From the NCBI RefSeq assembly GCF_001648895.1, contig NZ_LXUF01000001.1, positions 62,001-126,000 on the forward strand: 64,000 bases of DNA, read 5' to 3'. Origin of the DNA: Methylovorus sp. MM2 (GTDB lineage: Bacteria > Pseudomonadota > Gammaproteobacteria > Burkholderiales > Methylophilaceae). Under the pieces are notes generated by a model. The model ran no database searches, had not been told where the DNA came from, and worked only from the letters and a program-made list of their open reading frames with translations. Shown here one piece after another: positions 1-64,000 of this stretch (positions are counted from its first letter, which is position 1; each line of letters opens with the position of its first letter). Both the position numbers and the translations under genes were made by a program.

Positions 1-217
1 CTTTTATAGTCTAAATATAGTATTTAAATTAATAGTAATAATAATGTTGGTTAAATCTGTTGATTATTTAATAAAATATTAATAATCATTTACTTAGTAT
101 TAAAAACTGCTTAAGTATAACTACACAGTTTACTGTGGATTAAATGTTAATCATTTTACGCGTATATGAAAAACACAGGTAAACCACATTTTCATACACA
201 GCTTATCCTGCACCTAA
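1..217. other. AT-rich intergenic DNA after dnaA, possible part of the origin region
   Basis: No coding region is seen. The first 120 bases are almost entirely A and T with runs of TTAAT/AATAAT, the composition expected of a DNA unwinding element. TGTGGATTA at 134-142 is the complement of a DnaA box with one mismatch, and TTATCC occurs at 203-208. Because dnaA reads leftwards, this is the dnaA downstream side, where dnaN normally follows in bacteria; dnaN itself would lie outside the window. Origin function is inference from composition and position only. Confidence 0.4.
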
Positions 218-1612
218 CTAGTCCCTGATGACTTGTGTTAGAAAACCGATATCACGTGCCAGATTCGTATCATTCTGGCGTAAGCTTTCTATCTCATCAC
301 AGGCATGCATGACGGTTGTATGGTGCCTACTACCAAAGGCCTCCCCTATTTCAGGAAAGCTATGATTAGTCAATTCACGGGCTAATGCCATGGCGATCTG
401 TCTTGGCCGGGCAAAATTACGCGAACGCTTTTTACTATACATCTCGGCGACTTTAATCTTATAGTAATCTGCCACGGTTTTTTGTATATTTTCAATCGTA
501 ATCTGGCGACCACGTACTGCAATCAAATCCTTAAGTGCTTCTTTCGCGAGATGGACATCAATCGCATGGCCGGTGAACTTGGCCATGGCAACGATCCTGT
601 TCAATGCGCCTTCGAGCTCTCTTACACTTGATCTCACCTGCTTGGCAATAAAGAAAGCCACATCTTCATGTAATAGGAACTTAGCCTCTTCCGCCTTCTT
701 TAATAAAATCGCCACCCGCATTTCTAGCTCAGGCGGCTCAACAGCTACCGTTAAGCCCCAGCTAAAGCGAGTTCTTAACCGTTCATCGACATCCACAATT
801 TCTTTAGGGTAGGTATCACAGGTAATAATAATCTGTTTTTTAGCTTCAATTAAGGAGTTGAATGCATAAAAGAATTCTTCTTGTGTTCGCGTCTTCTTGG
901 CGAAGAATTGAATATCATCGATCAGCAATAAGTCTAATGAATGGTATTGCCGTTTGAATTCGTCAAAAGCTTTGTGTTCATAAGCTTTAACTACATCAGA
1001 GACATAGCGCTCAGCATGTAAATAGCGGATCTTGGCGTCTGGTCGTTGAAGCTTTAAATGATTGCCAATGGCTTGTAGCAAATGGGTTTTACCTAATCCG
1101 ACACCGCCGTAAATAAATAATGGGTTGTAAGCAGTGCCCGGATTCTCGGCTACTTGTAATGCAGCAGCGCGAGCTAACTGGTTGGCTTTACCCGTTACAA
1201 AATTGTTGAAGTTAAATGAAGGGTTAAGCCCGTTTGATTCAATCTGGTGCGGCTTGCTCTTTTTGGCAGGCTTTTTCGTGGCTGAGTCATTGTCAGCTGC
1301 TGATGACGGTATACCTGCGATTACCTCGGGCAGAATGAGGGACTTTTCAACTTTTGTCGCATGGCTCTTATGGTTTTTCTCTAAAAGCGCTAGTTCAATT
1401 TCTACGGGCTGGGGCAATAGCTCTTCAGCTAAAGTCTGAATACGGTTTAAAAACCGGTCTTTTACCCATTGCTGCACAAATCTGTTAGGTGCGAGCAGGC
1501 GCATTGATCCCTCTTGGGCTTCAAAATGCAGGGGTTTAATCCAGGTGTTGAATTGTTGTGCTGACAGCTCTTTCTCAAAGCGTCCAAGACAAATAGACCA
1601 AAAATTTTCCAT
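218..1612 (-). CDS. dnaA: Chromosomal replication initiator protein DnaA
   Basis: DnaA binds DnaA boxes at oriC, opens the duplex and loads the replicative helicase. The 464-residue protein has normal length: an N-terminal DnaB/DiaA-interacting domain (residues 1-85, starting MENFWSICLGRFEKEL), a variable linker rich in Lys and Ser (90-125), and an AAA+ ATPase core with Walker A GGVGLGKTHLL near residue 168 and Walker B LLLIDDIQFF near 230. Domain IV carries the DnaA signature GSRHHTTVMHACDE near 428. ATG at 1610-1612 gives the conserved N-terminus. It is divergent from rpmH, the usual betaproteobacterial arrangement, and a perfect DnaA box lies about 195 bases upstream of its start, so autoregulation is plausible. 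Confidence 0.98.
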   Translation of the reverse strand: MENFWSICLGRFEKELSAQQFNTWIKPLHFEAQEGSMRLLAPNRFVQQWVKDRFLNRIQTLAEELLPQPVEIELALLEKNHKSHATKVEKSLILPEVIAGIPSSAADNDSATKKPAKKSKPHQIESNGLNPSFNFNNFVTGKANQLARAAALQVAENPGTAYNPLFIYGGVGLGKTHLLQAIGNHLKLQRPDAKIRYLHAERYVSDVVKAYEHKAFDEFKRQYHSLDLLLIDDIQFFAKKTRTQEEFFYAFNSLIEAKKQIIITCDTYPKEIVDVDERLRTRFSWGLTVAVEPPELEMRVAILLKKAEEAKFLLHEDVAFFIAKQVRSSVRELEGALNRIVAMAKFTGHAIDVHLAKEALKDLIAVRGRQITIENIQKTVADYYKIKVAEMYSKKRSRNFARPRQIAMALARELTNHSFPEIGEAFGSRHHTTVMHACDEIESLRQNDTNLARDIGFLTQVIRD

Positions 1613-1805
1613 CGGTTGCCCGATACCTCAACTGATAGTAAGAATGGTATTTGCTCGAAGAGTCATATTTTTTATATTTCGAGCCCCTGATGCCAAGCAA
1701 AACTCAGATGGTCTATTCTCAGATTTTCCTATTCAATGATAGGTTCTAGAATAGCGCCTGATTTTCAATTGGCTTGTGAATTCATTCTAGCGTGTTTGTG
1801 AAAAC

Positions 1806-1814
1806 TTATCCACA
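1806..1814 (+). promoter_or_regulatory. Perfect DnaA box in the dnaA-rpmH intergenic region
   Basis: TTATCCACA matches the DnaA box consensus exactly. It lies in the 321-bp gap between divergent dnaA and rpmH (1613-1933), which otherwise contains no gene. It may serve the origin, dnaA autoregulation, or both. It is the only perfect box I could find by eye in this gap. Confidence 0.6.
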
Positions 1815-1859
1815 GGCTTGAGACATAAATTAGATCGCAAGTGATTTGTTAAATAAACA

Positions 1860-1889
1860 TTGACAATGTACTGTTAAATCAGGTTAAAT
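1860..1889 (+). promoter_or_regulatory. Likely sigma-70 promoter of rpmH-rnpA-yidD-yidC-mnmE
   Basis: TTGACA at 1860-1865 is a perfect -35 element. TTAAAT at 1884-1889 is a weaker -10 after an 18-bp spacer. It lies about 45 bases upstream of rpmH and points toward it, with GGAG at 1924-1927 before the rpmH ATG. Prediction from sequence only. Confidence 0.55.
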
Positions 1890-1933
1890 TACGCCCTTTG
1901 TTTAGAAACGCACAGAAGTAATCGGAGATTATT

Positions 1934-2068
1934 ATGAAACGTACTTACCAGCCTTCGAAAGTTCGTCGTGCTCGCACCCATGGATTCCTTGTGCGCATGA
2001 AAACTCGTGGTGGTCGCGCTGTTATCGCTGCGCGTCGTGCCAAGGGTCGTGCTCGCTTAGCAGTTTAG
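1934..2068 (+). CDS. rpmH: 50S ribosomal protein L34
   Basis: A 44-residue, very basic protein beginning [18 protein letters not shown] and continuing with the family's [22 protein letters not shown] pattern, so the identification is certain despite its small size. L34 is a structural protein of the large ribosomal subunit. The ATG is preceded by a GGAG ribosome-binding site. It is the first gene of the conserved rpmH-rnpA-yidD-yidC-mnmE block and is divergent from dnaA. Confidence 0.98.
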
Positions 2069-2132
2069 ATTTGTGACGACTTTCGGTTTTGCTTGATTTG
2101 ATATCTGAATCCAGCTTAGCCAAATACTTAGC

Positions 2133-2486
2133 TTGACTGATTTTAAGTTCCCACGCCAAGCAAGATTAATTAAAACGGATGATTTTTCATCCGTTTTTAA
2201 TTTCCGCAAACGGTTATCCGGTCATTTTCTTGCAATACATTATCAATATAACCAATTAGGTTCGCCTCGTCTGGGTTTGATTGTGGGGAAAAAGACAGCA
2301 CGTTTGGCGGTTGATCGCAATTATATGAAGCGTGTGTTGCGTGAACTTTTTAGAGTGCATCGGCATCAACTGCAAAGTGTAGATCTGGTGATTCGCACGC
2401 AGAGAGCGTTTGATGCAAAGGTTTATATGTCGGTTGAACAAGAGTTCAAGCGGGTTTTGACGAAATTGATGCTTAAAACCGAATAG
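2133..2486 (+). CDS. rnpA: Ribonuclease P protein component
   Basis: RnpA is the protein subunit of RNase P, which matures the 5' ends of tRNAs. The 117-residue protein shows the family N-terminus (FPRQARLIKTDDFSSVF) and the RNA-binding RNR-type motif VGKKTARLAVDRNYMKRVLRE around residues 51-71. The start is a TTG at 2133: there is no in-frame ATG before the conserved N-terminus and an in-frame TGA stands at 2106-2108, so TTG is the best choice. No strong ribosome-binding site precedes it, which may mean low or coupled translation after rpmH. It ends 12 bp before yidD. Confidence 0.96.
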   Translation: MTDFKFPRQARLIKTDDFSSVFNFRKRLSGHFLAIHYQYNQLGSPRLGLIVGKKTARLAVDRNYMKRVLRELFRVHRHQLQSVDLVIRTQRAFDAKVYMSVEQEFKRVLTKLMLKTE

Positions 2487-2498
2487 CGGAATATTAGG

Positions 2499-2708
2499 AT
2501 GGCGCGCTTATTGGTTTTGCTCATCAGGTTTTATCAATTAACATTGAGCCCGTTTTTTGGCCAGCAATGCAGGTTTGCGCCAACATGTTCGCAGTATGCG
2601 ATTGATGCGATCAATAAGCATGGTGCTATTCATGGCACAGTTTATAGTGTGCGTCGTTTATCCAAGTGTCACCCATGGCATCCGGGTGGACATGATCCCG
2701 TACCATGA
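2499..2708 (+). CDS. yidD: Membrane protein insertion efficiency factor YidD
   Basis: A 69-residue protein of the YidD family, a small membrane-associated factor that assists YidC-dependent insertion. It carries the hallmark CRFAPTCSQYAIDAINKHG segment (residues 24-42) and a C-terminal CHPWHPGGHDPVP. An amphipathic N-terminal helix (ARLLVLLIRFYQLTLSP) is visible. It sits in its standard place between rnpA and yidC, 12 bp after the rnpA stop, with AGGA upstream of the ATG. Confidence 0.96.
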   Translation: MARLLVLLIRFYQLTLSPFFGQQCRFAPTCSQYAIDAINKHGAIHGTVYSVRRLSKCHPWHPGGHDPVP

Positions 2709-2743
2709 TGCAGAAGTATTATTAATATTTAGATAAGAGATTT

Positions 2744-4396
2744 ATGGATACTAAGCGACTGATTCTTTTTGTTATTTTCTCTTTTTCAATTCTAATGCTT
2801 TGGGATGGTTGGCAACGTCAACATGCCCCAGCGGTCGATCCTACGGTCGCTACGCAAGAACAAGATAGCAGTGTCCCCGAATCCACCAAGTCGCAAACCG
2901 TAACTCAACATGCTGAGTTACCTAAAGACTCAGGTTTCAAATTACAGACAGATAAAAACGTTCTGGTTGCGACAGATCTGTATAAGGTGAACATCGATAC
3001 AGTGGGCGGAGATCTGCGTCGCATCGAGTTAGTAAAACATCGTGCAGCGAATACGGAAAACAAGGACGAGAATCTGATTTTGTTGGATGATCGCTTGTCG
3101 CCAGTGTTGTATGTGGCACAAACGGGATTAGTTGGTAATGACTTGCCATCGCATAAGAGCGTCTTTAATACGAGCGCTGATAGCTACACCCTTCAGGAAG
3201 GTCAAAGTGCGCTTGAAGTGCGTTTAAGCTGGACTGGTAGCGCGGGTGTGCAAGTGGACAAGGTCTACACTTTCCATCGTGAGAGTTATGTCATTGATGT
3301 TGCTTATGAGATTCATAACAACAGTGATGTTGCGATTGATCCTTTGGTTTATTACCAGATCGTGCATGACAGTGAATCCAATCAAGGCTCCGCAATGATG
3401 CCTACCTTTACTGGTGGTGCTTATTTCACAGAAGCTGATAAATATAAAAAGGTATCTTTTAAGGATATGGCGAAGACCAACCTTTCGAAGAATACTAACG
3501 ATGGCTGGGTTGGCTTGGTTCAACACTATTTTGTCAGTGCATGGATACCTCAAGATGGTTTGGCTAGAGAGTTCTATTCTAAGAAACTAACAGATAACAT
3601 TTTCTCGATTGGTGCAAAAAGTGATCTTGGTACTATTGCGCCTGGCGACACTAAAACAATTGAAGCAAAGTTTTATACGGGCCCTCAAACGCATGATGAA
3701 CTTATCAAGGCTGCTCCGGGGCTTGAGTACACTGTAGATTATGGCTGGTTGACGATTATTGCCTCGCCGTTGTTCTGGGTATTGTCGGCTATCGAAGATA
3801 TCGTACATAACTGGGGTGTTGCGATCATTCTGTTAACCATATTGCTCAAGCTGGTGTTTTATCCGCTTTCGGCCAAGAGCTACCGTTCAATGGCGCATAT
3901 GCGTGAGCTTGCACCGCGTATGCAGCGTATGAAAGAGCAATTTGGCGATGACCGCCAAAAAATGCAGCAAGCTATGATGGAGCTTTATAAGACTGAAAAG
4001 ATCAATCCGATGGGCGGCTGCCTGCCGATATTGGTGCAGATTCCAGTCTTTATCGCCTTATATTGGGTACTGTTGGGCAGTGTTGAAATGCGCCATGCCC
4101 CATTCGTCTTATGGATTCATGACCTCTCTGCAGTAGATCCTTACTATGTATTGCCTATACTGATGGGCGCTACGATGATCATACAGTCCAGATTAAACCC
4201 TGCACCTACTGATCCTGTTCAGGCCAAGGTCATGATGTTTATGCCTATCGTATTTAGCGTATTCTTCTTCTTCTTCCCGGCGGGCTTAGTGCTTTACTGG
4301 TTGGTGAATAACGTCCTATCGATTGCGCAACAGTGGCATATCAATCGCTCTACAGAGCAAGCTGCAGCCAAGAAGAAAGGAAATGCAGTTCGCTAA
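2744..4396 (+). CDS. yidC: Membrane protein insertase YidC
   Basis: YidC inserts and folds inner-membrane proteins, alone or with the Sec translocon; the Fo subunits encoded further on are classical clients. The 550-residue protein has the Gram-negative architecture: an N-terminal membrane anchor (residues 5-21), a large periplasmic beta domain (about 50-330) and a conserved insertase core from about 331 with five hydrophobic segments, including [19 protein letters not shown] and a Met- and Gln-rich cytoplasmic helical pair ([19 protein letters not shown]). The C-terminal tail is basic ([11 protein letters not shown]). Its 3' end overlaps the mnmE start by 14 bp. Confidence 0.98.
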
Positions 4397-5735
4397 AGTA
4401 TCCGCCGATACGATCGCTGCAATCGCCACTGCCTCCGGTTCGGGCGGCATTGGCATTGTGCGAGTATCCGGCCCTGCCTCTGCATCTATTGCAGCAAGTA
4501 TTCTGGGCGCATGCCCTCCTCCTCGTCATGCTGCTTATCTTGGTTTTAAAGAAGCAGACGGCAGCTTAATAGATCGCGGCATCGCGATCTATTACTCATC
4601 GCCTAATTCATATACTGGTGAAGACGTATTAGAGCTGCAAGCGCATGGCGGGCCTGCGCTCATGCAACTTCTTCTTGCGCGTTGTCTGGCACTTGGTGCG
4701 CGACAGGCTGAACCAGGTGAATTCACTCGACGTGCGTATCTCAACGATAAATTAGACCTTGCGCAAGCTGAAGCTGTGGCCGATATCATTAATGCTTCAA
4801 CCGCTGAAGCCGCGCGCAGTGCTATGCGTTCTCTTTCCGGAGAGTTTTCTCTTCGTATTAATGCCTTGCTTGATCGCCTGATCAATCTGCGTTTGTATGT
4901 CGAAGCATGCTTGGATTTTCCTGAAGAAGATATCGACTTTATTACGCAAGGCAGAGTCAGTGAAAAACTGAAAGACATTAGTGATGAGCTTGCTTCTGTT
5001 TTCAAAGAAGCAAAGCAAGGTAATTTATTGCGTGAAGGTATTCAGGTCGTACTCATCGGCCAGCCAAATGTCGGTAAATCCAGTTTGACCAATCAGTTGT
5101 CTGGCGAAGAGATTGCGATCGTCACACCGATTGCGGGCACAACGCGAGATACGATCAAGAACGTCATCCAGATAAATGGCGTGCCTTTGCATATTATCGA
5201 TACGGCAGGCCTGCGGGAAACAGAAGACGAAGTGGAACGTTTTGGCATCGCTCGAACTTGGCGAGCTCTAGAAAACGCCAATGTCGCATTATTATTGCTT
5301 GATGCAGCTCACGGTATTACGGAAGCAGAAAAATCGATTCTAGCGCGATTGCCGCAAGATTTAGCAAAAATCTGGGTACATAATAAAATTGATCTGAACC
5401 AACAGTCACCTAAAATCGAAATGATAGACGGTGACGCACATATTTACCTCTCAGCAAAAACGGGAATTGGTGTCGAGCTGCTTAGAGATCAATTATTGAA
5501 GCTTGCTGGATGGCAGGCAACTGGTGAAGGGGTCTTTATGGCAAGGGCTAGGCATCTTGATGCGCTGCAGGTTGTACGGACGCATTTAGGGTTTGCTGTA
5601 GATAATCTCTCGTCCCCCGAATTGCTGGCTGAAGAGCTCAGGATTGGCCAGGAGGCGTTAAACAGCATTACCGGTGAATTTACACCGGATGATTTGCTTG
5701 GCGAAATCTTTAGCCGATTCTGCATAGGTAAATAG
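4383..5735 (+). CDS. mnmE: tRNA modification GTPase MnmE
   Basis: MnmE works with MnmG to place the 5-carboxymethylaminomethyl group on wobble U34 of several tRNAs. The 450-residue protein has an N-terminal formyl-THF-binding domain, a G domain with P-loop GQPNVGKSS near residue 226, DTAG further on and NKID, and the C-terminal CIGK whose Cys is functionally important. The reading frame is open further upstream (to 4323), but ATG at 4383 gives the family N-terminus [17 protein letters not shown] and has AAAGGAA just before it, so I place the start there, overlapping yidC. Confidence 0.97.
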
Positions 5736-5820
5736 TTTAAATAAAATCAGCAGGTTATTTCTTCGCTCGTTAGTATGCATTAGCCTTGCGTAGTCTCAAA
5801 TCCAATATCAAAACGCTTAA

Positions 5821-5836
5821 TGTTTCACGTGAAACA
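5821..5836. promoter_or_regulatory. parS: parS centromere site (ParB-binding)
   Basis: TGTTTCACGTGAAACA is an exact match to the bacterial parS consensus. The palindrome extends perfectly to 24 bp (5817-5840) with flanking TTAA on both sides. It lies in the mnmE-mnmG gap, about 2.7-3.5 kb from parA and parB. By established knowledge, ParB loads here and spreads, and ParA segregates the complex, so this is the expected position close to the origin. Confidence 0.92.
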
Positions 5837-5905
5837 TTAACTATCACATGACGTGCATCGCGCTTTGCAGTAACATACCCAACCTTACGGCTGATTTAAG
5901 TGTAA

Positions 5906-7810
5906 ATGCACATGCAATTCCCTGAAAAATTTGATGTTATTGTGGTTGGCGGCGGTCATGCTGGTGCCGAGGCAGCCCTTGCTGCTGCTCGCATGGGGCA
6001 AAAAACACTGCTGCTTACGCATAATATCGAGACTTTGGGGCAAATGTCTTGCAATCCATCGATTGGTGGTATTGGTAAAGGGCATTTGGTGAAAGAGGTG
6101 GATGCACTTGGTGGCGCCATGGCGGCTGCTACTGATGAAGGTGGCATACAGTTTCGCATTCTGAACTCCAGCAAAGGCCCGGCAGTCCGTGCTACGCGGG
6201 CTCAGGCAGATCGTGTGCTTTATAAGGCGGCCATTCGTCGTCGTTTGGAAAATCAGCCTAATCTTTGGTTATTCCAACAAGCCGTAGATGACATTATCCT
6301 GAATGGTGAAGAGGTCGCTGGCGTGGTGACGCAAATAGGCTTGCGCTTTGAGTCGCGAGCGGTAGTGTTGACAGCGGGCACCTTTCTGGCCGGTTTGGTA
6401 CATGTTGGCTTGTCAAATTATCAAGCCGGGCGTGCTGGTGATCCTCCCGCGGTTTCTCTGGCGGCCAGACTTCGTGAGATTGGTTTGCCAGCAGGCCGTT
6501 TGAAAACCGGTACCCCGCCACGTATTGATGGTCGGACAATTGATTATTCTGTCATGCAGGAGCAGCCGGGCGACAATCCTTTGCCTGTATTCTCATTCCT
6601 AGGCAATGTGCAGCAACATCCGCAGCAAGTGCCTTGCTGGATCACACATACCAATGAAAGAACGCACGATATCATCCGCAGTGGTCTTGATAGGTCACCG
6701 ATGTATACCGGCGTGATTGAAGGGGTTGGGCCGCGTTACTGCCCTTCTGTTGAAGATAAGATCCATCGTTTTGCGGATAAAGAATCGCACCAGATTTTTC
6801 TAGAGCCTGAAGGCTTAACAACGAATGAGATCTACCCTAATGGAATCTCAACCAGCCTGCCGTTCGATATTCAATATCAATTAGTACGCTCTATTCGCGG
6901 ACTTGAGCATGCACATATCTTGCGCCCGGGGTACGCGATTGAGTATGACTACTATGATCCACGTGGCCTTAAGAATTCGCTAGAAACTAAAATGGTAAAG
7001 GGTTTATTCTTTGCCGGCCAGATCAATGGTACGACCGGGTATGAAGAAGCTGCCGCACAAGGTTTATTGGCTGGTGCGAATGCAGCTTTATATTCAAAAG
7101 ATGAGCCTAGCTGGTGTCCTGCACGCGACCAAGCATATCTGGGTGTGTTGGTTGATGATTTGATCACACGGGGCGTCAGTGAGCCTTATCGTATGTTTAC
7201 CAGCCGTGCAGAATACCGTTTGCTGTTGCGGGAAGACAATGCTGATATGCGATTGACGGAGGCTGGTAGAAAGATCGGCTTGGTTGATGATATCCGCTGG
7301 GAAGCATTTTCCCGCAAACAGGAAGCCATTCAACGTGAGCAGGAAAGGCTTAAGCGTACTTATATTCATCCCCAGCATTTAACGAAAGCTGATGCTGAGC
7401 GGGTGCTGGGCAAAGAGATTGAGCGTGAATATTCCATGTTTGAATTATTGCGTCGTCCAGAAGTAAGCTATGAAGCGCTACTCACTTTGCCAAATGCTGG
7501 CGAGGGGGAGTCTGATATTGATGTTCGCCAACAGCTCGAGATAGCAGCTAAATATCAAGGCTATATTGATCGCCAGTATGAAGAGGTTGAGCGTAGTCGT
7601 GGCAATGAAGATACCAAATTGCCTGACGATTTGGATTATAAAGATGTACATGGGCTATCTATCGAGGCGCAACAAAAATTGAGTGCACATCGTCCTCAAA
7701 CACTAGGGCAGGCTGGCCGCATATCTGGCATTACCCCTGCTGCTATCTCATTGTTACTGGTTTATCTAAAACGTAAAAACCGAAGCAAAAAAACGGATAT
7801 CGCTGCATGA
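5906..7810 (+). CDS. mnmG: tRNA U34 carboxymethylaminomethyl synthesis protein MnmG (GidA)
   Basis: FAD-dependent partner of MnmE in U34 modification. The 634-residue protein has the dinucleotide-binding [17 protein letters not shown] at residues 15-31, the [15 protein letters not shown] signature, and a second signature around [13 protein letters not shown] carrying a conserved Cys. Length is typical. The start may be ATG 5906 or ATG 5912 (MQFPEKF); both precede the conserved region and neither has a strong ribosome-binding site. The 3' end overlaps rsmG in an ATGA arrangement, so mnmG and rsmG are probably translationally coupled. Confidence 0.98.
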
Positions 7811-8484
7811 GTGTTGCTCAAATCGCTACATGGGCTGAGAGCTTTCCCTTTGCTTCGCTTGAGGCAAAATTAAAGCTAGGGTTGGAGCAAGCGAATATCG
7901 TTTTGCCCGATGCTGCTTGTGAAAAGCTAATGGTCTATCTCGCCCTCTTGCAGAAGTGGAACAAAGTGCACAATTTGACGGCTGTGCGCGACGCTGAGGA
8001 AATGGTGACCTTGCATTTGCTGGATAGCCTCGTGATTCTGCCCCACGTAAATGGCGAGAGATTGTTGGATGTGGGTAGCGGCGCCGGGTTGCCAGGTATT
8101 CCCTTGGCGATCTGTCTGCCTGATCTTAAAGTAACCGTAATGGATTCTAGCCAGAAAAAAGCCAGCTTTATGCGTCAGGTAAAAGCGGAGTTGAATATTC
8201 CTAATCTCGAGGTGATGTGTGGCCGGGTCGAGCAGTTCAAGCCAAAAGAGAAATTCGATATCGTGGTGTCGCGGGCTTTTTCTGAAATCTCCCTTTTTAT
8301 CAAGCTGACCAAGCATCTCATTAAAGATAATGGGCAATGGCTAGCGATGAAAGGGGTTTATCCAGAGGGTGAGCTTGCCCAGATCGATGCAAAGCCGTCA
8401 CAGATAGTTCCATTAAGCGTGCCAGGGTTGGATGCACAACGACATTTGGTGTTTATTCCTTTTAGTCATCTCGGGGTGGTTTAA
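7807..8484 (+). CDS. rsmG: 16S rRNA (guanine-N7) methyltransferase RsmG (GidB)
   Basis: Methylates G527 of 16S rRNA (E. coli numbering) using S-adenosylmethionine. The 225-residue protein has the family signature [12 protein letters not shown] (about residues 51-62) followed by the SAM-binding loop [17 protein letters not shown] near residue 86 and VVSRAF near 157. It starts inside the last codons of mnmG (ATGA overlap) and ends 3 bp before parA, making the mnmG-rsmG-parA run almost gapless. Confidence 0.97.
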
Positions 8485-8487
8485 ATC

Positions 8488-9273
8488 ATGCGAATTCTCG
8501 CCATTACCAATCAAAAAGGTGGGGTAGGTAAAACCACCACGTGCGTGAATCTGGCAGCTAGCTTGGCCGCGACCAAACGCCGTGTATTGCTGATCGATCT
8601 TGACCCTCAGGGGAATGCCACCACCGGTAGCGGCATAGAAAAGACGACGCTGAAAAATACGATCTATCATGTGCTGATTGGCCAAAAGACATTCAAAGAG
8701 GTAATTCAAACCTCTGAAAAAGGGAAATTTGATATCGCCCCTGCCAATCGTGAGTTGGCTGGTGCAGAGGTCGAGCTGGTGAATGAGATCGCCCGTGAGA
8801 CAAAACTTAAACACGCATTCGTTGAGCTTGGCGATAGCTATGATTATGTGCTCATCGATTGCCCCCCTGCCCTCAATCTTATTACCGTCAACGCCCTAAC
8901 AGCAGCGCACGCGGTGATGATTCCGATGCAGTGCGAATACTATGCCTTGGAGGGTTTGTCAGATTTGGTGAATACCATCAAGAAAGTCCGTGCGCATTTA
9001 AACCCAGGGCTGGAAATCGAGGGCTTGTTGCGTACCCTTTTCGATAACCGCAATATGCTAGCGCAACAAGTGTCTGCTGATCTTTCGCAGCATTTCGGCG
9101 ACAAGGTCTATCGTACGGTGATACCGCGTAATGTTCGCTTGGCTGAGGCGCCTAGTTTTGGCGTGCCTGTGTTGTTTTACGACAAAGCATCTAAAGGCGC
9201 TAAGGCTTATCTGGCGCTGGCTGGTGAAATCATAAGCCGTGCAAAGCGCGCCGCAAAAAGCGCGACTGTATAA
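8488..9273 (+). CDS. parA: Chromosome partitioning ATPase ParA (Soj)
   Basis: Walker-type partition ATPase that binds DNA non-specifically in the ATP state and drives movement of ParB-parS complexes. The 261-residue protein begins MRILAITNQKGGVGKTTTC, with the deviant Walker A (KGGVGKTT, residues 10-17) whose extra Lys10 is characteristic. Walker A' (LIDLDPQGNATTGSG) and the DCPPALNLITVNAL motif follow. No N-terminal HTH is present, so it is the chromosomal rather than the large plasmid type. It lies 3 bp after rsmG and 48 bp before parB. Confidence 0.97.
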   Translation: MRILAITNQKGGVGKTTTCVNLAASLAATKRRVLLIDLDPQGNATTGSGIEKTTLKNTIYHVLIGQKTFKEVIQTSEKGKFDIAPANRELAGAEVELVNEIARETKLKHAFVELGDSYDYVLIDCPPALNLITVNALTAAHAVMIPMQCEYYALEGLSDLVNTIKKVRAHLNPGLEIEGLLRTLFDNRNMLAQQVSADLSQHFGDKVYRTVIPRNVRLAEAPSFGVPVLFYDKASKGAKAYLALAGEIISRAKRAAKSATV

Positions 9274-9321
9274 ATAAATAACTCGATTCATCACACGATT
9301 TAAAGAATATTAGGAATATCG

Positions 9322-10173
9322 ATGGCAAAGCTTAAAGGTTTGGGACGTGGTTTAGATGCATTACTTGCAGGGGATGTCGGCAGTGTCGGCGAGGCTGACT
9401 CGCTGCGCATGCTTAAGGTTGATCAACTTCAACCTGGTAAATACCAACCGCGTACGCACATGGATGAGGCTTCGCTTGCTAGCCTAGCGGATTCGATCAA
9501 GGCGCAAGGCATCATGCAGCCTATTGTGACGCGTCAGGTAGCACCCGATCGTTTTGAGATCATCGCTGGTGAAAGGCGTTGGCGTGCTTCTCAGTTAGCT
9601 GGATTACAGGAAGTGCCTGTCATCGTGCGCGAGATTCCTGATGAATCTGCCTTAGCGATGGCCTTGATAGAGAATATTCAGCGCGAAAATCTTAATCCTC
9701 TGGAAGAGTCGACTGGTATCAAGCGCCTGATCGATGAGTTCGGCATGACGCATGAAACCGCGGCTCAAGCCGTTGGCCGTTCTCGTAGTGCCGTGACCAA
9801 CCTCCTCCGTTTGCAAAATCTGCATGCGATTGTTCAAGATAAGCTCATGCATAGCCTGATTGATATGGGGCATGCGCGTGCGTTGCTGGGTTTGCCAGAG
9901 GCCAAACAGATTCTCGCTGCAGAGCAGATCGTGCAAAAAGGCCTCTCGGTACGTGATGCCGAGCAATTAGTAAAAAGATTGTCTAGTGAAGCCAAAAAAC
10001 CTGCGCCAGCAAAGACGGCTGATAAAGATGTGCTGCGATTACAAGAAGACATCGCAGAAACGCTCGGTGCCGATGTCAAAATCGAAACCTCAAGCAATGG
10101 CGCGGGGACCGTGAAAATTCGTTATTCCAGCCTGGATCAGCTCGATGGAATTATCGCGAAATTAAAAGGTTAG
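9322..10173 (+). CDS. parB: Chromosome partitioning protein ParB (Spo0J)
   Basis: CTP-dependent DNA clamp that loads at parS. In the 283-residue protein one sees the N-terminal ParA-stimulating segment (KGLGRGLDALLAG), the CTP-binding ParB/Srx region with GERRWRAS near residue 84 and ENIQRENLNPLEE, and a central HTH (HETAAQAVGRSRSAVTNLLRL, about 144-164) that reads parS. The C-terminal dimerisation domain covers the last 55 residues. Its cognate site lies at 5821-5836. AGGAA stands upstream of the ATG. Confidence 0.97.
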   Translation: MAKLKGLGRGLDALLAGDVGSVGEADSLRMLKVDQLQPGKYQPRTHMDEASLASLADSIKAQGIMQPIVTRQVAPDRFEIIAGERRWRASQLAGLQEVPVIVREIPDESALAMALIENIQRENLNPLEESTGIKRLIDEFGMTHETAAQAVGRSRSAVTNLLRLQNLHAIVQDKLMHSLIDMGHARALLGLPEAKQILAAEQIVQKGLSVRDAEQLVKRLSSEAKKPAPAKTADKDVLRLQEDIAETLGADVKIETSSNGAGTVKIRYSSLDQLDGIIAKLKG

Positions 10174-10307
10174 GCTTGACTTAATACCGATTAAACAAGA
10201 CAATCACGGGCTTTTCACGGTTAGCTAAATGCGCTGTAATAAATTTTCTTAGCGGGATACCCGTTTAAGCGTAGCGATGCGGCGCTTATAAATGTAGATA
10301 GTGAACA

Positions 10308-10700
10308 ATGGAAAATAACAAAACAGCATCCGTGTACAAGCAAATGGCAAAGTGGCAGATCATGGCGACTTTGTTGGTAGCAGTAGCAGCATTTTTAATT
10401 GCAGGCATCCATGGCGCAGTATCTGCGCTGGCGGGGGGTGGTTCTGCAATAGTAGGTGGATTCGCGGCGTCATTAATAGCCAAACGCAGCGAGCGTAATA
10501 AAGAGGCTGGAGCCATACTAATTGGCTTACTAAAAGCAGAAGCGGTCAAGATTTTTACGATCATAGCGCTGCTATTTATAACATTTAAAGTTTACTCGGA
10601 TAAATTGGTGCCCCTAGCGTTGATCGTTGGTCTAGGCGCGGCGGCGATTTTGTCTGGGGCGGCAGTAACTGCCTTAAACGATGAAAAAAGTGAAATATAG
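10308..10700 (+). CDS. atpI: ATP synthase protein I
   Basis: A 130-residue membrane protein with about four hydrophobic segments (for example MATLLVAVAAFLIAGIHGAV, IVGGFAASLIA, FTIIALLFITF, ALIVGLGAAAILSGAAV). AtpI helps assemble the c-ring and is not part of the finished enzyme. The identification rests on family-like composition and on its position directly upstream of atpB. A 134-bp gap separates it from parB; the operon promoter is probably there, but no element in it is clear enough for me to call. Confidence 0.93.
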   Translation: MENNKTASVYKQMAKWQIMATLLVAVAAFLIAGIHGAVSALAGGGSAIVGGFAASLIAKRSERNKEAGAILIGLLKAEAVKIFTIIALLFITFKVYSDKLVPLALIVGLGAAAILSGAAVTALNDEKSEI

Positions 10701-11555
<855 letters not shown>

Positions 11556-11567
11556 CTTAAGTAGTAA

Positions 11568-11870
<303 letters not shown>

Positions 11871-11913
11871 TCAGGGCTGTTCTAGCCAATAGGCTTAACA
11901 GTTAGGAGTAAAA

Positions 11914-12384
11914 ATGAATATTAACCTGACACTATTTGCACAAGCCATTTCATTTGCTGTATTGATCTGGTTCACAGTGAAATTTGTTTGGCCGCCTTTA
12001 TTGAATGCGATCGAAGTGCGTCAAAAAGAGATTGCTGATGGACTGGCTGCTGGTGAGCGCGGTAGAACAGAATTAGAGCAAGCCTCTAAGCGTTCTGCTG
12101 AAGCGATCAACGATGCTAAACAACGTGCTGCTGAGATCATTGCGCAAGCTGAAAAGCGTGCTACTGATCTTGTAGAAGAAGCCAAGGGCAACGCAAAAGC
12201 TGAAGGCGATCGCATCATCACTGGTGCTAAAGCTGAAGTTGAGCAAGAAGTGAATCGTGCTAAAGAAAGTCTGCGTCAACAGGTTTCAGAACTAGCGATT
12301 GCTGGTGCTGAGAAGATCTTGCGTAAAGAGATCGATGCGAAGGCGCATGCTGAAATCTTAGACGCTATTGCGAAAGAGCTATAA
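11914..12384 (+). CDS. atpF: F1Fo ATP synthase subunit b
   Basis: Peripheral stalk subunit linking Fo to F1. The 156-residue protein has one N-terminal membrane helix ([20 protein letters not shown], residues 5-24) followed by a long, charged, Ala-rich helix that forms the coiled-coil dimer. Length equals the E. coli subunit. TTAGGAG precedes the ATG. Only 6 bp separate it from atpH. Confidence 0.97.
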
Positions 12385-12390
12385 GACATC

Positions 12391-12927
12391 ATGGCTGAAG
12401 CGATCACCATAGCAAGACCTTATGCCTCAGCAGTGTTCCGCTTGGCAAAAGAAAAGAAATCGTTAGCGGCTTGGTCAGGTGAACTGGCCTTGCTTGCTGC
12501 AATCGCATCCAATGAGCAGATCAAGCTTTCGATTGATGATCCTAAATTAGACGCTGTTGAACTTGAGGCACTAATCCTCAAGATCGCTGAAGGTAAGTTA
12601 GGTGAGCAAGCTGTCAACTTGGTAAAAGTCTTGGTTGAATATGGTCGCCTTGCCTTGTTGCCTGAGATTGCAGCTGCCTATGAAGATCTAAAAGCGCAGG
12701 ATGAAGGAACGTTAGAAGCAGAAATCACTGCGGCAGCGAAACCAACAGATGCGCAAGTGAAAACCGTGGTCAAGCAATTAGAAGCGCGGTTCGGTAAAAA
12801 GATAGAAGCACAAATTAAGTTAGACCCACAGATTATTGGTGGAATCAAAATTGTTGTCGGCGATACGGTCATTGACGCCTCAGTCCGTGGCCAGTTGCAA
12901 GAGCTGGCCTACACGCTGAAAGGTTAG
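12391..12927 (+). CDS. atpH: F1Fo ATP synthase subunit delta
   Basis: Delta caps the F1 head and joins it to subunit b. The 178-residue protein has the N-terminal helical bundle starting [19 protein letters not shown] and the C-terminal signature [22 protein letters not shown] (about residues 149-170). Position between atpF and atpA confirms the call. It ends 10 bp before atpA, with GGAG in the gap. Confidence 0.97.
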
Positions 12928-12937
12928 GAGATTAGGA

Positions 12938-14479
12938 ATGCAGTTATCTACATCAGAAATCAGTGAGCTGATTAAAAGCAGGCTGGAGAATTATTCCACG
13001 ACTGCTGAAGCACGTACTCAAGGTACCGTGATTTCAGTTACAGACGGTATTGTTCGTATTCATGGCTTGTCCAATGTAATGGCAGGCGAAATGATCGAAT
13101 TCCCGGGCAACACTTTCGGCTTAGCACTCAACCTCGAGCGCGACTCTGTCGGTGCCGTGGTTCTGGGTGATTATGAACACATTACAGAAGGCGATACCTG
13201 CAAATGTACAGGCCGTATTCTGGAAGTGCCAGTTGGTCCAGAGTTAATTGGTCGTGTGGTGAATGCACTGGGTCAGCCGATTGATGGCAAAGGCCCGATC
13301 AATGCCAAGTTAACTGACAAGATTGAAAAGATGGCGCCTGGTGTTATTGCGCGTCGTTCTGTTTCACAACCTGTACAAACAGGTATCAAGGCGATCGATT
13401 CCATGGTTCCAGTTGGCCGCGGCCAACGTGAGCTGATCATTGGTGACCGTCAAACTGGTAAAACAGCGGTAGCTGTTGATGCGATCATCAACCAAAAAGG
13501 TCAAAACATGACCTGTATCTATGTAGCGATCGGCCAAAAGGCATCAACAATCGCTAACGTAGTACGCAAGCTTGAACAATACGGTGCGCTGGAATACACG
13601 ATTATCGTTGCAGCTTCAGCATCTGATTCAGCAGCATTGCAATACATCGCACCATATGCTGGTTGCACGATGGGTGAATACTTCCGTGACCGTGGTCAAG
13701 ATGCATTGATCGTTTATGATGATTTGACCAAGCAAGCGATTGCTTATCGTCAAATCTCATTGCTATTGCGTCGTCCACCAGGTCGTGAAGCTTATCCAGG
13801 TGACGTGTTCTATCTACACTCACGTTTGCTTGAGCGTGCTGCTCGTGTGAATGAAGACTATGTTGAAGCTTTCACCAAAGGTGAAGTTAAAGGCAAGACA
13901 GGTTCATTGACCGCATTGCCTATTATTGAAACACAAGCTGGTGACGTTTCTGCGTTCGTTCCAACTAACGTGATCTCGATCACGGATGGTCAGATTTTCT
14001 TGGAAACAGACTTGTTCAATGCTGGTGTACGTCCTGCGATCAACGCCGGTATCTCGGTATCTCGTGTTGGTGGCGCTGCGCAAACTAAGGTGGTTAAGAA
14101 ACTTGGTGGCGGTGTACGTCTGGCATTGGCTCAGTATCGTGAATTGGCAGCTTTTGCGCAGTTCGCATCTGACCTTGATGAATCTACACGTAAGCAACTT
14201 GATCGTGGTCGTACCGTAACAGAACTGATGAAGCAGGCACAATATGCGCCATTGTCAGTGTCTGAAATGGCAATCACCTTGCAAGCAGCGAACAAAGGCT
14301 ATTTGGATGATGTGCCAGTGAATAAAGTATTGGCATTTGAGTCTGCGTTACACGCATTCATCAAGTCTAAGTACAAGGCATTGTCTGACAAGATCGAGCA
14401 GACGCTTGACCTTTCAAAGGACGACGACAAAGCATTGTCTGATGCCATTGAAGATTTCAAGGCCACTAGTGCTTATTAA
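12938..14479 (+). CDS. atpA: F1Fo ATP synthase subunit alpha
   Basis: Non-catalytic nucleotide-binding subunit of the F1 hexamer. The 513-residue protein has the beta-barrel N-domain, Walker [10 protein letters not shown] near residue 169, and the alpha/beta signature [14 protein letters not shown] near residue 370 including the arginine finger. Length matches the E. coli protein. The TTAGGA ribosome-binding site overlaps the end of atpH. Confidence 0.99.
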
Positions 14480-14508
14480 TAGCGCGCTTATTCTAGCCGG
14501 AGTTAAAA

Positions 14509-15378
14509 ATGCCTGGTAGCAAGGAAATACGTACCAAGATCAAGAGTGTTGAAAATACACGCAAGATCACTAAGGCGATGGAGATGGTCGCTGCATCCAA
14601 AATGCGTAAAGCGCAAGAGCGGATGCGTGCGGCTCGTCCATATGCTGAGAAGATTCGCAATGTAGCAGCGCATTTATCACATGCTCAAGCTGAATACCGC
14701 CACCCTTTCTTGATAAAGCGTGACGTTGTTAAGAATATCGGTTTGATCGTGGTGACATCTGATAAAGGTTTGTGTGGCGGCCTAAATACTAACGTATTGC
14801 GTATCACCATCAACCAGATGCAAGCATGGGAAGCGCAGAATCATGGTGTGCAGATAAGTGCAGTTGGTAACAAGGGCCTGAGCTTTATGGGCCGTATCAA
14901 TGCCAATGTTAAGTCACACATCACAGGTCTCGGCGATAAGCCACAGATGGAAAAGCTGATTGGCCCTGTGAAAGTGATGCTGGATGCATATGTTGCTGGC
15001 GAAATCGATCAGCTCTATATCGCATACAACCGCTTCATCAATACCATGAAACAAGAGTCAGTGTTGGAGCAATTACTGCCATTGTCTGGTGACAAGGTCG
15101 GTGCTCCGGCTGGTCATTGGGATTATATCTACGAACCGGATGCACAAGTCGTCGTTGATGATTTGATGGTGCGTTATATCGAATCATTGATCTTCCAAGC
15201 GGTTGCCGAGAACATGGCATCCGAGCAAAGCGCACGTATGGTAGCAATGAAGTCTGCTTCTGATAATGCGAAGACCGTGATTGGTGAATTGAAATTAGTT
15301 TATAACAAAGCGCGTCAAGCTGCGATTACCAAAGAAATCTCGGAAATCGTCGGCGGTGCAGCGGCAGTATCAGGTTAA
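14509..15378 (+). CDS. atpG: F1Fo ATP synthase subunit gamma
   Basis: Central rotor shaft of F1. In the 289-residue protein the N-terminal coiled-coil strand ([20 protein letters not shown], then [14 protein letters not shown]) and the C-terminal helix ([18 protein letters not shown], then [22 protein letters not shown]) are the conserved parts that form the shaft. Spacing to atpA is 29 bp. The 92-bp gap to atpD holds a strong hairpin (see separate entry). Confidence 0.98.
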
Positions 15379-15403
15379 AAGTATTTAAGTAAGAACTACT
15401 CAG

Positions 15404-15425
15404 CATGCTTACATAGGTAAGCATG
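15404..15425 (+). promoter_or_regulatory. Hairpin between atpG and atpD
   Basis: CATGCTTAC (15404-15412) and GTAAGCATG (15417-15425) form a perfect 9-bp stem with the tetraloop ATAG. No T-run follows, so it is not an obvious terminator. It could be an mRNA stability or processing element that tunes the gamma/beta ratio; function is inference. Confidence 0.45.
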
Positions 15426-15458
15426 GGTTATACAAGCAGTATAAACACATAAGTTTAG

Positions 15459-16886
<1,428 letters not shown>

Positions 16887-16914
16887 TTAGCCGGCAATCA
16901 GATAGGTAAACCAC

Positions 16915-17343
16915 ATGGCAACAACCATACATATAGATGTCGTAAGTGCAGAAGAGTCGATCTTCTCTGGTGAGGTTGAGTTTATTGTGGCTCCAGCATT
17001 GATGGGTGAAGTGGGTATCTATCCAAAACACGCACCATTACTGACTACAATCAAAGCAGGTGCTTTACGCATCAAGTTAGCTGACGCAAGTGAAGAACAA
17101 CTGATCTTCGTTTCTGGCGGCATACTTGAAGTTCAGCCAGGTATCGTGACCGTGTTAGCTGATACAGCGATTCGCGGGCATGATTTGGATGAAGCAAAAG
17201 CGCTTGAAGCTAAGCAACTTGCTGAAGAAGCAATGAAGAACAATACTTCTGAAGTGAATTATGCGAAGGCACAAGCTGAATTGATGGAGGCCTTAGCGCA
17301 ATTGCAGGCAATTGAGCATCTACGCAAGGTCGGCAAGCGCTAA
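16915..17343 (+). CDS. atpC: F1Fo ATP synthase subunit epsilon
   Basis: Regulatory rotor subunit that couples gamma to the c-ring and can inhibit ATP hydrolysis. The 142-residue protein has the N-terminal beta-sandwich ([20 protein letters not shown], then [14 protein letters not shown]) and a C-terminal two-helix region from about residue 88. It is the last gene of the atp operon and a rho-independent terminator follows within 25 bp. Confidence 0.97.
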
Positions 17344-17367
17344 TACGATAAGCAATGCACTAATATG

Positions 17368-17393
17368 AAAAGGTAGCGTAAGCTACCTTTTTT
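17368..17393 (+). terminator. Rho-independent terminator of the atp operon
   Basis: AAAAGGTAGC (17368-17377), loop GTAA, GCTACCTTTT (17382-17391), with the T-run continuing to 17393. It is a perfect 10-bp stem with U-tract 25 bp after atpC. Confidence 0.9.
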
Positions 17394-17442
17394 ATTGGAC
17401 ATCAATCCTGATTGATTCGTCTGAACAATCTTTAATATCGAA

Positions 17443-18594
17443 ATGAGTAGTGATTTGACCAAATACGAAAGCATCAGCTGGGTAGAAAATAATCGACAGC
17501 ATGCTGCCAGATGGCGTTCGGAGAATGGAACCGCTGTCCCCAAACGGGTCGAGGTCATTGATGACACGATGACAGCAGATATTGCCTACAGATTGGCATG
17601 TGAAGGGACGGCTTTGCTCTGGCGTGGCGATTTCCAGAATGCGCGTCAATTATTGCAGGCGATGGCAAGGCGTATCGAGAGTAAACCGCGAAAATCAAAG
17701 CAGGCTAAAGTGGTGTCGATCACCGAGACATTTCATCTTCACCGACAAGCTCAGGCGCAACGTGCCCGCACGCTGGGTATGCTATTAGTGGAAGTTGGGG
17801 TGCAGCATGTAATCAACTTACGCCGGGCGCCTGACATCCGCGAAGCTGCAGAGCAGTTATTTGGCGCTGGCGATAAGCATTACGTAATCTCATTGCGCGA
17901 GTTGCTCGGTATCATCGGTGCTTATGAATGGCGTAAGAAAGGCGTCGATATACCCGCATTGGGAGATCGTCGCATACATCCGCATTATGGGGTGTTCTCT
18001 CCTGTACGCGGCGAGTACGTAAATCTGGTTGCCGAAACGCCTCTACCTTCAATGGAGCTTGCATTCGATATTGGCACAGGTAGCGGAATACTGGCTGCAG
18101 TACTTGCGAGTCGTGGTGTAAAACGTGTTATTGCGACTGATCAAGATACGCGTGCGCTAAATTGTGCACGTGAGAATATCAAGACGCTTGGTTTCAAGAA
18201 TGTTGAGATTGCGAATGTGGACATGTTCCCTGAGGGGCGTGCGCCTTTGGTGGTATGTAATCCGCCTTGGATACCTGCAAAACCTAGTTCACCTATCGAA
18301 TATGCTATCTACGATCCAGATAGTCGTATGTTAAAAAACTTCTTGAATGGCTTGGCAGCGCATTTAACCCCTAAGGGCGAGGGTTGGCTGATACTTTCAG
18401 ATATCGCAGAGCATTTAGGTTTAAGAACACGTGATCAATTATTGCAGTATTTCAACGAAGCCGGTTTAGAGGTCATCGCCAAGATAGATACACGCCCGCA
18501 TCATCCTAAAGTAATGGATAAGGATGACCCGTTGCATAAGGCACGTGCGGCTGAAGTGACTTCGTTATGGCGATTGGCAGCCATTAAAAAATAA
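17443..18594 (+). CDS. Class I SAM-dependent methyltransferase (RsmC/PrmC-like)
   Basis: A 383-residue protein. The N-terminal 190 residues are not recognised. The C-terminal half is a Rossmann methyltransferase: SAM-binding FDIGTGSGILAAVLASRG near residue 207, acidic ATDQD after the next strand, and NPPW near residue 273. NPPY/NPPW motifs are typical of enzymes that methylate amide or exocyclic amino nitrogens, such as PrmC and RsmC, but I cannot name the substrate. It has its own transcription unit, since the atp terminator lies 50 bp upstream, and converges with the DUF1275 gene, the two stops being adjacent. Confidence 0.85.
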   Translation: MSSDLTKYESISWVENNRQHAARWRSENGTAVPKRVEVIDDTMTADIAYRLACEGTALLWRGDFQNARQLLQAMARRIESKPRKSKQAKVVSITETFHLHRQAQAQRARTLGMLLVEVGVQHVINLRRAPDIREAAEQLFGAGDKHYVISLRELLGIIGAYEWRKKGVDIPALGDRRIHPHYGVFSPVRGEYVNLVAETPLPSMELAFDIGTGSGILAAVLASRGVKRVIATDQDTRALNCARENIKTLGFKNVEIANVDMFPEGRAPLVVCNPPWIPAKPSSPIEYAIYDPDSRMLKNFLNGLAAHLTPKGEGWLILSDIAEHLGLRTRDQLLQYFNEAGLEVIAKIDTRPHHPKVMDKDDPLHKARAAEVTSLWRLAAIKK

Positions 18595-19284
18595 TCAGGC
18601 AGCTTTTCTATTAGGCCAAAGTAATAGTAATGCGGCGACCAATATGCAAACTGGAATAAATAGCGCTGCATTATGTAGTCTGATCGTAGCAAAAGCGCCG
18701 ATGAGGGCACCTAATAAAAAGCACAGACAGATCAGGCCAAATAACTTGGCCTCTCTAAAAGCGAGTGGATTGCGTGGCCCTACGGTGCCTTTGAATAATG
18801 CTTCAATGCTGCGGCGCAGATTACCTGTTGTCATCACTGAGTTATAAGGTAACGATTCGATATGCGTGAAGCTAGAGTTCTGCATTGCAGCGACAAAAGC
18901 GATACCCGGTACCAACCAGTTGCTGGGAAAGGTGTCTGGCAGGAATGCGCCCATGAGCAGAAAGATAATCTCCAGGCCCAGACAAGTGAGCGGCGGATTT
19001 GCAAAATATTTTTTAAATTGTGGTAAGCGCATGCAATGCGCAATAAATACCCCAATGATAAACGCGATGATAGGCGGTATATGGCGAAATGCCTGCGCCC
19101 AATCGGCTTCAGCGGTGTATACCCCTAAAAGCACGATATTGCCGCTCATGGCGTTGGCAAAGACATTACCGTGACCAACATAGGTGAATGCATCAAGAAA
19201 ACCGCCTGAGAGCGTTAGTAAGGCAGCAACGCTCATGGAGTTCTCAGATAAAGGGGATGTCGTGGCTATTTTTACCATCATCAT
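18595..19284 (-). CDS. YoaK/DUF1275 family membrane protein
   Basis: A 229-residue hydrophobic protein with about six membrane segments and the family signature LTLSGGFLDAFTYVGHGNVF followed by ANAMSGNIVLLGV. DUF1275 proteins are inner-membrane proteins of unknown function; a transporter role has been suggested only from topology. It is transcribed toward the methyltransferase gene, ending directly next to it. ATG at 19284 gives a reasonable N-terminus; a downstream Met (SMSVAALLTLSGG) is also possible. Confidence 0.85.
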   Translation of the reverse strand: MMMVKIATTSPLSENSMSVAALLTLSGGFLDAFTYVGHGNVFANAMSGNIVLLGVYTAEADWAQAFRHIPPIIAFIIGVFIAHCMRLPQFKKYFANPPLTCLGLEIIFLLMGAFLPDTFPSNWLVPGIAFVAAMQNSSFTHIESLPYNSVMTTGNLRRSIEALFKGTVGPRNPLAFREAKLFGLICLCFLLGALIGAFATIRLHNAALFIPVCILVAALLLLWPNRKAA

Positions 19285-19412
19285 ATTTCAGTGAATACCA
19301 AGAGCCTAGCCGAATTCTTAAAAGTGCGCTACTTGCGCGTATCAGTCGCGGTAAAGCGTGCATTGTGGTTTAATTCTATCTTTGCAAATAATATCTTTTG
19401 CGCATCTAATTT

Positions 19413-20786
19413 ATGTCTAAATCCCTGCTTAATATCGTGATCCTCGCTGCGGGCAAGGGCACGCGTATGCATTCGAACAAGCCGAAAGTATTGCATCATC
19501 TTGCGGGTGAGCCATTACTGGCACATGTTTTGAAAAGTGCAGCAGCATTAAATCCTGAAAAAATAGTCGTTGTATACGGCTATGGCGGTGAGGCAGTGCC
19601 TCAAGCGTTCGCCGATAAGCGTATCACATGGGTGAAACAAACAGAACAATTGGGTACGGGTCATGCTGTTCAGCAGGCAGTACCTTATCTTGATGATGAT
19701 GCAACGACCTTGATTTTATTGGGCGATGTGCCTTTGATCAGTGCTGCGCACTGTGAAAGCTTGGTTGCGCAGGCGCATAGTCAATTAGCGCTCTTGACCT
19801 TCATTAAGCCTGACCCTACAGGGTATGGCCGTATCGTGCGAGATGATCAAGGTAATCCTGCCAGCATCGTCGAGCATAAAGATGCAACAGATGCGCAACG
19901 CGCTATACAAGAAGTGAATAGCGGCATCATGGCGGTGTCGAATCAGTATCTAAAGCCATGGTTATCACAGTTGAACAACGAGAATGCCCAAGGCGAATAT
20001 TACCTGACTGATATCGTTGCCATGGCAGCTAACGATCATGTCACGATAGCAGCTGAGATCTGTGATGATGAATGGCAAGTCGCTGGCATCAATTCAAAGC
20101 AGGATCTTGCATCGGTCGAGCGAGTTTACCAAATCAGATATGCACAAAAACTCATGGCAACTGGTGTCACTTTGGCTGACCCGGCACGTATTGATATTCG
20201 TGGCGAATTGAATACTGGTCAAGATGTCGAGATTGATGTCGGTTGTGTATTTGAGGGTAACGTGACTATTGCTGATGGCGTTAAGATCGGCGCATACTGC
20301 GTGATCAAAGATGCTTCTATCGGTGCAGGTACGGTTATTTCTCCCTATACGCATATTGATCAGGCAAAGGTAGCGAATGATTGCCGTATTGGCCCTTATG
20401 CGCGCTTACGACCGGGTACGCAATTGAGCGCCAGCACACATATCGGTAACTTCGTTGAGATCAAGAATAGCCAGATCGATGTCGGTAGCAAGGTCAACCA
20501 TTTGAGCTATGTCGGTGATAGTACGGTGGGAAAATCGGTGAATATTGGCGCAGGTGTGATCACCTGTAATTATGACGGCGTGAATAAGTCGCGTACGGTG
20601 ATTGGCGACCATGCATTCATCGGTTCTGATTCACAGTTGATTGCGCCTGTAACGATTGGCGCTGGTGCTACTATTGGTGCTGGGTCAACGGTAAGTAAAG
20701 ATGCGCCTGCCGATCAATTGACCGTTGCCCGTGCAAGACAGGTAACGATCAATAATTGGAAACGTCCTGAAAAGACCAAGAAGTAA
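19413..20786 (+). CDS. glmU: Bifunctional GlcNAc-1-P uridyltransferase / GlcN-1-P acetyltransferase GlmU
   Basis: Makes UDP-GlcNAc for peptidoglycan and LPS in two steps. In the 457-residue protein the N-terminal pyrophosphorylase has LAAGKGTRMHSNKPKVLH (residues 11-28) and the C-terminal left-handed beta-helix, from about residue 250, has hexapeptide repeats and the acetyltransferase site region (IGNFVEIKNSQI, then NHLSYVGDSTVG and GAGVITCNYDG). Length matches E. coli. It lies 32 bp before glmS, so the two last steps leading to UDP-GlcNAc are probably co-transcribed with it. Confidence 0.98.
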   Translation: MSKSLLNIVILAAGKGTRMHSNKPKVLHHLAGEPLLAHVLKSAAALNPEKIVVVYGYGGEAVPQAFADKRITWVKQTEQLGTGHAVQQAVPYLDDDATTLILLGDVPLISAAHCESLVAQAHSQLALLTFIKPDPTGYGRIVRDDQGNPASIVEHKDATDAQRAIQEVNSGIMAVSNQYLKPWLSQLNNENAQGEYYLTDIVAMAANDHVTIAAEICDDEWQVAGINSKQDLASVERVYQIRYAQKLMATGVTLADPARIDIRGELNTGQDVEIDVGCVFEGNVTIADGVKIGAYCVIKDASIGAGTVISPYTHIDQAKVANDCRIGPYARLRPGTQLSASTHIGNFVEIKNSQIDVGSKVNHLSYVGDSTVGKSVNIGAGVITCNYDGVNKSRTVIGDHAFIGSDSQLIAPVTIGAGATIGAGSTVSKDAPADQLTVARARQVTINNWKRPEKTKK

Positions 20787-20818
20787 CTTATTAAAGTTAG
20801 TGTAAAAAAGAGAACAAT

Positions 20819-22648
20819 ATGTGTGGAATCGTAGGTGCAGTAGCATCCCGTAATGTAGTACCAATGCTGATAGAAGGCCTCAGCCGGCTCGAATATCGCG
20901 GATATGATTCTGCAGGTGTGGCAGTGCTTGATGGCGATATCAAACGAGTCCGTGCAGTGGGTCGTGTCGCTGAGATGCAAAGCAAAGCAGATGCAGAGAA
21001 GCTCACAGGCTTTGTTGGTATCGGGCATACGCGTTGGGCGACACATGGCGGTGTAACGGAATCGAATGCACATCCACATGTATCTCGCAGTGAGATCGCC
21101 GTTGTTCACAATGGCATCATTGAGAACCATGATGAGCAACGTGATCATCTTAAAGCGCTAGGGTACGTGTTTGAGTCACAAACTGATACTGAAGTGATCG
21201 CTCACCTCATTCATTATTACACCGCACAGGATATGGATCTATTAGCGGCTGTTAAAAGCGCGGTTGCTAAATTAACGGGTGCGTTCGCTATCAGCGTTAT
21301 CTCACTAAAAGCACCTGATTATATGGTGTGCGCCCGTTTAGGTTGCCCTCTATTGATTGGTCTTGGCGAGGGTGAGAATTTTATTGCTTCTGATGTTTCT
21401 GCTGTGCTTTCAGTCACTCGTCGTGTCATCTATCTTGAAGATGGTGATGTAGGTGAGATTCGACGTGAAGGTGTGACGATATTCGATCGTAACGATGCGA
21501 TCGTTACACGTAAAGTGCATATGAGCGATGTGTCATTAGCGTCGATGGAGCTTGGCCCATACGCACATTTCATGCAAAAAGAGATCCATGAGCAGCCGCG
21601 TGCTCTAACGGATACGACCGAGGCTGCGATCGATGACGCTAGTTTCTCTACCGCACTGTTTGGCGCAGACGCGGCAGATGTACTGAACAATGTGGATAGC
21701 GTACTGATCTTGGCAGCAGGTACCAGTTATTACGCAGGGTTAACGGCCAAATATTGGCTCGAAAGTATCGCTAGAATCACAACCAATGTTGAGATCGCAA
21801 GTGAGTATAGATATCGCCAGTCAGTACCGAATCCTAAACAGTTGATTGTTACCATCTCGCAGTCTGGTGAAACTCTAGACACGATGGAAGCACTTAAACA
21901 TGCAAAGTCACTAGGACAAGAACAGACCTTAGCTATCTGTAATGTACAAGAAAGTGCTATCCCGCGAGCCTCGAAATTAGTGCTTTATACGCGTGCTGGT
22001 GCTGAGATCGGTGTTGCTTCAACGAAAGCGTTTACAACACAGCTCGTTGCTCTATTCACACTTGCCGTAACCTTGGCAAAACAGCGGGGCTTACTCACTC
22101 CTGAAAAAGAGCAAAGCTATCTTGATGAGTTGCGCCATTTGCCAGGCAGTATTCAGCATGCGTTGAATCTGGAACCGCAAATACGTGAATGGGCAAAGGC
22201 TTTCGCAAACAAGCAGAATGCCCTCTTTTTAGGCCGTGGTATGCATTACCCAATTGCTTTAGAGGGTGCATTGAAGCTAAAAGAGATCTCTTATATTCAT
22301 GCAGAAGCCTACCCCGCTGGTGAACTCAAGCATGGTCCTCTAGCCTTGGTCGATAAAGATATGCCGGTTGTGGTGATTGCTCCCAACGATGCCTTGCTTG
22401 AAAAAGTTAAATCTAACATGCAAGAGGTACGTGCACGTGGGGGTGAATTATTCGTGTTCGCTGATCTCGATAGCCATTTTACCGAAAGTGAAGGTGTACA
22501 TGTGATTCGTACACCTCGCCATGTGGGTGTGTTATCCCCTATTTTGCATACGATCCCAGTGCAACTGCTGGCTTACCACACAGCTTTGCTGAAAGGGACG
22601 GATGTGGATAAACCAAGAAATTTAGCCAAGTCTGTAACCGTCGAATAA
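20819..22648 (+). CDS. glmS: Glutamine--fructose-6-phosphate aminotransferase GlmS
   Basis: Converts fructose-6-P and glutamine to glucosamine-6-P. The 609-residue protein starts [13 protein letters not shown], with Cys2 becoming the N-terminal nucleophile of the glutaminase domain after Met removal. Two SIS sugar-isomerase domains follow (about 285-420 and 455-595), and the C-terminus [13 protein letters not shown] is the strongly conserved end. That 3' coding end is the recognition site of TnsD-type proteins (attTn7), and a Tn7-like end indeed begins 25 bp after the stop codon. Purine-rich AAGAGAA precedes the ATG. Confidence 0.99.
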
Positions 22649-22672
22649 TTTTTTTTAAAAAAGTATTGCACA

Positions 22673-22742
22673 TGTGTATCGGTAATAAAGTTGGAGCGCA
22701 CGCAATAAAGATAGAACGTACGGAATAAAGTTGGAACGTAGG
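22673..22742. mobile_element. Tn7-like transposon right end at attTn7
   Basis: Starting at the 25th base after the glmS stop, the sequence reads TGTGTATCGG followed by three imperfect 20-bp repeats with core AATAAAG. Classical Tn7 ends begin TGTG, then CGG, then a TnsB site with core AATAAAGT. The insertion point 25 bp after glmS and the orientation (right end next to glmS) are those of Tn7 by established knowledge. The five bases before it, GCACA (22668-22672), would be the target duplication. No tns genes are in the window, so this is a relic, a non-autonomous element, or one end of an island whose other end I could not find. Confidence 0.75.
22681..22740 (+). repeat. Three 20-bp tandem repeats resembling TnsB-binding sites
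   Basis: Units 22681-22700, 22701-22720 and 22721-22740 share AATAAAG at positions 4-10 of the unit and GA(A/G)CG(T/C)A at the end. Direct tandem packing of such sites is the feature of the right end in Tn7-family elements. Confidence 0.75.
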
Positions 22743-22751
22743 TTAAAATTA

Positions 22752-22791
22752 AAAAGGGCATCCATTAATTTGGCTGCCCTTTTATTTTTTT
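22752..22791. terminator. Probable bidirectional terminator between glmS and the STAS-like gene
   Basis: AAAAGGGCA (22752-22760) pairs with TGCCCTTTT (22775-22783), 9 bp with a 14-base loop, followed by a long T-run. On the other strand the A-run before the stem supplies a U-tract, so it can end both glmS readthrough and the convergent gene at 22804. Confidence 0.7.
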
Positions 22792-22803
22792 AGTTAATTC
22801 TAA

Positions 22804-23124
22804 CTAAGCTAACGCAATAGCCTCACTAACCTTCAGATTTAGATTCTTAAGTCTGCGATTGATGGCAGATGCAATGGATTTAATAACCGCATCTTTTTCT
22901 GATTGAAATTGAACATTCTTTACCAACCAGTTAAGTCCTTGGCTGGCAACAATTACGCCAAACGCTTCATCGGCATATGATTCTGAGATCGAATGTACGT
23001 CTGATAGATCGATAGAAATAGTCTTTCCTTCACTAACAGCCAGCAGGATTTTTTGACGAACAACAGCTGCTGTCTTACGGGAAGACAGATCAGTACCATC
23101 AATATGAATTTGAATGTTGTCCAT
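22804..23124 (-). CDS. STAS-like domain protein (DUF4325 type)
   Basis: A 106-residue soluble protein. The central motif ISIDLSDVHSISESYADEAFG (residues 36-56) is the pattern of the STAS-like DUF4325 family, in which a buried strand is followed by the Ser/Tyr-Ala-Asp-Glu helix start. STAS-like folds are usually protein-interaction or switch modules, often next to a sensor ATPase; no such partner is intact here. AAGGAG lies 7 bases before the ATG. It faces glmS and sits just inside the Tn7-like end, so it is probably island cargo. Function unknown. Confidence 0.75.
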   Translation of the reverse strand: MDNIQIHIDGTDLSSRKTAAVVRQKILLAVSEGKTISIDLSDVHSISESYADEAFGVIVASQGLNWLVKNVQFQSEKDAVIKSIASAINRRLKNLNLKVSEAIALA

Positions 23125-23126
23125 AA

Positions 23127-23370
23127 TTAACTCCTTAACATATGCATTAGACTTTCGATCTCAGGATCTACAGTCATATCCCTGAGCACTCGTCTGATAT
23201 TAGCGGTGCAGAACCTACATGCTATAGCGACACCATTCCACTTCTCGCTGCCTGCCAGCCTGTCTCATCAATCGAGGTAAGGTTCTTTTATTTTTCTTCA
23301 ATCTTTCCACTTGAGGCGAATTTACTTCTAAAGCAATGGCGGAAACCGGCCAATGACGGTCATCCAGCAT
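23127..23370 (-). pseudogene. Possible gene relic or tiny ORFs upstream of the STAS-like gene
   Basis: Two overlapping frames look protein-like. One reads from ATG at 23370 (MLDDRHWPVSAIALEV) to a stop at 23215, 51 residues. The other is open from 23264 to a stop at 23127-23129, ends with LMHMLRS, and its stop lies 2 bp before the STAS start with the shared AAGGAG. A frameshifted remnant of an operon partner would explain both, but a small real protein or chance is possible. I do not recognise either peptide. Confidence 0.3.
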
Positions 23371-23847
23371 TGTGATTTTTCAGAAACTCACAGTGTGCGT
23401 GTACTACTAACGAGCTCTCAATACGTCGTAATATCGATTTACCCTTCCATAGTTTAATATCAGACTTTTGGTCTATATTAACCACAGTGGCTGCATACAA
23501 CCACATAAAATATTCTTTTCCTTCAATGACCTATCCATGTCTATAGTAATTTTATGGCATGGTAATTGCTGACATAAACAAAAATACTAATAACACAAAG
23601 AAGAAAAAATTATGGGGAATAATTTTGGCTTTGGTTGGTTCCACCTTGTTTGCCAAGGCTCATTCAGCAATTCTATCGCTTTCATTTTGTTTGAATCTGG
23701 CACTCAGAAAAGCCAATCGTCTTTTTGTAAAGTACGAGAGGCTTCCCTTCTGCCCGTCCTAAATAAAGCCAAATGCGCGAATAAGGTGCAAAGTCGTTTT
23801 TGGGATTCCATACGCTACAGTCATATCTTATCTAAAGAGGTATTTGC
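23371..23847. other. Intergenic region before the Ig-repeat gene
   Basis: No convincing complete gene. A plus-strand frame at 23559-23762 (67 codons) starts with a Lys-rich stretch and a hydrophobic segment (LWGIILALVGSTLFAKAHS) that looks like a signal peptide, but it then runs into unremarkable sequence and may be the decayed start of an exported protein. The region presumably also carries the promoter of the gene at 23848, which I could not pinpoint. Confidence 0.4.
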
Positions 23848-26800
23848 GTGAAAATAACTAAAACTACGTCATCCTTAAGCATTAGAAAATTTATCACCTT
23901 TCTTGGCTTATTAAGCGCGGCTATTTTCACGGTACCTGCATTTGCAACTGGCTTTGTCGACCTGCCAGCAACAGGATTTACTGTGGGTGTCACCAAATCT
24001 CCTTATATAGCGTGTAATGAGACAGGTAATTTTGGGTCATCGGATATAACTCCCCCGTCGACTACAAGCAATAATGTTTGCGCAGTTTTTCCGGCAAATA
24101 GAACCACCTCTCCGATATCTGGGTATTCGGCTTTTGCCACACCGTCTACCCGTAACATTGTGATGAATAATTCATACACGAATAATACAAATGTCACGGT
24201 AGCCACAATAGAAGAGATTGTATGGAAAAAAGATGGGGCCATAGGTTCCGATGAATCTTGCATCTATGGATCACGATTTACCGCACTAGATGTGGATTAT
24301 TGGAAAGAATCCGGCCATGGCGGTCAGCAGACTCTAAGTATCAATGGCTTTGCTCGTGCAGGTTTTAGTAGCTTCACTGGATTGAATAGTGTGCAGATGG
24401 CTTATTACTACTCATCCGTGTCGGATGAGGTGATCTTCCGGGCAGGTCGCACCTTTACGTCAGTCCAGCACCGAGCAAGTCTTGCGGATGACGAGGTCGC
24501 GGCAATAGGGTATGTTGCCCGCCCCACGATCGCCAACGGTCCACCAGCCAGCGCACCCGTCAATGGTGTCGCTTCGTATACCGATCCTCTACCGGTTCCC
24601 ACTGACGCACAACAAGCAACGACAATTGATGCTAATTGGATCGAATTTACTACAGATGTTAACTATCTGGACGATGACGGTTCTTCGCTAGCAAACTCTT
24701 CTATGCTTTATGTCATGGTTACCGGTACCAAAGCGTGCCCTGCTTTGGAAGGTGGAGTACCGACACTTACTGATGATGCCTATAGCTTCCGCCAGACCGG
24801 ACAGGAAGAGGCGCCGTTACTCGAATTCAAGGTCGCCGGTTATATTCCGGGCGCTGCTAATGTTGGCGCAGTGACAACCACAAACCTGACAGCACCCACC
24901 ACCATCGCGGCGGGGGTAAGCACAACGCTTAGTGCAGCAGTTACGGGAGTATCGCCTACTGGTATCGTTACTTTCAAGGATGGTAGTACTACATTAGGTA
25001 CCGGCACATTGACTGGAAGTGGTGCAACGGCTACGGCGACCTTAAATATTGCTTTCAATACCATAGGTTCCCATATCATCACTGCAGAATATAGCGGAGA
25101 TGCTACTGATGCGCCAAGTGCTTCTGCAGGCCAGACAGTAGAGGTCACCATTGCACCTACCACGACTACTTTGACAGTAGCTTCAACTGCAGTAGCTGGG
25201 GCGAATGTGATGCTAACAGCAAACATTAGCAATGCTGCCGCGCCGACTGGAACGGTTACCTTTAAAGAGGGCGCTGCTATTTTGGGTACAGCTACTGTGG
25301 TTTCCGGAGTCGCCACATTTACTACCCAGTTCCTGACTGTCGGTACCCACACCAACCTGACTGCAGACTATGCTGGGGATAGCAATAACACCGCCAGCAC
25401 CTCTGCTGCCAAGACAATCAACATCACCATCGCGACAAGCACGACAGTGTTGACTACTAGTCTCAGCACAGCCGCGGTGAGTCAACCCGTTATTCTGACT
25501 GCAACTATTTTTGGTGCTGCACCAACGGGTACGGTGACATTCAAGGACGGAGCGACGACTCTTGGAACTGAAACCCTTGTTTCAGGAACCGTTAGCTATA
25601 CTGCCACATTCAGCACTGTGGCATCTCACAGCATTACTGCCGTTTATTCTGGCGACACTAACAATACCGCCAGCACTTCGCCAGCAAAAGTGATCAGTGT
25701 GGTCGCAAAGCTACCCACTACCACTGTTCTTACTACGGATATTCCTCAAGCAGTTTTGGGGCAGACCGTTATCTTGACAGCTGCTGTTACTGGATTCACG
25801 CCAACTGGTACGGTGACATTCAAAGATGGAACTACAACAAAGGGTACAGGCACTTTATCCGGCAGTGGCAATACAACGACAGCAACCTTAAGTACTAGCT
25901 TTACAACAGTAGCGTCTCATAGCTTGACTGCAGTTTATGCTGGGGACACAAATGATGCGACCAGTACTTCAGCTGCCGTTATCTTGCCAGTCAAAAATGC
26001 CACAACGACGGTGTTGTCACTTTCACCAAATCCAGTCATTGCTAATCAATCAGTGACTGCTACAGCCACTGTAACAGGCGCCACGCCTACAGGTGTCGTT
26101 GGTTTTTACGATAACTTCATCATCGTGGATGATCCCTTTACTGTAAATGGCCCGAATTTCCTAGGTAGTGCAACGATTACATCTGGTGTAGCAACGACCA
26201 CTATTCAACTGCCAGCTACTGGCACTCGCAAGATTGTCGCCTTTTATTATGGTTCAACCACTCATGTATCTAGCTCTGCTACACCAGTTGATGAGATTGT
26301 TAATCCAGGATCTTTAAGCACCATCACACTTAATGTGATGCCAACCCCGGTGTTTGTTAATCAAAGTATTAATCTGATAGCGACTGTAAATGGTAACAAC
26401 CCTACTGGCACAGTAACCTTCAAGGATGGCACTACGGTTATAGGGTCAATTGCAATGGTGAACGGTGTTGCGACGCTTAATACAAGCTTGACCACAGCGA
26501 GTACACATAGCATTACAGCATCATATGGAGGGGATTTAGCCAACGCTGGGGTTACATCTCCGGCAACGGCTTTGGTGGTCAGTGCAAAAACGACCACAAC
26601 TACAGTACTTACTGTTACCCCGACTCCAGCGACCATTGGTCAAACAGTTACCTTCACGGCAACTGTGACCGGATCCACACCAACAGGAACTGTAGACTTT
26701 AAACAGGTTTCCACCGGTAGCATTATCGGTACCGCAGCCGTTATGAATGGGATTGCCACCCTTACCAAAAGCTTTACTACTGCTGGAGCTCTGTCGTATA

Positions 26801-27285
26801 CAGCAACCTATTCAGGTGACACGAATAACAACACCAGCGTGTCGGCTGCAAAGAGTCTCACAATTACGGCTGGAAGCACCACAACGACGTTAAACATTTC
26901 ACCTAACCCCGTGGCTACTGGTCAGTCGGTCACCCTTACTGCGACAGTCATGGGAACTTCGCCGACAGGCACTGTGACCTTCAAAGAAGGAGCGACCATT
27001 TTGGGCACGGGCACTCTCAGTGGTGGAATAGCAACATTCAATACAAGCTACCCCGCAGTTGGTGATCATGTAATTACTGCCGTATATGGGGGCAGCACCG
27101 GCAACACTACTTCCACATCAGCTATTGTTAATTTGACAGTGGATCTAGCTGGGCCATTAGGAAATCAACAAAACACTTACGATGCTTTAGGACGACTAAT
27201 TAGTGTCCAGTACGGGAATGGAACGATTGTGAATTACTCCTATGACGCTACCGGTAATAGAACAGAATATACCGTAACGCCTTAA
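23848..27285 (+). CDS. Exported protein with eight Ig-like repeats and a YD-repeat tail
   Basis: The 1145-residue protein starts with GTG at 23848, supported by AAAGAGG seven bases upstream. A signal peptide (residues 1-34, ending VPAFA) is followed by a 300-residue N-domain I do not recognise, then eight bacterial Ig-like domains of the Big_3_5 type (about 337-1105), each with the core PTGTVTFKDG and ending in a YSGD/YAGD strand and a Thr-rich linker. The last 35 residues are a Rhs/YD unit (YDALGRLISVQYGNGT, then YSYDATGNRTEY). Such proteins are surface or secreted adhesin-like factors. The YD tail and the Rhs gene 74 bp downstream suggest that the two genes function together or once were one system. 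Gly/Thr/Ala-rich, Cys-poor composition fits export. Confidence 0.8.
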   Translation: MKITKTTSSLSIRKFITFLGLLSAAIFTVPAFATGFVDLPATGFTVGVTKSPYIACNETGNFGSSDITPPSTTSNNVCAVFPANRTTSPISGYSAFATPSTRNIVMNNSYTNNTNVTVATIEEIVWKKDGAIGSDESCIYGSRFTALDVDYWKESGHGGQQTLSINGFARAGFSSFTGLNSVQMAYYYSSVSDEVIFRAGRTFTSVQHRASLADDEVAAIGYVARPTIANGPPASAPVNGVASYTDPLPVPTDAQQATTIDANWIEFTTDVNYLDDDGSSLANSSMLYVMVTGTKACPALEGGVPTLTDDAYSFRQTGQEEAPLLEFKVAGYIPGAANVGAVTTTNLTAPTTIAAGVSTTLSAAVTGVSPTGIVTFKDGSTTLGTGTLTGSGATATATLNIAFNTIGSHIITAEYSGDATDAPSASAGQTVEVTIAPTTTTLTVASTAVAGANVMLTANISNAAAPTGTVTFKEGAAILGTATVVSGVATFTTQFLTVGTHTNLTADYAGDSNNTASTSAAKTINITIATSTTVLTTSLSTAAVSQPVILTATIFGAAPTGTVTFKDGATTLGTETLVSGTVSYTATFSTVASHSITAVYSGDTNNTASTSPAKVISVVAKLPTTTVLTTDIPQAVLGQTVILTAAVTGFTPTGTVTFKDGTTTKGTGTLSGSGNTTTATLSTSFTTVASHSLTAVYAGDTNDATSTSAAVILPVKNATTTVLSLSPNPVIANQSVTATATVTGATPTGVVGFYDNFIIVDDPFTVNGPNFLGSATITSGVATTTIQLPATGTRKIVAFYYGSTTHVSSSATPVDEIVNPGSLSTITLNVMPTPVFVNQSINLIATVNGNNPTGTVTFKDGTTVIGSIAMVNGVATLNTSLTTASTHSITASYGGDLANAGVTSPATALVVSAKTTTTTVLTVTPTPATIGQTVTFTATVTGSTPTGTVDFKQVSTGSIIGTAAVMNGIATLTKSFTTAGALSYTATYSGDTNNNTSVSAAKSLTITAGSTTTTLNISPNPVATGQSVTLTATVMGTSPTGTVTFKEGATILGTGTLSGGIATFNTSYPAVGDHVITAVYGGSTGNTTSTSAIVNLTVDLAGPLGNQQNTYDALGRLISVQYGNGTIVNYSYDATGNRTEYTVTP

Positions 27286-27359
27286 GACATGGGGTATACA
27301 AAAGTTAAAAGATAATCGACTTTAAAGATTAGCAACAGGTGAATTTCAGGGACAGCATA

Positions 27360-30300
27360 ATGAGAAAAAATCAAAGCATCTTAAAGAATCTTAAAGCAAT
27401 TCCTACGATCACTCGAACTCTTACGAGTTTCGTGGCATTTAGTGTTGGCATCGCAATGACTAACGCTCTTGCTGCCAATGAACCTAATCTTGCTAACGCA
27501 GAAGTCACCATTGAGGGTCAAGGGACTATTGTTACTAAACCCGGAGCACTTGTCTCATTTAAACAATATGAAGAGTTGCAGAAGGTTCGCACTCTACCTC
27601 AGAACATCTACAACAGTACCTTAGGCACTAAATCTGAAAAGAGCGCAGCGATAGCAGCTTCGAGAGTCGCCTTTGATAATGGCCCAATAGCACCGTCTTC
27701 CATTACAGAGTTGGCTCGGGCGTTACGCTACGACCCGGATCTGATTTATGCCTATGTACATGACAATATCGAATTTAGTCCTGTATGGGGTATTCAGAAA
27801 GGCGCATTAGGCGCTATTCTAGATAATCAAGGGACTGCTGCTGATCAAGCTAGCCTGATGGTTCAATTATTAAGAGCATCAGGCTATACAGCTAGCTATG
27901 TAGTGGGGGTGATTAACTTAAGTGCACAGGACGTGAAGGAATTATTCGCGCAAGAAAACTTAAATAATTGTGCTGCGGTAAATATGCTGGGGATGTCTCA
28001 GATTCCAGCTTTGATAAGCCCTTTTCCTGCTTGCAATGATAGCCCTTACATCAGTAATACGAGCATCTATCATGTGTGGGTAAAGGTGAACATTGACGGA
28101 ACGGATTATGTTTTTGATCCCGCGTTCAAAAAACATCAATTTAAATCAGGAATAGATATTGGGTCTTTGTCAGGCTTCGATTTCACAAGCTATACCAATT
28201 CAGCCATGATTGGCGCAACTGAAACGCCAAACTATATCCAATCAATCAACCGCACCAATATTCGTAATAATTTGAATACCTATGCTTCCAATTTTGCAAC
28301 ATGGTTGCGCATAAATAAACCTACAGCAACTTTGGATGATGTCATTGGTGGTGCGACCATTATACCAACATCAGATACGCACCTACGTCAGACTTCTTTG
28401 CCAAATCAGAACTTTGGCGAGTCGACCTTTTACTGGGATGAGCTCCCTAATTATTTAAGAGTCACTATTCGCATGCAATTGCCCGGCATAGACGAGACTT
28501 TATTTATGGATGATATATATGGCAAACGATTGACAGTCACTTACAACGCTTCCAGACAACCAATCATCAAGCTTGATGGTGCTCAAGTGGGCACAACAGG
28601 TATCGCTGGGGCAGCTAATACTAAACAAGACATCAATTTCACAGTGCTGCATAACGCATATGTTGAAAATTTTGCGAATCAAAATTTTCAATCAAGTATC
28701 AACGTGGGAGGGACATACTTTATAGCCAATAGTGTCGGTTATGTAGGCCGAGGCCTAGTACAAAAGTTTCGGATGGCAGCTCAAGATAAGTTGGCTCAAG
28801 GCGTCGTAAGCACTGATGAAACGGTCATGGGGTCAAGCTTAGGTTCTCTGGGAGCACTGTACTCTGCACAAGTTGCGACGACTATTTATACTACCGGCAA
28901 GATATTCAATTCCCAGATTGCTCTTCATCATCAGGTGGGTATAGCCGGATATGCTAATTCGACCACTTATGTTGATTTTGCAGGAACATCTGCTTCTTCA
29001 ATTAGCAACTCGTTGGACAACTCATCGTGGAAAGCATCTGCTTACAGTATCACTACACATGGCAGCATTCTAGAATCAACTGCTGTTAATCAAGCGTTAA
29101 ACTCACCAGCAGTTTCTACAGTTGAACTTATCGATCGGGCGGTTGTGCTTGGCCAACCAGTGTATGACGCTACTTCAGCAAACTATATCGCTGCAGTAAA
29201 GCCAAATCTAACCGGCTGCAATGCAGCTCAGTTAACTTATTACCAGACCCTTCTTGATACGCCCAATAGAAGACTAATTCTACCTAAGAGCTGTTCTATC
29301 GTGCAGGGCACATTCACTGGTTTTGGTTTATTTGCATTGACTGAATACAGTGATGGTCATCTGGGAGTCGGAGCGATTATCCATGGGGGGATATTTGGAG
29401 GCGCATCTACATCTCTATTTGCACCGGCATCACTAGCTGAATACATTGGAGTGTATAACGTTCCAAGCATATGGGGTGAATTAGGATTTCTTGCACAGCT
29501 TGGATTGACGAATTTTAATACTATTAATACCTATACTGACCCTATTGATATGGCGCGAGGGAACTATCTGTATGAGCACACAGACATGAGCGTCGGAGTT
29601 GGTGATCAAGCACTGGCATTAACTCGTCAGTATAGTTCAGGGATTAATACGATTGCCGGCCCATTCGGCAAAGGATGGACCCACAATTATGATTCCAGCG
29701 CCTCTGTCGGTTCAGATGGATTTCAAGGCATGGGAGAGGATTCTGCACTTGATGCAGTGGGAACTTTAGTCGAACAAAAGGTCGCCTATGAAATTTTAAA
29801 GTCCGATCTAACATTGCCTTTAAATAAGATGGTAATGGTGACTTTGGGAGCAAAATGGTTTGGCGACCAACTCATTGATAATACCGTTTTGGTAAATACC
29901 GGTTTAAAAGGTGAGTTATTTGTAAAACTCCCTGATGGAACTTATAACCCGCCGCCAGGAAAATCACCCCGCCTGACTCTAAATGCTGGGGCATATACCT
30001 ACGAGACGGTTAATCGCGAGAAATCAGTTTATAACTTAAGCACTGCAACCAATGGTGCAAATAAGATCGCAAGCTACACTACACCTAGCGGTTTAAAGGT
30101 GCTTTACACTTATTCAGGTGCGAATCTGACTTCAGTAAAAAATAGCGTAGGTAGGACGCTTACTTTCACTTATGTGAGCAATCGCATTACTCAAATAGCT
30201 GACGGTAATAGCCGTACCGTCAAATATGCTTACGATACAACTACCGGCAATGCTAACAGTGGGACGCTTCTTAAATTTACCGATAGTTTAGTCAAAGATA

Positions 30301-33300
30301 CGACATATCAATATGCAGCTGGACGAATGACCAAGTTGTTCTATCCTAGCTTTCCCTTTACTCCCGCCGCCCTCAACACTTATGACACATTGGGTCGTGT
30401 ACAAACGCAAACCAATGCCGTTGGTGGACTTTATAGTTATTATTTTGCGGGTAGTCGCTCGGAAGAGGTCGGACCTAATGGCAGAAGTTTAGTCAGTTAT
30501 TTCGATAGCTTAGGTAACGTTACCAAGTCGATCGACCCACTTGGCCGAATAACGCTTAACACATACGACGGGCAATCACGTTTGGTAAAGAAACAGGCGC
30601 CTGAAGGTAACACCATAGAATATACCTATGATGATTATCCTTGTGCCAACGCAGATATGCGTTGTACACAAAACGTAAAGACCATCGTGAAAACCCCGAA
30701 ACCTGGTTCTAGCCTTGCGCCAATTTCAAACAGTTTCACCTATGAAAGTGCTTTTAATAAAGTCGCGACTGCAACCGATGGTCGAGGGAACATAACGACT
30801 TACACATACACTACTTTCGGAAGTCCGCTTACAGTTACCTCACCTACAGATAGTAATGGTGTAGCACCTCTTACAACCTACGCTTATACCACTTTCACAC
30901 CGACAGCTACAGGCTTCACAACTTTTCCCTTTAATCTGCAAACAGGTCAAACGGTAAAAACTACTGCAAGTAATACCGTTACGAATACTACAAATTACAA
31001 TACCGCTGCTTTGAAGTTTGTACCTCTGAGTACGGTGCAAGACTCAGGAAGTGGCAAACTTAATATTACTAATACTTTCACCTATGATGCGGTAGGTAAT
31101 TTGACCATCTTGGATGGGCCAAGAGCTGATGTGACAGACACCGTAACTACTACTTATGATGTAGCACGGCAACCGACACAGATTACTGATGGTCTAGGGA
31201 AGCTCACAAAATTAACTTACGATGCCGATGGTCGTCTAACAATCCAGGCTAAACAGATTGGTACAGCATGGCACGTTAGTTGTACTACGTATTCAGCTAG
31301 CGGTAAGCCACTAAAGACATGGGGAGCCGCACAAACCGCCTTAGCAACTACATGCTCTTATCCAGCGCCTCCTGTTACCGTTACTGACTATACATACGAT
31401 TTATTAGATCGAGCTGCCACTGTTACGCAAAATCTTCCTGTCAGTGAAGGTGGCAATCGTGTGAGCCAGATCAATTACAATCTTGACGACACTGTACAAA
31501 GCACAATGCAAGGAGTGGGTACTCCACTTGAGCAGACTTACGCCGCTTATACCTATACATTAAACGGATTAAGAGCCACGATTAAAGATGCTAAAAACAA
31601 TCTCATTACCTATACGTATGATGGATTCGATAGACTAGCTCAAACCAATTATCCAGATCCAACTTCGCCTAATGTTTCATCCTCCACTGATTACACTCAG
31701 GCGGATTATGATGCAAATAATAATATAACTAGCTTTAGGACTCGCAAAGGCACCTCCATTACGCAAAACTGGGATAATCTTAATCGTCTGGTTGAACGTA
31801 ATTATTCGAACCCTGCTGATAGCCTAGCCTTCAGTTACGACCTGCGTGGCCTTAAAACACTTAGCAAATATACAAGTGCTACCGATTCCATTGTGAATAC
31901 TTGGGACAATGTAGGACGCTTGAAAGATACAACTACTCGCGGTCATGCTATTAGTTATCTCTATGATGCAGCCAGTAACCGTATCAGAACGACTTGGCCG
32001 GACAGCTACTATACGACGACTAGTTTTGATGCGTTGAATCGTCCTTTGATAATCAAAGAGAACGGCTCCGTAAACTTAGTCAATTATGCTTACGATGATC
32101 TTTCTCGCCGCACTACTACCACTCTTGGAAATAGTACAAGTACGGGTTACCTATATGATACGCAGGGCGGATTAGCAAGCCTCGAACATAATCTATCTGG
32201 TACGGCAGAAGACGTAAAATTCAGCTATGCCTATAACCAATTACAGGAAATCAAGAGTAACTACACTAGTAATAGCTTGTATATACACTCCTCCAGTCCG
32301 GTAACAAGTACATATATTGCCAATGGACTAAATCAATATACAGAGCAAACACAGAACGCCGCTAACCTATCTTATGGGTATGATGAAAACGGTAACTTAA
32401 CATCCGAAAATGCCAACACACTGAGCTATGATGAAGATAGCCGCCTGACAGGACAATCAGTAGGTGCGGCTACGCTCAGTTATGATTCAGAAAGTCGTTT
32501 GATTAAAACAATCATCAATGGAACAGAGACTCAACTTCTTTATGACGGCACTCGTTTGGTCGCTGAATATGATAATGCTGGAGCACTCCTGAAACGCTAT
32601 GTTCATGGAAGCGCTGTAGATGAACCCGTAGTAAGTTACGATGGTACTGGTACATCTAACAAGAATTGGTATTACGCCAATAACCAAGGCAGTATCGTTG
32701 CATTGGCAAACTCCTCAGGGACAGCTATAGCCACCTATACATATAGTGCCGAAGGCATGCCAGGTGGTACATCGGGCGGTCGATTTAGGTATACCGGCCA
32801 GCAAAATCTAGACGGCATGGGTATTTACTATTACAAAGCAAGAATGTATTCCTATGAGTTGGGCCGCTTCTTGCAAACAGATCCTATAGGCATTGAAGAT
32901 GATATGAATCTCTATGCATATGCAAGCAATAATTCAATTAATAGAGGGGACTCCACTGGATTGGCGGGGATCGCATTTAGAAATGGATTCTCTGGTGAGT
33001 CATATCAAGTAGCTGGATTAAGTGATGTTTGGAGTTCAGTAAAGAGTGGAACAAGAAGTGCGTGGAGCATGATAGATCCTCCAGGACCCCATCAGTACAG
33101 TTATAGCTACAATGTTTGTAATGGATGTGATGCCTCGGTAGTAAGCCGAACCTCAAATTATTATTCGGTACCCTTTTTAGATCTGGATCCACCACAAGGT
33201 TATATGCTTTTAGCAGGTAATAATCCAATTAATCACGGATTTGATGGGACAACTTGGATGAATTCAACTTTACCTGGCCATATGTTTACCGGACGAGTTA

Positions 33301-33518
33301 TAGGCGATACTTCATCGGACGTATATGGTAATGTAAGTATCAATGTTACTGGAACAGGAACTGGATTTGCTCCTCGATTTAATGAGTTCGTGGGTGGGAT
33401 TTATTTTGGTGGGGTTTGGCCTGCAGCAACTTATATTGATCTTAAATATAACGCAGCTAAAGATTATTTAATTGATCAGTATTACATTTGGACGATTAAT
33501 TCATTAAGACAACATTAG
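27360..33518 (+). CDS. Giant exported Rhs/YD-repeat protein with transglutaminase-like N-region and variable tip
   Basis: I place the start at ATG 27360 (2052 residues) because AGGGA lies seven bases upstream; an in-frame GTG exists at 27339. A signal peptide (ending NALA) is followed by a transglutaminase-like region (about 125-270) with LMVQLLRASGYTASYVVG, YHVWVKV and FDPAFK, but no Cys at the nucleophile position. From about 726 a Rhs N-terminal segment (DMARGNYLYEHTDMSV, then LTRQYSSG and GPFGKGWTHNYD) begins, then many YD repeats, then the Rhs core RYTGQQNLDGMGIYYYKARM, LGRFLQTDPIG, NLYAYASNNS (about 1807-1868). The last 184 residues are unrelated to the core and form the variable tip, where polymorphic toxins carry their effector. 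The lipoprotein gene begins 7 bp after the stop. Confidence 0.85.
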   Translation: MRKNQSILKNLKAIPTITRTLTSFVAFSVGIAMTNALAANEPNLANAEVTIEGQGTIVTKPGALVSFKQYEELQKVRTLPQNIYNSTLGTKSEKSAAIAASRVAFDNGPIAPSSITELARALRYDPDLIYAYVHDNIEFSPVWGIQKGALGAILDNQGTAADQASLMVQLLRASGYTASYVVGVINLSAQDVKELFAQENLNNCAAVNMLGMSQIPALISPFPACNDSPYISNTSIYHVWVKVNIDGTDYVFDPAFKKHQFKSGIDIGSLSGFDFTSYTNSAMIGATETPNYIQSINRTNIRNNLNTYASNFATWLRINKPTATLDDVIGGATIIPTSDTHLRQTSLPNQNFGESTFYWDELPNYLRVTIRMQLPGIDETLFMDDIYGKRLTVTYNASRQPIIKLDGAQVGTTGIAGAANTKQDINFTVLHNAYVENFANQNFQSSINVGGTYFIANSVGYVGRGLVQKFRMAAQDKLAQGVVSTDETVMGSSLGSLGALYSAQVATTIYTTGKIFNSQIALHHQVGIAGYANSTTYVDFAGTSASSISNSLDNSSWKASAYSITTHGSILESTAVNQALNSPAVSTVELIDRAVVLGQPVYDATSANYIAAVKPNLTGCNAAQLTYYQTLLDTPNRRLILPKSCSIVQGTFTGFGLFALTEYSDGHLGVGAIIHGGIFGGASTSLFAPASLAEYIGVYNVPSIWGELGFLAQLGLTNFNTINTYTDPIDMARGNYLYEHTDMSVGVGDQALALTRQYSSGINTIAGPFGKGWTHNYDSSASVGSDGFQGMGEDSALDAVGTLVEQKVAYEILKSDLTLPLNKMVMVTLGAKWFGDQLIDNTVLVNTGLKGELFVKLPDGTYNPPPGKSPRLTLNAGAYTYETVNREKSVYNLSTATNGANKIASYTTPSGLKVLYTYSGANLTSVKNSVGRTLTFTYVSNRITQIADGNSRTVKYAYDTTTGNANSGTLLKFTDSLVKDTTYQYAAGRMTKLFYPSFPFTPAALNTYDTLGRVQTQTNAVGGLYSYYFAGSRSEEVGPNGRSLVSYFDSLGNVTKSIDPLGRITLNTYDGQSRLVKKQAPEGNTIEYTYDDYPCANADMRCTQNVKTIVKTPKPGSSLAPISNSFTYESAFNKVATATDGRGNITTYTYTTFGSPLTVTSPTDSNGVAPLTTYAYTTFTPTATGFTTFPFNLQTGQTVKTTASNTVTNTTNYNTAALKFVPLSTVQDSGSGKLNITNTFTYDAVGNLTILDGPRADVTDTVTTTYDVARQPTQITDGLGKLTKLTYDADGRLTIQAKQIGTAWHVSCTTYSASGKPLKTWGAAQTALATTCSYPAPPVTVTDYTYDLLDRAATVTQNLPVSEGGNRVSQINYNLDDTVQSTMQGVGTPLEQTYAAYTYTLNGLRATIKDAKNNLITYTYDGFDRLAQTNYPDPTSPNVSSSTDYTQADYDANNNITSFRTRKGTSITQNWDNLNRLVERNYSNPADSLAFSYDLRGLKTLSKYTSATDSIVNTWDNVGRLKDTTTRGHAISYLYDAASNRIRTTWPDSYYTTTSFDALNRPLIIKENGSVNLVNYAYDDLSRRTTTTLGNSTSTGYLYDTQGGLASLEHNLSGTAEDVKFSYAYNQLQEIKSNYTSNSLYIHSSSPVTSTYIANGLNQYTEQTQNAANLSYGYDENGNLTSENANTLSYDEDSRLTGQSVGAATLSYDSESRLIKTIINGTETQLLYDGTRLVAEYDNAGALLKRYVHGSAVDEPVVSYDGTGTSNKNWYYANNQGSIVALANSSGTAIATYTYSAEGMPGGTSGGRFRYTGQQNLDGMGIYYYKARMYSYELGRFLQTDPIGIEDDMNLYAYASNNSINRGDSTGLAGIAFRNGFSGESYQVAGLSDVWSSVKSGTRSAWSMIDPPGPHQYSYSYNVCNGCDASVVSRTSNYYSVPFLDLDPPQGYMLLAGNNPINHGFDGTTWMNSTLPGHMFTGRVIGDTSSDVYGNVSINVTGTGTGFAPRFNEFVGGIYFGGVWPAATYIDLKYNAAKDYLIDQYYIWTINSLRQH

Positions 33519-33525
33519 GTATACG

Positions 33526-33948
33526 ATGATGATTAGATTTCTAATATTTGTAATTCTGGTACCTATAATTACAAGTTGTACCTCCGAAAGGCGGCCGCCC
33601 TTATATAGCCTGGAAGTTTATACTACTCATCAAACACGATATGAAGTGGTCGATTTGGTAAAGAAATTTGCACTAAGAGAAAATTTGATTCAATCAAATA
33701 ATTACGAATCCCCCTCCCCTACAGAAGCAAGCGTGTCAATAAACTTTGCAGATGCGCCACAAAAAAACGCTTGGTTATGGGTAAGTAATGAGAATTTAGT
33801 TAACAAAGAACATGTGCAGGTTTTCATTTTCAGACTTGCTAAAGATGAAACCTGTGATATTTGTAAGAAATTAGAATCAAGTGATGAAATGAAAGCGATT
33901 AAGGAAAAGTTTGAAATCCACAATGTTGTGAAAAATGGTAATTGGTGA
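33526..33948 (+). CDS. Small lipoprotein, candidate immunity protein for the Rhs tip
   Basis: The 140-residue protein starts MMIRFLIFVILVPIITSC; the lipobox ITSC makes Cys18 the likely lipidation site, so it is anchored in the envelope. The mature part is charged and contains WLWVSNENLV and CDICKKLES; I recognise no family. It lies 7 bp after the Rhs stop, where Rhs immunity genes are typically encoded. An envelope-located immunity protein would fit a toxin acting in the periplasm. That role is inference from position and size. Confidence 0.6.
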   Translation: MMIRFLIFVILVPIITSCTSERRPPLYSLEVYTTHQTRYEVVDLVKKFALRENLIQSNNYESPSPTEASVSINFADAPQKNAWLWVSNENLVNKEHVQVFIFRLAKDETCDICKKLESSDEMKAIKEKFEIHNVVKNGNW

Positions 33949-34021
33949 GCATTCTCAACTTATAGGATACGGATTTTAAAAAAATCCCAATCGTTGATTC
34001 AGATAATGTGAATACAATAGT

Positions 34022-34324
34022 ATGAATATTAAATTCATACAACTGTATGAAGACGTAGAGATGTATATAAAACATGCTTTGGGCATGTTCACAGATGAAT
34101 TTATAGCTATTACTTTTGGGAAAGTATTAAGAGATCTTCGGAAGTCTCAAGGAAAATCACAAGAAGTCTTGGGATTGGATGCTGGACTTGAGCGAACGTT
34201 TATTTCAATGTTGGAGTTGGGGCAACGAGGCCCTTCACTTGCAACTCAAGTAAAGCTTGCAGAAGGATTGAATATTTCTTTAAAAGAACTAATTGATATG
34301 TTCGAGACAGAATTATTAAAGTGA
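34022..34324 (+). CDS. XRE-family HTH transcriptional regulator
   Basis: A protein of up to 100 residues. The C-terminal 70 residues are a Cro/CI-type HTH: FGKVLRDLRKSQGKSQEVLG, then ERTFISMLELGQRGPSLAT and KLAEGLNISLKELI. The first ATG is at 34022, but the family core starts near ITFGKVL, so ATG 34085 (MFTDEF) is also plausible; neither has a strong ribosome-binding site. It follows the Rhs/lipoprotein pair in the same direction and may regulate it or be unrelated island cargo. Confidence 0.75.
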   Translation: MNIKFIQLYEDVEMYIKHALGMFTDEFIAITFGKVLRDLRKSQGKSQEVLGLDAGLERTFISMLELGQRGPSLATQVKLAEGLNISLKELIDMFETELLK

Positions 34325-34475
34325 AATGAACATGTCAGCACAATGGTTGATTGGATCGAAACCAATCTTCCACGCATCATGGAAGTAAGAGATGCGAGTG
34401 GATTACTAAAAGTTAAAGACCAATAACTGTTGATCTCTTAGTTATTATTAGTCTTTATTGGTTTTAGGTAACTCG
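34325..34475. other. Gap between HTH gene and trpS, likely island boundary
   Basis: Short frames only: 34343-34426 would encode 27 residues ending GLLKVKDQ, in the style of a protein C-terminus, possibly a relic. ACCAATAA (34419-34426) pairs with TTATTGGT (34455-34462) and could act as a weak terminator for trpS on the minus strand. If the attTn7 island ends before trpS, its left end should lie about here, but I see no clear TnsB-type sites. Confidence 0.35.
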
Positions 34476-35492
34476 TTAGTAGCTTGGCGAACGGCCAAGC
34501 ATAGCCTTAGTGACTTTCTCTAAGGTACGTTTCGCTGATATACGTGCCATTGCAGCGCCTTGAGCAAGTATCTCATCCAGTTTTTCTGGCTGGGCCAACA
34601 ATGTCTCATAAGTCTCACGAGGCTTTTCAAGATATACGGTGATAGCTTCTAGAAGTAGATTCTTGGCATCACCATAACCCATCTTACCTTTTACAAAGCT
34701 ACTACGCATGAATGCGATCTGATCAGCTGTAGCAAAATTCTGATAAAGCTGGAATATCGTAGATGTGTCTGGGTCTTTAGGCTCATTTGGTAATTTCGAA
34801 TCTGTGACGATGCGCATCACGGATTTCTTTAATTGCCCTGGTTCAGCAAAAATGGGAATGTAATTATCGTAACTCTTACTCATCTTACGACCATCAAGAC
34901 CCGGGATCGCATTAGCAGTTTCCTGAATGACAGGTTCTGGCATCGATAATATCTGTTTGTTATAGATGTGGTTAAAACTACCAGATATGTCGCGTGCAAA
35001 CTCTACATGTTGTTTCTGATCTTGCCCGACCGGAACAACGTCTGCGTTATAAAGCAGAATATCAGCTGCCATGAGCGTCGGATAAGTGAATAGCCCCATA
35101 TTAACCCCAGCATCTGGATCATCACCCTTCTCAGTGTTACGATCGACCACAGCTTTGTAAGCATGAGAACGATTCATCAGGCCTTTGCCTGTGACATTCA
35201 TCAATAGTGTAGATAGTGCATAGACCTCAGGGATATCAGACTGGCGGAATAATGCCGCCTTAGTGGTATCAAGTCCTAGTGCCAGAAATGTCGCCGCAAT
35301 CTCATAAGTGTTCCGATTAATGGCTTTACTATCACGTACAGCATTTAGCGCATGTAAGTCAGCAATAAACACATAAGCACGTTTTGCCTGACTAGATAAT
35401 TCAATGACAGGCTTCACTGCACCAACCATATTGCCTAGATGTGGTGTGCCAGTTGGTTTGATGCCAGTAAGAACGGTTTTTTCTGAGTACAT
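34476..35492 (-). CDS. trpS: Tryptophanyl-tRNA synthetase
   Basis: Class I synthetase charging tRNA-Trp. The 338-residue protein has the HIGH-equivalent TGTPHLGN (residues 14-21) and the KMSKS loop GRKMSKSYDNYIP near residue 201, with the TrpRS pattern of DQKQHVEFARDI between them. Length fits the compact bacterial type. It is the last gene of a minus-strand run (argS, SPOR, dsbA, SDR, trpS) and borders the accessory region. Confidence 0.98.
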   Translation of the reverse strand: MYSEKTVLTGIKPTGTPHLGNMVGAVKPVIELSSQAKRAYVFIADLHALNAVRDSKAINRNTYEIAATFLALGLDTTKAALFRQSDIPEVYALSTLLMNVTGKGLMNRSHAYKAVVDRNTEKGDDPDAGVNMGLFTYPTLMAADILLYNADVVPVGQDQKQHVEFARDISGSFNHIYNKQILSMPEPVIQETANAIPGLDGRKMSKSYDNYIPIFAEPGQLKKSVMRIVTDSKLPNEPKDPDTSTIFQLYQNFATADQIAFMRSSFVKGKMGYGDAKNLLLEAITVYLEKPRETYETLLAQPEKLDEILAQGAAMARISAKRTLEKVTKAMLGRSPSY

Positions 35493-35548
35493 TGTCTGGT
35501 TTCTTATACGATTTGACGGCTATTTTAGTGGAAGCAGATCAGTTTTTG

Positions 35549-36361
35549 TTATTCTGCTCTAGATTTATGTGGGGCATCTTTGGCTAACCAATCCCACCAT
35601 GCGGCTGGAAGTATATGCATGAGTCTTGCAATCACGCCCATTTGCCATGGGATCACGACAAACCGGCGCTTTGCCGCGATGGCTTTGGCGAATTTAGTGA
35701 CGGCAACATCTACATCCATTAGGAACGGCATTCTGTAGGTATTGATATCAGTCATTGGAGTACGAATATACCCTGGTGCGATAGTGGTAACTTGGATATT
35801 CGATTTGATCATCTCGACGCGTAAGCTTTCAAGATACTTGATCGCAGCTGCCTTAGATGCGCTGTAAGCACCTGCTCCGGGTAGGCCTCGTACACCAGCA
35901 ACACTTGCGATACCAACAAGCTGACCATGCCCTTGATTCTTCATGGCTTGGATAAAAGGTTGGAACGTGTGCACTAGCCCCAAGACATTGATCTCCATCA
36001 TCATCTTGAAAGCTTCAATATCCTCTTTGTATTCAGTCAGTGTGCCGCGACTAACGCCTGCATTACCGATGACGATATCAGGTACACCGAAGCGTTCTAT
36101 AAAATCCTTCGCCGCTTGATCCATCGCGATGGCATCTCTGACATCTAGAGGATAGATGACACAGTCTTTACCCAATTGATTTGCAAATGAGGTTAATTGA
36201 GCTTGTCGTCTAGCGACTAGCCCTAAGATGGCACCTTGTTTGGCATAGTAATCTGCCAATGCTTGGCCAATTCCACTGGAAGCACCAGTGATAAACACTT
36301 TTAAAGTAGAAACCCGCTGCGGATTTTGAGTCGACACAGCGGGTTTAAGGGTTTGGGTCAT
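35549..36361 (-). CDS. Short-chain dehydrogenase/reductase
   Basis: The 270-residue protein has the classical SDR pattern: cofactor loop TGASSGIG (residues 25-32), NAG in VIGNAGVSRG, catalytic Ser, and YSASK (Tyr near 165, Lys near 169). An Arg pair after the second strand (VARRQAQL) suggests NADP(H) preference, which is inference. Substrate unknown. It is 15 bp after dsbA and 56 bp before trpS. Confidence 0.88.
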   Translation of the reverse strand: MTQTLKPAVSTQNPQRVSTLKVFITGASSGIGQALADYYAKQGAILGLVARRQAQLTSFANQLGKDCVIYPLDVRDAIAMDQAAKDFIERFGVPDIVIGNAGVSRGTLTEYKEDIEAFKMMMEINVLGLVHTFQPFIQAMKNQGHGQLVGIASVAGVRGLPGAGAYSASKAAAIKYLESLRVEMIKSNIQVTTIAPGYIRTPMTDINTYRMPFLMDVDVAVTKFAKAIAAKRRFVVIPWQMGVIARLMHILPAAWWDWLAKDAPHKSRAE

Positions 36362-36376
36362 GCGAAAAAGTGGAGA

Positions 36377-37006
36377 TTACTTGATGCCTTTTTCGGCCTT
36401 AGCTTTGGCGATTAAGTAATCAGCAGTTTTCAACATCTCGTCATTGCCATTCGCCATGCTGCCGGATGTGATGTACTTACCATCGATCACCAAACTTGGT
36501 ACGCCAGTTGCGCCAGAAGCACGGAAAACTTGTACTGCGCGCATGACTTGGCTGTTGGTTGAGAAGGAGTTATAAGTATCTTTGACTTTTTGGCGATCGA
36601 GGCCACTTTGGGCAGTGATCCAGTCGATAGTCGCTGCTTCATCATTGGGTTTTAGCGCACGTTGTTTATGGATAGCGTCAAACAATGGCCCGTGCAGTTT
36701 TTCGAGTAGGCCAAGGGTTTCAAGGGTGAAATAAGCTTTTGCCATTGGTGCCCAATCTGGACGCGGCACACCCGGAACGCGTTTGAAATAGACATTCGCT
36801 GGTAGCTTTTTGACCCATGCAGCGAGTTGTGGCTCAAACTGGTAGCAATGAGGACAGCCATACCAGAAGATTTCCAAGACTTCGATCTTGGCTGGCGTAT
36901 CTGTTGGCATTACTTGTGCAACAGGGCTATATTCGTTGCCTGCTTGAGGGTCTGCCATGACATGCGTTGAAAGCAACAGCATCAAAGCGGCCAGAATTTT
37001 CTTCAT
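36377..37006 (-). CDS. dsbA: Periplasmic thiol:disulfide oxidoreductase DsbA
   Basis: Introduces disulfide bonds into exported proteins. The 209-residue precursor has a signal peptide (MKKILAALMLLLSTHVMA, residues 1-18), the active site CPHC at residues 51-54 in FWYGCPHCYQFEP, and the cis-Pro loop TGVPSLVIDGKY. The Pro-His dipeptide between the Cys residues is characteristic of DsbA. It lies in the argS-to-trpS run, 60 bp after the SPOR gene. Exported Cys-pair proteins elsewhere in the window (57569-58126) are possible clients. Confidence 0.94.
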   Translation of the reverse strand: MKKILAALMLLLSTHVMADPQAGNEYSPVAQVMPTDTPAKIEVLEIFWYGCPHCYQFEPQLAAWVKKLPANVYFKRVPGVPRPDWAPMAKAYFTLETLGLLEKLHGPLFDAIHKQRALKPNDEAATIDWITAQSGLDRQKVKDTYNSFSTNSQVMRAVQVFRASGATGVPSLVIDGKYITSGSMANGNDEMLKTADYLIAKAKAEKGIK

Positions 37007-37066
37007 GATATTGAGTCCTTATGTTCGTGGTTATTATTAAACGTCTCGGTTTGAATCTAGCCGACA

Positions 37067-37663
37067 CTATTGGTTCTGTATCGTGCTATTTACTTTAATT
37101 AAGTCCGTTGAAAAACCGTTCTTGGATAATTCGGCACGGGTCTTATTGATCTGATCGATATCTGCAAAGGGACCAACGCGTACACGATGCCATACGCCTT
37201 TATCAGGAATCGTCGCTGTCTGGACGATGGCTTCCATGCCTAACAATGCCAATTTGGCTTTCATGTTGTCAGCCTCTTGTTCCGTTTGGAATGCACCGGC
37301 CTGCAAAAAGTAGCTTTCTTTTGTTTCAGTTGCTTGTGCGGCATTCTGCTTGATCTCTTGCTCGGTTACCTGTTTCTCGCTACCCGGCAGAATGGTATAG
37401 AAATCAAAACGTGGTTTGTCTGTGCTATCTACTTGGGCATCTTTGGGGATAGCACTAGTATCAGGTTTTTCAAGAGGTACTTCCGTTGTGGCACCCGGCG
37501 TCACCTTGGCGACAAAAGGACTATCCGTGCCTTTGACCAATAAGGCGACACCAACCGAAATGCCTACACCGAGTAAAAGCCCAACCAGCAGGCCTGTGAT
37601 GAATGGGTTACCCTTGTTGTTACTGCTTGATCTCTGCGCAGTAGGTTTGTAATCTCGGCTCAC
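37067..37663 (-). CDS. SPOR-domain protein (FtsN-like)
   Basis: The 198-residue protein has a short basic cytoplasmic N-terminus (RDYKPTAQRSSSNNKG), one membrane segment (FITGLLVGLLLGVGISVGVALL, about 20-42), a Pro/Lys/Asp-rich periplasmic linker, and a C-terminal SPOR domain (YFLQAGAFQTEQEADNMKAK, then VWHRVRVGPFADIDQI), which binds denuded peptidoglycan at the septum. This is the architecture of FtsN; exact orthology is not shown. It is 23 bp downstream of argS, a common betaproteobacterial pairing. Confidence 0.88.
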   Translation of the reverse strand: MSRDYKPTAQRSSSNNKGNPFITGLLVGLLLGVGISVGVALLVKGTDSPFVAKVTPGATTEVPLEKPDTSAIPKDAQVDSTDKPRFDFYTILPGSEKQVTEQEIKQNAAQATETKESYFLQAGAFQTEQEADNMKAKLALLGMEAIVQTATIPDKGVWHRVRVGPFADIDQINKTRAELSKNGFSTDLIKVNSTIQNQ

Positions 37664-37686
37664 AATATTTCCTCTTTAAATAATGC

Positions 37687-39345
37687 TTACATTTTTTCTG
37701 GTGCGTTGACGCCCAGTAATTGCAATCCGTTTTTTAATACCTGTTGTGTAGCTTGAATCAGTGCCATGCGCGCGAGCTTAGTAGGCTCATCATCCACTAA
37801 AAATTGTTGAGCATTGTAATAGCTATGCAGGTCACTGGCTAAATCTTTTAGATAATTAGCAATCACATGCGGCGCTAGCTCATCTGCGGCATTACTGACT
37901 GTTTCAGGGAACTCCCCAAGCTTCTGCATTAACGCTGCTTCATGTGTCGTATCTAGCGGTTTTAGATCAACGGTTTTGAGGCTTTCGCTATCTCCCCCCC
38001 ATTGATTGAGTACGCTACAGATACGCGCATGCGCATATTGGATGTAGTAGACAGGATTATCGTTGGTTTGTGCCCGTGCCAGATCAATATCGAATACTAA
38101 TTGTGAGTCTGCACGTCTGGCGGCGAGGAAATAACGTGTGGCATCGCAGCCGACCTCTTCGATCAGGTCGCGCAACGTGACATAGCTGCCCGCTCTCTTG
38201 GAAAGCTTTACCTCTTCGCCCCCACGCATGACGGTTACCATCTGATGTAGTACGTAATCAGGCCAGCCTTTAGGGATATTAATATCTAGCGCCTGTAAGC
38301 CAGCGCGAACACGCGTGATGGTGCTGTGGTGGTCTGCACCCTGCTCGTTGATGACACGTTCAAAACCACGTTGCCATTTGTCCAGGTGATAAGCGACATC
38401 CGGCACAAAATAGGTATAACCACCATCGGTTTTGCGCATGACGCGGTCTTTGTCATCGCCAAAATCGGTGGTGCGCAACCAGAGCGCATCATCCAGCTCA
38501 TAAGTATGGCCGCTAGCGATCAGGTTCTGTACGGTCTTTTCAACTTTACCTTCTGAATATAAGGCAGACTCGAGCGAGAATACATCAAACTTGATCTGGA
38601 ATGCGCGAAGATCCAGATCCTGTTCATGGCGTAAGTAAGCCACTGCAAAGCGGCGGATAGACTCACTATCGTTTGCATCACCAGAGCCCGTGACTTGAAT
38701 GTCATCTGCAATGACCGTGTCTTTTGCCAAAAAGGCTTGCGCGACATCAGCGATATAATCGCCGCGGTAGCCATCTTCCGGCCAGTCTGCATCCTCAGGT
38801 GTTAAACCTTGGCAACGGGCTTGCACCGATTTTGTCAGGTTATCGATCTGTACGCCTGCATCGTTATAATAGAACTCACGGGTAACATTCCAGCCATTGG
38901 CATCCAGCAGGCGCGATAAACAGTCACCGACTGCTGCACCTCGACCATGACCTACGTGTAATGGGCCAGTGGGGTTGGCTGAAACGAATTCGACTTGTAC
39001 CTTGCGACCTTGGCCTTGGTTATTGTGGCCAAATTTATCGCCTTGGGTCTGGATATCGCCAACTACCGTGCTTTTGGCATGATTGCTCAAAAAGAAATTG
39101 ATGAATCCGGCGCCAGCGATCTCGACCTTCTCTACCAAAGTTGAGACGGGCAAAGCCTGAATCAACTGCTCGGCAATTGCGCGCGGGTTCTGGCGCAATG
39201 GTTTTGCCAGCATCATGGCTAAATTCGTGGAGAAATCACCGTGTTGTGCGGTTTTTGGCCGTTCGATCTGAATGGCGATATCTGAAGCATCCGCATGCAA
39301 GCATTTTGCGGCAGCTGCCAGTAATTCGGTAAGATGTGCTTTCAA
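37687..39345 (-). CDS. argS: Arginyl-tRNA synthetase
   Basis: Class I synthetase for tRNA-Arg. The 552-residue protein has the N-terminal additional domain, the HIGH motif in [17 protein letters not shown] near residue 124, and the C-terminal DALR helical bundle ([20 protein letters not shown], then LGVNAPEKM). There is no strong canonical [25 protein letters not shown] provides the loop with LSKR, normal for many ArgRS. It is divergent from priA, with 65 bp between the starts. Confidence 0.98.
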
Positions 39346-39410
39346 AGTAGAATCATGCTTAAAAAAACGTATTTTAACCTATTGATGGCAAGCGCTGAAA
39401 AGCAATTCTA

Positions 39411-41624
39411 ATGACCGCACAATCCCCGCAGCAGAATATTCTAAAAATCGCCCTCGATGTACCGATGGATCGTCTGTTTGACTATCTTGCAGGGGATTTT
39501 CATGTGGAGGTCGGTCAGCGCGTTGTCGTGCCTTTTGGCAGCCGTAAACGCGTGGGTGTAGTGATTGAAAAGTGCAATAGCACGGATATACCCAGTGGTA
39601 AGCTTAAAGCTGTTTTGTCAGCGTTTAATGATGAATATCCTTTGGATGCAGACACGTTCTCTTTGCTACGTTTCTGCGCGGACTATTATCAATATCCCTA
39701 TGGGCAAGCGCTGCTATCTGCATTGCCGACACGTTTGCGTCAAACTGAGCCAGCGGTATCCCGTAAACAATATGTTTATGCACTGACTGCCACCGGACTA
39801 AAAGTTGCCTTGGATGAAATACCCGCACGCCAAGTTGTGCAGCGTCGAATATTCTCGGCTTTATCTGAGCAGCATGAATGTGATGAGTCGGAGCTAAATG
39901 CACTCTCGGCAACTTGGCGAAAATCCATGCAGCTATTCATTGAAAAGAGTTGGGTTAGCCGCCGGGAGATATTGGCTGGCTTGCAGCAGGCCTCAGCAAG
40001 TTCAGCTGCTTTACCCGCGCTGAATGATGAGCAGGTTAACGCGCTTGATGCGATGCTAAAAGAGGCCGATATTTTCAAGCCCTGGCTGTTGCATGGCATC
40101 ACAGGTAGTGGAAAAACCGAAGTTTATATGCAGCTTATCCAACGCATACTGACGGATCATCATGGTCAAGTGCTGGTGCTGGTGCCTGAGATCAATCTCA
40201 CACCGCAGCTGGAATCTCGATTTCGTAGTCGATTACCTGAATTCCCACTCGTCAGTCTCCATAGCAACCTTGGCGAGAGTGAGCGCTTACAAAATTGGCA
40301 ACTTGCCCAATCTGGTGCTGCGCGTATCGTGATTGGCACCCGCCTTTCCGTATTTACGCCCTTGCCGCAGTTACGACTCATCATCGTGGATGAAGAACAC
40401 GATGGATCATATAAGCAGCAGGACGGCATGCGCTATCACGCCCGCGATATTGCATTGGTAAGGGCGCAGCGCGCTAAAGTGCCTATCGTGCTTGGTTCTG
40501 CTACCCCTGCTTTGGAAACTTGGCATAACGCAACAACAGGCCGATATGGTCACCTGACTTTAACTAACCGTGCGGTTGCACAATCACGTTTGCCAGACAT
40601 CCGGTGCATCGACGTCAGCCGTAGCGAGATGCAGGATGGATTGTCGCCCATATTGATCACCGCTATGCGCGAAAGATTGGTAAAAGGCGAGCAAAGCTTA
40701 TTGTTTATTAATCGCCGTGGCTATTCTCCCGTGTTGTTATGCAATGCTTGCCACTGGATTGCGCCGTGCATGCGCTGTAGTAGTCGATTAGTCGTGCATT
40801 TACGTCAAGGCCGCTTGCGCTGCCATCATTGCGGACATGAGCAAAAGATCGTGCCCCAATGCCCTAGTTGTGGCAATCCTGATCTACATCCGACAGGGCA
40901 CGGTACGCAAAGGCTCGAGCAAACATTAGCAGCGCTTATGCCAGAGGCTCGTATCTTAAGGGTTGATAGAGATAGTACGCGGCGTAAGCATGCACTCACT
41001 GACATGCTGGCGGCTGTGCATGCAGATGAGGTAGATATACTGGTTGGTACGCAGATGTTGGCTAAAGGGCATGACTTCCCTAACCTCACGCTGGTAGGGG
41101 TGATAGATACCGATAGTGCTTTATTTAGCCCGGATTTCCGTGCCGCAGAACGGCTTTTTGCACAATTGATGCAAGTGGCCGGTCGCGCTGGTCGAGCAGA
41201 TAAAGCGGGTGAGGTGTTGATACAGACCACTTTCCCCGAACATAATCTATTCAATGCATTGCGGGTACAGGATTACAAGGCCTATGCAGATGCCTTGTTA
41301 CAAGAGCGCGAGATGACACAGTTTCCGCCTTATGCATTTCTCGCTGTTATCAAAGCTGAATCTACCCATTACAGTGAGGCTCAGCAGTTTCTACAGCAAG
41401 CGGCAGATGCTGCAAGAGCTTTGAATCTGGATGTCATGGTCTATGACCCAATTCGCCCACAGATGGAACGGTTAAAAGGCATGGAACGCGTGCAGTTGCT
41501 ATTGCAGGCCAATAGCCGCCAGCCTTTACAGACCTTGCTGCGTAACTTGGTACCTAGTCTGCGTGAAAGTAAGCTGGGTGCCAAGATACGTTGGGCGGTC
41601 GATGTAGACCCACAAGAGTTCTAA
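39411..41624 (+). CDS. priA: Primosomal protein N' (replication restart helicase PriA)
   Basis: Restarts collapsed replication forks by loading DnaB. The 737-residue protein has the N-terminal 3'-DNA-binding domain (MDRLFDYLAGDFHVEVGQRV), helicase Walker A GITGSGKTEVY near 230, DEEH box VDEEHDGSYKQ near 326, and the paired zinc-binding Cys clusters (CNACHWIAPCMRCSS, then CHHCGHEQKIVPQCPSCG, about 445-485) inserted in the second helicase lobe. Length is typical. ATG 39411 gives the family start. Confidence 0.97.
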   Translation: MTAQSPQQNILKIALDVPMDRLFDYLAGDFHVEVGQRVVVPFGSRKRVGVVIEKCNSTDIPSGKLKAVLSAFNDEYPLDADTFSLLRFCADYYQYPYGQALLSALPTRLRQTEPAVSRKQYVYALTATGLKVALDEIPARQVVQRRIFSALSEQHECDESELNALSATWRKSMQLFIEKSWVSRREILAGLQQASASSAALPALNDEQVNALDAMLKEADIFKPWLLHGITGSGKTEVYMQLIQRILTDHHGQVLVLVPEINLTPQLESRFRSRLPEFPLVSLHSNLGESERLQNWQLAQSGAARIVIGTRLSVFTPLPQLRLIIVDEEHDGSYKQQDGMRYHARDIALVRAQRAKVPIVLGSATPALETWHNATTGRYGHLTLTNRAVAQSRLPDIRCIDVSRSEMQDGLSPILITAMRERLVKGEQSLLFINRRGYSPVLLCNACHWIAPCMRCSSRLVVHLRQGRLRCHHCGHEQKIVPQCPSCGNPDLHPTGHGTQRLEQTLAALMPEARILRVDRDSTRRKHALTDMLAAVHADEVDILVGTQMLAKGHDFPNLTLVGVIDTDSALFSPDFRAAERLFAQLMQVAGRAGRADKAGEVLIQTTFPEHNLFNALRVQDYKAYADALLQEREMTQFPPYAFLAVIKAESTHYSEAQQFLQQAADAARALNLDVMVYDPIRPQMERLKGMERVQLLLQANSRQPLQTLLRNLVPSLRESKLGAKIRWAVDVDPQEF

Positions 41625-41658
41625 TCTGGGGCTAATATTTTACGATTGGTGAATCATT

Positions 41659-41964
41659 TTAAAGCTTGCCGCATTTAGCAGGTTTTGCTGATTCGATCTC
41701 TGAAACAACGCCTTTTTTATGTTCAACCTCTACACAGGTGCCCACAACTAAAGGTCCATTGTCTGAATCAATTTCGGTTTTATCTGTGACCTCAACTTGT
41801 TGTCCGCTAATGATCCATATACCTGCATTACCAACCGGTCTGGTTTCGATTCGACCATAAAACTCTTCGCTTGCCATTGCAGGCACACTAAAAGCACAGA
41901 TACTTGCAGCGACAGCCAACAGATACTTCAATGATGTAACACCCGATGTTTTTGGAAACGCCAT
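41659..41964 (-). CDS. Small exported protein, DUF5666-like
   Basis: The 101-residue precursor has a signal peptide (cleavage likely after VPAMA, residue 31), leaving a roughly 70-residue all-beta domain (FYGRIETRP, IWIISGQQVEV, GTCVEVEHKKGVVSEIES), which resembles the small OB-like DUF5666 repeat. Cys pairs at the end (GTCVE and AKCGKL) may form a disulfide. An AGGAG ribosome-binding site lies six bases upstream of the ATG. It converges with priA. Function unknown. Confidence 0.65.
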   Translation of the reverse strand: MAFPKTSGVTSLKYLLAVAASICAFSVPAMASEEFYGRIETRPVGNAGIWIISGQQVEVTDKTEIDSDNGPLVVGTCVEVEHKKGVVSEIESAKPAKCGKL

Positions 41965-42207
41965 TTTATGCTCCTCAAATCAGAATTGATATTATGTGCA
42001 TTCATCTTAATTATTCTGTTGCCGCCAATGCATAAGCAAACGGCTGATTCGACTGTAGGAATTGAGGATTATTTTGATATGAATATGCTGGAATCAGTAA
42101 CTAATGAGAGCCAAACACTGAAAAATCAGCCTGCATTTAGCATGTAAGACCAGTGATACTTCAAAAGCGCGATAGAATAGGTTTATCAATAGGCTAAAGG
42201 ATCATGC

Positions 42208-43005
42208 ATGTGGTTGCGTACGGAATGTAATATCACCTTTAATGTCAGCATTCCCACTGCATTTACCCTGATGTTGCGGCCGCGTAGCGGTGTAAACCAA
42301 TGGGTGGCACGGGAATCCTATACCATCAGGCCTAGCGTGCCGGTGGTTGAATATACAGATAGTTATGGCAATCTTTGCCAGCGACTTATTGCGCCTGTTG
42401 GTGAGTTCTCCATTAGTACTTCGGCGGATATCCTTACTGCAGACGGTATCGATATTGCCCCCGGTGCGCCGTTTGATGATGTGCAGAATCTCCCCGATGC
42501 TGTACTTACCTTTCTGCTGCCATCGCGCTATTGTGAATCTGATAAATTCATCGACCTAGGTCAGCAGATTGTCGAGGGTGTGATCCCTGGTTATGACCAA
42601 GTTGCGGCGATAGAGAAATGGATACGCGAGAATATCAAATTCAATTCCGACTCTATCCACTTTCAGCTTTCTGCAGTTGAGGTCAACCAGCAGCGCGAAG
42701 GCGTCTGTCGTGAGCTGGCGCATTTAGGCATTGCCCTTTGCCGCGGTCTTTGCATACCGGCACGTATGGTGGTGGGTTTTCTGCACGGACTTGAGCCTAT
42801 GGATTTTCATGCTTGGTTTGAAGCTTACGTGAATGGTCGCTGGTATACCTTTGATGCCACCCAACCAGAACCACGCGGTGGACGTGTTACCGTTGCTTAT
42901 GGGCATGATGCCGCTGATGTCGCCATATTCAATCAATTCGGCCCGGCTTTATATCCTGAGTTGATGCAAGTCGGTGTAACTGAGCTGGCTTCAGCGCCGG
43001 ATTAA
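42208..43005 (+). CDS. Transglutaminase-like cysteine protease-fold protein 1
   Basis: The 265-residue cytoplasmic-looking protein (no signal peptide) has an N-terminal beta region and a transglutaminase-like core with Cys in GVCRELAHLGIALCRGLCIPAR (about 165), His in DFHAWFEAYVNG (about 201) and Asp in WYTFDATQPEPRGG (about 215). The triad Cys-His-Asp is intact. Family members are peptidases or amide-forming enzymes; substrate unknown. AAAGGA precedes the ATG. The second such gene starts 20 bp later, so the two form an operon. Confidence 0.85.
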   Translation: MWLRTECNITFNVSIPTAFTLMLRPRSGVNQWVARESYTIRPSVPVVEYTDSYGNLCQRLIAPVGEFSISTSADILTADGIDIAPGAPFDDVQNLPDAVLTFLLPSRYCESDKFIDLGQQIVEGVIPGYDQVAAIEKWIRENIKFNSDSIHFQLSAVEVNQQREGVCRELAHLGIALCRGLCIPARMVVGFLHGLEPMDFHAWFEAYVNGRWYTFDATQPEPRGGRVTVAYGHDAADVAIFNQFGPALYPELMQVGVTELASAPD

Positions 43006-43025
43006 TCTGGTAAAGAAGAGATGGC

Positions 43026-43886
43026 ATGCAACGTTTAAGAATCAAACACCTGACAGAATATTTCTTTGCGGGCAATGTCATGTTGCAACAGCATCGGCTA
43101 CTTATTCGTCCGCGTGAAGGGCACGATGTACGCATTGAATCTTCCATGCTGAACATCACCCCCGCTTACAGTATCAAATGGTATCGCGATGTATTCGATA
43201 ACTCGATGGCGCTGGTGTCATTTTTGGAGCCGAGCAATAAACTCACTATTGCCAGCGAGGTGGTCATTCAGCACTATGAAGAAGCCCCGCTAGATTTCTT
43301 TATTGAAGATTATGCGATCAATTACCCATTTAGCTATGCCGAAGCTGATTGGGCCGATCTTGCTGCATTTCAGCAACCTGTATTCCCGAATGACCAACAC
43401 AAGGTGAATAACTGGCTGATGCAATTGGGTTTGCGTAATGGCAATATCCCTACGGTTAATTTATTAATGACCTTAAATCAGGCCATTAATCGCCAATTCC
43501 GTTACCAGATTAGGGAAGAAGCCGGTGTGCAATCTCCCACTTATACCATTAACAACGGCAGTGGTTCATGTCGCGATTACACAACGCTATTTATTGAGGC
43601 CTGCCGTTGTTTAGGGCTGGCTAGCCGGTTTGTAAGTGGCTATTTGCATGCCCCGGCGACTGAGGTTGGTAATGCCACGACCCATGCCTGGGCTGAGGTG
43701 TATTTGCCTGGTACTGGCTGGAAAGGCTTCGACCCTACGACAGGACAAGTGACGGGTACGCATCATATCGCAGTGGCCGTTGCCCGTAATCCTGAAGCTG
43801 TACCGCCTGTTTCCGGCAGTTTTATCGGCGCTGTCGTATTGCCGAGGTTGATCGTGAATGTGCAGGTTAACTTGCTGAATAGCTAG
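43026..43886 (+). CDS. Transglutaminase-like cysteine protease-fold protein 2
   Basis: The 286-residue protein has the bacterial transglutaminase N-domain (LRIKHLTEYFFAGNVMLQQH, then RLLIRPREGHDVRI) and a core with Cys in GSGSCRDYTTLFIEACRCLG (about 181), His in TTHAWAEVYLPGTGW (about 219) and Asp in GFDPTTGQ (about 235), followed by the HHIAVAVARN ending common to this subfamily. It is paired with the gene at 42208 but not closely similar to it, so this is not a recent tandem duplication. It converges with hemE, 19 bp apart. Confidence 0.87.
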   Translation: MQRLRIKHLTEYFFAGNVMLQQHRLLIRPREGHDVRIESSMLNITPAYSIKWYRDVFDNSMALVSFLEPSNKLTIASEVVIQHYEEAPLDFFIEDYAINYPFSYAEADWADLAAFQQPVFPNDQHKVNNWLMQLGLRNGNIPTVNLLMTLNQAINRQFRYQIREEAGVQSPTYTINNGSGSCRDYTTLFIEACRCLGLASRFVSGYLHAPATEVGNATTHAWAEVYLPGTGWKGFDPTTGQVTGTHHIAVAVARNPEAVPPVSGSFIGAVVLPRLIVNVQVNLLNS

Positions 43887-43905
43887 CTCAGGCCTAGTAC
43901 GCAAA

Positions 43906-44967
43906 TTATTGGTGATATTGCTTGCTTTGGCTTTTTACCGCATCGATCATAGCCGCCGCATTCTCTGGCGGCGTCCATTGTGTAATGCCGTGCCCCAGGT
44001 TGAACACATGGCCGTTGCCATGCCCGTAGCTGGCAAGGATACTCGCGACTTCTTTCTCAATAGCTTCAGGCGTGCTGAGCAATATTGCCGGATCCATATT
44101 GCCTTGTAGGGCAACTTTATCCCCAACGCGTTTTCTGGCTTCGCCAATATCCACTGTCCAATCTAGACCTAATGCCTCGGCACCGATATTGGCTTGGGCT
44201 TCAAGCCATAGTGCACCGCCTTTCGTGAAGACGATACGCGGAACGATACTGCCATTGGCATCACGTGTGAGTCCATTGACGATCTTCTGCATATAATTGA
44301 GTGAGAACTCTGTGTAGGCATGATGGGATAGCGCGCCGCCCCACGAATCGAAGATCATGACAGCTTGTGCGCCAGCGGCTATCTGGGCATTGAGATATTG
44401 AATAACAGTTTGCGCCGTGATGTCCAGAATACGATGTAATAGATCTGGACGGGTATAAGCCATTTTCTTGATGGTGAGAAAATCTGTACCACCTTTGCCT
44501 TCAACCATATAAGTGGCCAGTGTCCACGGGCTACCGGAAAAGCCAATAAGCGGTACGCGACCATCAATAGTCTTGCGAATCTGGCTGACAGCATCGAACA
44601 CATATTGCAGACTTGCCATATCAGGAATGGTCAGTTTGAGAATATCAGCTTCTTGCTGCAACGTACGTTCGAATTTAGGGCCCTCACCCTCTTCAAAATA
44701 TAAGCCAAGCCCCATCGCATCTGGTACGGTCAGGATATCCGAAAACAAGATGGCAGCATCCAGTGGGTAACGATCCAACGGCTGCATGGTGACTTCAGTC
44801 GCAAAATCCGGGTTCTTGCATAGATCAAGAAAGCTACCTGCTGTTTTGCGGCTGGCACGATACTCAGGCAAATAACGCCCGGCTTGCCGCATCATCCATA
44901 CTGGGGTGTATTCAGTAGGTTGTCTGAGCAATGCCCGCAGGAAAGTATCGTTCTTAAGTGTGCTCAT
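43906..44967 (-). CDS. hemE: Uroporphyrinogen decarboxylase
   Basis: Decarboxylates uroporphyrinogen III to coproporphyrinogen III in haem synthesis. The 353-residue protein carries the two signatures: [19 protein letters not shown] (residues 21-39) and [19 protein letters not shown] near 143. Length is normal. It lies downstream of gltBD, separated by a strong terminator, so it has its own promoter. hemL, another gene of the same pathway, is about 6.5 kb away. Confidence 0.98.
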
Positions 44968-44980
44968 CGATTGGCCATTT

Positions 44981-45020
44981 CAAAAAATTCGGGGATACAC
45001 GAAAACTATCGGTATCCCCG
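44981..45020 (-). terminator. Rho-independent terminator of gltBD
   Basis: On the minus strand CGGGGATAC (45020-45012) pairs with GTATCCCCG (44998-44990), a perfect 9-bp GC-rich stem, followed by AATTTTTTG. It lies 28 bp after the gltD stop. Confidence 0.88.
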
Positions 45021-45047
45021 GATTTTACTAAGTTTGTGAATATCGCT

Positions 45048-46475
45048 TTAGCGAGGAAGTGTCGATGAGCCCATCAAAAACTCATCAACAGCGCGTGCGC
45101 ACTGGCGTCCTTCGCGAATCGCCCACACCACAAGCGATTGTCCGCGGCGCATGTCACCTGCAGCAAATACTTTAGGTTGAGAAGTCAGGTAGCTGTCTTC
45201 TCCTTCAGTACTTGCCTTTGCATTGCCACGGTTATCTTTTTCGATACCAAATGCATCCAGTACTTTTTGCACTGGGCTTACAAAACCCATCGCCAACAAT
45301 ACAAGGTCGGCCTTGATAGTGAATTCTGAACCCGGCACTTCAGCCATTTTGCCGTCTTTCCACTCTACACGTGCGCCGACTAAACCTGTGACTTTGCCAT
45401 TTTCACCGATCAATCTTTTGGTGGTGATAGACCAGTCACGATCACAGCCCTCTTCATGTGAGCTGGAAGTACGCATTTTGAGTGGCCAGTTTGGCCAAAC
45501 CATCTCTTTGTTCTCTTTTTCTGGTGGTTGCGGCATCAATTCGAATTGCGTGACGGATGCAGCGCCATGACGGTTGGATGTGCCCACACAATCAGAACCT
45601 GTATCACCACCGCCAATGACCACGACGTGTTTGCCCGTTGCTTTGATCTGGTTAGGGATGATATCACCGGCAACGACTTTGTTTTGCGCGACCAGGAAAT
45701 CCATTGCGAAATGCACGCCATCCAATTCACGGCCTTCAACTGGTAGATCACGTGGATATTCAGCACCGCCAGCAAGCACAACGGCATCGTAGTCTCTGAC
45801 CACGTCATCTGCTTTAACATTGCCGCCCACGTTCTGATTCACATGGAACTCGACACCTTCTGTTGCCATTTGCAACATGCGGCGATCAATATGACTTTTT
45901 TCCATTTTGAAATCAGGAATACCATAACGTAACAAACCGCCAATACGACTTTCTTTTTCCAGAACAACGACATCATGGCCCGCACGTGCAAGTTGTTGTG
46001 CAGCAGCTAATCCCGCGGGACCAGAACCCACCACAGCGATTTTCTTGCCGGTTTTATGCTTGGATACCTGTGGCGTGACCCATTCATTTTCCCAAGCTTT
46101 ATCGATGATCGCATGCTCAATCGATTTGATACCGACAGCATCTGCATTGATATTCAATGTGCATGAAGCTTCGCAAGGTGCTGGACAGATACGGCCAGTG
46201 AACTCAGGAAAATTATTGGTCGAATGTAAGACGCTGATCGCCTGTTTCCAATCTTGGTTGAACACCAAGTCATTCCAGTCCGGAATGATGTTGTTCACTG
46301 GACACCCGGACATACAGAACGGAATACCGCAATCCATACAGCGCGCGCCCTGTGTCTTGGCATCGGCATCTGACAAATGCAGCACGAACTCTTTATAGTT
46401 CTTTACACGGTCAACAACTGGAAGATACCCTTCAGACAGGCGATCATACTCCATGAACCCCGTTACTTTACCCAT
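45048..46475 (-). CDS. gltD: Glutamate synthase (NADPH) small subunit
   Basis: Passes electrons from NADPH to the large subunit through FAD and iron-sulfur clusters. The 475-residue protein has the N-terminal cluster Cys pattern [14 protein letters not shown] (Cys46, 49, 54, 58) and CPAPCEASC (about 97-105), the FAD loop [14 protein letters not shown] near 148 and the NADPH loop [12 protein letters not shown] near 288. Its ATG overlaps the gltB stop (TAATG), showing tight coupling with the large subunit. Confidence 0.98.
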
Positions 46476-49400
46476 TAAGCTGCTTCCTTCTTATTTGCGG
46501 CGGCTAATTCCAATAGCACGCGCTTGTACTCATTCGGCATGACTTTTACAAACCTGGCGCGGCTGTTTTCCCAATCATTGAGAAGGGATTTTGCGCGATC
46601 GCTACCAGAGTATTGTGCATGCTTTTCAATCAATGTCTTCAGCGTGACTTCATCAGGCTGGTTCAGGTGTTGAGCAATGCTGGCATTCGGGTGGTCAGCA
46701 GATTCGACCTTCTCAAGGCTGACCATGCTCATGTTGCAGCGTTGGCTGAACATGCCGTCAATGTCATACACATAAGCTACCCCACCAGACATACCTGCTG
46801 CGAAGTTAAGGCCAGTCTCACCTAACACGACTACAGTACCACCCGTCATGTATTCACAGCCGTGGTTGCCTACACCTTCTACAACAGCAGAAGCACCTGA
46901 GTTACGCACACAGAAACGTTCACCTGCTACGCCACGGAAATAGCTTTCGCCAGTGGTCGCGCCATACATCACGGTATTACCCGCAATGATGTTTTCCTCA
47001 GGTTTACCGCGGAACTCAGCAGGTGGCTTGATGACAATACGCGCGCCACAAAGGCCCTTACCTACGTAATCGTTACCTTCACCAGTGAGTTCGAAGGTAA
47101 TGCCTTTGGTGAGGAATGCGGCAAAGCTTTGACCAGCTGTTCCTCTGAGTTTCACAGTGATCGTATCGTCAGGTAAACCAGCGCGGCCATAACGGCTCGC
47201 GATGTTGTAAGAAAGCATCGTGCCCGCAGTGCGGTTGGTGTTGGTGATCGCTGTTTCAATCACTACTTTTTCGCCAGTCTCAAGTGCATTCTTCGCCAGT
47301 TCGACCAACTTATTGTCCAGTGCTTTCACCAGACCGTGGTCCTGAAGTTCAGTATGACGGCGCGAAACAGTCTCATGTACTTTAGGCTGATGGAATACTT
47401 TACTGAAATCCAGCCCACTGGCTTTCCAGTGTTCGATACCTGCTTGCATATCCAGTAAATCAGCACGACCGATGAGGTCATCGAACTTACGGATGCCCAT
47501 TGCAGCCATCAATTCGCGTACTTCTTCAGCAACGAAGAAGAAGTAATTAACGACATGCTCAGGTTGGCCGGTAAAACGTTTACGCAATTCAGGATCTTGT
47601 GTTGCAACGCCAACCGGGCATGTATTCAGGTGACACTTACGCATCATGATACAGCCCTCAACCACTAGTGGAGCGGTTGCAAAACCGAACTCATCCGCAC
47701 CCAAGAGTGCGCCAACGACGACATCGCGACCGGTCTTGATCTGACCATCTACCTGCAAGACCACACGACCACGCAATTGATTGATCACCAATGTTTGTTG
47801 GGTCTCAGCAAGGCCAAGTTCCCATGGCGTGCCGGCATGCTTGATAGACGATATCGGTGAAGCACCTGTACCGCCATCATGGCCCGCGACCACGATATGG
47901 TCGGCTTTTGCTTTTGCTACCCCGGCGGCTACGGTACCGATACCGGTCTCTGAAACCAGTTTTACCGAGATAGAAGCTTTAGGGTTCGCATTTTTTGCAT
48001 CATGGATCAGCTGCGCTAAGTCTTCGATCGAATAGATATCATGGTGTGGTGGTGGCGAGATCAAGCCAACACCAGGCACTGAGAAGCGCAAGCTGGCGAT
48101 ATAAGGGCTCACCTTGTGGCCTGGCAATTGACCGCCTTCGCCCGGCTTGGCACCTTGCGCCATCTTGAGTTGAATCTGGTCGGCATTCGCCAGGTACTCG
48201 GCAGTCACACCAAAACGACCAGAAGCGATCTGTTTGATGCTTGAGCGTAAAGAGTCACCAGCTTTAAGCGGGATGTCTTTTTCGATCATGTCATGGCCGA
48301 TTACATCTGCCATGGTGCTGTCTTTGGTTAGTGTCGGGAAGCGTTTAGGGTCTTCACCGCCTTCACCAGTATTGGATCTGCCGCCGATACGATTCATGGC
48401 GATTGCCAACGTCGCGTGTGCTTCTGTTGAGATAGAACCAAGAGACATCGCGCCCGTTGCAAAACGTTTGACGATCTCTTTTGCTGATTCAACTTCTTCC
48501 AGAGGTACAGGTGAGCCAATAGGTTTGATCTCGAACAGGCCGCGCAATGTCATGTGACGGCGTGTCTGGTCATTGATCAGCTTGGCATATTCTTTGTAAG
48601 TACTCGCTTCGCCTGTACGCGTTGCGTGTTGTAGTTTGGCGATGGAGTCTGGTGTCCATAAATGCTCTTCGCCACGTACACGGAAAGCATATTCACCGCC
48701 TGCATCCAATGCATTAGCCAACACGGGGTCTTCGCCGAATGCATTCTGGTGCAGCCTGAAGCTCTCTTCAGCGACTTCTGGCAGGCCGATACCTTCAATT
48801 GTTGTGGCAGTACCTGTGAAGTATTTGCTGATGAACTCAGTATTCAAGCCGATGGCTTCAAATATCTGGCCGCCACAATAAGACTGGTAAGTGGAGATGC
48901 CCATTTTGGACATGACCTTATGCAGGCCTTTACCAATTGCCTTGATGAAGTTCTTATTGCTGGTCTTCGGATCTTTGCCACTGTTGACGCTCAATTGGCT
49001 GATCGTCTCAAATGCCAGCCAAGGACAGATCGCTTCAGCACCGTAACCACCAAGTAGAGCAAAATGGTGTACTTCACGTGCTGAACCAGTATCAACAACC
49101 AAACCAGTATTCGTGCGCAAACCAGCACGAACCAGAGACTGGTGCGTTGCAGAACAGGCCAGTAATGCGGGGATAGCCAAACGCTCATTACCCACTTGGC
49201 GGTCTGAAAGAATTAGCAGGTTAAAGCCTGCATGTACTGCATCGCTAGCTGCTTTACATAAAGCAGCTACAGCGTTTTCCATACCTTGCTGACCTTGCGC
49301 GACGGGATAAGTGATATCCAGTACTAATGCACGGTAGCGGCCTTGTGTCGCAAGATCGATCGCTTTTAACTGCTCAAGTTCATCCAGCGTCAATACTGGT

Positions 49401-51136
49401 TGACTGGCTTCTAGGCGAATAGGCGGATTAGTTTCATCGATACCTAGCAAGTTAGGCTTAGGCCCAATGAATGTCACCAGCGACATCACCAATTCTTCAC
49501 GAATCGGGTCGATAGGCGGATTAGTCACTTGCGCGAACAATTGCTTGAAATAGTAGTAAAGCAGTTTTGGCTTATTTGAGAGGATAGGCAGCGCACTATC
49601 GTTACCCATGGAGCCAGCACCTTCTTCACCGTTCGTCAGCATAGGCTGCAGAACGAACTTCAGGTCTTCCTGTGTATAACCGAACGCCTGTTGAAGATCT
49701 AACAGGTTCGCTTTTAGCTCAAGCTTGGTATCCATCTTTGGCATATCACCAAGGAAATAGCGTGATTTCTCGATCCACTCCGCATATGGCTTGGCTTGTG
49801 CCAGCGTGCTTTTTACTTCGCTATCGTCAATGATGCGGCCTTGTTCCATATCGATCAGGAACATCTTGCCTGGCTGTAAGCGCCATTTTTTGACGATCTT
49901 TTCTTCAGGGAATGTCAGTACACCCATTTCAGATGCCAACATCACATGGTCATCATCAGTGATGAGGTAACGTGCCGGACGCAGACCATTACGGTCAAGC
50001 GTCGCGCCAATCATACGACCGTCAGTGAACGCGACAGCGGCTGGGCCATCCCACGGCTCCATCAACGCAGCATGGTACTCATAGAAAGCACGACGCTCTT
50101 TATCCATCAAGGTGTTGCTGGACCAAGCTTCTGGAATCAGCATCATCATTGCATGCGGTAATGAATAGCCACCTGCAACGAGCAATTCAAGTGCGTTGTC
50201 GAATGCAGCAGAGTCAGACTGTCCTTCCGCGATCAGTGGCCAAACCTTTTCAAGGTCTTCACCGATCAATGCAGAGCGCATGGCTTCGTGACGTGCGGCC
50301 ATCCAGTTCACATTGCCTTGCATGGTGTTGATCTCGCCATTATGGGCGATCATGCGGAATGGGTGTGCCAGTTCCCACGCAGGGAATGTATTGGTAGAGA
50401 AACGTTGATGCACTAGGGCAAGTGCCGAGACAAAGCTCTCATCTTTCAGGTCTTTGTAGTAAGTGCCGACTTCGTTGGCTAGTAACATGCCTTTGTAGAC
50501 GAGTGTGCGGCTTGATAGTGACGGGATATAGAATTGCGCACCATCTTCAAGCTTAAGGGCTCGCACCGCATGCTCGATACGTTTACGGATAACGAATAGT
50601 TTACGTTCAAATGCAGTCTGGTCGGCTAGCTGTGCGCTTTTGCCGATGAATACCTGACGCATGATAGGTTCGACTTCACGTGCGGCATTCGCGATATTGC
50701 TATTGTCGCGAGGCACATCACGCCAGCCCAGAAAAACCTGAGATTCTTCGTGAATGATACGTGTGATGACAGACTCACAGGCGATATGACCGTTTTCTGA
50801 TTGTGGCAGGAAGATCATGCCGCAAGCATATTCGCCTGCTGCTGGTAGCGTGATATTGAGCTTCTCGGCTTCCTTCCGCAGGAAGGCATCTGGCATTTGT
50901 ACCAATATGCCCGCACCATCGCCCAGTTTTGGGTCATACCCTGTTGCACCACGGTGGGTCAGGTTGGCGAGAATCTGCAAACCCTGAGACACGATATTAT
51001 GGCTTTTCTGGCCTTTAATATGTGCGATAAAGCCCACGCCACAGGCGTCATGCTCATTAGATGGGTTATACAAACCTTGTTTTTCAGGTTTGTTAAGCGA
51101 TCCTGTCATACTTGGGGTATTCACTTCCATTACCAA
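46475..51136 (-). CDS. gltB: Glutamate synthase (NADPH) large subunit
   Basis: Catalyses reductive transfer of the glutamine amide to 2-oxoglutarate. The 1553-residue protein starts with a short propeptide; Cys32 in [15 protein letters not shown] becomes the N-terminal glutaminase nucleophile. The central and FMN-binding synthase domains follow ([40 protein letters not shown]) and a 3Fe-4S Cys pattern [13 protein letters not shown], then the C-terminal beta-helix GXXGXXXG domain. The reading frame begins with TTG at 51136, supported by GGAGG seven bases upstream; ATG 51130 is the alternative with a 13-base spacing. Confidence 0.98.
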
Positions 51137-51270
51137 ACTGATGCCTCCATCTCAATATCGACACGCGTGTGTCTATGTCAAATCCCCTTATAACGCTAGC
51201 TAATTCAGGGCGTGGGCACATTTCCCGACCCAATCCACGTTAGGCCACAAAGTAAAAAGGGGAACCTGCA

Positions 51271-51299
51271 ATGTTACCGTCAAAGCGTTATAAGTTCAA
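51271..51299 (-). promoter_or_regulatory. Likely sigma-70 promoter of gltBD
   Basis: Reading the minus strand, TTGAAC (51299-51294) and TAACAT (51276-51271) are separated by 17 bases. It lies 135 bp upstream of gltB in the 307-bp gltB-hemL gap, which otherwise holds no gene. The long leader may carry regulation, but no known riboswitch is recognisable. Confidence 0.5.
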
Positions 51300-51443
51300 T
51301 AACATAGAGCAAAAATCGTACGAGATGAGTTAGGCACTAACTCTAGTTAGAAATTCCCTGAATATTTTTGACTAATTCTATCTTTAGAATATCGAAGCAG
51401 ATATTGGCTTAAGCGGATTGTTAGGCCTAATAGATAGAGATTA

Positions 51444-52724
51444 TTAGAGGTTGGAAAAGACTTTATCGGCAGCTTCGATGGTTTGTTGTATTTCTCCAAC
51501 ACCATGTGCTGCCGAGACAAAGCCCGCTTCAAAAGCAGAGGGTGCCAGATAAACGCCTTCATCCAGCATGCCATGAAAAAATCGATTGAAAGCCTCTTTA
51601 TCACTTTGCATGACTGCATCAAAACTTGTGGGAACAGTTTTGCTGAAGTAAACGCCAAACATGCCGCCGATGCTCTGGGCACTGAAATCCAGTTGATGTT
51701 TTTTTGCCGCATTTGTCAGGCCTTCGACTAATTGTGCGGTTTTAGCACTCAGGTCTTGGTAGAAACCTGCTGCCTGAATAAGTTTAAGTGTCGCTAAACC
51801 CGCAGCAACCGCGACCGGGTTGCCTGAAAGCGTACCAGCCTGATATACCGGGCCCATCGGAGCCAAGTATTGCATGATGTCGCTACGTCCGCCAAAAGCA
51901 CCGACAGGCAAACCGCCGCCGATGATTTTGCCTAATGTTGTGAGGTCAGGTTTGATGTTGTAATGCGCTTGAGCACCACCTAGCGCAACACGGAAGCCCG
52001 TCATTACTTCGTCAAATATCAATACGGCACCGTGTTTTGTGCAAAGCGCGCGCATACTTTCAAGAAAACCTGTTTTTGGTGTGATCAGGTTCATATTACC
52101 GGCAACAGGCTCTACGATAACGCAGGCGATCTCGTCGCCCATCTCTTTAAAGAGTAATTCAAGCGCTTCAATATCGTTATAGGGTAAGGTCAAGGTGTGG
52201 GCGGCTACTTCTGCCGGTACACCAGCAGAACTTGGTGTACCGAGAGTGAGCAAGCCTGAGCCCGCTTTCACCAGCAGGGCATCGGCGTGACCGTGGTAGC
52301 ACCCTTCAAACTTTACGATCTTACTGCGGCTGGTGAAGCCTCTAGCCAAGCGAATAGCGCTCATCGTGGCTTCTGTGCCGGAACTTACCAAGCGTAACTG
52401 CTCCATGCTCGGTACCAACTTGCTGACTAGCTCCGCCATTTCCAATTCGCGGGCTGTCGGGGCGCCAAAAGATAAACTATCGCCCGCAGCCTCACGTACA
52501 GCTTCGATCACTTCAGGATGTGCATGGCCAAGTACCATCGGCCCCCATGAACCTATGTAATCGATATAAGCTTTGTCATCTTCATCCCAAAGCCAAGCGC
52601 CCTTGCCTTTTTTAAAGAATACCGGCGTGCCGCCCACAGATTTGAATGCGCGGACTGGCGAATTAACCCCTCCGGGGATCAGTTTCTGTGATTTCTCGAA
52701 TAACTGTTGGTTTCTAGAGCTCAT
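51444..52724 (-). CDS. hemL: Glutamate-1-semialdehyde 2,1-aminomutase
   Basis: PLP enzyme that makes 5-aminolevulinate in the C5 haem pathway. The 426-residue protein has the signature [18 protein letters not shown] and the Schiff-base Lys (about 265) in [18 protein letters not shown]. The N-terminus [21 protein letters not shown] is the family start and length is typical. The thiE stop lies 11 bp upstream, and the two may be co-transcribed with thiD. Confidence 0.98.
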
Positions 52725-52735
52725 GGTATAGATGT

Positions 52736-53362
52736 CTATTGATTGAATAGTTGAGTGAATTGCTGTGCAGTTTGTTCAATATCATCACTATTCCATAGTG
52801 CGCCAATCACCGCGATAGAATCAGCGCCCGCTGCAATGACGGAAGACGCATTCTCATAAGTGATACCGCCTATCGCCACAGTAGGAAGATGAATGGTTGC
52901 CTTGGCTTTTGTAAATAGTGTTAAGTCTGCTTTGGGGGCGTGTGGTTTTGTGCCTGATAAGAAGCAAGCGCCGAAAGCAATGTAATCAACCCCATTTTGC
53001 TGGGCAAATTGGGCGATCTCCACCTTGTTATAGCAGGATGCACCAATGATTTTGCCATCACCGAGCTTTTTGCGCGCATCACGCAGGCTGCCATCGCTAG
53101 AACCAAGATGTACGCCATCTGCATCCAGTTTTAATGCTAACTCTACGTCATCATTGATAATGAATGGCGTGCCGTACTCATGGCAAAGGTCGAGTAGCAA
53201 GGAAGCCTGCTCAAAAGCAACTTGTTTGCTTACCGCTTTGTTCCGGTACTGCAGCACGCTTGCGCCGCCTTTTAAGGCTGACCTGACATTGTTCAGTAGT
53301 TTATCAATATCAAGTTCGTCTGGCGTGATGGCATAGAGGCCTTTAATCTGGTTTGCCTTCAT
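52736..53362 (-). CDS. thiE: Thiamine-phosphate synthase
   Basis: Joins HMP-pyrophosphate with the thiazole phosphate to give thiamine phosphate. Family motifs: GLYAITPDE at the N-terminus, [33 protein letters not shown], and [25 protein letters not shown] at the C-terminus. The frame is open to 53428, but ATG 53362 ([15 protein letters not shown], 208 residues) gives the usual length; ATG 53371 is the alternative. Either start overlaps the 3' end of thiD by 20-29 bp, so translation is coupled. Confidence 0.93.
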
Positions 53363-54179
53363 CTTCTTCATCGCGCGCCCAGAACATGCGGTCTGGAATA
53401 TGTTGTCCCATGCCAGGGCGGAAAGCATGTTTCAGTGTTTGCCATGTGTATTCCTGCGCTTCGGCGAGTGCTTCTTCCATACTCAAGCCGTGTGCAATAC
53501 AAGCGGCAATCGCTGAGGTCAGGGTGCAACCGGAGCCATGAAAGCTCCCGGCCAGACGTTCCCAGCTATAGGCTTTAATGAGTTTATCTTGTCCGTAAAG
53601 TGTATTGATCACATTCGGCGAGCGTTCGTGCGTGCCTGTGATCAGCACATATTCGGAACCCATCGCAAGCAATCGCTCTGCGCTTTCATCGAGAGATGCA
53701 TTTTCGGCATCGTCCGAGTCATCATCGTAGAAAGCCAATCGGCGCGCTTCAAGACTATTCGGGGTGATTAATGTGGCTTGAGGAATGAGCAGATCGATCA
53801 TTGCCGCCTGCATCTCTTCATTGGCAAGCTCGTCACCACGGCCTGAAGACAGAATCGGATCTATCAGCAATGGCGTATCGGGGTAATCGGCCATGATCTC
53901 GGCGATAACGGCGATATTCTCGATACTGCCCAGCATGCCTATTTTGAATGCGGAAACATGCATGTCTTCCAGAATCGTGCGTGCTTGCTCGTTTACCCAA
54001 TCGGCATCAAACACCATGATGTTATCAACACCAACAGTATCTTGAACGGTGATCGCTGTGACCACAGACAATGGATGGCAGCCTATGCTGGCTAGGGTCA
54101 GAATATCGGCTTGTATCCCCGCACCGCTACTTGGATCAGTGGCTGCAAAGGTCATCACGGCGGGTGGCATCAGGGTCAT
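53343..54179 (-). CDS. thiD: Hydroxymethylpyrimidine (phospho)kinase ThiD
   Basis: Phosphorylates HMP and HMP-P for thiamine synthesis. The 278-residue ribokinase-fold protein has AATDPSSGAGIQADILTLASIG (residues 12-33), ALTVQDT-like ITVQDTVGV, LIDPILSSGRGDEL and the GSGCTLTSAIAACIA anion-hole motif near 227. It overlaps thiE. No TPP riboswitch could be recognised in the 156 bp upstream. Confidence 0.94.
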   Translation of the reverse strand: MTLMPPAVMTFAATDPSSGAGIQADILTLASIGCHPLSVVTAITVQDTVGVDNIMVFDADWVNEQARTILEDMHVSAFKIGMLGSIENIAVIAEIMADYPDTPLLIDPILSSGRGDELANEEMQAAMIDLLIPQATLITPNSLEARRLAFYDDDSDDAENASLDESAERLLAMGSEYVLITGTHERSPNVINTLYGQDKLIKAYSWERLAGSFHGSGCTLTSAIAACIAHGLSMEEALAEAQEYTWQTLKHAFRPGMGQHIPDRMFWARDEEDEGKPD

Positions 54180-54335
54180 AATAATGTTTGTTTGATGAAT
54201 GTAGTTTAAAAACAGGGCTTATTTATCAAACATCAGAAAGCAGTCGCTTAAGGATTATTGTGGAAAGTAAGATAGCATTTTAGCTTAAAATCACACCGTT
54301 AAACATCAAAGCGATATCGCGAAAGTCATAAGCCC

Positions 54336-54500
54336 ATGAAAACTTGGATGTGCAATATCTGCGGCTGGATATACGAAGAAGAAAAGGGGTGCCCTGAAGA
54401 TGGTATTCTACCGGGTACCAAGTGGGAAGATGTGCCAGTGAATTGGACTTGCCCAGAATGTGGTGCGCGCAAAGAAGATTTTGAGATGATCGAGTTATAA
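54336..54500 (+). CDS. Rubredoxin
   Basis: A 54-residue electron carrier with the two FeS4 loops CNICG (residues 6-10) and CPECG (39-43), plus the conserved WIYEEEKGCPEDGI and KWEDVPVNWTCP segments. Length matches classical rubredoxins. It is divergent from thiD. The redox partner is not evident in the window. There is no strong ribosome-binding site, but the identification is secure from the Cys pattern. Confidence 0.95.
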   Translation: MKTWMCNICGWIYEEEKGCPEDGILPGTKWEDVPVNWTCPECGARKEDFEMIEL

Positions 54501-54501
54501 C

Positions 54502-54518
54502 TGGAGCGGGTGATGGGA
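54502..54518 (-). repeat. Partial copy of the tRNA-Gly 3' end (att-like)
   Basis: TGGAGCGGGTGATGGGA matches 16 of 17 bases of the tRNA-Gly 3' end at 57335-57351, in the same orientation. It begins 2 bp after the rubredoxin stop. Together with the intact tRNA it brackets the DUF3015/DUF4105 genes, the layout left by integration into a tRNA 3' end. Confidence 0.55.
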
Positions 54519-54590
54519 GTAAATGCTCTGCCAGAAAGTCCTTATAAAGTTAAAGTGGTACATTAAATTTTTTGGAATTCGGGCTATTTC

Positions 54591-54619
54591 TTGACAAGCA
54601 TATTGACCACCCATAGTAT
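54591..54619 (+). promoter_or_regulatory. Sigma-70 promoter of the DUF3015 gene
   Basis: TTGACA (54591-54596), a 17-base spacer, and TAGTAT (54614-54619). It gives a leader of about 90 bases before the ATG at 54718, and GGGGAA lies upstream of that ATG. Confidence 0.65.
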
Positions 54620-54717
54620 GGGATGGCATTAGTTTAAGTTATTAAAAAAACATTACGAAGTCATTAAACGCTTCTAAATTTAAGCTTTATTTTTCAAACT
54701 GTCTCAGGGGAATTTCA

Positions 54718-55230
54718 ATGGTAACAATTAAAAAAAATGTATTAGTATCTGCACTTCTTATTGCTATGGTTGGCCTTAGCTCTATGGCACATGCTGACGA
54801 TACTAAAAAGGCGGGTACTGGACCTAATCCTTACTCCGATTGCGGTATTGGTGCTGCGTTATTTTCTAACACAAACTGGGCTGCTGTTACCTCTAATGTC
54901 ATATGGGATTTAGGATCAACAGCGATTACTTCTGCCACTGCTTCACCTGAGACTTGCTCTGGTAAGAATGTAAAAACCGCCTTGTTCATCCGTGATACCT
55001 ATCAACAGCTGGTAGAAGAAGCTGCCAAAGGCGAAGGCACACACCTTACTGCGGCGCTCAACCTGATGGAGTGTGGGTCAGCTCAACAAGGTGTGGCTAT
55101 TCAATCTGTACGTGAATCTATGAGCCACGTGATTGCTCAACCAAACTACCAAGACCAAACTAACCTAGAAAAGTCGGCTGACTTTTTTAAAGTGATCAAC
55201 AATGCAGTAGTAAGCAGCTGCAGCGTCTAA
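54718..55230 (+). CDS. DUF3015 family exported protein
   Basis: The 170-residue precursor has a signal peptide (cleavage after SMAHA, residue 26), and the mature domain contains NPYSDCGIGAALFSNTNWAAV and conserved Cys residues (SPETCSGK, LMECGS, SSCSV), suggesting two periplasmic disulfides. DUF3015 proteins have no assigned function. It has its own promoter and a strong terminator, and precedes a DUF4105 gene. The pairing of these two families is, as far as I know, recurrent. Confidence 0.85.
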   Translation: MVTIKKNVLVSALLIAMVGLSSMAHADDTKKAGTGPNPYSDCGIGAALFSNTNWAAVTSNVIWDLGSTAITSATASPETCSGKNVKTALFIRDTYQQLVEEAAKGEGTHLTAALNLMECGSAQQGVAIQSVRESMSHVIAQPNYQDQTNLEKSADFFKVINNAVVSSCSV

Positions 55231-55254
55231 TTTAATTTATTCGTCTAGGTGCAG

Positions 55255-55280
55255 AAAGCAGGCTTAAAGCCTGCTTTTTT
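55255..55280 (+). terminator. Rho-independent terminator after the DUF3015 gene
   Basis: AAAGCAGGC (55255-55263), loop TTAAA, GCCTGCTTT (55269-55277) and a T-run. It ends only 3 bp before the start codon of the next gene. Confidence 0.85.
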
Positions 55281-55283
55281 ATT

Positions 55284-57206
55284 ATGTATAAAATTAATTG
55301 GATGTTCGCTTTTGTTATTGCTTTAATAAGCTGTAACTCAATATCTTGCTACGCTCAGCCCTTAGATGAACGCACTATATCGCGTCTCGCTGCTGATTCC
55401 GTATGGTTAAGGCTTTTGCATTTCGAGACCCCCGTAGCCATCCCTGGCAACTCTAAAAGTGCCATTCATAGCGAGAACTTCTTTCGCTCTCCATCTGGCG
55501 CATATGATGCAAGAAAAGAGCTTGAAGCAACTCTGGCAGAGATGGAGCGCATCAATACAGAACCTAATAAAGATATACGTTGTCGTTTTCCTGCCCGTGT
55601 TTCCTGGATTGAAGCGCAAACTGGCATAAAAGATGATGTGGATACCAAGCAACTTTGCCCAGCATTTTATGCATGGGCGCATGGTAACAATGATGAAGCG
55701 ATTGATAGGCGTATTACTTCCATCAGCATCGTGCTGGCGACAGGCTATCTAGGTAATCCAGCTTCGTATTATGGTCACACGCTCTTGAAGTTTAATAGCC
55801 ACGGGTCGGATACATCTTTAGACTTGTTGGATAAAACCGTGAATTACGGTGCTTTTTCAACACACGGTGATAATCCTGCAACCTATATCATCAAAAGCAT
55901 ACTGGGTGGTTATGATGCTGGCTTTAGTCAGATCGATTTTTATTTTCACGAGAACATGTATGGCGAAAATGAAAACCGCGATCTGTGGGAGTATCAACTT
56001 GATTTACCGCAAGCAGATGTCGATTTTGTAGTAGCGCACGCATGGGAGGTGTTGGGGAAAGAATATACCTATTATTTCTTTCGCCAGAACTGTGCTTATC
56101 GCATGGCTGAGATTGTGCAAGTATTGCCAGGGCTCGATATTATTCCCCACGACCGCCCATTTACTATCCCGCAAACACTCACCCAAAAACTTGCTCACGC
56201 CACTTATGCTGGCCATCCTCTAATCGCTAAGGTGGTGTATTACCCGTCACGCCAATCACGCTTTTATGACAAGTACTCAAAACTGAAGCCGCAACAAATG
56301 GCTCTTTTGAAACACATGGTCCGACAAGGGGTTGATATCAACATTGCTGATGTTAAAGCATTGCCTGTGGATGCTAAGCAGCAGGTTATTGATGGTGTCA
56401 TCGATTACTATCGATTTGCCAACGAAAATCCACAGGCGCCAACTTCGCAACTAGATCCGAATTATCTTAAGGCAGTTACCGCCCGTTTTGTGCTGCCGCC
56501 TGGCAATAGCCAAGAAGCAATACAACGTGATGTGTCACCAGATATGGGACGTCCGCCTAGCTGGGCCCAACTTGGCGGAATATATTCCAGCCATGATGGA
56601 AACGCTATCAGCTTACGCATACGTCCAGCTTATTACGACCAGTTAGACGGAGATGGTAGCCATGTACGTAATGCGTCACTGAGGATGGGAGATACACAGC
56701 TTTCGGTGAAAGAAGGCAATATCAAACTACATCGTTTTGATCTCGTTTCCGTGGACTCAGTCAATCCCGGTATTTCTGGTTTGCCAAGTGACCGTGGCTT
56801 AGCCTGGAAAGTACGTGTAGGTGCTGAGCAAGGTATCACTGGATGCCTTGATTGCTTGGTTGCGCGTAGTCAGGCAGATGTTGGTATGGGCAGGCAAGTT
56901 ACCCAACATACATTTCTTGCTGGCTATGTGGGGGGTGGTCTTCAGACTGACAGGTATGATCAAGGAACGGCGTTTGCAAGAGCATCAATCGATGTGATTT
57001 CACGTTTTGATGAATATGGCTTAGGTATGAGAGCCAATATTGAACATCGACAGGGGCTTGAGTCTAGTATTCAAGCCCAACTGTTTTTTCGGGGGGAAAT
57101 TCGATGGGCAATATTGCCAAGTATAGATTTACGACTTAATTATGAACATAGTGACGGACCAGGTAGCGGACAAGTCTTAAACGCAGGTATTGGTTCATAT
57201 TGGTAG
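55284..57206 (+). CDS. DUF4105 family exported or outer-membrane protein
   Basis: The 640-residue protein has a signal peptide (MFAFVIALISCNSISCYA) and the DUF4105 core around residues 130-300: ASYYGHTLLKFNSHG, NYGAFSTHGDNP, LWEYQLDLPQADV, YYFFRQNCAYRMAEI. The C-terminal third alternates short polar and hydrophobic strands and ends SYW with a terminal aromatic, consistent with an outer-membrane beta-barrel region. ATG 55284 stands at the edge of the preceding terminator with no visible ribosome-binding site; ATG 55302 is an alternative that still leaves a signal peptide. Function unknown. Confidence 0.8.
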   Translation: MYKINWMFAFVIALISCNSISCYAQPLDERTISRLAADSVWLRLLHFETPVAIPGNSKSAIHSENFFRSPSGAYDARKELEATLAEMERINTEPNKDIRCRFPARVSWIEAQTGIKDDVDTKQLCPAFYAWAHGNNDEAIDRRITSISIVLATGYLGNPASYYGHTLLKFNSHGSDTSLDLLDKTVNYGAFSTHGDNPATYIIKSILGGYDAGFSQIDFYFHENMYGENENRDLWEYQLDLPQADVDFVVAHAWEVLGKEYTYYFFRQNCAYRMAEIVQVLPGLDIIPHDRPFTIPQTLTQKLAHATYAGHPLIAKVVYYPSRQSRFYDKYSKLKPQQMALLKHMVRQGVDINIADVKALPVDAKQQVIDGVIDYYRFANENPQAPTSQLDPNYLKAVTARFVLPPGNSQEAIQRDVSPDMGRPPSWAQLGGIYSSHDGNAISLRIRPAYYDQLDGDGSHVRNASLRMGDTQLSVKEGNIKLHRFDLVSVDSVNPGISGLPSDRGLAWKVRVGAEQGITGCLDCLVARSQADVGMGRQVTQHTFLAGYVGGGLQTDRYDQGTAFARASIDVISRFDEYGLGMRANIEHRQGLESSIQAQLFFRGEIRWAILPSIDLRLNYEHSDGPGSGQVLNAGIGSYW

Positions 57207-57298
57207 CAAGATTAATTGGTGATTAATAAAATAGGTTTATATAGTGGGGGAATCTAGGTTTGAGAGATGCTCTGTAGCGAACTGCTTGGCTCGAAGTT

Positions 57299-57324
57299 CC
57301 AAAAAGTCTTTCCTCACACTTTTT
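57299..57324 (-). terminator. Possible terminator of the tRNA-Gly gene
   Basis: On the minus strand AAAAAGT and ACTTTTT form a 7-bp AT-rich stem with a 10-base loop, 11 bp after the tRNA 3' end. The stem contains its own U-tract. Weak but well placed. Confidence 0.35.
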
Positions 57325-57334
57325 AAAACGTCTA

Positions 57335-57408
57335 TGGAGCGGGTGACGGGAATCGAACCCGCGTATCGAGCTTGGGAAGCTAGCGTTCTACCATTGAACT
57401 ACACCCGC
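57335..57408 (-). tRNA. tRNA-Gly (anticodon CCC)
   Basis: The minus strand folds as a complete 74-nt tRNA including an encoded CCA: acceptor GCGGGTG/CACCCGC, D-arm GTTC...GAAC, anticodon loop TTCCCAA giving CCC, T-arm GCGGG TTCGATT CCCGT. It closely resembles E. coli glyU. The anticodon stem CTAGC/GCTCG contains one T-C mismatch at the second pair (28-42). The 3' end is partly duplicated at 54502-54518. Confidence 0.96.
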
Positions 57409-57568
57409 GCAAAAGCAGGTGGCATTTTATCACTAGTTGGTTTTATGTTTCATAGATTATCTTCTTGCCTGCTCTGATGCTAGCCCCGTCTTACCGATTG
57501 ACTTTAATGCGATTAAGAAGTTACCGTGTTTGAAAACTAGGTAGCTTCTTAAATTAATTTGCTTAAAC

Positions 57569-58126
57569 TTATTGTTTATAGAGCTTTTTAGCGTTGTTTT
57601 CACAGGTATCTCTAGCATTTCCTGAAAGCATGTCACATTTTTTAAGTGCCACTGTGTAATCGGCCTCGACTTTTTTGTCGGTGGCTTCTTTTCTGGCTTC
57701 ATACACTTTTCGGTTGGCTTCTATATCAGCTAATGCGCTATCCCTTTCCGCTTTTGCTTTGGCAAGACACAAAGCCTTGGTGTCACCAGCATAGTCATCA
57801 CAGACCTGCTCTGACACATTGTAATTACCATTTGCCTTTTCACGTGCGGCTGCCAGATAGGCTGTATTGGTGCCTTTATAGCGCGCCTCTAATACTGACT
57901 GCGACGTGCTTTTTATGGTTTTTGCCTGCTCGAGACAGATGTCTTTTTTGTTACCAGAAAAGTCTTCGCAACTGGCCTTGTCGGCATTGTAAGTCACGTC
58001 TATCTGGTTCATGCCAGTATCGTATTCCATCTCGCTGATGGTTTCGGCGCTTGCAGAATTTGTGAGCCCAGAACTTGCGATCAATAATGTGAGCAAGCTT
58101 GAGACAGTCAGGGTGAGAATGCGCAT
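57569..58126 (-). CDS. Periplasmic protein with three CX10C 55-residue repeats
   Basis: The start at ATG 58126 (185 residues) is chosen because AGGAG lies five bases upstream; the frame extends to 58141. A signal peptide ends near SASA (residue 27). The mature protein is charged and helical, with three repeats spaced exactly 55 residues apart: Cys53-Cys64 (EDFSGNKKDI between), Cys108-Cys119 (DDYAGDTKAL) and Cys163-Cys174 (DMLSGNARDT). Long Ala/Lys/Glu helices join them. The pattern suggests disulfide-stapled helical hairpins. Similar exported proteins are annotated as hypothetical in beta-proteobacteria; function unknown. Confidence 0.8.
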   Translation of the reverse strand: MRILTLTVSSLLTLLIASSGLTNSASAETISEMEYDTGMNQIDVTYNADKASCEDFSGNKKDICLEQAKTIKSTSQSVLEARYKGTNTAYLAAAREKANGNYNVSEQVCDDYAGDTKALCLAKAKAERDSALADIEANRKVYEARKEATDKKVEADYTVALKKCDMLSGNARDTCENNAKKLYKQ

Positions 58127-58206
58127 GTGTGCTCCTAACATTGCGTGAAATTACCGCGCTTGGAAGCGCGGTAATTTAAAAGCCTAAAAAGACTCAGTGT
58201 CTAGGC

Positions 58207-58413
58207 TTAATGCTTAGAACAGCTTTTATTGAAACTGGTAATCTGTTTCTCAGCTTCATCTTTGGAGATACCGTAAAGCTCTTGTAGTTTTCCTGAAAGC
58301 ATCTCGCGGTTTCCCTTGATCTGTTCTACATGGTCATCGGTTAGCTTGCCCCATTGTTGACGAGCTTTACCTTTAAGTTGTTTCCAGTTGCCTTCAACTT
58401 GATCCCAATTCAT
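58207..58413 (-). CDS. CsbD-like stress protein
   Basis: The 68-residue protein starts MNWDQVEGNWKQLKGKARQQ with WGKLTDDHVEQIKGNREMLSGKLQ, the CsbD pattern. CsbD proteins are small abundant general-stress proteins of unclear function. ATG 58413 is preferred because GAGGAG lies upstream; the frame is open to 58443. The C-terminus NKSCSKH has a single Cys. It is next to the repeat protein and the catalase-like gene, all on the minus strand. Confidence 0.92.
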   Translation of the reverse strand: MNWDQVEGNWKQLKGKARQQWGKLTDDHVEQIKGNREMLSGKLQELYGISKDEAEKQITSFNKSCSKH

Positions 58414-58602
58414 AGTTTTCTCCTCATTTAGAATGAAAGACATAATCGAGTGCTTTTAAATGACTCGACCATGTGGACATCATAAAGCTGGCTAAGATTT
58501 GTTGAAGTCGGTAGCTAACTGAAACCAATGTGGGAGAGCGCTGACAGCCTAAGCTGTCAGCAGGATGAGAAAATGGGGCAGCCGTGAAAGCTGTCCGGTA
58601 AT

Positions 58603-59640
58603 TTACTGACCTATGCGGCGGCTAAAACTAATGGCATAGGCCGCAGGGCGGGCCAGCAAGATCGGGTCACTGGATGGACTGATGCCATCAGGGAGAAGCA
58701 AGGGATTGAACATAATGCTTTTCTCTGCTTGCTGGCTATCAGCTACCACTGCTTTTAAGGCTAAGGTACCGAGTTCCACCAGTTTTCTGTCATTCGGCCA
58801 AACAGCGGTTGGATCGTTGATCGGGTCATCCTTTTCTGCCAACTGTACATAGATCTTGAACTTGGCCTCACCACTTTTCAGGCGTTCAGGCAGCTCTTTC
58901 ATTAAGTAATTGGGGTCTGCTATTGCAAGCTGTTCGGCAGGCAAGGATTGTTCGCCTGCGACTGGTAGGATACGGTAGCGACCATAATGGCTCTCGCCTT
59001 TGGCATTAGTGAAATTGAATGCATTCACACCATAGAATGCGAGTGTGGTGAAGCTTAAAGGGGCTGGTTTGGGGGTGGTGACAAACTTCAATGCGGCAGG
59101 GTGCGTACCCAAAAATTGCTCAATCGGTGATGGTTTTGGGGCATCTGTTCCGCTGGCGGCGACTGCATTTAGTAACCCTAGGAAATCTTCCGGGTTGGAT
59201 ACCGGAAAACCGTTGTAAGAGATACTGACGATATCGGTTAAACCACCATCTGGCAGGCTGAATCGAATCGCGATGCCATGCGGGCTTGCATTGTTATCAG
59301 CATCTGGCATGACTGGCACACCTGTCGCATTGGAGAATCTTACCGTCACAGGCGTACTCTCTTTTTGTAAATGTGGTGCCTTACTCAAGCTGGCTGCTTC
59401 GGCGGTTGGCGTGAATGTGCCTGTTGCCATGATGCCTTTGGCATGGTTAGCCCTGAAACCTTTATAAGGCCCATGTGCAAGCTTTGTGAGTGTATTTACC
59501 AGTTGCTCGACAACGGGTTTTGTATTCTCGGCAGCATCTTGTGCATGAACATTTAGTGCGAGACTGAATACCATCAAGCCCAGAATGAGGCCACCTGCGG
59601 TATGGGTTGTTATTCTAGGGATAGAACAGGCGCTTTGCAT
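58603..59640 (-). CDS. Exported catalase-related peroxidase (SrpA-like)
   Basis: The 345-residue precursor (ATG 59640, AAAGG six bases upstream) has a signal peptide ending NVHA. It keeps the minimal catalase core: distal His in FRANHAKGIMATGTF, VRFSNATG, NPEDFLGLLNAV, ESHYGRYRILPVAG, and the proximal haem region LLARPAAYAISFSRR with Tyr as likely haem ligand. Such short catalase-family proteins act as haem peroxidases in the periplasm rather than true catalases. The position near CsbD suggests an oxidative or general-stress role; that is inference. Confidence 0.85.
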   Translation of the reverse strand: MQSACSIPRITTHTAGGLILGLMVFSLALNVHAQDAAENTKPVVEQLVNTLTKLAHGPYKGFRANHAKGIMATGTFTPTAEAASLSKAPHLQKESTPVTVRFSNATGVPVMPDADNNASPHGIAIRFSLPDGGLTDIVSISYNGFPVSNPEDFLGLLNAVAASGTDAPKPSPIEQFLGTHPAALKFVTTPKPAPLSFTTLAFYGVNAFNFTNAKGESHYGRYRILPVAGEQSLPAEQLAIADPNYLMKELPERLKSGEAKFKIYVQLAEKDDPINDPTAVWPNDRKLVELGTLALKAVVADSQQAEKSIMFNPLLLPDGISPSSDPILLARPAAYAISFSRRIGQ

Positions 59641-59785
59641 GACGAACCTTTCTGGAATGATTAGCAGATGAAAAGCCAATAAAGATTGTGGTATTTAGCT
59701 TTTGAAGCATCATATTACAGACGCTTCTTGACTGCTAGATGACATGGCTCTTTCATATTTTTTAGCGATAAACAAAGCAGAATGG

Positions 59786-60961
59786 TCAGGCAACCCATTT
59801 CTGCGGTTCAACGCCAGACTCAGGTGACGCATAGAGTACCAAGTCATAATAATAACTACCATTATGCTGACGTATGCGGTAATGATAATCGCCCGCTAGT
59901 GTATCAATCTTCTCTATTACGTCGAGCAGATCCAATGCATAGTGATACACGCATGCGGCAATGCGGGGGCGATCATTTGCTAATAACCGCTTTGCACCTT
60001 GCAGGGTTTTAGGCTCATAGCCTTCTACATCCATTTTGAGAAAGCTCATGTGTTCCAGCTCATTATCCAAACTGGTGGTCTCGACCAATACATTGCCCTC
60101 TGCCGATACGGAGCTCGACATGGTGCCGGTTTGGTGAAATCTTAACGTCTCGGCTTGATATGAAACGGCCTTATTGATCAGCTTTAGGTTATCTAGAGGT
60201 AGCGTGGAAAGTTTAGACAGTACTTTAAAGTTGAATTCATCAGGCTCAAAGCCTGTGATGCTGGCATATTGCCAATCGGTCGCGCTAAGAAATTTATTGA
60301 TGATGGGGCCTTGGTAAGCACCGCAATCAACATAGTGTTCGCGGCTACCTAAGCGAAACGTCGTGGGTTGTGCATAAGGGGAGAAATACTCTTCAGTCGG
60401 ATTTGACCAGACTTTTAATAGAGGGGCACGGTCAAACGTTAAACGCAGCAATAGATTCGCGTAGAGTGTTTCTTGGCTGAAATCATCATCAAACCGTTCC
60501 GCAAGGCGAAGAAAGTCATCGAGCCTCTCTAGTGTTTTTTGGCGGTAGACATTCACGGATTCATATACCGAGAATCGATCAAACTGTGCTTGAGCTACGG
60601 TGCAATCCCACAGCTCAATACCAGCCTCACGACTGAGTGCGGTAAATAAAGACCGTGCCCAAGGAGATGCTGAGAAATCCAGTGCGATCGCTTTGGGATA
60701 TTGGCCTGCGCGCTCCAGAAACTCTTTTGTCGACCAGCGTGGTATTCCAAATATATGCGTTTCTGTGGAAACGTCATCTATTGCCGCGATAGGTTGTTTA
60801 AGCTGTTCTGCGATTGCCTGGCAATGCATGGAACCTAACCCGGAAAGCGGTGCAAAGAAAAATACCGGACGGTCTATCAAATCAGGAATGATTGGCCCCG
60901 CAGAGTTCTTTGCTGCTTCTAGTACTGCTGCTTTGTATATGTCTTTATTGTTGTGGGACAT
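59786..60961 (-). CDS. FkbM family methyltransferase
   Basis: The 391-residue protein has an unrecognised N-terminal half (residues 1-200, possibly a substrate or partner domain, beginning with a small Rossmann-like strand VFFFAPLSGLGS) and a C-terminal FkbM domain: EHYVDCGAYQGPIINKFL, ITGFEPDEFNFKVL, then LKMDVEGYEPKTLQGAKRLL and RPRIAACVYH. FkbM enzymes O-methylate polyketides and sugars. It is the last gene of the oxygenase operon, 21 bp after the upstream acyltransferase gene, and probably methylates the same product. Confidence 0.85.
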   Translation of the reverse strand: MSHNNKDIYKAAVLEAAKNSAGPIIPDLIDRPVFFFAPLSGLGSMHCQAIAEQLKQPIAAIDDVSTETHIFGIPRWSTKEFLERAGQYPKAIALDFSASPWARSLFTALSREAGIELWDCTVAQAQFDRFSVYESVNVYRQKTLERLDDFLRLAERFDDDFSQETLYANLLLRLTFDRAPLLKVWSNPTEEYFSPYAQPTTFRLGSREHYVDCGAYQGPIINKFLSATDWQYASITGFEPDEFNFKVLSKLSTLPLDNLKLINKAVSYQAETLRFHQTGTMSSSVSAEGNVLVETTSLDNELEHMSFLKMDVEGYEPKTLQGAKRLLANDRPRIAACVYHYALDLLDVIEKIDTLAGDYHYRIRQHNGSYYYDLVLYASPESGVEPQKWVA

Positions 60962-60982
60962 GGCTAGACCTTCGTAGATATT

Positions 60983-61636
60983 TTAAGATAATGAATGGGT
61001 ATTTGCGTTGCGGTTTTCAACAATCACGATGTCTTCGTCAAAAGCCGCATATATAAAGGTCTTGGCTGGAATATGCTGGGAGAATTTACCCGGTTTATCT
61101 ACAACACTTAGTTTGCCGATCTCAATATGATCAGTAACGATAACACCATGTCCAAGTGTGGCATTTGCACTGACTTTTACTTGGGCGCCAATGACGACAC
61201 CAGGTGCTATCCATGCGGAGTGTGCGATGACAGTATTACTACCAATATTTGTACCTGCCCCTATGACTACGTTGTACCCGATCTGGCAATGATGGTCGAT
61301 GATTGCACCGCTACCGATGAAGCTGTTCTCACCAACCTTTGTGGTCTTGGCGACTAATGTACCTTGGCAGATCAATGGCGGCATTTTGAATCCACGGGAT
61401 TTGATTTCTGCCATCAATTCATAGCGTCTGAAATTAAGAAATTGATCATCGAAAGCAACAAATGCAGTGCAGCGCTTTGCGTCGATGGCATCCAGTTCGC
61501 TTAAGTCAAAACGATATGCATTATCCTGTTGTAAGCGGATGCCAATGATTTCCAGATCCGGCTCGATCTCTTGCCATGATGCGATTGCGAGATCCACTTG
61601 GGGAGCGCTGCCAATAATGAGTTTTGTGGCTGCCAT
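60983..61636 (-). CDS. NeuD-like left-handed beta-helix acyltransferase 2
   Basis: The 217-residue protein has an N-terminal nucleotide-sugar or PglD-type region (residues 1-90) and hexapeptide repeats from about 95 (VGENSFIGSGAIIDHHCQIG, then YNVVIGAGTNIGSNTVIAHS). This is the PglD/NeuD O- or N-acyltransferase architecture. ATG 61636 overlaps the stop of the Rieske gene (TAATG), so I prefer it over the in-frame start at 61675. The C-terminus PAKTFIYAAFDED has no further motif. Confidence 0.82.
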   Translation of the reverse strand: MAATKLIIGSAPQVDLAIASWQEIEPDLEIIGIRLQQDNAYRFDLSELDAIDAKRCTAFVAFDDQFLNFRRYELMAEIKSRGFKMPPLICQGTLVAKTTKVGENSFIGSGAIIDHHCQIGYNVVIGAGTNIGSNTVIAHSAWIAPGVVIGAQVKVSANATLGHGVIVTDHIEIGKLSVVDKPGKFSQHIPAKTFIYAAFDEDIVIVENRNANTHSLS

Positions 61637-62787
61637 TAGAGTGTGACCTTGCCTTCCATTACATCCATATACCAATCTTGAATCGCACTGATACCATATT
61701 CATAATCACCTAGCACTGCATGGGCCGCATTGCTGTGCAAACCAGCCTGAATGTTTTCCATCACCTCAAAATCTTCTCGCAATACTGTATCTGCGCCCAT
61801 CAGATGCGCGTGTAATACCGCCGCAGAAGTGGCATAAGGACGTTTTTTCTTTGCTGTGACGTAATAGATCATGACATCTGTACGATCAGCAGATACCGGT
61901 TGGTGATGCTCGATGATAAAAGAATAGCCCCCGCTGCCGGATGCAATGTGCAGATTGGGAAATATTAGCCAGTTGTAATACCAGTCTTTATCACTATAAC
62001 GCTCAACATACTCATGCCAAGCATAGGATTCCCGCGTTTTTATAGGCTCATCAGGCCCGCCATTACTGAATCCAGCTAATAAATCTAGCGCTTGCTGGTG
62101 ATCTTTTGTACCGTTGGCATGGTACTGCTTGGCATGTTTGATGGCGGTTTCATCCATCGCCACCTGGAATCTCACGTTCTGGTAAAGCGAACGTGAATGC
62201 AGATAACGTGGATGATGGCCATCGCGCAGATTCTCATAAGCCAGTTTCCAATTTAATTTGGTTTTGTACGTTGTAAATAGCACTTCACTATCAAATGCAT
62301 TGGAGACATCTTCCAGTTGGGCTATCAGCGCTTGGTTGAACTGAGCATTCAGTGGTAAAGAGTCGGCTGCCAGATTAATGAAAACGAGGTTACCGATAGT
62401 TTCCAGCCTGAATCGTTTAAGGCCTAAGCATTCACGTTCCTGTTGTTCATAGCGAAAAACTTCATGTTCAAATGGCATATTTTCCACTTTGCCATCGCTG
62501 CTATATTTCCAGCCATGGTAGCCACATACCAGTGACCTGATGCCATGGGCTTGAGTTTGTAATGGATTTTGTCGATGCGCGCAGAGGTTCTCAAACGCAC
62601 GCAATTCACCATTGAAGTTTTGTATGACAATCGGGATGCCGCCGATATTGCGCGTAATAAAGCTATTGTGTTGTGCCAACATCATTTTTAAACCGACAAA
62701 CTGCCATAAAGGCTTGAATAGCAATTCACGCTCGCGTTGAAACCAGTCTTGCGAGATATAAGCTTGTGGTGGCATTCTCGACTGCAT
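61636..62787 (-). CDS. Rieske non-haem iron oxygenase, alpha subunit type
   Basis: The 383-residue protein has the Rieske cluster ligands Cys69/His71 in NLCAHRQNP and Cys88/His91 in CGYHGWKY, and the mononuclear iron site in ENLRDGHHPRYLH (Asp189, His192, His197), with an acidic ligand candidate in LREDFEVMEN. The overall form resembles the choline/carnitine monooxygenase and CMP-Neu5Ac hydroxylase-like group rather than aromatic dioxygenases with a beta subunit. No ferredoxin or reductase is encoded nearby. ATG 62787 overlaps the upstream stop (TAATG). Confidence 0.88.
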   Translation of the reverse strand: MQSRMPPQAYISQDWFQRERELLFKPLWQFVGLKMMLAQHNSFITRNIGGIPIVIQNFNGELRAFENLCAHRQNPLQTQAHGIRSLVCGYHGWKYSSDGKVENMPFEHEVFRYEQQERECLGLKRFRLETIGNLVFINLAADSLPLNAQFNQALIAQLEDVSNAFDSEVLFTTYKTKLNWKLAYENLRDGHHPRYLHSRSLYQNVRFQVAMDETAIKHAKQYHANGTKDHQQALDLLAGFSNGGPDEPIKTRESYAWHEYVERYSDKDWYYNWLIFPNLHIASGSGGYSFIIEHHQPVSADRTDVMIYYVTAKKKRPYATSAAVLHAHLMGADTVLREDFEVMENIQAGLHSNAAHAVLGDYEYGISAIQDWYMDVMEGKVTL

Positions 62788-63482
62788 TATTTGCTAGCCT
62801 CTTTTGCCGTTATATCTGTTTGGGGCATCGTCTTATTGGCGGATTTACTTGTATAAATATGCACGGCTGATGGGAAGAGGCTATCAATGAATGTACCCTC
62901 AGCTAAAGACGTTAAATAAGCACCCGGCATATCTATTGAGCAATGACGGCCTACGGTGATATTAGCGCCCAGATTGATGTCAGAGCCTATGACGACATGT
63001 TGCCCCACTTTCACATATTGTCCTATCGATGCACCTGAGCCGACCCAGCAATTTGCGGCAATCTGTGCACCATAATCTATTCTGGCACCTGTATTGATCA
63101 ATGTATTGTTGCCGATGCTTGCACCAGAAGCGATGATCGCGCCGGCCCCAATCCAGCAATTTTCCCCTATACGACTATCAGGAGCAATGATCGCACTTGG
63201 GTGAATCAAAGTCGTGGATTTCAAACCTAGTAAGCGTGCTTGACCATAGATCTCAAGTCTGGCGAAATTAAGAGCATTTTGGTCGATTGCTGCAAATATC
63301 TCTATCTCGGTGTTGTTTAATAGACTCAGTTGTTCATTCACAGCATTTGCCGCGTCATCGGTTGAGTCTAAGCGTATAAGTTGTAATTTACGCTCACCTT
63401 GAGATAGTTGCGGCCAAGTGCTGGCGATTGTCTCAAACACAATGCCGCAACCTATTAATACTAGATCAGGTGGCTGGGTCAT
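62787..63482 (-). CDS. NeuD-like left-handed beta-helix acyltransferase 1
   Basis: The 231-residue protein has an N-terminal 90-residue PglD-like region (VLIGCGIVFETIAST) and at least eight hexapeptide turns (LIHPSAIIAPDSRIG, ENCWIGAGAIIASGASIGN, then NCWVGSGASIGQYVKVGQHV). It has a longer Thr/Lys-rich tail than the gene at 60983. ATG 63482 overlaps the stop of the upstream oxygenase (ATGA). It is the second of two such genes here, each coupled to a Rieske gene. Confidence 0.83.
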   Translation of the reverse strand: MTQPPDLVLIGCGIVFETIASTWPQLSQGERKLQLIRLDSTDDAANAVNEQLSLLNNTEIEIFAAIDQNALNFARLEIYGQARLLGLKSTTLIHPSAIIAPDSRIGENCWIGAGAIIASGASIGNNTLINTGARIDYGAQIAANCWVGSGASIGQYVKVGQHVVIGSDINLGANITVGRHCSIDMPGAYLTSLAEGTFIDSLFPSAVHIYTSKSANKTMPQTDITAKEASK

Positions 63483-64000
63483 GGTTGAGTTTCCATCAGG
63501 TCAAGATATACCTCGGCAACGTTTTGCAGTTGCACTTCATAAGCACCGTGATAGCTTGGTTTTCCGTTGTCATACAGATTAGATTGCAATCCTTCAAGTA
63601 ATGCACGGTCTTCATCCAGTACGCGCTTTTCGCTTTTGAGATACCCCCACAAGATTGCAGATAACGCACGGATCTTATTGGTTTCCCGCGCTGTCATTAA
63701 ACTTAGTCTCACATCGGTAAGACTTGCACTGATCGGGTCGAATTGTTGAATGAGGAATATGAGCCCGCCAACAGAGATGAAATTGACGTTTGGGTAAATG
63801 AAATGGGTATGAAATGTATCAGGCTCACCAAACCCTTCGACTGAGGCTTGCCAAGGCCATTTCTTTACCTGCATTTCCATGGTGGAGGCGTAACTCAAGC
63901 TGGATAAAAGCGTTTTCTCAGGCAATGCTTTGCGAGCGGGGGCACTTGAGATTGCAGCTTTGTTAATCAATGGTTTAAAAGTTTGCGGATGTACGAAGGG
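63479..64000 (-). CDS. Rieske oxygenase alpha subunit, C-terminal part (continues past the window)
   Basis: The frame is open from the right edge to the stop at 63479; in-frame TTG at 63970 is not a likely start because ten further codons without a stop precede it. The visible part corresponds to the C-terminal catalytic domain of the Rieske oxygenase at 61636: HTHFIYPNVNFISVGG versus its YNWLIFPNLHIASGSG, and KRVLDEDRALLEGLQSNLYD versus VLREDFEVMENIQAGL. It is clearly diverged, so this is a distinct paralogue. The Rieske cluster lies outside the window. Confidence 0.75.
   Translation of the reverse strand, partial: PFVHPQTFKPLINKAAISSAPARKALPEKTLLSSLSYASTMEMQVKKWPWQASVEGFGEPDTFHTHFIYPNVNFISVGGLIFLIQQFDPISASLTDVRLSLMTARETNKIRALSAILWGYLKSEKRVLDEDRALLEGLQSNLYDNGKPSYHGAYEVQLQNVAEVYLDLMETQP

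Follow-up and report, generated by a model that had tools for sequence, protein, structure and literature searches.

Probable relic of a Tn7-like transposon at the attTn7 site of Methylovorus sp. MM2, and a foreign-type trpS beside it

Positions 22673-22743 of the window, that is, of the whole 64,000-nucleotide stretch of Methylovorus sp. MM2 DNA that was analyzed, are almost certainly the right end of a Tn7-like transposon at attTn7, because the position of this sequence, its repeat array, the elements of relatives and the ranks of its sites with scoring matrices all agree. The element itself is in all likelihood a relic, since no left end and no piece of a tns gene was found in the window and no match to TnsB, rve or TniQ in the genome. 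As a specimen this right end is new; in kind it is known, and it is ordinary.

The end behind glmS

The gene, the end and the sequence directly following it are arranged as follows.

20819..22648, plus strand: glmS, 609 aa, an open reading frame with GlmS proteins of relatives up to 90% identical; the 3' end of the gene serves as attTn7 docking sequence and target of TnsD (PMC2918618)
22668..22672, no strand: GCACA, from reading of the sequence a candidate 5-bp target duplication, glmS-side copy only
22673..22683, plus strand: terminal 11 bp of the right end, TGTGTATCGGT; Tn7 of R721 and related elements have an equal 11 bp from terminus to core
22684..22703, plus strand: TnsB-type site 1, AATAAAGTTGGAGCGCACGC (repeat scan, alignment, site matrices)
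22704..22723, plus strand: TnsB-type site 2, AATAAAGATAGAACGTACGG (repeat scan, alignment, site matrices; rank 5 with the broader matrix)
22724..22743, plus strand: TnsB-type site 3, AATAAAGTTGGAACGTAGGT (repeat scan, alignment, site matrices; top-scoring position of the window)
22745..22790, no strand: hairpin and T-run, an inverted repeat and probable terminator separating glmS from the convergent gene that follows

The preliminary description had proposed a Tn7-like end here that starts 25 bases past the glmS stop and carries three tandem 20-bp units with the core AATAAAG, and these points were all confirmed. Between the stop and TGTGTATCGGT lie 24 bases and the 25th, 22673, is the first of the end, which thus faces the gene at the distance of about 25 bp expected of a Tn7-like right end. 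The terminus itself, TGTGTATCGGT, agrees with the TGT or TGTG of such ends, and a close array of TnsB-type sites in one orientation follows. The cores begin at 22684, 22704 and 22724, in exact 20-bp steps, and 14 of the 20 columns are identical across all three units. When the 120 bases behind glmS were shuffled 20,000 times, no shuffle reached 14 identical columns, the maximum being 9. In the 2.42-Mb genome the two-unit pattern, with two mismatches or fewer allowed, was found only as two overlapping pairs behind glmS, and the reversed control gave 0.

Scoring of TnsB motifs against related right ends, which had been proposed as a check, gave the same answer. Site matrices were built without Methylovorus sp. 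MM2, one from 15 sites of the four nearest elements and one from 33 sites of eight elements. With the four-element matrix the three sites took ranks 1, 2 and 3 when both strands of the window were scored, and with the eight-element matrix they took ranks 1, 2 and 5 in the window.

According to PMC11406308 and PMC2918618, Tn7 docks at glmS; the latter puts its insertion point about 20 bp downstream of the gene and about 25 bp away from where TnsD binds in the glmS 3' end. The window resembles the right end of Tn7 on plasmid R721 (NC_002525) in the TGTG terminus, in the 11 bp to the first AATAAAG and in the spacing of the further sites. The R721 end reads TGTGGGCGGAC, then AATAAAG, with more sites at 20-21-bp steps. 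PMC11406308 gives four sites for the Tn7 right end, compared with three in the window; the second half of the first site is TCTTAAAC in Tn7 and of the TTGGAACG type in the window; and tnsA lies directly inside the Tn7 right end, whereas the window is without tns genes.

Elements and glmS loci in the family

Position, terminus and repeats of the end match those of complete elements at glmS in three relatives, G176, G162 and G181. These elements are 42.3, 29.6 and 53.3 kb long and are flanked on both sides by TGAGC, ATATT and AATTG, respectively (duplications identified by eye). Each has its right end at glmS, a tnsABCD operon, and a left end in which three inverted sites are spaced by 56 and 67-68 bp. 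The window shares their right-end geometry and place, but these elements have the operon, the left end and the 5-bp duplication, and the second halves of their sites are mostly TTGTACCC/TTGTATCG or TTCTTTCC. In G162 the order of the operon is TnsA-like, TnsB, TnsC (TniB/AAA), TnsD (PF15978 and TniQ) and a fifth gene, and its TnsB matches the Tn7 TnsB of 7pik with an E value of 1.5e-134. The operon proteins have relatives in G176, G181, G199 and G119, the G199 stretch covering part of the operon. The fifth gene was considered as TnsE and rejected, for although it is kept in four other elements it has no Pfam, NCBIfam or PDB match.

By eye, the unit type of the window is closest to that of the element in G199 (L057, L071), which belongs to the same family and has the TTGGAACG second half, three sites and 24 bp between glmS and the end. 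Unlike the window, it retains tnsA, tnsB, tnsC and TniQ, with TnsA and a Mu-transposase-C protein found behind glmS, and its cargo differs. No left end was found in the G199 stretch read. At L057:3805-5846 its cargo contains an E1 gene of the ThiF type together with an E2-like gene, the E2 match being just below the cut-off, possibly a bacterial ubiquitin-like system. A search with the G199 TnsB matched 32 of the 187 genomes of the family. Near relatives of this type, with 52-54% identity, are in G176, G162, G181 and G119. More distant matches occur in 27 further genomes, and some distant matches are second copies in the near-relative genomes. In G199, G176, G162 and G181 the contig that carries glmS also carries the near TnsB, at a distance of 5-46 kb; in G119 the two are on different contigs.

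When the 187 genomes were scanned, a GlmS match was obtained in 166, and the stretch behind glmS was taken from 122, Methylovorus sp. MM2 included. The glmS ends were derived by two methods and no end differed; 120 of the stretches, all but those of G151 and G170, were long enough for the test. At 11 of the 120 testable loci, including that of Methylovorus sp. MM2, two cores stand 20 bp from each other at an offset of 33-37 behind glmS, a proportion that is not an unbiased rate since the sample includes genomes picked for array or TnsB matches. The same test at shifted control positions gave 0 of 2656. None of the relatives searched is of the same genus, so the comparison has no close empty site. 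The two-unit pattern with one mismatch occurs in 10 of the 187 genomes, again with Methylovorus sp. MM2 among them. Besides this strain, the array stands directly behind glmS in G109, G176, G180 and G199, and weaker or shifted arrays are present in G119, G029 and G098. The distance from glmS to the end is 23-25 bp in 11 tabulated relatives, with 18 bp in G029 and 16 bp in G098. The second halves of the units vary by element: TTGGAACG, TTGTACCC, TTCTTTCC, TATCATAC and TTTGGTCA were seen.

It is barely credible that the repeats are instead a regulatory or terminator array linked to glmS and unrelated to transposition: they do sit between glmS and the probable terminator, but such arrays form the termini of complete elements with duplications in three relatives, their unit sequence varies among elements, and a conserved regulatory array was rejected on the absence of the two cores at this offset from 109 of the 120 testable loci. 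The same count disposes of the concern, raised in advance, that the 70 bp might stand behind glmS in many relatives free of any element.

Some further ends and gene pairs were noticed during the survey. Two AATAAAGTCTGTCGG-type units 20 bp apart, after TGA-N8, are present in G143, G154 and G170 (L037, L038, L039) behind an ammonium transporter gene, identified with Pfam in G143. By appearance they are right ends belonging to a Tn7-like family that docks elsewhere; Tns proteins gave no match in the stretches of these three genomes read. Behind the glmS right end of G109 (L054:11229-13461) lies what we take to be an IstA/IstB-like pair. The left end in G181 (L078) abuts two more sites of a different type, and that in G162 (L075) abuts one more, near the contig end; we read these abutting sites as older ends. 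Insertion of one element beside another, giving multiple ends, is mentioned in PMC8649781.

Left end and transposition genes

A left end was sought by geometry, with a scan that detects the left ends of G176, G162 and G181, and nothing was found in the window; the site matrix, applied to the other strand of the island, gave best scores that were low and scattered. By both approaches no left end was seen in 41 kb of the window. There is no further cluster of sites in the genome, and single-site matches numbered 8, three of them being the sites of the window, compared with 11 in the reversed control. A matching left end followed by GCACA, as the preliminary description had envisaged, did not turn up: between 22745 and 36500 there are 14 further GCACA, none after a left end with AATAAAG-type sites. 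The spaced inverted TnsB sites that mark the left end of a complete element were thus not found in the window.

The genes of an autonomous element, tnsA, tnsB, tnsC and TniQ-TnsD, were likewise not found, TnsB and TniQ being sought genome-wide and TnsA and TnsC within the window. Searched against the window with tblastn, the Tns proteins, including TnsA and TnsC, gave nothing better than an E value of 0.11, and no transposase was among the 21 open reading frames checked with Pfam, as had been claimed at the outset. These 21 belong to 69 listed frames of at least 100 aa, many of the other 48 being overlapping frames. In the genome there was no match to TnsB, although a very different TnsB could escape the search, and none to TniQ, which was matched in the same search in all five TnsB-bearing relatives (G162, G176, G181, G199 and G119). 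No match to rve was found in the genome either, a result that says little because rve also missed the TnsB of G199 and G162. The element had been described as a relic, as non-autonomous, or as having its machinery elsewhere; the first of these fits best, the last found no support, and the second, if still movable, would require a left end, of which none was found.

A complete non-autonomous Tn7-like element, with a left end too diverged to be seen and movable by an incoming related TnsABCD, is improbable. Its right end is well preserved, with three sites, and at 34338 a GCACA is preceded by TCA, which leaves room for an end that would read TGA from outside. However, this candidate has no AATAAAG at +11 and the strict left-end geometry of the three complete elements is unmatched anywhere in the window. 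About 0.4 coincidences of GCACA after TCA are expected among 14 GCACA by our estimate, so that about one is unsurprising, and the candidate was taken as chance and rejected as a left-end duplication.

The adjoining island and the exchange of trpS

Inside the end, a group of genes is followed by a block that also lies downstream of glmS in some relatives.

22804..23124, minus strand: STAS-like DUF4325 protein, 106 aa, first gene inside the end (Pfam PF14213, E 5e-10)
23848..27285, plus strand: 1145-aa protein with repeated Ig-like domains and an RHS repeat (Pfam)
27339..33518, plus strand: 2059-aa RHS/YD-repeat protein with RHS-associated core (TIGR03696, PF05593, PF20148, PF01841), probably a polymorphic toxin
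33526..33948, plus strand: 140-aa protein with no family match, in the position where an immunity partner would be expected
34022..34324, plus strand: helix-turn-helix regulator, 100 aa (PF01381)
34476..35492, minus strand: trpS, 338 aa, foreign type (above the TIGR00233 cut-off; best NCBIfam score to NF009207, below its cut-off)
35549..36361, minus strand: SDR gene, first of the block SDR-dsbA-SPOR-argS-priA

The DUF4325 protein and the regulator gave only general HTH matches against PADLOC. The order SDR-dsbA-SPOR-argS-priA behind glmS is common to G001, G034, G016 and G011, and is found from dsbA on in G004, making 5 of the 10 relatives fetched; the other 5, like the four array-bearing relatives, lack the block in the stretch read.

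The trpS gene has been swapped, since the native locus is intact without trpS and the sole trpS found in the genome, that of the window, is of a foreign type. A second genome match to trpS is weak (E 9e-4) and is, in our reading, tyrS. Among 22 relatives in the family the best trpS match is a frame of about 400 aa in 19, of a further type in G010 and G018, and no more than weak in G012 (76% complete). In G001, G016 and G005 trpS sits after a PHP gene, a TsaC-like gene and an M50 protease gene and before scpA, scpB and rluB, with an SMR gene after trpS in G016; the SMR label was tested, and the other six are assumed by us. In Methylovorus sp. MM2 the same gene order (L268) is intact except for trpS, and 13 bp separate the protease gene from the SMR gene, so the native copy is cleanly gone and the foreign type stands in the glmS island. 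Contrary to the earlier expectation that glmS would run directly into trpS in relatives free of the insertion, there was no trpS behind glmS in the 14 relatives searched downstream.

The window trpS has its best matches, at 66-68% identity, in two Anaerolineae-type MAGs labelled Anaerolineales, one labelled Anaerolineae, an uncultured proteobacterium and an alphaproteobacterium from sheep colon, among the best 80 of 377 relatives. The 80 corresponding trpS loci, many of them on short contigs, were searched with the Tns proteins, GlmS and the island proteins except TrpS (tblastn, 1e-6) and gave no match; the control with TrpS matched 80 of 80. In G010 (L265) and G018 (L174) the best match is yet another TrpS type, and in G010 the gene adjoins what is presumably a guaA-like gene.

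Arrival of trpS with the transposon is only possible, since no left end encloses trpS and since G010 and G018 point to changes of trpS type in the family without a known link to Tn7. The chances are nearly even that the right end is a relic but that the Rhs cluster and trpS were acquired at this hotspot in separate events and never belonged to the cargo. In G001 the interval from glmS to SDR is filled with quite different genes, the SDR block lies at varying distances from glmS in five relatives, which marks the region as variable, the Rhs and trpS genes are not bracketed by any left end found, and the two relatives with another TrpS type as best match belong to two other genera. Against this, the Rhs cluster and trpS are directly inside the right end, and the third-position GC of these genes is 30-41% compared with 43-49% in the measured SDR-priA genes, a weak argument given that glmS itself has 40.5%. 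We consider it somewhat less likely than not that trpS is former transposon cargo.

If the end is read as the relic of an insertion, a TnsD-type selector would have bound the 3' end of glmS and TnsABC would have placed the element 24 bp beyond the stop, the right end facing the gene, and duplicated GCACA, a step reconstructed from one end. TnsB would bind the three 20-bp units. Later loss of the left end and of the transposition genes would have left a copy immobile by itself, and the DUF4325, Ig/Rhs, regulator and trpS genes that separate the end from the SDR gene may, in part or in whole, be former cargo. Much more tentatively, and as a whole rather unlikely, a Tn7-like element might have brought the foreign trpS to attTn7, whereupon the native trpS was lost and the island became indispensable as the transposon decayed; the right end may then still protect the glmS site from newcomers of the same TnsB type. 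In G181 and G162, both of genus g7 and perhaps not independent, the sites of the newcomer element differ in type from the older abutting sites.

We found no paper on Tn7-like elements in Methylophilaceae, as judged from titles and the beginnings of abstracts, and none that combines "Tn7-like", "aminoacyl-tRNA synthetase" and "cargo". Tn7-like elements with several types of site have used attTn7 repeatedly in this family. A lone right end records a past insertion that surveys starting from TnsB genes, such as that in PMC8649781, would miss. The parts worth following are the trpS swap and the contribution that the lone end might make to target immunity: a clean swap of trpS beside a right end raises, in a concrete instance, the question of whether cargo can be made indispensable by Tn7-like elements.
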